Of a stretch of DNA of 40,068 nucleotides, positions 1 to 40,068 are shown piece after piece; the first letter of the stretch is position 1, and every line of letters starts with the position of its first letter. The notes under the pieces are model-generated. The model saw only the letters and a program-made list of their open reading frames with translations. It was not told the origin of the DNA and searched no databases. Origin of the DNA: Brachyspira sp. (GTDB lineage Bacteria; Spirochaetota; Brachyspiria; Brachyspirales; Brachyspiraceae); contig NZ_JARHYI010000091.1 of the NCBI RefSeq assembly GCF_029258575.1, positions 1 through 40,068 on the forward strand, written 5' to 3'. Position numbers and translations under genes: made by a program.

Positions 1-120
1 AATATAATAATTTTTGGAATCATAAAAGAATACATTCCGCTTTAAATTATGATACTCCTATGTTATACTTCAAAAAAATAAGGAATACTTAAAGGAAATA
101 TCTCTGGCTCCCGTGCATTA

Positions 121-142
121 TTTTTTACTTTTAAGTAAAAAA
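121..142. repeat. AT-only inverted repeat upstream of fliL promoter
   Basis: Ten-base arms (TTTTTTACTT at 121-130 and AAGTAAAAAA at 133-142) are perfect inverted copies around a 2-base centre. It lies just upstream of the sigma-28-like promoter of fliL. It could be the AT-rich terminator of a gene outside the window or a protein site; there is no GC in the stem beyond one pair, so a stable terminator is doubtful. Positions 1-284 hold no convincing coding sequence. Confidence 0.35.
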
Positions 143-148
143 ATATGT

Positions 149-174
149 TAAGTGTTTTTTTACTTTACCGATAT
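149..174 (+). promoter_or_regulatory. sigma-28 (FliA)-like promoter of fliL-fliM-fliY
   Basis: TAAG at 149-152, then 14 bases, then ACCGATAT at 167-174. The flagellar sigma-28 consensus is TAAA-N15-GCCGATAA, so the -10 half matches 6 of 8 and the spacing is one short. The same TAAG-N14-ACCGA layout recurs before flgE. The predicted transcript start near 181 leaves a leader of about 100 bases. Confidence 0.5.
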
Positions 175-284
175 TATATATAAAGACAGTAAAAATAATT
201 AAAGTTAACATAAGAGTTGCTTATTTTATTTTACTGTTATATAATTGAAAAAAATAAACATATTAATTTAAGTGAGGAAATTAT

Positions 285-833
285 ATGGCAGACGAAGAAA
301 ATTTAGACGAAGAATTGGAAGAAGGCGAAGAGGAACAAGCCGAAGCTGCACCAAAGAAAAAATTTGGCTTAAGCCCTATGATTGTCAAAATACTTATGGG
401 AGTTGCTGCCATTTTACTTGTGGCTTTAATATCTGGGCTTATAGCATTTTTTGTATCTAAAAGTGTAGGAAAAGCTGCTGGGGTACAAGGCGGTGTTGTT
501 GATGATATGGTTAAACAGCCACCACCATCTATATATCGTATAGATCCAGAATTTAATGTTAATACAGCAGACATAGATGTAGCAAGATATATAAAGGTTA
601 GTATTATATTAACATATACTACTAATACAAAACAGCTTTCTGTAGAACTTCCTGAAAGATTCTATATGATAAGAGATAGAATTACAACAATACTTAGCTC
701 TTATACTTATGATCAGTTAAGAACTAATGAAGGAAGAGAACAATTAAAGGCTGATATTAAGCGTGAAATTAATAGTATGCTTAGAAATGGTCAAATAGAT
801 GGTATATTATTTGATAACTTCTTATTAAGTTAA
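285..833 (+). CDS. fliL: Flagellar basal body-associated protein FliL
   Basis: FliL is an inner-membrane protein that sits around the MotA/MotB stator and supports torque generation. The 182-residue product has an acidic cytoplasmic N-terminus (about residues 1-22), a KKK stop-transfer patch, one membrane helix at about 33-57, and a periplasmic FliL domain that ends with the typical run of charged helices (REQLKADIKREINSML). The start is set by the ribosome site GTGAGGA at 272-279, six bases before ATG. It heads an operon with fliM (40-base gap) and fliY. In many spirochetes fliL directly follows motB; here motB lies about 11 kb downstream. The family call rests on the domain architecture and on the fliM-fliY context and is secure. 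Confidence 0.93.
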   Translation: MADEENLDEELEEGEEEQAEAAPKKKFGLSPMIVKILMGVAAILLVALISGLIAFFVSKSVGKAAGVQGGVVDDMVKQPPPSIYRIDPEFNVNTADIDVARYIKVSIILTYTTNTKQLSVELPERFYMIRDRITTILSSYTYDQLRTNEGREQLKADIKREINSMLRNGQIDGILFDNFLLS

Positions 834-873
834 TGCTAAAATTGGAAAAAAATTATAAGAGAAGGATACTCGT

Positions 874-1905
874 ATGACAGAAGTATTGTCACAAAGCGAA
901 ATAGATGCGTTACTAAGTGCTATATCATCTGGTGAAAGTTTAGATAATATTGATACTAAACGTGTAGAAGTAGAACATAGAAAGATTAAGATATACGATT
1001 TTAAACGTCCTGATAAGTTTTCAAAAGACCAAATTAGAACGCTTCAGATGATGCATGAAAACTTCGCACGTGTTACTACAACTTCATTATCTGCTCAGTT
1101 AAGAACTTTGGTAGGTATTCACGTAGCAAGTGTAGATCAGCTTACTTATGAAGAGTTTATAAGAAGTGTCAGCAATCCTTCTACTTTGGCTATTGTTAGT
1201 ATGGATCCATTGAAAGGTAGTTCTATATTAGAAATCGATCCGTCTATCACTTTTACTATTATTGATAGATTGTTTGGTGGACCTGGTGAAAGTCCTAAAA
1301 ATATCAATAGAGAACTTACTGATATTGAGTTGTCTGTTATGGAAGGGATTATCGTTAGAATATTAGGTAACTTGAGAGAGGCTTGGTCGCAGGTAATAGA
1401 TTTAAGACCTCGTTTGGGTTCTATAGAAACTAATCCGCAATTCGCTCAGATGGTTAGCCCTAATGACATGGTTGTATTAATCACTTTGGAAACTAAGGTA
1501 GCTGATGTTGAAGGTATGATGAACTTTTGTATACCATATATTACTATTGAGCCTATACTTTCTAAATTCTCAGCTCAATATTGGTATGCATCTATTAGAA
1601 GAGGAAGTACTAGTGAGAATTTAAAAATTATTAAAGAAAAATTACAAAATATATTTGTTGAAACTTCGGCGGAACTTGGATCTATGCAATTACCGCTATC
1701 AGACATTCTCAATCTTCAGAAAGGCGATGTTGTTAAGTTTACTGATACTAAGATTACAGACCCTGTTATATTCAAGATAGGAAACAGAAAGAAATTCTTA
1801 TGTCGTCCTGGTATATCAGGCAGCAGAATGGCTGTTCAGCTTACAGGTGTTATGGATGGAGAGGCTGATATAACCGAAGACGATTTATTAAAAGAGGAGG
1901 ATTAA
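874..1905 (+). CDS. fliM: Flagellar motor switch protein FliM
   Basis: FliM is the C-ring protein that binds phosphorylated CheY and reverses or biases motor rotation. The 343-residue product begins with the CheY-binding peptide LSQSEIDALL (residues 5-14), followed by the CheC-like middle domain containing GGPGE and a C-terminal SpoA/FliN-like domain (about 255-330, with LPLSDILNLQKGDVV). Length is normal for the family. A GAGAAGGA ribosome site precedes the ATG. The stop is 4 bases before the fliY start, so the two are probably translationally coupled. Codons tend to end in T, as in fliY, which may reflect high expression. Identification is secure. Confidence 0.97.
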   Translation: MTEVLSQSEIDALLSAISSGESLDNIDTKRVEVEHRKIKIYDFKRPDKFSKDQIRTLQMMHENFARVTTTSLSAQLRTLVGIHVASVDQLTYEEFIRSVSNPSTLAIVSMDPLKGSSILEIDPSITFTIIDRLFGGPGESPKNINRELTDIELSVMEGIIVRILGNLREAWSQVIDLRPRLGSIETNPQFAQMVSPNDMVVLITLETKVADVEGMMNFCIPYITIEPILSKFSAQYWYASIRRGSTSENLKIIKEKLQNIFVETSAELGSMQLPLSDILNLQKGDVVKFTDTKITDPVIFKIGNRKKFLCRPGISGSRMAVQLTGVMDGEADITEDDLLKEED

Positions 1906-1909
1906 GGTT

Positions 1910-2986
1910 ATGATGAGTGACGGTGCATTATCTCAAGATGAAATAGAAGCTTTGTTGAAAGGTGCTGATGAAGCTTTTGGGGGAGATGCTGCTCCTAAAG
2001 CTGCTAGTAATGGAGGAAATGTAGATAAACAGCTCTTTAATGAAGCTGCTAAAATGATAGCTGAAAATCAAGCTTTTTCACTATCTTCTATCTCCACTAA
2101 AACGGTGTCTATCACGAATATTACTACTACAGTGGGCGATGTTAATAATTTGCATCAAATGCTCTCTGGAAAAATGATAGAAGCTAAAGTAGGATATACT
2201 GGTTCTATCACTGGAAATGTTTACTACTATATGGGTGAAAATGAAGCTTTGGCAGTGGCTTCACTTATGATGGGACAAAAAGAAGCTGCATTAAATGATA
2301 TGGTAGCTCAAGTATTAAAAGAAGCTTTCTCTCAAATGGTGGGAGTTTCTGATAGTGCTTTATCTTCAAGATTCGGAGGATCTTTTAATAATGAACCTAT
2401 AGAAACTTCTATACTTGAAGATGCTTTTAGTATAAATATACAAGGTCCTTTGGCTATAGTTAGCGGATCTTTATCTATTGAAGGGGAAGTAGATGGAGCA
2501 CCTTATGTATTTGCTTTAGAATTGCCATTATTACAAAGTTTATTGAGTTCTGCTTCAAATACTACTTCTGCACCTGCTAGTGGAAATAGTGCAGCAGGAA
2601 ATGCTCAGGCTAATAATTCTATGTCAGGACTTGTGGATAATCAAGCATTTGATTCTACTCCTCAATTGGGTGTACAGCATGCTGAGTTTAATTCTTTGAT
2701 GCCTGCTTCTGATGTACAAGGTACTGGTAATATAGGTCTACTCATGGATGTTACCATGAATATGACTGTAGAGCTTGGAAGAGCTACTATGACTATTAGA
2801 GATATATTAGGACTCGGTGAAGGTTCTATTATAGAGCTTCAAAAATTAGCTGGTGAGCCTGTAGATTTACTTGTTAATGGTAAATTAATAGCTAAAGGTG
2901 AGGTTGTAGTAATAGATGAAAACTTCGGTGTTCGTGTTACTGATATTATCAACCCTATGGACAGACTTACTAATAAACCTAGATAA
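1910..2986 (+). CDS. fliY: Flagellar motor switch phosphatase-type protein FliY (FliN C-domain)
   Basis: FliY is a C-ring protein that joins a CheC-like domain to a FliN domain. This 358-residue copy has an N-terminal LSQDEIEALL peptide (residues 7-16) like that of FliM, a CheC-like middle, an Ala/Ser/Asn-rich linker at about 205-270, and a SpoA/FliN domain from about 274 to 350. In the middle domain the phosphatase motif of CheC/FliY (S/D-x3-E-x2-N) appears to read Q-x3-E-x2-S in LKEAFSQM, so the catalytic Asn seems lost and CheY-P phosphatase activity is doubtful; this alignment is by eye. Two adjacent ATGs follow a GGAGGATTAAGG ribosome site. A strong terminator follows. A second FliN domain is encoded at 3335-3667. 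Confidence 0.94.
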   Translation: MMSDGALSQDEIEALLKGADEAFGGDAAPKAASNGGNVDKQLFNEAAKMIAENQAFSLSSISTKTVSITNITTTVGDVNNLHQMLSGKMIEAKVGYTGSITGNVYYYMGENEALAVASLMMGQKEAALNDMVAQVLKEAFSQMVGVSDSALSSRFGGSFNNEPIETSILEDAFSINIQGPLAIVSGSLSIEGEVDGAPYVFALELPLLQSLLSSASNTTSAPASGNSAAGNAQANNSMSGLVDNQAFDSTPQLGVQHAEFNSLMPASDVQGTGNIGLLMDVTMNMTVELGRATMTIRDILGLGEGSIIELQKLAGEPVDLLVNGKLIAKGEVVVIDENFGVRVTDIINPMDRLTNKPR

Positions 2987-3014
2987 ATAAGTTAAAATAA
3001 TCACCAATAAAATT

Positions 3015-3043
3015 AAAGCGGAGAATTAAATCTTCGCTTTTTT
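3015..3043 (+). terminator. Rho-independent terminator of fliL-fliM-fliY
   Basis: AAAGCGGAGA (3015-3024) pairs with TCTTCGCTTT (3031-3040), ten pairs with one G-U, around a six-base loop, and runs into a T tract. It closes the operon 29 bases after the fliY stop. The fliN-like gene downstream is therefore probably transcribed separately. Confidence 0.88.
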
Positions 3044-3239
3044 ATTATTAATATTTTTAACTTTAATAATAAAGTTATAAAAATTTTATTTTTATTTCTA
3101 TTTTATATCATACACTTTTACATTGATTATTTTATTAATAGCATTTTATTTAATCAAAGCTTGGGTAGGTATTACTGTTTCTTTTTTAATAAAGAAAAAA
3201 TAAAAATTAAAAATGGATAATAATATAGTAAAGAAATAG

Positions 3240-3246
3240 GGCGGGC
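3240..3246 (+). repeat. GGGCGGG intergenic element
   Basis: AGGGCGGGCATATG in very AT-rich non-coding DNA. The same GGG(C/T)GGG core, often followed within a few bases by an AT(A)TG, recurs four times at 35486-35735. Two G3 tracts are not enough for an intramolecular G-quadruplex. Confidence 0.5.
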
Positions 3247-3272
3247 ATATGTAATTAAAATTTTATTTTTTG

Positions 3273-3289
3273 TTGAAAATAATTTTCAA
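3273..3289. promoter_or_regulatory. 17-base palindrome, candidate operator of the fliN2 operon
   Basis: TTGAAAAT (3273-3280) and ATTTTCAA (3282-3289) are perfect inverted arms around one base. The right arm overlaps the predicted -35 element of the fliN2 promoter, a position suited to a dimeric repressor. The regulator is unknown. Confidence 0.45.
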
Positions 3290-3313
3290 ACATGTATACT
3301 TATTGTATATAAT
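3285..3313 (+). promoter_or_regulatory. Predicted sigma-70 promoter of the second fliN gene
   Basis: TTCAAA (3285-3290), 17 bases, then a perfect TATAAT (3308-3313). The likely start near 3320 would fall on the GAGGG ribosome site at 3318-3322, so either the transcript starts a few bases earlier or the true promoter differs. Moderate support only. Confidence 0.45.
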
Positions 3314-3334
3314 TATAGAGGGCATACAAAAATA

Positions 3335-3667
3335 ATGGATGATAAAGAAATAGAAAATACTTCTGAAAATAACAAAAACTCTAATAATAATATGCCATAC
3401 AGTAACATCGGATTACTTATGGATGTTTCCATTAATGTTACTGTAGAACTTGGAAGGGCAAAACTAAGCATTAGAGAAATATTAAGTCTTGGAGAAGGTT
3501 CTATCATAGAACTTCAAAAATTAGCAGGAGAACCTATAGATTTATTAGTTAATGGAAAATTAATAGCAAAAGGCGAAGTAGTTGTAATAGATGAAAGTTT
3601 TGGTGTGAGAATTACAGATATAGTAGATTCTGTATATATGGCTATTAACAATAATAATAAAAAATAA
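3335..3667 (+). CDS. fliN: Stand-alone FliN-like C-ring protein (duplicate of the FliY C-domain)
   Basis: This 110-residue protein is a bare SpoA/FliN domain. FliN homodimers or rings form the base of the C-ring and dock the export apparatus. After a 23-residue Asn/Glu-rich, probably disordered N-terminus, residues 24-96 match the C-terminus of FliY (from residue 274) at 62 of 73 positions by my count, including an unbroken stretch from [16 protein letters not shown] through [17 protein letters not shown] with one change. At DNA level the two copies differ at many third positions and this copy prefers A-ending codons, so the duplication is old. It is separated from fliY by a terminator and its own promoter. 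It could provide extra FliN subunits for the C-ring, or replace FliY under some conditions. Confidence 0.88.
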
Positions 3668-3764
3668 TTTCATTCGTTTATTCTATATAAAATATGTAAA
3701 AAAGGAATGAAAATATTTCTTAGCTATACATTAATTTAATAAAATTATTTACGATAATAAAGGT

Positions 3765-4712
3765 ATGAATAATAAAAATAGATTTATTATATTTTCTACA
3801 GTTATTATCGTTTTGATAATAGTATCGTTCTCCTCTCTTATAGTTACTGCCAATATTAGAGTATCTGACAGTATAGTAAGAGAAAATAATGAAAATAATA
3901 AGATACAAAGTTCAAGTGAAAAATTCAATCAGATAATAGAAAATAAAAAAATTAAGGTACTTATAGATCCCGGACATAATGCTGCTACTAAAGGAGCATT
4001 AGGATATTTGGGATATGAATACTATGTAAATTTAAGAGTTGCAAGAGAATTAGCTAAAATACTATCTGAAGATGATAGATTTGAATATTTTATGAGCAGA
4101 GATGGTGCATATTACAGCCGTCCTATCAAAGAATATATGACAAATAATTATGAAGAACTTCTAGGAATATATAATACTAAAGTAAAAGGCGAAGAGAGAG
4201 TTGGAAATTTAACAAGATATCAAACTTTAGAATTATACGCTATTAGACATTATGCTATAGATAATAATTTTGATTTGCTGTTAAGTATTCATTTTGATTA
4301 TATGCCTTATATTAGCAGAAGAAATAAAACATCAGGATTTCATGTTATAGTAAGCCCATATAATAGAGAATTCCCAGCTTCTATGCAGGTTGCCTATAAA
4401 TTATCCGAAAGAATGCAGGAAAAATACAAAATTTCTCCTATTATAGGACATGATAGAATACTTCCTAATTCGGTATGGAAATTCTATGACAGAGAAGAAT
4501 TAATAAATAATGCTATATCTTTAAGAGGCTTGATTCTTATAGGCGATGCTTTTGAAAATGCTTATAATAAACAAGAAATAAAAAAAGATGTTCCTTCAGT
4601 TTTAATAGAATCTGCTTTTATACATGAATTACAGTTTGGAAGTATAAAAGCTATAAAAGAATTGGCAAATCAAATGTATAAAGCTTTAGTTGATGTATAT
4701 ACTACCAAATGA
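3765..4712 (+). CDS. Membrane-anchored N-acetylmuramoyl-L-alanine amidase (Amidase_3)
   Basis: Amidase_3 enzymes are zinc hydrolases that cut the amide bond between muramic acid and the stem peptide, typically to split septal peptidoglycan. The 315-residue product has an N-terminal membrane anchor (about residues 7-28), a short linker, and a catalytic domain from about 64. The expected zinc ligands are present: H71 in VLIDPGHN, E85 in GYEYYVN and H176 in LLSIHFD. The catalytic Glu is E282 in VPSVLIESAF. The start codon follows AAAGG very closely, so translation may be weak. The next gene, 66 bases on, encodes a degenerate LytM protein of the kind that activates such amidases in other bacteria, which suggests a functional pair. 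Confidence 0.88.
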   Translation: MNNKNRFIIFSTVIIVLIIVSFSSLIVTANIRVSDSIVRENNENNKIQSSSEKFNQIIENKKIKVLIDPGHNAATKGALGYLGYEYYVNLRVARELAKILSEDDRFEYFMSRDGAYYSRPIKEYMTNNYEELLGIYNTKVKGEERVGNLTRYQTLELYAIRHYAIDNNFDLLLSIHFDYMPYISRRNKTSGFHVIVSPYNREFPASMQVAYKLSERMQEKYKISPIIGHDRILPNSVWKFYDREELINNAISLRGLILIGDAFENAYNKQEIKKDVPSVLIESAFIHELQFGSIKAIKELANQMYKALVDVYTTK

Positions 4713-4778
4713 ACTATTTAACTGTTATATATATTATTATATCTTGTTAAAATAGTTTATAATTAGGCAGCAGCAGTT

Positions 4779-5687
4779 ATGTATATAAAACATAAAAAAA
4801 AGAAAAAGAATAAAATTAAGTATATAAATAAAAAATCATCAGTATTTTCTTCACTTCTAAAAAAAGTAGGTAAATTTTTAACTTATAGAATTTACTTTAT
4901 GTTTATACCCCACTCCAAAAAGAAAACTAAAACTTTATCACTTCCAGTATATTCACTGATAATAATTATATTAATAATATCAATGTCCCTTCTTACAACA
5001 TTTTCTTTTCTAACTAAAAATACAGTTCTTGCAAGTAAAACAGAAGTTCTAAGCGGAAGTTATAAAGATAAATTATCAGAAATAAATTCACTTGAAAATA
5101 TATTTAATTCTGTAGTAACTAATGATTATTATAGAAATGATATGTCAAATATTATTTCATTATTACAAATAGATACTAATAGTATGAATTTCTCCACTAA
5201 CAATATGGATAATATACTTATTATGAATTCAAGAGCAGAAGAACTAGAAAAAATAAAAGTATATTTAGATGAATTAAAAGCAAATATATCTTCCAAAAAC
5301 AATTCTCTAGAACAAATACCTTCCATATTACCTATAGATTCAAGATATGCAGTTATATCAAGACCGTATCAAGAAGGTTCTATTATATCAAAGGGAATAG
5401 GTTTTGAAACTATAGCAGGAACTCTAATAAGAGCAACAGCTTCAGGTACAGTTAGTGATGTGTCTTACGATAAAGATACAGGATTTACTATTACTATTTA
5501 TCATAGATTTGGTATTATTACAAAATACAGCGGACTTGCTACTTCTTTGGTATCTGAAAAAATGGATGTGCAAAAAGCGGAAATTTTGGGCAATGCCAAA
5601 ACAGGAGTTTTTGAATATGAATTGAAAATAGCAACGGAATATGTTAATCCGCTGATATTTACAACTGTAGAATATGAATATAAATGA
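4779..5687 (+). CDS. Membrane protein with degenerate LytM/M23 domain (EnvC/NlpD-like candidate)
   Basis: The 302-residue product has a Lys-rich cytoplasmic N-terminus (about 1-52), one membrane helix (about 56-77), a helical stretch probably forming a coiled coil (about 85-180) and a C-terminal M23/LytM fold (about 190-302). The fold is recognisable from ATASGTVSDVSYD, the TIYHRFGIITKYSGL strand pair and the terminal ELKIATEYVNPLIF. The zinc ligands appear lost: the HxxxD site reads SKGIGF, the YAHL histidine is Gly in YSGL, and HLHFE reads VFEYE. Inactive LytM domains with coiled coils (EnvC, NlpD) activate Amidase_3 enzymes, and the preceding gene is such an enzyme. A non-enzymatic peptidoglycan-binding role is the alternative. 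It overlaps the next gene by 14 bases. Confidence 0.8.
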   Translation: MYIKHKKKKKNKIKYINKKSSVFSSLLKKVGKFLTYRIYFMFIPHSKKKTKTLSLPVYSLIIIILIISMSLLTTFSFLTKNTVLASKTEVLSGSYKDKLSEINSLENIFNSVVTNDYYRNDMSNIISLLQIDTNSMNFSTNNMDNILIMNSRAEELEKIKVYLDELKANISSKNNSLEQIPSILPIDSRYAVISRPYQEGSIISKGIGFETIAGTLIRATASGTVSDVSYDKDTGFTITIYHRFGIITKYSGLATSLVSEKMDVQKAEILGNAKTGVFEYELKIATEYVNPLIFTTVEYEYK

Positions 5688-5892
5688 TAATAAAAAATTG
5701 CAAAATGGTATAAAATATGCAGCACTTGGTGTTGAATTTGGAAGTATGGTACTTGGACTAACTTTTCTAGGACATTATGCTGATAAACATTTTGAAAGTA
5801 AGCCTTTATTTACAATAGTAGGTATCTTTATTGGTTTTGTTTTGGGAATTTATAGGCTTTATAAAATATCCAAAACATTTGATAAAAAATAA
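5674..5892 (+). CDS. AtpZ/AtpI-family small membrane protein
   Basis: A 72-residue protein with two predicted membrane helices (about 15-36 and 45-64), separated by the AtpZ-like loop GHYADKHFESKPLFTIVG. AtpZ/AtpI proteins usually sit at the head of F-type ATP synthase operons and help c-ring assembly or Mg/Ca entry. Here there are no ATP synthase genes nearby, so its partner is unclear. The start lies inside the 3' end of the LytM gene (14-base overlap), which implies translational coupling. pncB follows after 22 bases. The family call is from hydrophobic pattern and motif by eye. Confidence 0.72.
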   Translation: MNINDNKKLQNGIKYAALGVEFGSMVLGLTFLGHYADKHFESKPLFTIVGIFIGFVLGIYRLYKISKTFDKK

Positions 5893-5914
5893 AAAATAAA
5901 TTAAGGATTGAAAA

Positions 5915-7114
5915 ATGAAACCTATAATTATGAGTTTATTAGACACTGATTTATACAAATTCACTATGCAACAATGTGCTTTAAGACAATTTTCTAATGT
6001 TTGGGTAAGATATGTTTTTAAAAGCAGAAATACTTTAGAATGGAATATGGAAATGCATAATGAATTTTTACAACAAATAAAATATTTCTGCGATTTAAGA
6101 TTTCAAAAAGATGAACTTGAATATTTATCTTCTTTAAGATTTATAAAAAAAGATTATATAGAATTTTTAAAATTATACAGACCGCTTGAAGAACATATAA
6201 AAGCATTATTGGAAAATAATAAATTAACAGTTGAAATAGAAGGTCCTTGGTATCAAACTATACTTTGGGAAATACCAATACTTGCTATGATTAGCGAGAT
6301 TTACTATACATACACAGTTTGTAAAGAGGATAATGGAAAAGAAGCATATGCTCAGGCTGAAATCAATTTAATAAAAAAACTAGATAATAAATTAATGCCT
6401 ATGCATAAAGAGGATAATGGATTTAAAATTTCCGAGTTCGGTACTAGAAGGAGATTTTCTTTTGAATGGCAGAATAAAGTTATTGATATATTAAAAAATA
6501 AATTAACATCTTCTTGTTTGGTTGGAACAAGTAATGTTTATTTTGCAAAAAAATATGATTTACTTGCAGTAGGTACAAATGCACATGAATATTATCAGAT
6601 TGGACAGGCACTTGATAAAGTAAGGCTTGCAGAAAGTCAAAAATTTATGCTTCAGTCTTGGGTTAATGAATATAGAGGCGATTTGGGAATAGCATTATCT
6701 GATACATTAGGTACTGATAAATTTTTAAAAGATTTCGATTTATACTTTGCTAAACTTTATGATGGAATAAGACATGATTCAGGAGATCCTTTCGATTGGG
6801 GATATAAGGTTATAGAGCATTATAAAAAACTAAGAATAGATCCAAAAACAAAAACATTACTTTTCAGTGATAATCTTAATTTTGATAAATCTTACAATAT
6901 ATATAAAGAATTCAAAAATGAAACTAATGTAGCATTCGGTATAGGAACTTATATAACAAATGATTTTGCTCCTGCAGCTAAACCTTTAAATATAGTTATG
7001 AAACTTCAAAATGTAAATGGAAAACCTGTGGCTAAATTATCCGATGATGTAGGAAAAACCATTTGCGAAGATGAAACATTTTTAAATTATTTAAAAATAG
7101 TGGCAAAAGAATAA
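5915..7114 (+). CDS. pncB: Nicotinate phosphoribosyltransferase
   Basis: This enzyme makes nicotinate mononucleotide from nicotinate and PRPP with ATP, the entry step of NAD salvage. The 399-residue length is typical. Seen motifs are the N-terminal LLDTDLYKFTMQQ, the block SEFGTRRRFSFEWQ, GTSNVYFAKKYDLLAVGTNAHE with H224 as the likely phosphorylated His, the PRPP-binding region GIRHDSGDP, and FGIGTYITND near the C-terminus. An AAGGA ribosome site lies ahead of the ATG. It is the last gene of a + strand run that begins with the second fliN and converges on the TPR gene 28 bases later. The link to the cell-wall genes upstream is probably only operonic. Confidence 0.96.
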   Translation: MKPIIMSLLDTDLYKFTMQQCALRQFSNVWVRYVFKSRNTLEWNMEMHNEFLQQIKYFCDLRFQKDELEYLSSLRFIKKDYIEFLKLYRPLEEHIKALLENNKLTVEIEGPWYQTILWEIPILAMISEIYYTYTVCKEDNGKEAYAQAEINLIKKLDNKLMPMHKEDNGFKISEFGTRRRFSFEWQNKVIDILKNKLTSSCLVGTSNVYFAKKYDLLAVGTNAHEYYQIGQALDKVRLAESQKFMLQSWVNEYRGDLGIALSDTLGTDKFLKDFDLYFAKLYDGIRHDSGDPFDWGYKVIEHYKKLRIDPKTKTLLFSDNLNFDKSYNIYKEFKNETNVAFGIGTYITNDFAPAAKPLNIVMKLQNVNGKPVAKLSDDVGKTICEDETFLNYLKIVAKE

Positions 7115-7142
7115 TGTTTTCATAATTATAAATTAATAAAAA

Positions 7143-8648
7143 TTATTTAGATAATTCTTCTATTTTGTCTTTTGCATTTTCATTATATTCATCTATTTCT
7201 AATAATTTTTTATATGAATTAATAGCATTCATTTTATCACCAATCTTCAAATATAAATTTGCCTGCTTTTCTAAATGATATATATCAGAATTTTTATCAT
7301 ACATCTCTATAGCTTTTTTATACGCCTCATTTCTATTATCTATATCTCCCAATTTCTCATATAAATCCCCAATACTCTCAAATATATAATCATCATCATT
7401 ATTATTATACACATCTATGGCTTTTTTATATGACTCGTTTCTATTATTCATATCCCCCAATTTTTCATATAAACTTCCAAGCTTCTCAAAGATATAAGCA
7501 TCATAATTGCAAACTTCTATAGATTTTTTACATATAGATAAAGCATTATCATAATCTTTAATATCTTCATATACATTTGCAAGAGATAAATAATAATCAA
7601 TATCATTAGGATTTCTTTCTATAGCTTTATTATATAACTCTATAGCATTGTGATATTCTTTAATATTTTTATATAATTCAGATAAATAATAATAATACTC
7701 ATTGTTATTGGGATATTTATCTATTATTTGATTATAAGCATTAATTAACTCTTTATATTCATTTGTAGAAGAATCATCATCATAAAATTTTGTAATATAG
7801 CTCCATATAGAAGGATTAATCTCTATATACTTTTTATACATATCTAAAACTTCATCTATTTTATTCAATCTCATATAAACTTTTGCAAGTGAGTCTATAG
7901 CAGTAGATGAATATATATTCAATTCACTATGATCATTTATTTCCAATAATTTTTTATATATCTCCATAGATTTTTCATACTGTTCACTTTTATCATAGGA
8001 TAATGCCAAATAATGCATAATCTCATCATCATTATCATTTTGATATTTTTCTAAAGATTGTTCAAAAGCTTTGATAGCAGATTCAAAATCATCTAATTTT
8101 AAATATGCCTTACCCAAAGTAAATAAATAGCATTTAATATTATTATTTACTTCATTTGTAGTATTTAATTCACAAGCTCTTTTATAAGCATTCAAAGCAT
8201 CATTACAACTTCCTATATCATCATAAATATTACCAAGTAAATACCAATATTCTGAATCTTTATCATTCAATTCTATTGCATTTTTTATGTTTTTCAAAGC
8301 ATCATTTATAATATCATAAGAGTAATATATAGAAGCCAATAAATATAAAGCTCTGTCATTTTTACTATCTATTTCTATTAGACTTTTTAATGCCGATACA
8401 GCATTTTTTAAATCAAAATTCAAAAAATATGCCTTTGCTATAAGAAATAATTTTTTAGTATTTTTAGAATCTTCTTTTAAATCTTCTTGCAAAAAATTTA
8501 TAATATTAAAATATTCTTCATTATGTATAAATAATTCTTCATCATTGAAAGTATCATTATCAGAATTAAAATCAATATAAAATTCATTGTTATTTAATAT
8601 TTCTTCTATTTTTTCTATAGTATACTTTTTTTTACCATACAAACTCAT
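7143..8648 (-). CDS. Tetratricopeptide repeat protein
   Basis: A 501-residue protein built almost entirely of tandem TPR helices (typical units: A-Y-LGNIYDDIGSCNDALNAYKRA and YLSLANVYEDIKDYDNALSICKKS), roughly a dozen repeats from about residue 45 to the end. No signal peptide or membrane helix is seen, so it is probably a cytoplasmic scaffold. Two near-identical units around YEKLGD-NRNE-YKKAI point to recent internal repeat duplication. I chose the start at 8648 (MSLYGKKK) rather than 8708 because AAGGGGGAT lies just upstream of it, and the predicted transcript start (about 8716) leaves no room for a leader before the longer form. Partner and function are unknown; Brachyspira-type genomes carry many TPR genes. 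Confidence 0.8.
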   Translation of the reverse strand: MSLYGKKKYTIEKIEEILNNNEFYIDFNSDNDTFNDEELFIHNEEYFNIINFLQEDLKEDSKNTKKLFLIAKAYFLNFDLKNAVSALKSLIEIDSKNDRALYLLASIYYSYDIINDALKNIKNAIELNDKDSEYWYLLGNIYDDIGSCNDALNAYKRACELNTTNEVNNNIKCYLFTLGKAYLKLDDFESAIKAFEQSLEKYQNDNDDEIMHYLALSYDKSEQYEKSMEIYKKLLEINDHSELNIYSSTAIDSLAKVYMRLNKIDEVLDMYKKYIEINPSIWSYITKFYDDDSSTNEYKELINAYNQIIDKYPNNNEYYYYLSELYKNIKEYHNAIELYNKAIERNPNDIDYYLSLANVYEDIKDYDNALSICKKSIEVCNYDAYIFEKLGSLYEKLGDMNNRNESYKKAIDVYNNNDDDYIFESIGDLYEKLGDIDNRNEAYKKAIEMYDKNSDIYHLEKQANLYLKIGDKMNAINSYKKLLEIDEYNENAKDKIEELSK

Positions 8649-8722
8649 TTTATCCCCCTTTTGGAGCCATATCAAAATAAATAATAAATCCTTAATATTT
8701 AAACTCAATCTAACTTAATTAA

Positions 8723-8751
8723 AGTATAATATATTTTTATGTTTATTTCAA
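8723..8751 (-). promoter_or_regulatory. Sigma-70 promoter of the TPR gene
   Basis: On the minus strand TTGAAA (8751-8746), 17 bases, TATACT (8728-8723): one mismatch from consensus in each element. The start near 8716 gives a leader of about 70 bases and supports the downstream start codon at 8648. Confidence 0.65.
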
Positions 8752-8821
8752 TTAAAAATAATATTTTTATATAATTTATATTTTATTATGATGATTTTCA
8801 TGAAACATTATAAAAAAATAT

Positions 8822-8847
8822 TAAGCAAATTTTAATTATACCGAAAA
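8822..8847 (+). promoter_or_regulatory. Sigma-28-like promoter of flgE
   Basis: TAAG (8822-8825), 14 bases, ACCGAAAA (8840-8847). The layout is the same as at fliL (TAAG-N14-ACCGA), and it stands about 40 bases before the flgE start. The -10 half is 6 of 8 against GCCGATAA. Confidence 0.45.
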
Positions 8848-8886
8848 TAGCTATAAGAAATATTAAATTTTGGAGGAATACGCCTT

Positions 8887-10212
8887 ATGATGCGTTCATT
8901 ATTTGCCGGCGTGTCTGGTTTGCAAAATCATCAAACTCGAATGGATGTAGTTGGAAATAACATAGCTAATGTTAATACTTACGGATTTAAAAGAGGAAGA
9001 GTTACTTTTAAGGATATGATAAGCCAATCTTTAAGCGGAGCAGCTAAGCCGCAGGAAGATAGAGGCGGTATCAATCCTCAGCAAGTAGGTTTAGGTATGA
9101 TGGTTGCAACTATAGACACTATACATACTCAAGGTGCTTTACAAGTTACAGGTGTAAACACTGATTTAGCTATTCAAGGAGAAGGTTTCTTTATAGAAAA
9201 AAGAGGCAATAATTCTTATTATACAAGAAATGGTGCTTTTTCTTTAGATAAAGACGGTTATTTAGTAAATCCTTCTAATGGTTTTAAAGTACAAGGTTGG
9301 AATGCTGTTCTTAATCCAGAAACTGGAGAAATGGATTTGAATACTGCAGCTGGAGTAGAAGATGTAATTATTCCAGTAGGTGCGAAAGATCCTGCAAGAG
9401 CTACAGCTAATACTAAATATTTCTGTAACCTAGAAAAAGGCGGAGAAACACATCAGTCAGATTTAACTGTATATGACTCTACAGGAATACCTCGTCAATT
9501 AAGAGCTACTTTCACTAAAACTGATGTTAATAGATGGGATATGGTAATAGATGTACCTGATGCAACAGAGGGCAGTGTAAGCGTATCAGCAGGAGATCCA
9601 GTAGAAGGCGGTGGAAATAATACTTTCCAATTAGTATTCAATGATGCTGGTTCTTTGATTTCTGTAAGCGATGGTACTAATACTCAAACTGAAGGTGTAT
9701 TAATGCCTAATGTATCTTTCACCTATCAGGGAACAGAGGGAGAAGTAAATCAAACTATTAATCTTACTTTGGGAGAAGTTGGTTTATTTAACGGTATTAC
9801 TCAATTTGAATCCCCATCAACTACTAAAGCTATAGAACAAGATGGTTATACTATGGGTATGCTTGAAGGATTCAGCTTTGATGACAGTGGTCAGATAACT
9901 GGTGTATTTACTAATGGAAACAGAAAAACATTAGGACAGGTTGCATTAGCTAAATTCAATAATGCAGGCGGTTTAGAGAAAGCTGGAGATACTTTATTTG
10001 TGCAGAGCAATAACTCTGGTGCTGCAAATATAGGTGTTGCTGCTGCAGAAGGAAGAGGTTCTATTAAAGCAGGTACTTTGGAAATGTCTAATGTTGATTT
10101 AAGCGAACAGTTTACTGACATGATAGTAACTCAAAGAGGTTTCCAGTCTAATGCTAGAACTATAACTACAGCAGATCAAATGCTTCAAGAAGTTATAGGA
10201 CTTAAAAGATAA
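8887..10212 (+). CDS. flgE: Flagellar hook protein FlgE
   Basis: FlgE polymerises into the flexible hook joining motor and filament in the periplasm. The 441-residue product has the rod/hook N-terminus (LFAGVSGLQNHQTRMDVVGNN, GFKRGRVTFKDM), the FlgE core GVNTDLAIQGEGFF and the C-terminal LSEQFTDMIVTQRGFQSNAR helix. Spirochete FlgE subunits are covalently joined by lysinoalanine between a Lys and a Cys (K165 and C178 in Treponema denticola). Here K167 and C180, followed by N181, keep the same 13-residue spacing, so cross-linking is expected. GGAGGA at about 8872-8877 precedes two ATG codons; either could start the protein. It leads the flgE-flbD-motA-motB operon. Confidence 0.97.
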   Translation: MMRSLFAGVSGLQNHQTRMDVVGNNIANVNTYGFKRGRVTFKDMISQSLSGAAKPQEDRGGINPQQVGLGMMVATIDTIHTQGALQVTGVNTDLAIQGEGFFIEKRGNNSYYTRNGAFSLDKDGYLVNPSNGFKVQGWNAVLNPETGEMDLNTAAGVEDVIIPVGAKDPARATANTKYFCNLEKGGETHQSDLTVYDSTGIPRQLRATFTKTDVNRWDMVIDVPDATEGSVSVSAGDPVEGGGNNTFQLVFNDAGSLISVSDGTNTQTEGVLMPNVSFTYQGTEGEVNQTINLTLGEVGLFNGITQFESPSTTKAIEQDGYTMGMLEGFSFDDSGQITGVFTNGNRKTLGQVALAKFNNAGGLEKAGDTLFVQSNNSGAANIGVAAAEGRGSIKAGTLEMSNVDLSEQFTDMIVTQRGFQSNARTITTADQMLQEVIGLKR

Positions 10213-10221
10213 ATAATAATA

Positions 10222-10249
10222 TAGACTTTTTATAATTTTATAGTATAAT
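10222..10249 (+). promoter_or_regulatory. Possible internal promoter before flbD
   Basis: TAGACT (10222-10227), 16 bases, perfect TATAAT (10244-10249), in the 56-base gap after flgE. It could give flbD-motA-motB expression independent of the flgE promoter. Confidence 0.4.
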
Positions 10250-10268
10250 AGAGTTAGGAGTTTCTGGT

Positions 10269-10493
10269 ATGATACATATAACAAGATTTGACGGAAGTAT
10301 ATTATATGTAAATCCGCATCAAATAGAGTTTATGGAGGAAACTCCTGATTTAGTAATAACAATGCTGTCTGGAAGAAAGGTAGTAACTAAAGATAGTTTT
10401 GATACAGTTTTAAATAGAATAATAGAATACAGAACTAGAATAGTTAATGAAGATAATATAAAAAAGCCGTCTTTTTACGGCAGTGAAGAATAG
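10269..10493 (+). CDS. flbD: Flagellar protein FlbD
   Basis: A 74-residue protein of the short FlbD family found between flgE and motA in spirochetes and Gram-positive bacteria. The family signature is clear: MIHITRFDGS, then NPHQIEFMEETPDLVITMLSG, then KVVTKDSFDTVLNRIIEY. The biochemical role of this small family is not well defined; it should not be confused with the Caulobacter transcription factor FlbD. AGGAG at 10256-10260 precedes the ATG at normal distance. Gaps of 56 and 50 bases to flgE and motA fit one operon, with a possible extra promoter in the first gap. Confidence 0.92.
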   Translation: MIHITRFDGSILYVNPHQIEFMEETPDLVITMLSGRKVVTKDSFDTVLNRIIEYRTRIVNEDNIKKPSFYGSEE

Positions 10494-10543
10494 AAAATAT
10501 TATAATTAATTTTGTAAGAAAAATTTTAGTTAGAGAGTAAAAT

Positions 10544-11335
10544 ATGGATATTTTTGTACCATTAGGTGTTGTATTAGTTATAGGTATTAATTTATTTGCC
10601 ATCATCGGAGGAGGCGGTAATATATCTCATATGGTGGATTTTGCATCTGCGGTTGTAACAGGATTGGGAGGAACAACTTCACTTTTAGTTGCTAACGATT
10701 TAGGTACTATATTGGGTGTTCCTAAAGCTATAAAAATGCTTTTAAAGAAGCCTGATTATGATGAATCTCAGATAATTATAACACTTTTAAGTTTTTCAGA
10801 GAAAGCTAGAAGAGAAGGTTTGTTGGTACTTGAAGATGACATACAAGAGATTTCAGATCCCTTACTAAAAAAAGGTATGCAGCTTGTAGTAGACGGAACA
10901 GACCCTGAACTTGTAAAAAATATATTAAATACAGAAATAGATAACGTAGAGGCAAGACACGATACAGTAAGAAAAGTATTTGAAGATGCTGCTTCTTTAT
11001 ATCCTGCTTGGGGTATGATCGGTACATTAATCGGACTTGTAATCATGCTTAGAAGTTTGGGTGGCGGCGGCGGTGTTGAAGCAATCGGTTCTGGTATGGC
11101 GGTAGCACTTATTACTACATACTATGGTTCGGTTATAGCTAACGGTTTTGCTTTGCCTATAGCAGGTAGACTTGCAGCTAGACATGCTTCAGAAGCTATA
11201 GTTCAAAATATTTTGCTTGAAGGGATATTATCGATACAGGCTGGAGATAACCCTAGAATAGTAAAAGATAAATTAATATCTTTCTTACCTCCTGATCAGC
11301 GTCAGAAAGTTAATGAGCAGGTTGGAGATAGATAA
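10544..11335 (+). CDS. motA: Flagellar motor stator protein MotA
   Basis: MotA forms a pentamer around a MotB dimer and converts ion flow into torque on FliG. The 263-residue product has four predicted membrane segments (about 1-22, 30-50, 145-170, 180-202) and a cytoplasmic loop with the charged stretch around TEIDNVEARHDTVRKVFE. The conserved channel region YPAWGMIGTLIGLVIMLRSL and GMAVALITTYYGSVIANGFALPIA is intact. A Gly-rich GGGGGVEAIG loop replaces the usual short linker between helices 3 and 4. MotB follows after 21 bases. Whether protons or sodium drive it cannot be told from this sequence alone. Confidence 0.96.
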   Translation: MDIFVPLGVVLVIGINLFAIIGGGGNISHMVDFASAVVTGLGGTTSLLVANDLGTILGVPKAIKMLLKKPDYDESQIIITLLSFSEKARREGLLVLEDDIQEISDPLLKKGMQLVVDGTDPELVKNILNTEIDNVEARHDTVRKVFEDAASLYPAWGMIGTLIGLVIMLRSLGGGGGVEAIGSGMAVALITTYYGSVIANGFALPIAGRLAARHASEAIVQNILLEGILSIQAGDNPRIVKDKLISFLPPDQRQKVNEQVGDR

Positions 11336-11356
11336 GAAATTTATTAGAGGTAAACA

Positions 11357-12157
11357 ATGGCTACTATTAAATTTGGTAAAAAAGCTAAAAAAGTCGGAGA
11401 TAAGGCTCAGGTACCTGGACCTTCTGCTCCTTTATGGCTTCAAACTTACGGAGACTTTGTAACTTTAGTATTAACATTCTTCGTATTGCTTCTTTCTACA
11501 ATGTCATCATCAATAAGCGATTCTTCTATACAGCTTATTGCAACAGCATTTCAGGGATCATTCGGAGTTATGCAGGGAGGTACTACTTTATCACAAAGTA
11601 AACTTATTTACGGCGGTGCTAATGTTGATACTCTGCCTTCAACTGATAGAGGATATTCTGTGGGAAGAAGTATTGATAAAGCAGTTTCTGTTTTAGAGGC
11701 AGAAATTAAAAGTAAGAAAGTTAGAGTTGAAGAGAATGAAAGAGGTTTTATCATAAGTTTAGGAGCAGACCAGTATTTTGAATCTGCTTCTACAAATTTG
11801 ATTGATAATAAAAATAATGTTGAAACATTTATTAAATTAGCATCTGTACTTAGTGGTGTGCCTAATGATATAAGAATAGAAGGTCATACTGATTCAGGTT
11901 CTATCATTCAAGGAAGTATCACAGAAGAAAAATTCAGTAATAACTGGGGACTTTCTTCTGCAAGAGCTATGGTAATATTAGAAAAAATATTTGAAAATGA
12001 TCAGGCAGGAAAATTGGATAGAAACAAATATTCTATTTCTGGATATGCTGATACAAGACCTGTGGCATCTAATGATTTACCTGATGGAAGAGCGTTGAAC
12101 AGAAGGGTTGATATTGTTATAGTAAGAAATGATGTTACATATTATAATCAAAGATAA
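11357..12157 (+). CDS. motB: Flagellar motor stator protein MotB
   Basis: MotB anchors the stator to peptidoglycan and carries the ion-binding Asp. The 266-residue product has a short basic N-terminus (KFGKKAKKVGDK), one membrane helix (about 27-50) with D33 in WLQTYGDFVTLVLTFFVLLL at the position of the conserved proton-binding Asp, a plug/linker region, and a C-terminal OmpA-like domain (about 140-260) with IEGHTDSG, LSSARAMVILEKI and DGRALNRRVDIVI, the peptidoglycan-binding motif. It is the fourth gene in flgE-flbD-motA-motB; the methyltransferase gene follows after 21 bases. Confidence 0.96.
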   Translation: MATIKFGKKAKKVGDKAQVPGPSAPLWLQTYGDFVTLVLTFFVLLLSTMSSSISDSSIQLIATAFQGSFGVMQGGTTLSQSKLIYGGANVDTLPSTDRGYSVGRSIDKAVSVLEAEIKSKKVRVEENERGFIISLGADQYFESASTNLIDNKNNVETFIKLASVLSGVPNDIRIEGHTDSGSIIQGSITEEKFSNNWGLSSARAMVILEKIFENDQAGKLDRNKYSISGYADTRPVASNDLPDGRALNRRVDIVIVRNDVTYYNQR

Positions 12158-12178
12158 ATAAAAAAGTACAAAAATAAA

Positions 12179-13051
12179 ATGCTCTTAGCTGATAAATGGA
12201 AAGACTATAAAATTATAGATTGTGGAGAAGGTGAAAAACTTGAGAATATAGGTGGATTTTTAGTATCGCGTCCTGATTCTCAAGTTATATGGCCTAAAAA
12301 ATTAAATAAATGGAATAATTTGGATGCTGTATATCATCGCTCGGATAAAGGCGGAGGTTATTGGCAGTACTTCAATAAGCCTAAAGATAACTTCATTATA
12401 AAATATCAAGATTTATCATTTCAAATAGAATTCACAAATTTTAAACATATAGGGCTTTTCCCTGAACAGGCTGTTAATTGGCAGTTTATAATCGATAAAA
12501 TAAAAGAAAAAAAAGTTTCATCTCATCAAAATAAAGAAATTAAAGCATTAAATTTATTTGCATACACAGGCGGTGCAACTGTAGCATGTGCTTATGCTGA
12601 TTGCGATGAAATTGTACATGTGGATGCTTCCAAAAAAATAGTGGGGCATGCTAAAAAGAATATAGAAATTAATAATCTTCAAAATAAAAAGGTGAGATTT
12701 ATAATAGAAGATGTTATTAAATTCGTTTTAAGAGAAGTAAGAAGAGAAAGAAAATATGATGTTATAATAATGGATCCACCTGTATATGGAAGAGGACCTA
12801 ATGGAGAGCTTTGGCAGATAGAAACTAGTTTAACAAAACTTGTAAAGGAATGCATCAATCTATTATCAGACTCCCCTATTCTATTTTTAATCAATTGTTA
12901 CACAGCTAATTTTTCTCATATATCATTAAAAAATATACTATCATCTTCAATAAATCATAAAGGAATTTTTGAAAGCGGAGAAATAGGAATACCTATAGAA
13001 AATTCTAATATAATTCTTCCATGCGGAATATATTCAAGATTTTATTGTTAG
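12179..13051 (+). CDS. Class I SAM-dependent methyltransferase (RlmI/RlmL-like)
   Basis: The 290-residue product resembles the catalytic part of COG1092-type 23S rRNA cytosine methyltransferases but has no PUA domain. The N-terminal half contains the family block GGGYWQYFNKP and the preceding strand HIGLFPEQAVNWQFI. The SAM-binding motif I is LNLFAYTGGATVACAYA at about 122-138, motif II VDASKKIVGHAKKNIEINN, and motif IV is IIMDPPVYGRGPNGELW. An rRNA target is likely but not proven by sequence. The gene directly follows motB (21 bases), probably as a passenger of the stator operon. A shared terminator separates it from ptsI, which converges from the other strand. Confidence 0.82.
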   Translation: MLLADKWKDYKIIDCGEGEKLENIGGFLVSRPDSQVIWPKKLNKWNNLDAVYHRSDKGGGYWQYFNKPKDNFIIKYQDLSFQIEFTNFKHIGLFPEQAVNWQFIIDKIKEKKVSSHQNKEIKALNLFAYTGGATVACAYADCDEIVHVDASKKIVGHAKKNIEINNLQNKKVRFIIEDVIKFVLREVRRERKYDVIIMDPPVYGRGPNGELWQIETSLTKLVKECINLLSDSPILFLINCYTANFSHISLKNILSSSINHKGIFESGEIGIPIENSNIILPCGIYSRFYC

Positions 13052-13060
13052 CAACACATA

Positions 13061-13092
13061 AAAAAAGGTGCTAATCTCTTAGCCCCTTTAAT
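13061..13092. terminator. Bidirectional terminator between methyltransferase and ptsI
   Basis: AAAGGTGCTAA (13064-13074) pairs with TTAGCCCCTTT (13079-13089) around TCTC with one mismatch. On the minus strand the stem is followed by a run of T (the A tract at 13059-13066), so it mainly ends ptsH-ptsI; on the plus strand the T tail is weaker. Confidence 0.75.
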
Positions 13093-13117
13093 TTCTCATT
13101 CAAATAGAATTTTTTTA

Positions 13118-14863
13118 TTAATAGCTTATAGTACCGCCTCTTTCATGTACTTCCAAAAATCTCAATAATTCAGCTTTAACCTCTTCAGCAGTATCAAGAG
13201 ATAATACCCTTTTAGCAAGTCTTTGACATTCAGACTTATCTAAAGATATAATCATCTTTTTAACTTCAGGTATTGATATCGCAGACATAGAAAATACATC
13301 AAGTCCAAGTCCAAATAATAAAGGTACAGCAAGTAAATCTCCAGCAAGCTCTCCGCACATAGATATTATAATACCTCTTGCATGAGCACCTTCTATAGCC
13401 ATTTTTATAGCAATAAGTACTGAAGGATTATAAGGATCGCAAATATCCGCTATTTTTTCATTTCCTCTATCTGAAGCCAAAGTATATTGAGTTAAGTCAT
13501 TAGTACCTATAGAAAAGAAATCAGATTCTCTAGCAAAAGACTCAGATCTAAACACTACAGAAGGAGTTTCTATCATCATACCCAATTCCAAAGCCTCATT
13601 AAAAGCAATGTTCTCTCTCATAAGCTCTAATTTACATTCATTAAATATAGATTTTGCCTTTCTCAATTCTTCAAGAGAAACTATCATAGGAAGCATAACT
13701 TTTATTTTACCAAAAGCAGATGCTCTAAGTAAAGCTTTAAATTGAGTTTTAATGATTGCAGTTTTATCCAAACATATTCTTAAAGCTCTCCATCCAAGTG
13801 CAGGATTTTCTTCTTTAGGCATTTCTAAATAAGGAAGATATTTATCTCCTCCTATATCCATAGTTCTTATAGTAACAGTATGTCCACTCATAGCAACAGC
13901 TACTTCTTTATAAGCTTTAAATTGCTCTTCTTCTGTAGGAAAATCAGTATTCTCCATAAAAAGAAATTCTGTTCTATAAAGCCCTATACCATCGGCTCCA
14001 TTCTTTAATGCCCCTCCTAAATCACTAGGCGAACCTATATTAGCATATACTCTAATTTTTGTTCCGTCTTTTGATATAGCATCTTTATGAGCATATTCTC
14101 TTAGTAAAGCCTTTTTCTTATCAAATTCATCTTTAAGTTTCAAACATTCTTCAGTAGATTCTTTTGACGGATTTATTATAACAGAACCTGTATTACCATT
14201 AACTATTATAACCTGTTCATTTTTCAAATCTTTTAAAATTTCACCAATACCAACAACGGCAGGCAATTCTAAAGATCTAGCCATAATAGATGTATGAGAA
14301 GTTCTTCCGCCAATTTCTGTAATAAATGCAACTGTATTGTCCAAATCTAAATTAGCAGTATCCGAAGGAGTTAAATCTCTAGCAACTACTATAGAATCTT
14401 TAGGAAGATTGGAAATATCAACTATTTCTTCTCCTTGAATATTTCTTATCCATCTATCAGAAATATCTACTAAATCTCTAGCCCTCTCTCTTAAATATTC
14501 ATCTTCTACTTCACTTAAAATTTTAGTATAAACTTCTATACCTTGAGATAAAGCATATTCAGCACAAACTTTATCATCGGCTATAATATTATTAACTTCT
14601 TCAAGTAAATCTTCATCTTCAAGTAAAGTAATATGAGCATCAAATATAGCAGCTTTTTCCTCTGAAACTTTTTTAGCTGTAGTTTCTCTTATTTTAATGA
14701 GCTGATCTTTAGTCTGATTTCTAGCATCCAATAATTTAGCCTGCTCTAATGCCACTTCCTTACAAGGATATTTTGTAATTGATAGCTCTTTTTTTAATAG
14801 CAGATAAACTTTACCTATAGCTATACCGGGAGAAACCCCTATTCCTGTAATTCTTTTTTCCAT
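13118..14863 (-). CDS. ptsI: PTS enzyme I (phosphoenolpyruvate-protein phosphotransferase)
   Basis: Enzyme I takes phosphate from phosphoenolpyruvate and passes it to HPr, the first step of PTS sugar uptake. The 581-residue product is full length. It has the N-terminal HPr-binding region, the swivelling domain with active His H190 in GGRTSHTSIMARS, and the PEP-binding barrel with GIGLYRTEFLFM, MDIGGDKYLPYL and FFSIGTNDLTQYTLASDR. C503 in SMCGELAGD corresponds to the essential Cys near residue 502 in E. coli. It follows the HPr gene after 25 bases and ends at a terminator shared with the opposite strand. No sugar-specific EII genes are in the window. Confidence 0.97.
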   Translation of the reverse strand: MEKRITGIGVSPGIAIGKVYLLLKKELSITKYPCKEVALEQAKLLDARNQTKDQLIKIRETTAKKVSEEKAAIFDAHITLLEDEDLLEEVNNIIADDKVCAEYALSQGIEVYTKILSEVEDEYLRERARDLVDISDRWIRNIQGEEIVDISNLPKDSIVVARDLTPSDTANLDLDNTVAFITEIGGRTSHTSIMARSLELPAVVGIGEILKDLKNEQVIIVNGNTGSVIINPSKESTEECLKLKDEFDKKKALLREYAHKDAISKDGTKIRVYANIGSPSDLGGALKNGADGIGLYRTEFLFMENTDFPTEEEQFKAYKEVAVAMSGHTVTIRTMDIGGDKYLPYLEMPKEENPALGWRALRICLDKTAIIKTQFKALLRASAFGKIKVMLPMIVSLEELRKAKSIFNECKLELMRENIAFNEALELGMMIETPSVVFRSESFARESDFFSIGTNDLTQYTLASDRGNEKIADICDPYNPSVLIAIKMAIEGAHARGIIISMCGELAGDLLAVPLLFGLGLDVFSMSAISIPEVKKMIISLDKSECQRLAKRVLSLDTAEEVKAELLRFLEVHERGGTISY

Positions 14864-14888
14864 ATTATAAATTCCAAAAAATAAATTA

Positions 14889-15155
14889 TTAGTCTTTTAA
14901 ATTAGCTATAAATTCTTCTATTTTCTTTAAATTTTCCTCTTCGTTATCGCCATCGCAATAAACTGTTAAAACAGAGCCTTTCTTCACACCCAAAGATAAA
15001 ACTTTTAAAAGAGATGAAGCATTAACTCTCTTACCACCTTCATTTTCTACTTCTACTTTACAGCCTGTTAATGATTTTATGAATGTTACAAACTCATTAC
15101 CAGGTCTAGCATGAAGTCCTGTATCATTTTGTATAGTAACTTTACCTATTGTCAT
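14889..15155 (-). CDS. ptsH: PTS phosphocarrier protein HPr
   Basis: HPr is the small cytoplasmic phosphate carrier between enzyme I and sugar-specific permeases. The 88-residue product has the active-site H15 in TGLHARPGNEFV. The regulatory Ser that HPr kinase modifies in Gram-positive bacteria aligns to S48 in VNASSLLKVLSLG, so seryl control is possible if a kinase is encoded elsewhere. GGGAGGA precedes the start. It is the first gene of a ptsH-ptsI operon with a well-formed sigma-70 promoter. Confidence 0.96.
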   Translation of the reverse strand: MTIGKVTIQNDTGLHARPGNEFVTFIKSLTGCKVEVENEGGKRVNASSLLKVLSLGVKKGSVLTVYCDGDNEEENLKKIEEFIANLKD

Positions 15156-15192
15156 TGGTAAATCCTCCCTTCTTCTCTTATATATAATTTAA

Positions 15193-15220
15193 AGTATATC
15201 AGTTTTTTATCATTTGTCAA
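15193..15220 (-). promoter_or_regulatory. Sigma-70 promoter of ptsH-ptsI
   Basis: Minus strand: perfect TTGACA (15220-15215), 16 bases, TATACT (15198-15193). One of the best promoter matches in the window; the start near 15186 leaves a short leader to the GGGAGGA ribosome site. Confidence 0.75.
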
Positions 15221-15239
15221 ATTGTATACATTAAAATTA

Positions 15240-15272
15240 TACTTTTTAGTACAATAAAACATACTTTTAGTA
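15240..15272. repeat. Two tandem small dyads upstream of ptsH
   Basis: TACT-N4-AGTA (15240-15251) and TACT-N3-AGTA (15262-15272) have centres about 22 bases apart, close to two helical turns, upstream of the ptsH -35 box. They could bind an activator or repressor; they also lie downstream of coaX. Low certainty, as AT-rich dyads arise often. Confidence 0.3.
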
Positions 15273-15304
15273 TAAAAAATTTATAATATTATTTTAATAT
15301 ATAG

Positions 15305-16075
15305 TTATTTTTTATATATCATATTGAAATAAATACCCTGCAAAACTAAAAAAGGATAAACTTTACATTTTAATAATCTTAAATTAGATATTCCGCCTGT
15401 CAAAAATATTTTGGATCTTATATTGTATTTACTTTTTATATACTTTTTAGTTTCCATAACGGCATAATTAACTGTTCCTATGGTATTGTATATAGCTCCA
15501 GACATAATGGCGTCTTTAATATTATTATTAACAGGGTTTGGAATAGATTCTATAGGTCCTATCTCATAATATGGCAAAGATGTTATATTCGATAATGCCT
15601 GATAACTAGTTTTTGTTCCTGAAATTATCATACCACCTAAAAAAGTGAAATCAGATAGCATAATACTAATAGTAGTAGCAGTACCCATATCTATTACTAT
15701 AGAAGCATATTTATCTTTATCATTATATCCCTCAAGCATTATAGAAGCATAAGTAGATAAAATTCTATCTATTCCTACAGCATCTTTTGGTTCGTATAGA
15801 TTATCTTTTAATTTTATATCATTATGTACAACTCTATAAGGTTTTATTGCAAAACAATCATCTACACTTCCTTCAAATAAATCATTAACTTTTAAAGATA
15901 CACTACTATAAAATACCCCTTCTATATCATTATAATCATTCTTTATATCATTAAGTGCATTAACCAAATCCAAAGCATTACTGTGTTCTATAGCCTTATA
16001 ATATATAGGCATATTAGCTTTTTCAAATATAGCTAATTTAACCCTCGTATTACCTATATCAGCAAGCAAGTACAT
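15305..16075 (-). CDS. coaX: Type III pantothenate kinase
   Basis: CoaX phosphorylates pantothenate, the first step of coenzyme A synthesis, and unlike type I kinases is not inhibited by CoA. The 256-residue product shows the ASKHA-fold motifs of the family: phosphate-binding DIGNTRVKLAIFE at residues 6-18, GIDRILSTYA, a second phosphate loop VIDMGTATTISI, and GGMIISG. The ATG lies 2 bases after the stop of the cca-type gene, so the two are translationally linked. No obvious GC-rich terminator follows. Confidence 0.94.
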   Translation of the reverse strand: MYLLADIGNTRVKLAIFEKANMPIYYKAIEHSNALDLVNALNDIKNDYNDIEGVFYSSVSLKVNDLFEGSVDDCFAIKPYRVVHNDIKLKDNLYEPKDAVGIDRILSTYASIMLEGYNDKDKYASIVIDMGTATTISIMLSDFTFLGGMIISGTKTSYQALSNITSLPYYEIGPIESIPNPVNNNIKDAIMSGAIYNTIGTVNYAVMETKKYIKSKYNIRSKIFLTGGISNLRLLKCKVYPFLVLQGIYFNMIYKK

Positions 16076-16077
16076 TT

Positions 16078-17472
16078 TTAAGCCCCATTTTTTATATTAT
16101 TACTATCTAAAAAACTTTTAGTTTTCTCTATTAAAAATTCTCTGTTATTCAAATCTGGTTCATCTAATATTAAATCAAGTAAATAGTTTAATATCTTACC
16201 TATTAAAGGACTAGGCTTTAAATTAAATTCATTAATCAAATCGTTTCCGTCTATCTTTAAATCTTTAACAGTAATAGCATTTTCTTCTTCTATTATCTTA
16301 TCTATTCTTGATAATAATTTTGGTATAGCCTTACTCTCTTTATCCTTCCTATGTCCGCTTCCAAGTCTATCAGCTTCTCTAAGTTTTAAAAGCGGTTTGA
16401 TATTCTCAACTCCAATGGCACGCATAAATCTTCTAACTGCCCCATCAGTCCATTCGTCCTGATAATAAAACATATGCTGTCTAACTAATAATGTTACAAA
16501 ATCTATTTCAGAATTAGAATATTTTAATCTTTTCATGATTTTTTTAGCTACATTAGAACCCACAACCTCATGATTATAATAAACAGGATCATCTTGTTTT
16601 GATACTTTTTTTTGCACCATAGGTTTTGCTATATCATGAAATAATGCTGCAAGTCTTACCAATAAAGTTAATTCTTCTGTTTCCAAAGGCTCAACTTCCT
16701 GTACCGTATGAAGTATATGATAATAAACATCATATTTATGAAATTTATTTTGAGTTACTCCAAAGCCCTGCATAAGTTCAGGCAATATAAGAGAAAGTAC
16801 TCCTGTTTTTCTTAAAAGCTCTAAACCTCTGAATGGATTTTTAGATAATAATATCCCATTAAACTCTTCTCTTATTCTCTCAGCGGCAATTGAAGCTAGC
16901 ATTCCTGTAGAATGTGTTATAGCCTCGAAAGTTTCTTTTTCTATATCGAAATTCAATTTAGTAGAAAATCTTATAGCCCTCATTATTCTAAGACCGTCTT
17001 CTCTAAATCTCTCATAAGGATTGCCTACAGATTTTACTATCTTTCTTTTGATATCCTTCATGCCGTCAAACATATCTATTAAAGTGCCGTCCAAAACATT
17101 ATATGCCATAGCATTTATTGTTAAATCTCTTCTAGGCAAATCTTCTTCTATATTGGAAGCATATTCCACATTATCAGGATGTCTACCGTCGGTATAATTT
17201 CCATCACTTCTAAAAGTTGTTATCTCTACATGCATATCATCTATAATAACAAGTATAGTTCCATGTTTTATTCCAGTAGGTATAGTATATTTAAATATTC
17301 TCTGAACATCTTCAGGTCTGGCATCTGTAGTAATATCATATTCATGAGGAGTAATACCCATTATAGAATCCCTAACGGCTCCTCCTACCAAAAAACATTG
17401 GAAACCTTCTACATTTAATATTCTAGCTATCTCTTTTATCTGATGCGGTATATCTGTAAATATTTTCTTCAC
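16078..17472 (-). CDS. cca: tRNA nucleotidyltransferase / poly(A) polymerase family protein with HD domain
   Basis: CCA-adding enzymes build or repair the 3' CCA end of tRNA; close relatives add poly(A). The 464-residue product has the class II nucleotidyltransferase head FLVGGAVRDSIMG, the metal-binding pair in HEYDITTDARPEDV, RRDLTINAMAYN, the RNA-binding helices, and an HD domain with ALFHDIAKP (about 275-285) and a later KVSKQDDPVYYNHEVVG. The start is GTG (17472), preceded by AGGAT at suitable spacing. It overlaps functionally with coaX only by operon position. CCA versus poly(A) activity cannot be settled by eye; if this is the only such gene in the genome, CCA addition is expected. Confidence 0.88.
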   Translation of the reverse strand: MKKIFTDIPHQIKEIARILNVEGFQCFLVGGAVRDSIMGITPHEYDITTDARPEDVQRIFKYTIPTGIKHGTILVIIDDMHVEITTFRSDGNYTDGRHPDNVEYASNIEEDLPRRDLTINAMAYNVLDGTLIDMFDGMKDIKRKIVKSVGNPYERFREDGLRIMRAIRFSTKLNFDIEKETFEAITHSTGMLASIAAERIREEFNGILLSKNPFRGLELLRKTGVLSLILPELMQGFGVTQNKFHKYDVYYHILHTVQEVEPLETEELTLLVRLAALFHDIAKPMVQKKVSKQDDPVYYNHEVVGSNVAKKIMKRLKYSNSEIDFVTLLVRQHMFYYQDEWTDGAVRRFMRAIGVENIKPLLKLREADRLGSGHRKDKESKAIPKLLSRIDKIIEEENAITVKDLKIDGNDLINEFNLKPSPLIGKILNYLLDLILDEPDLNNREFLIEKTKSFLDSNNIKNGA

Positions 17473-17490
17473 TTAATATCCTATCGTCTT

Positions 17491-17512
17491 TATATACTAT
17501 ATATAGTATATA
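17491..17512. promoter_or_regulatory. 22-base perfect palindrome upstream of cca
   Basis: TATATACTATA (17491-17501) is mirrored by TATAGTATATA (17502-17512) with no spacer. It begins 19 bases before the GTG start of cca, and contains TATACT/TATAGT -10-like elements on both strands. It may be an operator or simply a promoter with a symmetric AT core. Confidence 0.4.
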
Positions 17513-17648
17513 CAATTTTAGATTAATTACAAATTTTTAATTGCACTTATATAAATATAAAAATGAGATATTCATAAAAATATATCCCAAATTCATTTTT
17601 TAACAAATGAGATTTACTATTATATATTAAAATAATAAAATTTATATA

Positions 17649-20600
17649 TCATTTACCAGTAACATTTATAGTATCATAATTTGCAAGTTCATTCTTACTT
17701 TCCAAATCTTTTTTATCATAATCTTTAAGAGGAATTCTATTTCTTATAGCAGCATAAACAGTAGGTACTATAACAAGAGTAAATGCAGTTGAAACTAAAA
17801 GTCCCCCAAGTATAGCAATAGATAAAGGCTGATACATTTCATTACCGCTTCCTCCTGATAATGCCATAGGTAAAAGTCCAAGTATAGTAGTAAATGTTGT
17901 CATAAGTACAGGTCTTAATCTTCTAGGACCTGATTCCAAAGCAGCCGTATCTCCATTTATACGCTTTTCATACATAAGTTGATTCATATAATCTATAAGT
18001 ACAATACCATTATTAACAACTATACCTATTAAAACTATAAAACCTATACCACTGTATACACTTAAAGTATGTCTTCCTATAAACAAGGCTATCAAAGAAC
18101 CAGTAAATCCAAATGGTATTGCCAATGCTATAACAAACGGTGCTATAAAAGATTCAAACTGACTAGCCATTATAGCATAAACCAAAACCAATGCTAATAT
18201 TAAGGCTTGAAAAAGCTGTATAAAAGCTTCTTTCATGTCCTCAAAATCTCCTGTATAATTTATATTAAAACCTGATGGAATGAATACTTCATTTTTAATT
18301 TTCTCCTGAACATCATACATTATTGTGCTTAACGCTCTATTATAAGCTGATGCTCTTATAGTAGTTACTCTAGTGCTGTCTTTCCTTTCAACTTCGGTAG
18401 GACCGTAACTTTTTTCTACTGATGCTATTGATGATATAGGCACTATTGCACTTGAAGTAGGTATCATAATTCTTGATATATCATCTATATTCAATCTGTC
18501 AATTTCCCCCAATTGAACATTAACATCTATATCTGTAACATCAGAATTCGCTGGCGTCATTGTAGTGGCTGTAGTTCCTGCAAAACTTGTTTTTATAATA
18601 TTCGCTATTGTATTTACATTAACTCCCATCTTTGCTGCTATTTCTCTATTGACATATATTTTTAATTCTGGATTTGAATCATCTATTGTAAGTCTAGGCT
18701 CTCTTATGCCTTCAACATCTGATATAGATTTTATTATATTATTAGCTATTTCTACAGCTTTATTTAAATCATCTCCAACTAATTCTATTTCTATTTCCTG
18801 CCCTCCCATGCTTCCATTTTTGCCGCTGCTTCCTATAGCTGATGTAGTTATAGCCGACATATTAATTTGTGCTGGATATGAAATTAAAGCATTTCTAGTA
18901 ATTTCTATATACTCATCAACTGATTTTTTTCTGCCTTCACTTTTTTCTCTTAATTGTATTCTTAACTCGGCAATATTTTCTTCAGAACCTGATTTTATTC
19001 TTGACTGCATTCTATCAAAATCTTCGCCTATAATATCTTGTATATCTTTTTCCATTCTTGTAACAAAACCTTCTGTCTGCTCCGATTTTGTTCCTACTGG
19101 AAGTTTAACATCTATTTTGAACTGACCTTCATCTGATGTAGGAAAACCCTCTTTACCTATGAATGTAATACCCAAAGCTATTATTATAAATATAGCTGAT
19201 ATTGATATAGATAAAACTTTCTTTTTATTTTTTATAGAATAATTAAGTATGCAAAAATAAAAATTGTTAATTTTATTATGAATATTGTTATTAACAAAAT
19301 TTTCTATTGGTATCAATAATTTCATTTTTTTATTTGTTACAAGTCTTGCTCCAAGCATAGGTACTATTGTAAGGGCAACAAATAAAGAACCTATCATAGA
19401 AACTGTAACTGTAATACATAAATCTCTAAATAATTGACCTGTTTGACCTTCTACAAAAAGAAAAGGTAAAAACACAGCTATAGTTGTAAGAGTTGAAGCT
19501 GATATTGCTAATGCCACTGATGAAGTACCGTTTATAGCAGAAGAATATTTTCCGTATCCATTATTTCTATAATAAAATATATTTTCAAGTACAACAATGG
19601 AATTATCAACCATCATACCAATACCCAAAACTAATCCTGATAATGAAATAATATTCAAAGTAATGCCTGTAAAATACATCAAAGTAAAAGTAATAATAAT
19701 AGATATAGGTATTGAAACTGCTATTATAGAAACTGTTTTAATATTCCATAAATAAAGCATTAATATTATGATAGCAAATAATCCGCCTTGCCAAGCCGTA
19801 TCAAGTACAGCTTTTATGGATTCATTAATATTATCAGCATTATTAAATAGTATTTCATATTCTACACCTTCAGGAAGATTGAGATTAGCCAATTGCTTTT
19901 GAACGGCTTTAGATACATTAACAGCATTACCTCCAGACTCTTTATTAACCGATATAGATACCGCAGACATTCCATTAATTTTTACTATCTCAGAATCATC
20001 GCTATAGCCTTGATATACTCTTCCTATATCCTTTAATTTTATAGGGGTATCATTTGTCTTTACCACCACTACAGTATTTTCTATATCTTCTGCCGTGGTG
20101 AACTCTCCCATAGTTCTAAGAGTATATTTATAAACTCCTTCATAAGTTTCCCCTCCTGAAAGATTCTGATTCTCTGAAGAAAGAAGTGAAACTATACTAT
20201 TAATATCTATACCATAAGCATGAAGTCTATTCAAAAGTAAATCTACTTTCATTTCAGTTTTAAGTCCGCCTCTAATTTCCGCCCTAGCTACTCCAGAGGC
20301 TTGTTCTATTTTATTTAATATTTGATTATCTACTAATGTATATAATGCCCCTAAATTATCCGTACCGAAAAATGCTATTTCCATAATAGGAGTCATATCT
20401 GTAGAAAATTTCAATACTGTAGGATTTTGAGCATCATCAGGAAGAGAATTTTTTATAGTATCTATAGCCTCTCTTATATCAGCAGTTGCAGAAGATAAAT
20501 CAGTTCCCCAATTAAATTCTATAAAAACACTTGATAATCCTTCTTCAGAAGTAGAAGTTATTGTATTGATTCCGCTTACAGTAGCAACCGCATTCTCTAC

Positions 20601-20801
20601 AACCCTAGTTACCGATTTTTCAACCTCTTCAGGTCCTGCATTCTCATATTCAGTTCTAACTGTTATATAGGGAAGCTCCATATCAGGCAAAAAATCTACA
20701 GCTAATTTACTTAAACTCACAAATCCCAATATAAGAACGGCTATCATACACATAAAGACTGCTACTGGTCTTTTTACAACCAATTCTATAAAATTTCTCA
20801 T
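17649..20801 (-). CDS. RND-family efflux transporter (AcrB/HAE1-like)
   Basis: A full-length 1050-residue resistance-nodulation-division pump. Seen are the N-terminal helix (FIELVVKRPVAVFMCMIAVLILGF), two large periplasmic loops, two groups of membrane helices (about 335-535 and 865-1030) and the TM4 proton-relay region GIGMMVDNSIVVLENIFYY. The relay pair is Asp-Asn rather than the Asp-Asp of AcrB, and TM10 has GIVVNNGIVLIDYMNQ instead of the AcrB Lys, a variant I recall in other HAE1-like pumps. Such pumps need a membrane-fusion protein and an outer-membrane channel; neither is adjacent. The gene follows the DUF445 gene after 103 bases. Substrate is unknown. Confidence 0.93.
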   Translation of the reverse strand: MRNFIELVVKRPVAVFMCMIAVLILGFVSLSKLAVDFLPDMELPYITVRTEYENAGPEEVEKSVTRVVENAVATVSGINTITSTSEEGLSSVFIEFNWGTDLSSATADIREAIDTIKNSLPDDAQNPTVLKFSTDMTPIMEIAFFGTDNLGALYTLVDNQILNKIEQASGVARAEIRGGLKTEMKVDLLLNRLHAYGIDINSIVSLLSSENQNLSGGETYEGVYKYTLRTMGEFTTAEDIENTVVVVKTNDTPIKLKDIGRVYQGYSDDSEIVKINGMSAVSISVNKESGGNAVNVSKAVQKQLANLNLPEGVEYEILFNNADNINESIKAVLDTAWQGGLFAIIILMLYLWNIKTVSIIAVSIPISIIITFTLMYFTGITLNIISLSGLVLGIGMMVDNSIVVLENIFYYRNNGYGKYSSAINGTSSVALAISASTLTTIAVFLPFLFVEGQTGQLFRDLCITVTVSMIGSLFVALTIVPMLGARLVTNKKMKLLIPIENFVNNNIHNKINNFYFCILNYSIKNKKKVLSISISAIFIIIALGITFIGKEGFPTSDEGQFKIDVKLPVGTKSEQTEGFVTRMEKDIQDIIGEDFDRMQSRIKSGSEENIAELRIQLREKSEGRKKSVDEYIEITRNALISYPAQINMSAITTSAIGSSGKNGSMGGQEIEIELVGDDLNKAVEIANNIIKSISDVEGIREPRLTIDDSNPELKIYVNREIAAKMGVNVNTIANIIKTSFAGTTATTMTPANSDVTDIDVNVQLGEIDRLNIDDISRIMIPTSSAIVPISSIASVEKSYGPTEVERKDSTRVTTIRASAYNRALSTIMYDVQEKIKNEVFIPSGFNINYTGDFEDMKEAFIQLFQALILALVLVYAIMASQFESFIAPFVIALAIPFGFTGSLIALFIGRHTLSVYSGIGFIVLIGIVVNNGIVLIDYMNQLMYEKRINGDTAALESGPRRLRPVLMTTFTTILGLLPMALSGGSGNEMYQPLSIAILGGLLVSTAFTLVIVPTVYAAIRNRIPLKDYDKKDLESKNELANYDTINVTGK

Positions 20802-20904
20802 TATTTATTTCACCTCTATACAATCTGCTCGTATACAAAATACAAATTCATTAATCTAGACGAATAAAATCAAAAAAGTTTTAAAAGATTCATAATATTA
20901 AAAA

Positions 20905-23900
20905 TCAATTTGAGATATTTTTCAATATACTAATAATCATAGATATAGATAAAAACGCAGTAAAAATAATGAGTATAATATTGAGTGTATTAGATAAATC
21001 CCCATTAAATGTATTTATATATTTTATAATAACTAGAAAAATACCAACTATGCCACCAAACATACCATATAATTTTAACCTATTTAAATACTCTTTTGCA
21101 AATGAATTAAATACATCATGTATATTTTTGGGATTCATATTATCTATTTCTTCTTTTGTAATTGCAGAAAAATCTATAGCATCTATTATCAAATTAATAT
21201 CATCTTTAGCACAATCTATAATTAAATTCAAAAAATAATATTTGGTTTTATCATCTATAATAAAAGGAAGATCATGTCTTAATTTTGATAATATCTTTTT
21301 TAATTCTGTGTATATAATTTCATTTATACTTTCATTGCATTCTAAAGCTTCTAATAGTTTATATATATTTCTAATTAAATTATCATTATCTATTATATTA
21401 TCATTATTAACAGCATAAATTAAAAAATTATCTGCATGACATTTTGAATATTTTAAAACATCATTAAATATATCATCAAAATATTTTTCTATATTTACAC
21501 AATCTTTTATTGATGAAGGATATAATTTTTTTTCTATATAATTTTTCATTTCAATGGATATATTCTCACTATTATTATAAATATTCATGAATATATCTCT
21601 TAAAAGTTTATATAAATCTTCATCAGTATTTTTTAAAAGTGCATCTGTATATTTCTCTATCAATTTATAATCAATACAATTAACAAATAAAATAAATATA
21701 TTATCAAAAACTGTATATATTAAATTCTGATTATTATCTATAATATCATCTAAATATTTTCTTAAACTAGATTCTTCATATAGTTTGTCATTTCCAAATA
21801 TATAAGAAATATCTTTAGATAAAATATTATTATCTAAAAAATTAAAACTTGTATCGATAATATTTACTTTTATATCATCAATAAATACAGGAAGTTTATT
21901 ATTAATTAAATTCAATATTATTTTATCAGTTAAATCTCTAACAAAATCATTTTTTATTGGAATATTTTCTATAATCATTTCCCTTATTTCATATCTATTA
22001 TTATTCAATGATTCATTCAATTTGTTTTTCATCATAGAAAAAATAAATTCATTATTAGACTTTATAAGATTTACAATTTCTCCATTAAACATTTCTTTTA
22101 TTTTTTTACTGCTGTTTTTGGATATTTCATTATCTAATAAATCTATAATTATATTAAATATTCTATCTCTCACAGAATTGGAATTGAAAGCCTTTACAAT
22201 ATTAATAACAAAAACATCTCTAAATCTATTCAAATCTTTTAAGTTATCCCTTATCATATTTTGAGAGAACTCTTTTAAAGGAATAAAATTAATATTCTTT
22301 AAAATAGATTGAATTATCATTATAAAAATATTATCAGCATTACTATTTACATATAATATCAAAGTATCTTTTATTTTTTTATTGTTTTTAATAAATTTAA
22401 AATAATCTTTTTTTATAAAGAAATTAATAGCATCATCTTTGAAAGTATTAATATTATTAGATATTATATAGATTAAATTATTTTTTAAAGATGCGAATAT
22501 ATTTAATTTTATTATTTTATCATCTTCAAGCATATAATTAAAAAATGTTTTGTAATTATCCTTTATCAAATTATTCTCTATATTATCTTTATTATTTAAT
22601 ATCTCCAATACCCCCTCTTTTTCCATCAATCTGTCATTAACAAAATCAGACATAGAATTTGCAAATCTATTTTTCTCGCATGCCACAGCCCCCCAAAAAA
22701 CTTTTTTCTTAATGCCGAATAAAGGTTCATAAGGCTTAAATATAGAATAAATGGCAATGACATTAGTTAATAAACCTATAAGTAAATATACCAAAGGTTC
22801 TATTATATAATTTAATGCCCCAAGAGAACTATTAAAAGAATTGATAGGAAAAAAATATGCAGTTAATAATCCGAATAAAGCTCCGAGTAAAGCACCTAAT
22901 ATATTTATAGGCTCCAATTCCTTTCCCATAAAATCATTAGCCATTTTAGCTATTTCATCTTTACTCAATTTACCCATATTATTTTTTATAGTCTTTATTA
23001 CAAGAGAATCTATTATACCAGATATAAATGTTTTCTCCTTAACTATAAAATTAAATATAGAATCATATGAATTATTATCTATAAACTCATCTATTTGTTT
23101 TTCTTTTTTTATAATAAGCTCATTTATATTTAAATCGCTGTATTTATCTATATATTCTTCAAACAATGAAAATAATAATTCCACTATAGCATCAATATTA
23201 TTTAATAAATCATATATAGTATAATCTTTGTGCTGACAGTAAATATTGTATATATAATTTTCTATATTCTCTCTATTACTTTCTATTATATTATTAATTA
23301 GAGTATTATTATTATTTGTAATCAAATATACTAAATCTATTTTTTTTATAAGCAAACTATTCAATTTATCTGAATTGCCTACTATATAATCTATAATCTC
23401 TTTTTCTAAAAAATTATATAAATTATGAATCATATTAGAGTCAACCAATACATTCACTTTCATATTTAATAAATTATTTACCCAAGAATCAGGAATCTCT
23501 TTTATATTAAAAATAATAATATCCCTTGTTATATTTTTTATATTATCTATATTTTCAATATTCTTTAATATGTATGATATTTTTGTAATCTCAAAATAAT
23601 TCATTATATCATTAGTAATAATAGAAGCTAATTCATCAATATTATCTTTATATTTTTCTATATATTCAATAACTTTCTGAACAACTTTATATTTTGAAGC
23701 GATATCATTCAAAAATATACTTCTTATTCCTTTAATCATAATCTGCAAAAGAAATGCATCTATTTTATTGATTTCCTCATCAACAGCTTCTTCTATAATG
23801 GTATCTAATTTTGATTTATTTCCATTTATTATTGGTATTATTATATCTATAAATCTTGGCAGAATATCTGAAAGAATAGAATGTAATTTATATGATAAAT

Positions 23901-24741
23901 TTGAATTTAATAATTCATATATAGTTTTATCAGTATTTTTGAATTTATTATAAAGATCATCTATAATTCCATTTATAATATTTTCAAACTCTTTATTTTC
24001 CAGAAATTTATTTATTATATCCTTTACTTCAGAAGGCTCATATACAGAAAAAAGTTCTTTTATACTGTAAGTTGATAATGAATTTAAAAAATCATAAAAA
24101 CAATTTTCTATATTTGAATATTTTATTAATGATTTTATAAAAGCAATAGTTTCAGTATCATCTTTCTTATATGAAAATAATATTTTATTTATAATCTCTT
24201 TTAAAATATTATTATATTTTTCATTATTTTCAGTATAGGCATTATTAATTATAGTATTAACAGTATTATTATCATTTATATATTTAAAAAAGTTATTCAT
24301 TATACTATTGATAATATGTCTTGCCTGATTATCATCTGCTATTTCATGCAATTTTATGTTTTTGGATAATTTTTCTAATAATATTGATATACTGTCTTTT
24401 GTATTTAATTTAGTCCAATCTAAAGCATTTTTTTTAGATTCATTGAAACTGTTTATATTTTTTATTTTTAAATAAGTTTTTGATATTAAATTAGACTTAA
24501 TATTTTTAAAAAATTGTTTTATATTATTTTTGAATTTATCTTTTTTTATTTCGTTTAATATAGAATCATAATTAATGATTTTTTCAGCAACCATTTTACT
24601 TATTTCATCTATAAAATTCTCTCTTTTTCTAGCTATTATACCATTATTTGAAAATAACTTTTTTAAAGCTATAGTATTAGTATAATATCCAGATACAGCC
24701 CCAAGAAAAGCTCCGAATAATAATTGCAAAAATAAATCCAT
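20905..24741 (-). CDS. Giant tandem DUF445 membrane protein
   Basis: A 1278-residue protein, about three times the usual DUF445 (YheB-like) length. Residues 1-60 form a DUF445 head: a glycine-rich helix FGAFLGAVSGYYTNTIALKKLF followed by GIIARKRENFIDEISKMVAEKI. A long, Asn/Ile/Lys-rich helical region follows. At about 607-690 a first-module tail (EPINILGALLGALFGLLTAYFF) is followed by a second head (IGLLTNVIAIYSIFKPYEPLFGIKKK, then ACEKNRFANSMSDFVNDRLME). A second helical region leads to C-terminal membrane helices (about 1222-1275). This reads as two DUF445 units fused head to tail. DUF445 has no firm function; a bridge between membranes or to the wall is speculation. It starts 14 bases after the preceding hypothetical gene. 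Confidence 0.82.
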   Translation of the reverse strand: MDLFLQLLFGAFLGAVSGYYTNTIALKKLFSNNGIIARKRENFIDEISKMVAEKIINYDSILNEIKKDKFKNNIKQFFKNIKSNLISKTYLKIKNINSFNESKKNALDWTKLNTKDSISILLEKLSKNIKLHEIADDNQARHIINSIMNNFFKYINDNNTVNTIINNAYTENNEKYNNILKEIINKILFSYKKDDTETIAFIKSLIKYSNIENCFYDFLNSLSTYSIKELFSVYEPSEVKDIINKFLENKEFENIINGIIDDLYNKFKNTDKTIYELLNSNLSYKLHSILSDILPRFIDIIIPIINGNKSKLDTIIEEAVDEEINKIDAFLLQIMIKGIRSIFLNDIASKYKVVQKVIEYIEKYKDNIDELASIITNDIMNYFEITKISYILKNIENIDNIKNITRDIIIFNIKEIPDSWVNNLLNMKVNVLVDSNMIHNLYNFLEKEIIDYIVGNSDKLNSLLIKKIDLVYLITNNNNTLINNIIESNRENIENYIYNIYCQHKDYTIYDLLNNIDAIVELLFSLFEEYIDKYSDLNINELIIKKEKQIDEFIDNNSYDSIFNFIVKEKTFISGIIDSLVIKTIKNNMGKLSKDEIAKMANDFMGKELEPINILGALLGALFGLLTAYFFPINSFNSSLGALNYIIEPLVYLLIGLLTNVIAIYSIFKPYEPLFGIKKKVFWGAVACEKNRFANSMSDFVNDRLMEKEGVLEILNNKDNIENNLIKDNYKTFFNYMLEDDKIIKLNIFASLKNNLIYIISNNINTFKDDAINFFIKKDYFKFIKNNKKIKDTLILYVNSNADNIFIMIIQSILKNINFIPLKEFSQNMIRDNLKDLNRFRDVFVINIVKAFNSNSVRDRIFNIIIDLLDNEISKNSSKKIKEMFNGEIVNLIKSNNEFIFSMMKNKLNESLNNNRYEIREMIIENIPIKNDFVRDLTDKIILNLINNKLPVFIDDIKVNIIDTSFNFLDNNILSKDISYIFGNDKLYEESSLRKYLDDIIDNNQNLIYTVFDNIFILFVNCIDYKLIEKYTDALLKNTDEDLYKLLRDIFMNIYNNSENISIEMKNYIEKKLYPSSIKDCVNIEKYFDDIFNDVLKYSKCHADNFLIYAVNNDNIIDNDNLIRNIYKLLEALECNESINEIIYTELKKILSKLRHDLPFIIDDKTKYYFLNLIIDCAKDDINLIIDAIDFSAITKEEIDNMNPKNIHDVFNSFAKEYLNRLKLYGMFGGIVGIFLVIIKYINTFNGDLSNTLNIILIIFTAFLSISMIISILKNISN

Positions 24742-24755
24742 ATCAATACAATTTG

Positions 24756-25835
24756 TTATCTCTCAAAAGATTCTAATTCCTTGCAAAAATCCACAAAATC
24801 TTCATAAACTGTCATAGACTGCAAAAATCTCAAATCAATCATATAACCAGAATCAATATGCTTAAAAAACTCAGCATCCCAAAGTTCAGTTTGAATAAAT
24901 CCATTCTTATAATCATATTTATAAGTTTCAAAATTAAAAATGTAAGTTCTGAAATATTTAACTTTAGCAAAACATAATTTATGTATTCTAAATAATATCC
25001 CTATAGTATCATTTCTATTAAAAAACTTATCTGTAAATATTAATGTTTTATGAGAGTTCTCTTTCTCCTGATACCAAGAATCTCCCTCTTTTTTAAGATC
25101 ATATTTTTTTATTATATTCTCTTTATCAGCAGTATACAAAGATGTGAAATCATAATCATATCTCACCTCTTTATGAATAAATTCAATTCCTTCGCATGCT
25201 ATATAAAAATAATTTTTAGCATCATCGACCTTAATTTTTATTATAACAGAATATTTATTATCTATTATATTTTTATAGCCTTTATTAATATACTCAATAT
25301 CATCATCTGTACATACATAAAATACATCATATTCATTAGGACAAGCATTAAAATATTTTGAGCATTGAATAAAATATGCATTCTTAAAAATAACTTCCAA
25401 AATATGACAGCAACTTAAATCATTACTTGCTATTATATGCAAATCATTACCGTATTCAGATATCTTAAAATCAAGCCACATATTATTTTTGATAGAATCA
25501 TTGATATTTTTTATTTTTTCTTTGCAAATTAATAAATTCATCTCTTCTATATATGATTTAAACTCAGCTTCCATATATTTAAAATTTGTAAAAGCTACTT
25601 TATCATCATGCAAAAGTATTTTTATATATATAGCATCATTTTCTATAGTATAAAACAAATATTTCTTTTTATCATTAAAAAGTAAAAACCTATCTTCTGT
25701 CTGTTCAATATCAGCATTGATTTTTGATTTTATATATTTCATAAGAGCAAACATAGCATTAGAATCATTGCTCTTATTATCATATAAAAGCTTAATGATT
25801 TTTGCCTTTTCATCTAAAGAAAGTATTTTATACAT
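24756..25835 (-). CDS. Hypothetical protein, coupled to the DUF445 gene
   Basis: I do not recognise this 359-residue protein. It has no signal peptide or membrane helix and is a mixed alpha/beta, charged, aromatic-rich cytoplasmic protein. It carries scattered Cys residues (for example the CC pair in SNDLSCCHILEV, and CSKYFNACPNEYDVFYVC), not arranged as a standard zinc finger. It begins MYKILSLDEKAKIIKLLYD. The stop is 14 bases before the DUF445 start, so the two are almost certainly cotranscribed and perhaps cooperate. Base composition resembles the neighbours. Translation start at 25835 is the only good ATG, with AGGT upstream. Confidence 0.7.
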   Translation of the reverse strand: MYKILSLDEKAKIIKLLYDNKSNDSNAMFALMKYIKSKINADIEQTEDRFLLFNDKKKYLFYTIENDAIYIKILLHDDKVAFTNFKYMEAEFKSYIEEMNLLICKEKIKNINDSIKNNMWLDFKISEYGNDLHIIASNDLSCCHILEVIFKNAYFIQCSKYFNACPNEYDVFYVCTDDDIEYINKGYKNIIDNKYSVIIKIKVDDAKNYFYIACEGIEFIHKEVRYDYDFTSLYTADKENIIKKYDLKKEGDSWYQEKENSHKTLIFTDKFFNRNDTIGILFRIHKLCFAKVKYFRTYIFNFETYKYDYKNGFIQTELWDAEFFKHIDSGYMIDLRFLQSMTVYEDFVDFCKELESFER

Positions 25836-26240
25836 TTTTTATACCTAAATATTTTAATTATCACATTATAATATAATTTTTTGTTTTTTAAAGCTAAAAG
25901 AAAAAATTATATAATTAAAAATAATAAACTTTTTGATAATGCCATTCGTATAAATAGTAAATAGATTAAAAAAGAGGTTTAATATAAAAAAAATGATAAT
26001 AATTATATTATTTACTCTTAAATATATAATTTATATTCAAAATATTCCAAAAAAGCATTATTTGAATTAAATTATATAAACAGAATACTAAAAAAGTCGA
26101 TGTTAATTTGGATAATATAAAAAGAATAAAATATTACATTATTTTTTAAAAAATAGGGAACTTTTTCTATGGTATTATCGTCTAATATAATGAAAGACAA
26201 TAATTAATAATGTGTAGAAAAACATAAATATTGAGGGCTT
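25836..26240. other. Divergent intergenic region before the ECF operon
   Basis: 405 bases between oppositely directed genes. The right end holds the ECF promoter (26157-26182). Around 26075-26150 the plus strand reads QNTKKVDVNLDNIKRIKYY between stops, which looks protein-like and could be a scrap of an old gene; support is slight. No RNA gene or repeat was seen. Confidence 0.5.
26157..26182 (+). promoter_or_regulatory. ECF sigma factor promoter of the Spy-like/sigma/anti-sigma operon
   Basis: GGAAC (26157-26161), 17 bases, CGTC (26179-26182). This is the classical -35/-10 pairing read by ECF sigma factors, and it sits about 60 bases before a three-gene operon that itself encodes an ECF factor. 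Autoregulation is the natural inference. GGAAC occurs at other places in the window, but I found none followed by CGTC at this spacing. Confidence 0.75.
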
Positions 26241-26690
26241 ATGAAAAAAATATTTTATACTATATCTATAATATTATTATTCTCTTTATCTCTTTTTGCC
26301 CAACATGGTCATGGACATCATGGAATGGGCAGAAGAGATAATGAATTCAATAGAAGATTGGGAGATGATTCTTTGAAATTCTTTAGAAAAGTTGGTATAA
26401 CTCTCACAGAAGAGCAATCTGAAAATATTTATAATATATCTATCAAATTTGTAAAAGAAGTAGAGTCTGTCAGATTGGAAATAAAAAAGATAGAAAATGA
26501 TATTAGATTAGAATTAATGAAAGATAATCCTGATAGAAATGCATTAAAAGAATTGATAAGCAAGAAAAAAGAACATGAAGCTTTAATAGATTATTCAAGA
26601 ATAGTTAGAGATTTGGATATTATCAATGTACTGACCCCAGATCAGAAATTAAGATTGAATAGCTGTATGATGCAATGTAGAGATAGATAG
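26241..26690 (+). CDS. Periplasmic Spy/ZraP/CnrX-like protein
   Basis: A 149-residue exported protein: signal peptide MKKIFYTISIILLFSLSLFA (1-20), then a His-rich mature N-terminus QHGHGHHGMG, then a helical LTxxQ-type domain (FFRKVGITLTEEQSENIYN, a long charged helix, and VLTPDQKLRLNSCMMQC). The double LT-EQ/LTPDQ pattern is typical of Spy, CpxP, ZraP and CnrX proteins, which act as periplasmic chaperones or metal sensors. The His cluster and the C-terminal C-x3-C suggest metal binding. It is the first gene of an operon with an ECF sigma factor (13 bases on) and its anti-sigma factor, as CnrX is in the cnr metal-resistance locus. GAGGG precedes the ATG. Confidence 0.82.
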   Translation: MKKIFYTISIILLFSLSLFAQHGHGHHGMGRRDNEFNRRLGDDSLKFFRKVGITLTEEQSENIYNISIKFVKEVESVRLEIKKIENDIRLELMKDNPDRNALKELISKKKEHEALIDYSRIVRDLDIINVLTPDQKLRLNSCMMQCRDR

Positions 26691-26703
26691 ATTAAGGAAT
26701 AAT

Positions 26704-27249
26704 ATGAGCAGTATTATGGCTTATGAAGAGAATACAGATTCATTCAAAATAGGTAATGAAGAAGCTTACAAAGAGCTTATAGAAATGTATAAAAAGCCTT
26801 TATTTAATTTGGTTTACTCTATGATTTCTAATAGAGATGAGGCTGAAGAAATAGTTCAAGATGTTTTTGTTAGTTTTTATATAAAAAGAGAGAGCTTTGA
26901 AGGAAGGAGTAAGATATATACTTGGCTTTATAGAGTTTCTTTTAATAGAGCGGTAGATCATATAAGAAAAAAGGAAAGAGAAAAAAAATATAGATTAAAA
27001 GAATATAGAAATTCACAAATGCAAGAATCGGATAATGATAATAGTATACATAAAATAATACTAGCAGACGCCTTATCAAAATTGAAAGATGATTTTCGTA
27101 TACCATTAATGATGGCTGAATATGAAAACTATTCTTATAGTGAAATATCTGAAAAACTAGATTTGCCTGTTAATACAGTTAGGACTAGAATATTCAGAGC
27201 AAGAAAAAAACTTCTACATATTATGAAAAAAATAGGGGTGAGCTTATGA
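26704..27249 (+). CDS. ECF-type RNA polymerase sigma factor
   Basis: A 181-residue group IV sigma factor. Region 2 runs from about residue 20 to 85 (ELIEMYKKPLFNLVYSMISN, DEAEEIVQDVFVSFY, SKIYTWLYRVSFNRAVDHIRK). Region 4 covers about 120-175 and ends in the DNA-binding helix YSEISEKLDLPVNTVRTRIFRARKKL. There is no region 1 or 3, as expected for ECF factors. The stop overlaps the start of the anti-sigma gene by 4 bases (ATGA). AAGGA lies ahead of the ATG. The promoter at 26157 has the consensus an ECF factor would read, so positive autoregulation is likely. Confidence 0.95.
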   Translation: MSSIMAYEENTDSFKIGNEEAYKELIEMYKKPLFNLVYSMISNRDEAEEIVQDVFVSFYIKRESFEGRSKIYTWLYRVSFNRAVDHIRKKEREKKYRLKEYRNSQMQESDNDNSIHKIILADALSKLKDDFRIPLMMAEYENYSYSEISEKLDLPVNTVRTRIFRARKKLLHIMKKIGVSL

Positions 27250-27761
27250 AAAAAAATCATAAATATTATGAAATGCTTATCAGTAGATACAAAGATAATG
27301 ATTTAGACAGCAATGAAATTTTTGAAATGGAAAAGCATTTAGCTTCTTGTAAATCATGCCAAAAATTTAAAAATGAAATTAATTCTATATCATCTATACT
27401 ATTAGGTACATACAATATTAAAATTAATAAAAAAAGAGAGAATTTATTCAGCAATAAAAAAATCATAACTTCTATTAGTTCAATAGCAGCTGCTCTATTA
27501 ATATTTGCTGTAGTATCTGTAATATATAATAATAAAAATGATAATATAGAATATAATACTCAGTTAATGCTTTCAGATATATCAGTTTCATCAATAATTG
27601 ATTATGATGATGCCAAAGAGGAAGAATATGCTCCACTTTCAGATTATTTCAGTTATGATTTTGCTTATGATAATACAGAAGCAGAAAATAATGAAGATAA
27701 AAAATATACTGAAAATGAAATATCAATAATGTCTGCTTATATATATTATATGGGAAAATAA
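27246..27761 (+). CDS. Zinc-finger membrane anti-sigma factor
   Basis: A 171-residue single-pass membrane protein. The cytoplasmic N-terminus has the anti-sigma zinc motif H-x3-C-x2-C in MEKHLASCKSCQKF (about residues 30-43), the ZAS/zf-HC2 signature that clamps ECF factors. One membrane helix follows at about 75-95 (ITSISSIAAALLIFAVVSVIY). The C-terminal 75 residues, predicted periplasmic, are acidic and Tyr-rich (YAPLSDYFSYDFAYD) and match nothing I know; this part would sense the signal or contact the Spy-like protein. Translation is coupled to the sigma gene by the ATGA overlap. Its stop is one base from the convergent purN stop, so no dedicated terminator fits between them. Confidence 0.88.
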   Translation: MKKNHKYYEMLISRYKDNDLDSNEIFEMEKHLASCKSCQKFKNEINSISSILLGTYNIKINKKRENLFSNKKIITSISSIAAALLIFAVVSVIYNNKNDNIEYNTQLMLSDISVSSIIDYDDAKEEEYAPLSDYFSYDFAYDNTEAENNEDKKYTENEISIMSAYIYYMGK

Positions 27762-27762
27762 T

Positions 27763-28323
27763 TTAACTTTCAGACAATTTTTTTACGGCAGATGGAAGTA
27801 ATTTATGCTCTTCAACAAGCACCCTCTTTTGTAAAATTTCAGGAGTATCATCTTCTTTCACTTCTACCCTAGCCTGCATTATTATATCTCCACCGTCTAT
27901 AGTATCCGTAACATAATGAACAGTGCATCCTGATTCTTTTTCTTTTCCAGCTATAACAGCTTCATGAACATGAATGCCATACATTCCCTTTCCGCCGTAT
28001 TTAGGTAAAAGCGAAGGATGTATATTAATAATGTTTTTATCCCATTTCTTTATAAAATTAGTATCAACTATAGATAAAAATCCAGCCAATACTATTAAAT
28101 CTATATTATGAAGTTCATTATCTATCTTTTTAAATAATTCTTCTCTATAAGTTTTTCTGTCTATCAAAAGAGCCTTTATTCCAGCATTTTCTGCAATACT
28201 CAAACCTCCGCATACCCTATCAGCTATAACTATATCTATATTATAATAATTCTTATCTTGATACTCTATTAAAGATTTTAAATTACTTCCGCCGCCAGAA
28301 ATTAAAACAGCTATTCTAAACAT
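27763..28323 (-). CDS. purN: Phosphoribosylglycinamide formyltransferase
   Basis: PurN transfers a formyl group from 10-formyltetrahydrofolate to GAR, the third step of purine synthesis. The 186-residue product shows the N-terminal phosphate loop VLISGGGSNLKSLIE, the catalytic Asn/His of INIHPSLLPKYGGKGMYG, and the Asp-containing loop TVHYVTDTIDGGDII. It overlaps the end of purM by 13 bases, so translation is coupled. Its stop codon is separated by a single base from the stop of the anti-sigma gene on the opposite strand. Confidence 0.95.
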   Translation of the reverse strand: MFRIAVLISGGGSNLKSLIEYQDKNYYNIDIVIADRVCGGLSIAENAGIKALLIDRKTYREELFKKIDNELHNIDLIVLAGFLSIVDTNFIKKWDKNIINIHPSLLPKYGGKGMYGIHVHEAVIAGKEKESGCTVHYVTDTIDGGDIIMQARVEVKEDDTPEILQKRVLVEEHKLLPSAVKKLSES

Positions 28324-29324
28324 ATACCTCTCTCATCATCTTTATCATTTTTGGCAATATAACCAATCTCATATGCCTGTTCATCTTGAGATTTCAAATC
28401 ATTAATAATACCATCTTTATCCTCTTTTGAAGCTATTATTACAAAACCAATACCCATATTAAAAGTATTATACATCTCTTCTTCTTTTATATTTCCAAGA
28501 TATTGAATATAAGTAAATATATTAGGAGTAATAAAACTATCCTTTTTTATTACAGCTTTATATCCTTTGGCAATAGAACGAGGAACATTCTCTATTAATC
28601 CTCCTCCTGTAATATGAGACATACCTTTAATATTATATTTTTCTAATAAAGGCAAAACTTTCTTCACATATATTTTAGTAGGAGTTAAAAGAGTTTCCCC
28701 TATTTTTTTATTTTCATATACTGCATTATAATCTCTTACAAGTTTTCTTATTAATGAAAAGCCATTGCTATGAAATCCTGAAGAAGAAATACCTATAACA
28801 GCATCTCCTTCATTTACTTTAGATCCATCAATGATTTTATCCTTCTCTACAACCCCAACACAAAAACCAGCAATATCATAATCTCCGTCTTTATAAAAAC
28901 CAGGCATCTCAGCTGTTTCCCCACCTATCAAAGCAGCTCCAGCCTCATAACATCCGTCAGCAATACCCTTTACTATCAAAGCAGCAGTTTCTCCATTTAA
29001 TCTGCCACAGGCTAAATAATCTAAAAAGAAAATAGGCTTAGCACCATGACAAAGTACATCATTAACACACATAGCAACAGCATCTATTCCAACTGTATCA
29101 TATTTCTTCATAGAAAATGCTATTTCTAATTTTGTGCCTACTCCGTCAGTGCCAGAAACCAATATAGGATTATTATACTTACCAAGTTCATACATAGCCC
29201 CAAAACTGCCTATATTATTAAGCACATTAGTATGCATAGTCTTGGCTACAACTTCCTTCATAAGAGAAACAGCCTTATAGCCTTCTTCTCTGCTGACACC
29301 ACTGTCTTTATAAGAAATACTCAT
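28311..29324 (-). CDS. purM: Phosphoribosylformylglycinamidine cyclo-ligase (AIR synthetase)
   Basis: PurM closes the imidazole ring of the purine precursor using ATP. The 337-residue product has the expected GVSREEGYKAV head, PILVSGTDGVGTKLEIA, AMCVNDVLCHGAKPIFFLDYLA, GGETAEMPGFYKDGDYDIAGF and SHITGGGLIENVPR. Length is normal. AGGGGA precedes the ATG. It is followed, with overlap, by purN; other pur genes are not in the window. Confidence 0.96.
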   Translation of the reverse strand: MSISYKDSGVSREEGYKAVSLMKEVVAKTMHTNVLNNIGSFGAMYELGKYNNPILVSGTDGVGTKLEIAFSMKKYDTVGIDAVAMCVNDVLCHGAKPIFFLDYLACGRLNGETAALIVKGIADGCYEAGAALIGGETAEMPGFYKDGDYDIAGFCVGVVEKDKIIDGSKVNEGDAVIGISSSGFHSNGFSLIRKLVRDYNAVYENKKIGETLLTPTKIYVKKVLPLLEKYNIKGMSHITGGGLIENVPRSIAKGYKAVIKKDSFITPNIFTYIQYLGNIKEEEMYNTFNMGIGFVIIASKEDKDGIINDLKSQDEQAYEIGYIAKNDKDDERGICLE

Positions 29325-29362
29325 GAATAATTCCCCTATTTTTTATAATAAAATAGTAATTA

Positions 29363-29390
29363 AGTATATCAATATTTTTTATATTTACAA
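29363..29390 (-). promoter_or_regulatory. Sigma-70 promoter of purM-purN
   Basis: Minus strand TTGTAA (29390-29385), 16 bases, TATACT (29368-29363). Its start near 29356 gives a leader of about 30 bases. No PurR-type box was recognised. Confidence 0.55.
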
Positions 29391-29423
29391 GAATTTTTTT
29401 TTATTTATATAATAAAATAATAC

Positions 29424-29730
29424 CTAAAATAATAATATTATAGCAACTCTAGCTAAAGGTACAAATCTTAATACATAAGTAAAGGAATAAGCAAAATCAA
29501 GTAATGATATGACGCACATACCATTAGCCCAATATCTATTTTTAATCCCATCTACCAGATATATAAAAATTAGCTATAGCTGTTTTTTGATTTATATCAA
29601 TAGGATAATCCCTTCCATCGATAGTAAATATAGTCATACCTATTTTGGGAAGAAGAAAAAAAACATTATCCTTATCTCAAATCCCACATCAATAGAAATA
29701 TATATTGCTATAACATGAGCATTATTAAGT
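29424..29730 (-). pseudogene. Frameshifted remnant of a small protein gene
   Basis: Three minus-strand frames carry consecutive protein-like pieces that join into one sensible sequence. From upstream: AHVIAIYISIDVGFEIR; then, shifted at a run of T near 29650, DNVFFLLPKIGMTIFTIDG and GRDYPIDINQKTAIANF; then, shifted again near 29560, LVDGIKNRYWANGM, CVISLLDFAYSFTYV and LRFVPLARVAI up to a TAG at 29424. Each piece is uninterrupted only in its own frame, which is what one expects of a decayed gene. I do not recognise the family. No functional start is obvious. Confidence 0.5.
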
Positions 29731-29803
29731 AGTTACTTCATATATTTTACATATAAACAAATTAAATATTTATGTTTTTTGTTTATTAACAGTATTTTAT
29801 ACA

Positions 29804-29846
29804 ATAAAAAAAGAGTAATAAACTTCAAATAAAGTCCATTACTCTT
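29804..29846 (-). terminator. Rho-independent terminator of infB
   Basis: On the minus strand a 15-pair stem (AAGAGTAAT with ATTACTCTT, extended inward by six pairs, two of them G-U) closes a 6-base loop and is followed by seven T (A tract 29806-29812). It lies 22 bases past the infB stop. Confidence 0.9.
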
Positions 29847-29867
29847 ATTCTATTAAATCAGAAATTA

Positions 29868-32186
29868 TTATAAATCCTGAGCTATCTCTTCAATCTTGAA
29901 TATCTCAAGAAGATCTCCTTTTTTAATATCATTAAAGTTTTCTATAGAAGCACCACATTCATAACCAGTAGCAACCTCTTTAACATCATCTTTAATTCTT
30001 CTTAAACTAGAGATTTTACTTGTATAAATGAGAACATTATCTCTCATAACTCTAACGCAGGCATTTCTTTCTATTTTACCGCTAGTAACATAACATCCTG
30101 CAATAGTACCAACTTTAGGTACATGGAATACATCTCTAACCTCAACAGTTCCTATATCAACTTCTTTTTTAAGTCTTTCAAGAGAACCTTTCATAGCATC
30201 TTGAATAGCCTCTATAGCTTCATAAATAATATCATATCTTTCTATAGGTATTCCAAGTTTCTCAGCCAATTCTCTAGCCTTTCCAGAAGGACGAACTCTA
30301 TATGCAATGATAATAGCATTGGATGCATGAGCTAAGTTTACATCACTTTCAGTAACTGCTCCAGAAGCACTATATATAGAAACAAAACGTATTTTATCAC
30401 TTTGTATTTTATTTAAAGCATCTCTCAAAGCCTCAGCACTTCCCTGAACATCTGCTTTAATTATTACTTTAAACTCTTTCATAGCATCAGAAGCTATTTT
30501 TTCATAAAGGTTTTCTAAAGTAACTTTAACATTAGCCTTTAAAACTTCCTGCTGTTTTAATTGTACCCTCTTATCAGCTATAGCCTTAGCCTCTCTTTCA
30601 TCAAGCATAACATTGAATGATTCACCAGCCTCAGGAGTTTTCTCAAATCCTAAAACCTCAACAGGAGTAGAAGGCAATGCCTTTGTAACCCTCTGACCCA
30701 AATCATTAACCATAGCCCTTACCTTACCAACCGAAAGTCCACATACAAAATAATCGCCTATTTTTAAAGTACCATTTTGTACAAGAACAGTACCTACAGG
30801 ACCTCTTCCCTGATCTAAAGAAGCTTCTAATACTATTCCTATAGCCTCTCTGTCTGGATTAGCCTTTAATTCCAACATTTCAGCCTGAAGTATAATAGCC
30901 TCTAGTAAATCATTAATACCTTCTTTAGTTAAAGCACTTACACCTATATACTGAGTATCTCCACCCCATTCTTCAGGAGTAAGTCCGTATTCTGATAAAG
31001 CTGCTTTTACCTTATCCATAGTAGCATTAGGTAAATCCATCTTATTAACAGCAACTATTATAGGTACTTCTGCCTCTTTAGCATGATTTAAAGCTTCAAT
31101 AGTTTGAGGCATAACCCCATCATCTGAAGCAACTACAAGTATAACTATATCAGTACTCTTTGCACCTCTTGCTCTCATCATAGTAAATGCAGCATGCCCA
31201 GGAGTATCAATAAAAGCTATTTCTCCACTAGGAATTTTTACTTTATATGCACCAATATTTTGAGTAATACCGCCACTTTCTTTTGAAGTAATATTACTAT
31301 GTCTTATAGCATCAAGAAGTGAAGTTTTACCATGGTCAACATGCCCCATGATAGTTACAACAGGTGGACGAGGTTTTAAATCTTCTTCTCTATCCTCTTT
31401 TATTTCAATAGTAGCCTCTTCTTGCAAAGATATAACATTAACTTTACATCCGAAATCATCAGCAATGATTGTAGCAGTATCAGAGTCTATTATATCATTA
31501 ACTCTAGCCATAGTACCCATACCCATAAGTTTGGATATTATGTCAGATGCTCTTAAATTCATCTTTTTAGCCAAATCGCCTACTGTAATAGTTTCCATTA
31601 TGCTGATTTCTTTTTCAACACTTACAAGTCTTTGTTCTTGCTGACGCTTTTTAGCCTGAAGTTTATTAAATATTTTATTTTCCTGTCTTTGTGCTGCCTC
31701 TACTTTAGAATCTTTTTGTGAAGATTTTTTATCGTATTCTTTTTCTTTCTTCTCGTAATCTCTTTTTTTATTATCTTTCTTATTATCTTTTTTGAAAGAA
31801 GAAACATCTTCTACTGGAGGTGCTGGAATTCGATTATTTTTATAAGACCTATTTTCCTTATGTTCTTTATTTTCCCTATTACCACCATGAGAATAATTTT
31901 TATTGTCTTTCCTATTATCTGAATCTTTTACAAAATTTTTATCTGCATTATTACTTATATTATCCTGTTTACGAGTATCAGACTTATCCGATTTATTATG
32001 TATTATTATCTTCTTTTTTACTATAACTTTTTTTACTTTTTTTACAGCTGCTGCAGCTTGATTATCATCATTATTATTGTTATTAGAAGAAGAATTATTT
32101 TTTTTGACAATAAATTTAGGCTTATTATCAGCGGCAGAGCTTTCTTGATTTAAATTTTTTTCATTATTCTCATTTTTTTGAGACAT
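29868..32186 (-). CDS. infB: Translation initiation factor IF-2
   Basis: IF-2 is the GTPase that places initiator tRNA on the ribosome. The 772-residue product has a Lys/Asn/Asp-rich low-complexity N-terminus (about 1-190), an IF2_N domain ([21 protein letters not shown]), and the GTPase domain from about 280 with G1 [13 protein letters not shown]3 DTPGHAAF and G4 NKMDLP, then domains II, III and IV ending [25 protein letters not shown] lies ahead of the ATG. The gene upstream (28 bases) is a lipoprotein, not nusA as in most bacteria, and no rbfA or truB follows, so the usual nusA-infB cluster is broken here. Confidence 0.97.
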
Positions 32187-32214
32187 TATTTTCCTTTCCC
32201 ATTTATATTAAATT

Positions 32215-32985
32215 TTAATTATTTGATCTTGGTAATAAACCATCATTAGTATTTTGCTGAGGTATAATTGTATTACTTGCACCCTGCTGAGGTAAACCAG
32301 TTGCATTAGTATTGCCTATTTGAGGAGGAAGTACACTTGATTCACCCAAAACAGTTGTATTTCTTTCTATTACTGCTTTATCTTTTAAATCCTGTATATC
32401 TCTTTGTACCAATTGTTCAGCATAAGCATTTTTATACAATTGAGCAACTATATGAGATGTTTCTGTATTATAAGCTGTTATTCCGTACATTTGAGCTAAT
32501 TGAGGTTTAGCCTGTTCAAAGAATGCCTGAGCCTGTTCTGGTGTAGGATCAGGGATATTTTTAGAAGCATCTGCCAAAAGTTTTGTTACATAATATTGGA
32601 ATTTAATATTTCTGATTGAAAGATTAATAAAATCTTTTGCCTCTTCTGTTTCAAAGAATTTTTCTGCTTCTGCTTTATTTATCAATAATATAGAATTTAT
32701 TAACTGATCTGCATATAATTGTTTGGTATTAGCATCATTAACATAAAGAGCTACTTGATCCTCAGTAGCACCCTGAAGAATTAAAGAAGCCTGTAAATCT
32801 TTATTAAAATTAGTTTGATTAATGGCGAAATCATCTACTTTTAAAACCCATTCTCCTTCGCCGCCTTTCAAATAAGCTAAAGAATCTGAAGAAGCTTTTG
32901 ATGATCCTCCGTTATTTTGAGAACAAGCTATTATAGAAAATGATGATATTATCAAAATTAGTTTCTTTAAGTTTTTCAAACTCAT
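32215..32985 (-). CDS. SurA-like (peptidylprolyl isomerase N-domain) lipoprotein
   Basis: A 256-residue exported lipoprotein: basic N-terminus, hydrophobic core and lipobox IIAC with the modified Cys at about 21. The mature protein begins with a Gly/Ser-rich linker, then a region resembling the SurA/PrsA N-terminal chaperone domain (VLKVDDFAINQTNFNKDL, then NTKQLYADQLINSILLINKAEAEKFF, and the PTPEQAQAFFEQAKPQL helix). No parvulin catalytic domain is present. The C-terminal 45 residues are Gln/Asn/Pro-rich and probably unstructured. A periplasmic folding role is inferred. It shares a promoter with infB downstream. Confidence 0.72.
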   Translation of the reverse strand: MSLKNLKKLILIISSFSIIACSQNNGGSSKASSDSLAYLKGGEGEWVLKVDDFAINQTNFNKDLQASLILQGATEDQVALYVNDANTKQLYADQLINSILLINKAEAEKFFETEEAKDFINLSIRNIKFQYYVTKLLADASKNIPDPTPEQAQAFFEQAKPQLAQMYGITAYNTETSHIVAQLYKNAYAEQLVQRDIQDLKDKAVIERNTTVLGESSVLPPQIGNTNATGLPQQGASNTIIPQQNTNDGLLPRSNN

Positions 32986-33024
32986 AAATACTCCTTAAAA
33001 TAAAAAACAATTTAATAATAGTAT

Positions 33025-33052
33025 AGTGTATCATATATAATTTTTTCTGCAA
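33025..33052 (-). promoter_or_regulatory. Sigma-70 promoter of the lipoprotein-infB operon
   Basis: Minus strand TTGCAG (33052-33047), 16 bases, TACACT (33030-33025), about 40 bases upstream of the lipoprotein start with AAGGAG as ribosome site. Confidence 0.6.
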
Positions 33053-33102
33053 GTAGAAAACATATAAAATTTATATACATTAATATTTATAAAAGTAAAA
33101 TA

Positions 33103-34596
33103 TTATTTTTTTCCTGAATACATATTAATTACTAAATTAGGAAGTTCTTTTTCTAATATTCCATACCAAATAGATTTTTTTCTTTTTAGTGTTTTACTGC
33201 TCATAGCAATATTCATTAATTTATTATAAGTTTCATTAGCCTTTTGAACATTTTGAAATATTGGTATATGATTAGCAGGAAATATTTCAGATATATTAGC
33301 CTCTATATCTTTTTTAATAACAACATCATATATAGGTAAAACTTTTTCATATCCAGCACAAATACTCTCAGCATACTCTAGCACCATCTTATCAAAATCA
33401 GGTATAGTCTTTAATAATTTTATAATCAAAGAAAAAGTATCTATAGCCTCTTTATAATTTTCTTTAACAACATAAGCACCATTAGCATTATCACATAAAT
33501 CACATATAGTTGTATTCGTATAGCTTGATATATATTCATTTACATGTTCATCTATTTGGAAAGCAGGCATTGATTTTGATACCTTTGATATTAAATCCAA
33601 TATAGAAGTGAACATTCTTTGTTTCCATAAATTGCATTTAACACTTTTTACAAGCTCTTCCATCTCATTAAAAAAATGTTCTTTATATTTTTCTTCTTTA
33701 TTAAAGATAGCCTCTACTATAGGTATTTCTGTACCTTTAAATGATATCATGCCATTATCATAAAAAGAGATAATATTCTTTTCAAATATTTCACTTTTTA
33801 CTTTACTGTTCTCTTTCAAAAAGTTAAACTGCAAATTTTTAGTTACTATTACTTTATTTTCTTTAGGTGCTAAAGTATTTGCTCTAGCTTGCATTCTAGC
33901 GGCATTATTGATTAAAAATCCTGATAAATCTCCGTCCTCTGTTATTATCAATGAACTATTTGTATTACCGCCTGATATTCCCGCACTGATTTTAAAATCT
34001 GGCAAACCTGAAGTATCTACACTTGAATATTCATTTAATAATCTCTTCTTACTCAATACTCCAATTACAGCAATTGTAGCACTCAAAGCATCTGTAGCTG
34101 AAGGGCATACCATAATTATTTCATCGCCCTGCTTTCTATGTGATATAACATTATAAAATTTTGTAACTTCACTTACTTTATTTTGCATCAAATCATCTAA
34201 AGCATGCATCTTTGAAAGATTATTTTTATTCTCTTCGCAAAATTTAGTATAACCATGAATATCAAGCATTGCTATATAAATATCAGCTATTGAAAGGCTA
34301 AGTTTTAAATCCCCAGCAAAATTATATTTTTGATTCTCTGTAACGAAAAGACTCCATAATTTAGGATATGACTCTTTATCCAAATTATTAAAAAATCCCC
34401 AATTAATTTTTCTTATAAGATCAAATAAACCTTTTAATATTGCTTTATGGTCATGAACTTTTTCAAAATTGACATTCTTGGCATAAGTAAAAATCTCAGA
34501 AAAAGTTCTTATTTCTCCTGAAACTATCTTTTCACTTAAATGAGTATATAATTCATATTTAGAAGTGGATTGATTGTATTCTCCTATTTTATTCAC
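33103..34596 (-). CDS. Class III adenylate/guanylate cyclase domain protein
   Basis: A 497-residue soluble protein with a central class III nucleotidyl cyclase domain (about 105-265). The catalytic set looks complete: first metal Asp in AMLDIHGYTKFCE, Lys and second metal Asp in HRKQGDEIIMV, the purine-selecting Asp in EDGDLSGF, and the transition-state Asn and Arg in LINNAARMQARAN. The Lys/Asp pair favours ATP over GTP, so cAMP synthesis is the best guess. The N-terminal 100 residues and the C-terminal 230 residues are helical and not recognised; no membrane helix, HAMP or GAF domain was seen. It is transcribed alone, divergent from trmL. Confidence 0.82.
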   Translation of the reverse strand: MNKIGEYNQSTSKYELYTHLSEKIVSGEIRTFSEIFTYAKNVNFEKVHDHKAILKGLFDLIRKINWGFFNNLDKESYPKLWSLFVTENQKYNFAGDLKLSLSIADIYIAMLDIHGYTKFCEENKNNLSKMHALDDLMQNKVSEVTKFYNVISHRKQGDEIIMVCPSATDALSATIAVIGVLSKKRLLNEYSSVDTSGLPDFKISAGISGGNTNSSLIITEDGDLSGFLINNAARMQARANTLAPKENKVIVTKNLQFNFLKENSKVKSEIFEKNIISFYDNGMISFKGTEIPIVEAIFNKEEKYKEHFFNEMEELVKSVKCNLWKQRMFTSILDLISKVSKSMPAFQIDEHVNEYISSYTNTTICDLCDNANGAYVVKENYKEAIDTFSLIIKLLKTIPDFDKMVLEYAESICAGYEKVLPIYDVVIKKDIEANISEIFPANHIPIFQNVQKANETYNKLMNIAMSSKTLKRKKSIWYGILEKELPNLVINMYSGKK

Positions 34597-34753
34597 TTTT
34601 TTCCTCTTACCTTATTTTATAGCAGACACATATTTATTACTTTAACTTATAAACAAAAAAAATCAATAGTGTATTATAATCATATTGAAAAAAATATAAT
34701 CTATACTAAAATAAAACAAAATTATAAAAATAAATTAAATATTATAAAAATAT

Positions 34754-35242
34754 ATGAATGAAAAAAAAATTAATGAAAATTTTAATATAGCATTAGCTTT
34801 ATACAGACCTGAAATACCAGCAAATACTGGAAATATTGGGAGATTATGTGTAGGGCTTAATATATCTTTGCATATAGTTTCTAAACCTTCTTTTATCATA
34901 AGTTCTAAAGAGGTTAAACGTGCGGGACTTGATTATTGGGAAAATTTAAATCTGATAAAACATGAAAATGAAAACACATTTTTAGAATACTGTCAAATTA
35001 ACAATAAAAGAATAGTACCTATTACAAAATTTGGTAAAAATAGATATGATGAATTTCAATATTCAAATAATGATATACTTCTGCTTGGAAGAGAATCCAC
35101 TGGACTAAGAGAATCTTTATGGGAAAATGATTTGGAAAATTCTATATACATACCTATGAGTGATAATGTACGTTCTATAAATGTATCGAATACTGCTGCA
35201 ATAGTTGTATATGAAGCCTACAGACATATTTGTCTTATATAA
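34754..35242 (+). CDS. trmL: tRNA (cytidine/uridine-2'-O-)-methyltransferase TrmL
   Basis: TrmL methylates the ribose of the wobble base (position 34) in some leucine tRNAs. The 162-residue protein is a minimal SPOUT/SpoU fold: ALYRPEIPANTGNIGR near the N-terminus, the DYWENLNLIKHEN block, the knot motif LLLGRESTGLRESLW and the final SDNVRSINVSNTAAIVVYEA. The predicted start has no clear ribosome site. A 518-base gene-free stretch with G-rich elements follows, with fumarase genes converging from the far side. Confidence 0.92.
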   Translation: MNEKKINENFNIALALYRPEIPANTGNIGRLCVGLNISLHIVSKPSFIISSKEVKRAGLDYWENLNLIKHENENTFLEYCQINNKRIVPITKFGKNRYDEFQYSNNDILLLGRESTGLRESLWENDLENSIYIPMSDNVRSINVSNTAAIVVYEAYRHICLI

Positions 35243-35760
35243 AAACTATAATTACATATACCAGACCTTATTCTTTACCAAATTATTTTGCAATCTTTAT
35301 TTTTACTTTATTTCTTTACTGAAAAATAAACAGTAATACCAGAACAAGTTTTCGATTAAATTGATTATCTATTCAACGCACGGTTAATAAAATTTTTTAT
35401 ATGGTTTAAATTATATTATTAATAGATTCATATTGAAAATTGAATTCTGCGTGCGGTAATGAGATTATAAACTTAAATAAAATTTGGGTGGGTTTTGCAA
35501 TTACAAAATAAACTGCAAAAAATAAAATAATTATCAATATAAAAATAAACAATAAAATAAAAGGGTGGGAACAAGAATAAAGCAAAAAACGAAATTTTTA
35601 TTAAATTCGTTTAATATTTTAATTATTATTCTTTATCAATTTATTTACATACCCCGCCCTTTAATATTTTCTGTCTATACGAAAATTCTAATTTTATTTA
35701 TATTTAATACTAAATTAGTACAAGCATGCCCACCCAAGTTTTTTTAATTGCTATGAATTG
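35243..35760. other. Gene-free convergent region with four G-rich elements
   Basis: 518 bases between convergent genes. It contains four GGG(C/T)GGG cores: plus strand at 35486-35492 and 35563-35569, minus strand at 35653-35659 and 35729-35735. The two outer and the two inner copies form nested inverted pairs with almost equal arm spacing (77 and 76 bases). Two further GC islets, ACGCACGGTTAAT (from 35376) and GCGTGCGGTAAT (from 35449), precede them. A 60-codon open frame at 35565-35747 starts and ends inside the elements and is probably not a gene. Confidence 0.6.
35486..35735. repeat. Nested inverted set of GGGYGGG elements
   Basis: Plus-strand cores TTTGGGTGGG (35483-35492) and AAAGGGTGGG (35560-35569) face minus-strand cores AAAGGGCGGG (35662-35653) and CTTGGGTGGG (35738-35729). 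Paired flanks (AAAGGG against AAAGGG, TTGGGTGGG against TTGGGTGGG) make a long imperfect palindrome with an AT-rich interior. The element also occurs at 3240-3246. This resembles a BIME/REP-type intergenic repeat or a bidirectional terminator, but the family is not known to me. Confidence 0.55.
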
Positions 35761-35765
35761 CTATG
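35746..35765. repeat. 10-base tandem repeat over the fumarase beta stop
   Basis: AATTGCTATG occurs twice in direct tandem (35746-35755 and 35756-35765) across the stop codon (TAG on the minus strand, 35763-35761). Probably a small slippage duplication. Confidence 0.7.
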
Positions 35766-36291
35766 CAGTTAAAGCATTGTTGCCCTTGGAATCTATAGCT
35801 ACAATAAGAGGCATATCTTCCACATAAAGCTCTCTAATAGCTTCAGTACCCAAATCCTCAAAAGCCATTATCTTAGATTTCTTCACACAATGCGACATAT
35901 AAGCAGCAGCTCCTCCAATGGCAGCAAAATAAATACCGCCGTATTTGATTATAGAATCTATTACCTCTTTACTTCTTTTTCCTTTACCTATCATAGATAA
36001 AAGTCCAAGCTCTAATAGTTTAGGAGAATAAGCATCCATTCTGTAACTTGTTGTAGGTCCGATACTTCCCATAACTTCATTAGGTTTATTTGGGGAAGGA
36101 CCAGCATAAAAAATTGTTTGATTTTCTATATTAAAAGGCAGCTTTTCATTATTATTTATCATATCAATTAATCTTTTATGTGCTGCATCTCTTGCAGTAT
36201 AGATAGTACCAGTTAAACTAACCATATCTCCAGCTTTTAAAACTGCTAATTTTTCTTTAGTTAAAGGAGTATTTAATTTTTTTATTTCCAT
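35761..36291 (-). CDS. Class I fumarate hydratase / tartrate dehydratase, beta subunit
   Basis: The 176-residue product matches the C-terminal half of class I fumarases. Motifs are the early MVSLTGTIYTARDAAHKRL, the substrate-binding FYAGPSPNKPNEVMGSIGPTT with SYRMD, MIGKGKRS, and the FAAIGGAAAYMSH segment. Together with the alpha subunit 10 bases upstream it forms an Fe-S hydro-lyase that interconverts fumarate and malate, or dehydrates tartrate; the two cannot be told apart by eye. In anaerobes lacking a full Krebs cycle such enzymes usually serve fumarate supply or aspartate/malate use. The stop lies in a 10-base tandem repeat. Confidence 0.92.
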   Translation of the reverse strand: MEIKKLNTPLTKEKLAVLKAGDMVSLTGTIYTARDAAHKRLIDMINNNEKLPFNIENQTIFYAGPSPNKPNEVMGSIGPTTSYRMDAYSPKLLELGLLSMIGKGKRSKEVIDSIIKYGGIYFAAIGGAAAYMSHCVKKSKIMAFEDLGTEAIRELYVEDMPLIVAIDSKGNNALTA

Positions 36292-36301
36292 AATTCAAAC
36301 T

Positions 36302-37144
36302 CTATAATACAATTTCTTTATGTCTAGTCACATGACATCCTGTACAAACACATACAGGAAGTGCAGTGATATGAGTTGCAAACATATTTATATGAACCGC
36401 CAAAGCAGTTGTATTTCCTCCAAATCCAGAAGGTCCAATATTCATTTTGTTGATATTTTCTAAAAGCTCTTCCTCTAATTTTTGCAAACGAATATCATCA
36501 TTTTTTGCCCCTATCTCTCTAAGTAAAGCCCTTTTAGCAATATCAGCACATTTCTCTATACTGCCTCCTAAACCTATGCCTATTATCATTGGAGGACAGG
36601 CATTTGATGCTGCCAATTGAATGGTTTCATATATAAATTCTTTTACCCCTTCTATTCCAGCAGAAGGGGGAAGCATCTTTATCCTGCTCATATTCTCACT
36701 TCCGAATCCTTTAGGTGCTGCTGTTATCTTTACTTTATCTCCATCTACTATATTGTAATGTATTATTGCAGGAGTATTATCATTTGTATTTTTTCTTTCT
36801 ATAGGATCATTAAGTACAGATTTTCTTAAATATCCTTTAGTATATCCTAATGCTACCCCTTTATTAATAGCATCTGTTAAATTACCACCTGTGAAATGCA
36901 CATCAGTTCCTATATCTACATATATAATTGCCATTCCAGTATCCTGACATATAGGTTTTAATTCTTTTGAAGCTATATCTGCATTCTCTATGAGTACATT
37001 CAAAATATTCTTTGCTATTTTATTTTGTTCTTTTTCAGCATTTTCTATTAGAGCCTTTTTAATATCTTCATTCAAATAAATATTCGCATCTATACATAAC
37101 TGTGCTACAATTTCAGTTATAAGACTTACATCTATTTCACGCAT
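36302..37144 (-). CDS. Class I fumarate hydratase / tartrate dehydratase, alpha subunit (Fe-S)
   Basis: The 280-residue product is the iron-sulfur subunit of a class I hydro-lyase. Cluster cysteines are in LKPICQDTGMAI, ASNACPPMIIGIGLGG and near the C-terminus VCVCTGCHVTRHKEIVL. KITAAPKGFGSENMS and GPSGFGGNTTALAVHI are family signatures. I place the start at ATG 37144 (MREIDVSL); an upstream in-frame TTG at 37156 would add four residues but overlaps the GGTGAT ribosome site. The beta subunit gene follows after 10 bases. The enzyme is expected to be oxygen-sensitive. Confidence 0.93.
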   Translation of the reverse strand: MREIDVSLITEIVAQLCIDANIYLNEDIKKALIENAEKEQNKIAKNILNVLIENADIASKELKPICQDTGMAIIYVDIGTDVHFTGGNLTDAINKGVALGYTKGYLRKSVLNDPIERKNTNDNTPAIIHYNIVDGDKVKITAAPKGFGSENMSRIKMLPPSAGIEGVKEFIYETIQLAASNACPPMIIGIGLGGSIEKCADIAKRALLREIGAKNDDIRLQKLEEELLENINKMNIGPSGFGGNTTALAVHINMFATHITALPVCVCTGCHVTRHKEIVL

Positions 37145-37194
37145 AAATATCACCAAATAATTTTAATATTACACTTTAAATATAACCGTTAAAA

Positions 37195-37230
37195 GATAAA
37201 AGCCCACTAATATTTCTATTAATAGGCTTT
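37195..37230 (-). terminator. Rho-independent terminator of flaB
   Basis: Minus strand: AAAGCCTATTAATA (37230-37217) pairs over 14 positions (two G-U) with TATTAGTGGGCTTT (37212-37199) around a GAAA tetraloop, then TTT. It lies 36 bases after the flaB stop and ahead of the fumarase promoter region. Confidence 0.88.
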
Positions 37231-37265
37231 AATATCTACATTTGTAATAAGTCGCTTAAATCAAA

Positions 37266-38102
37266 TTATCCAATAATTCTCATTATAGATTGATTTTTCA
37301 TATTAGCATTAGCCAACATAGCAGCACCAGTTTGTTGTAAGATTTGCTCACGAGTATAAGCAACCATAGCAGAAGCCATATCAGCATCGCGTATAACACT
37401 TTCAGAAGCGATAGTGTTTTCAGTAGCGATCATTAAGCTTTTTACCATAGATTCCATTCTGTTTTGAACAGCACCTAATTCAGCTCTTTGAGCTACTACC
37501 ATTTGTAAACCTTCATCAATTCTTCCTAAAGCTTGGTTAGCTGTTTCAACAGAAGAAATAGAGATAGGAGCATCTCCACCAACTTGTAAGTTAGCAGCAG
37601 TCATAGAACCTATGTTTACAGCAACTCTTTGATCCATATTAGCACCGATATGGAAAGTCATAGGAGTTTGACCATCAGCAGCAAAACGTCCTGTTAACAT
37701 GTTCATTTTGTTGAATTCAGCTTGAGAAGCAATTCTGTCAACTTCAGCTACTAATTGATTAACTTCTATTTGAATTAAAGCTCTGTCGCTATCAGAATAA
37801 ATACCGTTAGCAGACTGTATAGCTAATTCTCTCATTCTTTGCATAATATTAGTAGTTTCATTTAAATAACCTTCAGTTGTTTGAATGAAAGAGATACCGC
37901 TTTGAGCATTTTTAGTAGCTTGCTGTAAACCGCGGAATTGAGAACGCATTTTTTCAGATACTGCTAAACCAGAAGCATCGTCTCCAGCTGTATTAATTCT
38001 TTGACCGCTAGAAAGCTGTGCTGTTGTTTTAGTCATTGAACTTCCTGTTAAGTTCAATTGTCTGTTTGCATTTAATGCAGAAATATTATTGTTGATAATC
38101 AT
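37266..38102 (-). CDS. flaB: Flagellin FlaB (periplasmic filament core)
   Basis: FlaB polymerises into the core of the spirochete periplasmic filament. The 278-residue product consists of the conserved D0/D1 coiled-coil ends only: MIINNNISALNANRQL at the N-terminus, GDDASGLAVSEKMRSQFRGL, IQTTEGYLNETTNIMQRMREL, and the C-terminal REQILQQTGAAMLANANMK with ending RIIG. The short central part lacks the variable D2/D3 domains, as usual for FlaB. Spirochetes carry several flaB genes; which paralogue this is cannot be settled here. GGAGGG precedes the ATG. The gene is monocistronic between a sigma-70-like promoter and a strong terminator, with a leader of about 130 bases. Confidence 0.96.
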   Translation of the reverse strand: MIINNNISALNANRQLNLTGSSMTKTTAQLSSGQRINTAGDDASGLAVSEKMRSQFRGLQQATKNAQSGISFIQTTEGYLNETTNIMQRMRELAIQSANGIYSDSDRALIQIEVNQLVAEVDRIASQAEFNKMNMLTGRFAADGQTPMTFHIGANMDQRVAVNIGSMTAANLQVGGDAPISISSVETANQALGRIDEGLQMVVAQRAELGAVQNRMESMVKSLMIATENTIASESVIRDADMASAMVAYTREQILQQTGAAMLANANMKNQSIMRIIG

Positions 38103-38181
38103 AACTACCCTCCATGAATAGTGCTTAAAATATTTTGTAATTTTTCTTTTTCTAAAGCTTTTTTATATTATGTATTCTATA

Positions 38182-38211
38182 TACTGTTTAGTCATCCCCT
38201 AAAAAACAGTA
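38182..38211 (-). promoter_or_regulatory. flaB leader hairpin with CsrA-like GGGAUGA loop
   Basis: In the flaB leader UACUGUUUUUUAG (38211-38199) pairs with CUAAACAGUA (38191-38182), with three bulged U, leaving a loop GGGAUGA (38198-38192). CsrA binds GGA in hairpin loops (consensus close to ACAGGAUG). A second GGA lies in the ribosome site GGAGGG, the two-site layout described for flagellin mRNAs controlled by CsrA. Confidence 0.45.
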
Positions 38212-38239
38212 ACATAATATTAACTTCATATATGGTATT

Positions 38240-38267
38240 ATTATAATATCTTTTTAAAAAAAGTAAA
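38240..38267 (-). promoter_or_regulatory. Sigma-70-like promoter of flaB
   Basis: Minus strand TTTACT (38267-38262), 16 bases, perfect TATAAT (38245-38240). The start near 38233 gives a leader of about 130 bases. No minus-strand sigma-28 match was found upstream of flaB. Confidence 0.6.
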
Positions 38268-38270
38268 GAC

Positions 38271-38297
38271 TAAATTTTTATAAAAATATTCCGATAA
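38271..38297 (+). promoter_or_regulatory. Sigma-28-like promoter facing the M28 peptidase gene
   Basis: TAAATTTT (38271-38278), 11 bases, TCCGATAA (38290-38297). This is the closest match in the window to TAAAGTTT-N11-GCCGATAA, with the standard spacing. It points away from flaB toward the lipoprotein gene at 38390 and would give a leader of about 85 bases. Confidence 0.5.
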
Positions 38298-38389
38298 GGT
38301 TATTTTCACTATATTTTATTGACTTTTTAATAATATAAAATTAAAATCAAACAACATAATACAAAAAATAGGTAAAAAATTAAAATAAT

Positions 38390-39382
38390 ATGAAATATAT
38401 AACAATTATTTTTATAGTGATAATGATGCTTTTATATTCCTGTAATAATGCAAAAGCCAATACTGATATTAAAAATTCTAATGAAAAAAAAATCAATGAA
38501 AATTTCTATTTCAATGCTGATAATGCTTATAACTATATAAAAGCCCAAACTGATTTAGGACCTAGAAGTTATGGAAGCGAAGCTCATAAAAAAGTAAGAG
38601 AATTCTTCAAAAAAGAAATATCCAATATGGGATATGAGATTTATAGTCATAATTTTGAAGCTCCTTATATAAAAGAAAGAAAAGGAGAAAATATATATGC
38701 ATTTCTAAAAGGCAAAACTGATAACTATATAATTATAACAAGCCATTTTGATAGCCGTTCTGTTGCTGAAAAAGATCCTGTAGCATTCAATCGCAATAAA
38801 CCTATAAGCGGTGCTAATGACGGAGCAAGTAGTAGCGGAGTTTTACTTGAACTTATGAAGGCTTTGAAAAATTATAATGATTTACCTTATAGTGTATGTT
38901 TTGTATTATTTGATTTGGAAGATGATGGAAACTTATTCAATGTAGAAGGAAATTCGTTAATAGAAACTGATTGGATACAGGGAAGTATTGCATTTGTTAA
39001 TGAAGTTATTATAAGAGATAAATTAATAGACAAACAAAAAATAAAATTTGGTATACTTCTAGATATGGTTGGAAGCAAAAGTGCAAAATTCAAATATGAA
39101 ACTTTTGCCCATACTTATTATTCTCAAATATACGATAAAGTTTGGCAGTATGCTAACGATTTAGGATACAATGAATATTTTTATGATGATCATTACGGTA
39201 CTATAATAGATGATCATACACCATTTCTAAATGAGAAAATACCTTTTATAGATATAATAGATATCGAATATCCTTTTCATCATACTTCACAGGATACAAT
39301 AGACAAATTAGATAAAAAAACTTTAGAAGCTGTAGGAAAAACTGTCGAATATACAGTAAAGAATGCTGATAAAGTATATTAA
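38390..39382 (+). CDS. M28-family zinc peptidase / glutaminyl-cyclase-like lipoprotein
   Basis: A 330-residue exported protein with lipobox MLLYSC (modified Cys at about 18) and a single M28 domain. Likely zinc ligands are His and Asp of TSHFDSR and GANDGASSSGVLLELM, a Glu/Asp in FDLEDDG, and a late His in FHHTSQDTIDKLD. The pattern HFDSR, GANDGASS, FDLED and the HxTxDTxDKL tail match bacterial glutaminyl cyclases as well as M28 aminopeptidases, so it may cyclise N-terminal Gln or trim peptides in the periplasm. The ribosome site is weak. A sigma-28-like promoter upstream suggests membership in the motility regulon, which would be unexpected for this family. Confidence 0.82.
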   Translation: MKYITIIFIVIMMLLYSCNNAKANTDIKNSNEKKINENFYFNADNAYNYIKAQTDLGPRSYGSEAHKKVREFFKKEISNMGYEIYSHNFEAPYIKERKGENIYAFLKGKTDNYIIITSHFDSRSVAEKDPVAFNRNKPISGANDGASSSGVLLELMKALKNYNDLPYSVCFVLFDLEDDGNLFNVEGNSLIETDWIQGSIAFVNEVIIRDKLIDKQKIKFGILLDMVGSKSAKFKYETFAHTYYSQIYDKVWQYANDLGYNEYFYDDHYGTIIDDHTPFLNEKIPFIDIIDIEYPFHHTSQDTIDKLDKKTLEAVGKTVEYTVKNADKVY

Positions 39383-39548
39383 TTTCTTTCATAAACTGAA
39401 GTTGATGATTTAACAAAAATGTAAAATATTACAATTAAGTTTATAAAAATATATTATATAAAATTTATTTTACATTGAAACTATTAACTTTGTTATAAAA
39501 CAATGTTATAATTTTACGAAAATTAAACAAAATAGGAGATTTTTTAAT

Positions 39549-40068
39549 ATGTTTGGATATTTTGAATATTATTTTGGATATATATGGATATTAATTCCCG
39601 GTATAATATTAGGTTTTTGGGCTCAGTTTAAAGTTAAAGGAACTTATGCTAAATATAGTCAAATGGAAAATAAAAGAGGGATTACAGGTGCTCAGACAGC
39701 AAGATACATATTAGAAGGATACGGTATAGATATTCCTGTAGAAAGAATAGGAGGAACATTAACAGACCATTATGATCCTTCTGCAAAAGTTTTAAGACTT
39801 TCCTCTGGAGTTTATGATGGTACTGATGTTGCTGCTTTAGGCGTTGCTGCTCATGAGGTAGGACATGCAATACAGCATGATAGAGGATATGCTCCGCTTT
39901 CTATTAGAAATGGATTCTATCCTTTATGTGCTATAGGAGATCAATTCGGACCTTATTTAGTATTGATAGGTTTAGTTATAGGAGGGGCTGGAAGTTTCTC
40001 ATACTACATAATGATGGCAGGTATTGTACTTTTTGCTTTTGCGGTATTCTTCTCTTTAGTTACATTAC
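39549..40068 (+). CDS. YugP-type neutral zinc metallopeptidase, 3' end outside window
   Basis: The first 173 codons of a membrane metallopeptidase of the YugP/Zn_peptidase_2 family. An N-terminal membrane helix (about 10-28) is followed by the family block RGITGAQTARYILEGYGI, the segment TDHYDPSAKVLRLSSGVYDG, and the zinc motif H102-E103-V-G-H106 in AAHEVGHAIQHDRGY. Two further hydrophobic helices start at about 128 and 150. AGGAGA precedes the ATG by eight bases. The reading frame is open at the window edge. Substrates of this family are poorly known; envelope protein quality control is a common guess. Confidence 0.88.
   Translation, partial: MFGYFEYYFGYIWILIPGIILGFWAQFKVKGTYAKYSQMENKRGITGAQTARYILEGYGIDIPVERIGGTLTDHYDPSAKVLRLSSGVYDGTDVAALGVAAHEVGHAIQHDRGYAPLSIRNGFYPLCAIGDQFGPYLVLIGLVIGGAGSFSYYIMMAGIVLFAFAVFFSLVTL

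Follow-up and report, generated by a model that had tools for sequence, protein, structure and literature searches.

What does a secreted Spy-like protein do at the head of an operon that also encodes an ECF sigma factor and a membrane anti-sigma factor? This question is raised by a locus in a DNA stretch of 40,068 nucleotides (the window) from a Brachyspira species with an AT-rich genome of 2.66 Mb. Gut pathogens of swine and humans belong to Brachyspira. A full-text literature search turned up no publication describing an ECF or envelope-stress regulon for this genus, nor one on this three-gene system. An earlier note on the window had described a self-contained operon with CnrX-like metal sensing and a role in envelope metal or stress signalling. 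Our analysis supports the envelope-stress role of this spirochete locus as probable. Considering that metal ligands are unconserved in the core of the Spy-like protein and that the genes put out by the system most resemble those of E. coli BaeR, we favour an autoregulated envelope-stress sigma circuit, a reading that we think somewhat likely and in which the Spy-like protein would be one of the outputs and probably a feedback partner too.

Operon architecture and conservation

The promoter, the three coupled genes, the 13-base gap between the Spy-like and sigma genes and the ATGA overlap between the sigma and anti-sigma genes were all found where the earlier note had placed them (Table 1). The promoter, GGAACTTTTTCTATGGTATTATCGTC, lies 58 bases upstream of the ATG of the Spy-like gene. 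The short motifs pointed out earlier were also present in the window sequences: HGHGHHGM, LTxxQ (as LTEEQ) and C-x3-C (as C-MMQ-C) in the Spy-like protein, and H-x3-C-x2-C in the anti-sigma factor.

Table 1. Positions in the window of the operon, its parts and the remnant upstream of it.
Feature	Position	Strand	Basis
Decayed promoter of the upstream paralogue remnant	25925..25950	+	TAAACTTTTTGATAATGCCATTCGTA, 3 mismatches; 9/2000 shuffles as good
Decayed, frameshifted remnant of a tandem upstream Spy-like paralogue	25984..26146	+	Ordered tblastn pieces in different frames; last piece DNIKRIKYYIIF (11/12 identical to relative)
ECF-type promoter of the operon, GGAAC-N17-CGTC (extended GGAACTTTT...CGTC)	26157..26182	+	Window letters GGAACTTTTTCTATGGTATTATCGTC, spacer 17
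Secreted Spy/CpxP-fold protein (predicted fold), 149 aa	26241..26690	+	ORF, Pfam, AlphaFold model, Foldseek
ECF sigma factor, 181 aa, sigma2 and sigma4	26704..27249	+	ORF, Pfam, orthologues 49-94% identical
Class I zinc-finger (zf-HC2) single-pass anti-sigma factor, 171 aa	27246..27761	+	ORF, Pfam, nearest solved structure RsiW
Anti-sigma zinc-ligand region, invariant H5, H31, C35, C38	27258..27359	+	Orthologue comparison
Anti-sigma membrane helix, residues 73-97	27462..27536	+	Sequence and model
Anti-sigma periplasmic motif 1, LSDYFSY (consensus L[SD]xY[FY])	27636..27656	+	27/27 orthologues
Anti-sigma periplasmic motif 2, SAYIYY (consensus S[SA]YxxY)	27732..27749	+	27/27 orthologues

A Pfam search upheld the identities proposed for the second and third genes. 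ECF regions 2 and 4 were strong (E 5e-15 and 3e-15), and Sigma70_r2, r4_2 and TIGR02937 were all above cut-off in a protein of about 180 aa with sigma2 and sigma4 alone, encoded behind a GGAAC-type promoter of its own operon, as is typical of ECF (group 4) factors. In the anti-sigma factor, zf-HC2 was above its cut-off, and the N-terminal helical domain with H31-x3-C35-x2-C38, plus the invariant H5, assigns the protein to the class I zinc anti-sigma factors. Its nearest solved structure in a profile search was RsiW (E 0.009), while a search with the anti-sigma sequence alone returned no relatives. In the structure model, the N-terminal helical domain is predicted with confidence, a membrane helix follows, and the tail is of low confidence. 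This tail is variable in length and sequence and is predicted to be disordered, yet both of its aromatic motifs are retained in every orthologue compared. Short conserved motifs within disordered tails are usually binding or cleavage sites.

The Spy-like protein consists of a signal peptide (residues ~1-20), a disordered His-rich stretch (22-33) and a helical core (44-148), with LTEEQ and LTPDQ repeats in its sequence. It scored 25.9 bits against Pfam Metal_resist, just under the cut-off of 29.2. An AlphaFold model built with 17 relatives as input had a mean pLDDT of 83, and its top Foldseek matches in the PDB were ZraP, Spy, CpxP, STV (Salmonella), CnrX and NccX, with probabilities of 0.96-1.00 but E-values of only 0.02-0.5. 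Nearly all of the best PDB matches fall in one superfamily. In a profile search, STV ranked highest (E 0.03), with CpxP among the matches that followed (E 0.13), all of them weak hits. The accord between these methods, among which no single score is strong, supports the predicted Spy/CpxP/ZraP fold, an exported, all-helical hooked hairpin with LTxxQ-type repeats, and agrees with the Spy/ZraP/CnrX type proposed earlier.

The triad was present in all 26 genomes of the genus that were searched, as well as in three genomes from sister genera, with the sigma gene frameshifted in one of the 26. The earlier reading depended on the Spy-like gene being kept at orthologous sigma/anti-sigma loci and on the promoter being kept upstream of them. 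The Spy-like gene was likewise found in all 26 genus and three sister-genus genomes, ahead of the sigma gene in the 28 intact loci. The promoter was retained at 28 of 28 intact loci, exactly at 27 and with one mismatch at the last (G019), where GAAACTTTTTTATTATTTTAAACGTC is one base off the GGAACTTTT...CGTC consensus. The 4-base overlap of the sigma and anti-sigma genes was seen in all 27 loci where the contig was long enough to check, from which we infer that the anti-sigma factor binds and inhibits its sigma factor.

Two variations on this arrangement were observed. In the complete Brachyspira genome G004 (C1:2136395-2136936, loci L030/L032) the sigma gene is frameshifted, representing either a pseudogene or a sequencing error, and the Spy-like gene and promoters remain. 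In many relatives with larger genomes, a further Spy-like gene under a separate promoter immediately precedes the operon, and this paralogue is intact in many other Brachyspira. The decayed remnant in the window (25925-26146) suggests that the tandem pair was ancestral to the window lineage and that the second copy was lost there.

A promoter shared with dispersed genes

We located motif sites by pattern search, with the reversed pattern as control. The 9-base GGAAC-N16/17-CGTC pattern was rejected as evidence by itself, since in the AT-rich window genome it did no better than its control (4 matches versus 7). Orthologous operon promoters have GGAACTTTT in common, and the extended GGAACTTTT-N12/13-CGTC matched the window genome three times, versus none for the reversed pattern. 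All 26 genus genomes contained 1-10 such sites each, compared with one control match across the 26. Site lists were complete for 22 genomes, which together held 146 sites, with a spacer of 16 at 103 and of 17 at 43.

Most of the remaining Spy-like genes of the genus are associated with this motif. A homology search identified 60 non-operon Spy-like genes, and 56 of them have a same-strand site no more than 1 kb upstream, whereas about 0.07 would be expected by chance, assuming uniform placement. Other targets, assigned from examined sites and Pfam, were genes for RND efflux pumps (ACR_tran), OEP/TolC-like channels, DUF305, rhodanese, PepSY_like and DUF4405 proteins. The ACR_tran pump genes were often preceded by a small lipoprotein gene behind the motif. 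A chemotaxis receptor gene and, in the divergent G019, an adenylosuccinate lyase gene were single cases, and several sites had no obvious gene within 450 bases.

The motif precedes orthologous operons, in agreement with the autoregulation proposed earlier. Because the same promoter also marks a dispersed regulon, the operon is not self-contained as had been claimed. The window genome has only three exact sites, at the operon, at a DUF305 lipoprotein gene (C19) and at a Gly/Tyr-rich Spy-like locus (C151), and its regulon is therefore small. Across 26 Brachyspira species the conserved promoter provides a ready target list and a map, open to testing, of what is probably an envelope-stress response.

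Some of the genes behind these sites have unusual features. The DUF305 lipoprotein with an operon-type promoter in the window genome (L110:1763-2452, G000:C19) has two MIPHHQGA motifs, a hint of a metal link. Secreted Spy-like proteins at L104, L111, L119 and L126 carry Gly/Tyr/Arg-rich low-complexity N-terminal stretches (YGRGYGRG...), and a small GY-rich secreted protein is encoded just upstream of them. In several species (L107:460-726, L128:577-831 and L096:569-772), the gene between the promoter and the RND pump gene encodes a small putative lipoprotein that has a membrane helix at its C terminus; the L107 copy had no Pfam match. Conserved sites at L102, L122, L124 and L125 have no ORF of at least 50 aa close behind, and small proteins or small RNAs are possible there.

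Relatives beyond the genus and a proposed circuit

In the sister genera, both the operon and a Spy-like gene were again preceded by the motif. It was rare in the order-level relatives G150 and G162; one of the G162 sites is followed after 38 bases by a Spy-like gene, and the others look unrelated. A hand-chosen set of 18 genomes from other spirochetes contained 0-2 sites, mostly away from such genes. The order of Spy-like, sigma and anti-sigma genes was also found in a Spirochaetia genome (L175, sigma factor 43% identical) and in Fibrobacterota (L176, L179 and L181). In all four, GGAAC...CGTC precedes the Spy-like gene, at a distance of about 200 bases in L179, and GGAACTTTT is present in three of them. 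An ECF gene lies directly downstream at 16 of the 21 best-scoring, and thus not randomly sampled, Spirochaetota Metal_resist (PF13801) loci outside Brachyspira. Many relatives in Bacteroidota have the sigma gene, a different anti-sigma-like gene and then the Spy-like gene.

The Fibrobacterota anti-sigma tails (L176, L179 and L181) share PL[SC][SA]..YY and Y.SPLF.D motifs. A firm alignment of PL[SC][SA]..YY with the Brachyspira tail motifs was rejected, as a multiple alignment keeps them apart, and the resemblance is only suggestive.

Sequence comparison thus covers the conservation of the operon, the fold, the promoter and the regulon. In the circuit that we favour on these comparative grounds, the ECF sigma factor would at rest be held at the inner membrane by the zinc-finger anti-sigma factor. 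Periplasmic stress would inactivate the anti-sigma factor, most likely via regulated proteolysis. The freed sigma factor would then recognize GGAACTTTT-N12/13-CGTC promoters and turn on its own operon, the secreted Spy-fold family, RND pumps together with TolC-like channels, and genes for small lipoproteins or periplasmic proteins. The Spy-fold protein of the operon would be a chaperone-like output in the periplasm. Gene order and the conserved tail motifs suggest that it probably has a feedback role as well, in which it may bind the aromatic motifs within the disordered tail of the anti-sigma factor and shield that factor until unfolded clients titrate the Spy-fold protein away. The analogy is with CpxP, the feedback partner of CpxA. 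Attraction between a basic Spy core and an acidic anti-sigma tail was rejected as the mode of contact, since the core is not basic across the genus, where its net charge lies between about +2 and -5. The regulon is more in keeping with general envelope stress than with a signal specific to metal, and the DUF305 target may leave room for a metal signal, copper in particular.

A broader version of this circuit can be put forward tentatively and with some reserve. The triad could be an ancient module common to Spirochaetota and Fibrobacterota. Its Spy-fold chaperone would serve the zinc-finger anti-sigma factor as a periplasmic co-inhibitor that can be titrated, reading protein damage directly by binding to the short aromatic motifs of the tail (LSxYF, S[SA]YxxY), with the paralogue family as the main output. 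The repeated linkage of Spy-fold and ECF genes in several phyla raises the question of whether Spy-type chaperones serve generally as sensors for anti-sigma factors, beyond acting as metal sensors (CnrX) or effectors (Spy).

Alternative readings and known systems

The Spy-like protein could instead be an output chaperone only, encoded first through an accident of autoregulation, with the anti-sigma tail alone sensing stress via a protease. Many other Spy-like genes do have an operon-type promoter but no adjoining sigma gene, which speaks for this reading. However, the linkage of Spy-like and sigma genes holds across Spirochaetota and Fibrobacterota and, in reverse order, in Bacteroidota, suggesting a regulatory tie, and we regard the output-only reading as rather doubtful.

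The CnrX-like metal sensing proposed earlier fared less well. Under this reading, the Spy-like protein would bind a metal ion, causing the anti-sigma factor to let the sigma factor go and inducing metal efflux or detoxification. It draws on the fold common to CnrX and NccX, on HGHGHHGM and CMMQC in the window protein, and on the RND pumps, TolC-like channel and DUF305 protein of the regulon, much as cnrCBA follows cnrYXH. Against it, the folded core has no invariant His, Cys or Met among the 13 operon orthologues compared, so that the His/Glu/Met ligands expected of CnrX and NccX sensors find no counterpart in a conserved core His, Cys or Met. The His-rich stretch is replaced by Pro/Gly-rich sequence in most species, HGHGHHGM is lineage-specific and the C-x3-C tail is unique to the window protein; sensing via either feature was rejected, as neither is conserved. 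The protein also has a signal peptide, whereas CnrX is membrane-anchored. Similarly, its anti-sigma factor is of the zinc-finger class, whereas CnrY is a class II anti-sigma factor (PMC7406223). Since the core lacks conserved ligands and the metal-like features are private to a lineage, a CnrX-type sensor in its specific form is unlikely. That the promoter belongs to the second ECF factor of the genome (about 29% identical and present in every Brachyspira genome), with the triad as one target, is very improbable, considering that the motif recurs before the triad in sister genera and Fibrobacterota, that no site adjoins the second ECF gene among the places listed and that self-promoters are common at ECF loci.

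The favoured envelope-stress circuit combines elements of several known systems. In E. coli, the BaeR regulon contains spy, mdtABC and tolC, and acrD is reported as another BaeR target, so that one regulator induces the Spy chaperone, RND pumps and TolC (PMC2731931). BaeSR is a two-component system, whereas Brachyspira would use an ECF sigma factor and has several Spy-fold genes. A similar operon is CnrYXH of Cupriavidus metallidurans, where a periplasmic protein, a membrane anti-sigma factor and an ECF sigma factor are likewise encoded in one autoregulated operon with RND efflux as output (PMC9045368), and the periplasmic protein is linked to ours by a fold match. The Brachyspira system differs in its lack of conserved metal ligands, its class I anti-sigma factor, its gene order and its dispersed regulon. 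The same three kinds of gene occur in the Bacteroidota triads and in Azospirillum, as 'RpoE8 / hypothetical / periplasmic heavy metal sensor' (PMC12826043). There the Spy-like gene is last, whereas it is first in Brachyspira, and the Bacteroidota anti-sigma-like proteins have no zinc finger.

The anti-sigma factor resembles RsiW of the RsiW/SigW pair in its H-x3-C-x2-C helical bundle. The extracytoplasmic part of RsiW is unlike that in Brachyspira, and proteolysis is established for RsiW and presumed here. Finally, CpxP of the CpxAR system, among the best fold and profile matches, is also a Spy-fold periplasmic protein made by the system that it may restrain. CpxP acts on a histidine kinase, whereas the partner in Brachyspira would be an anti-sigma factor.
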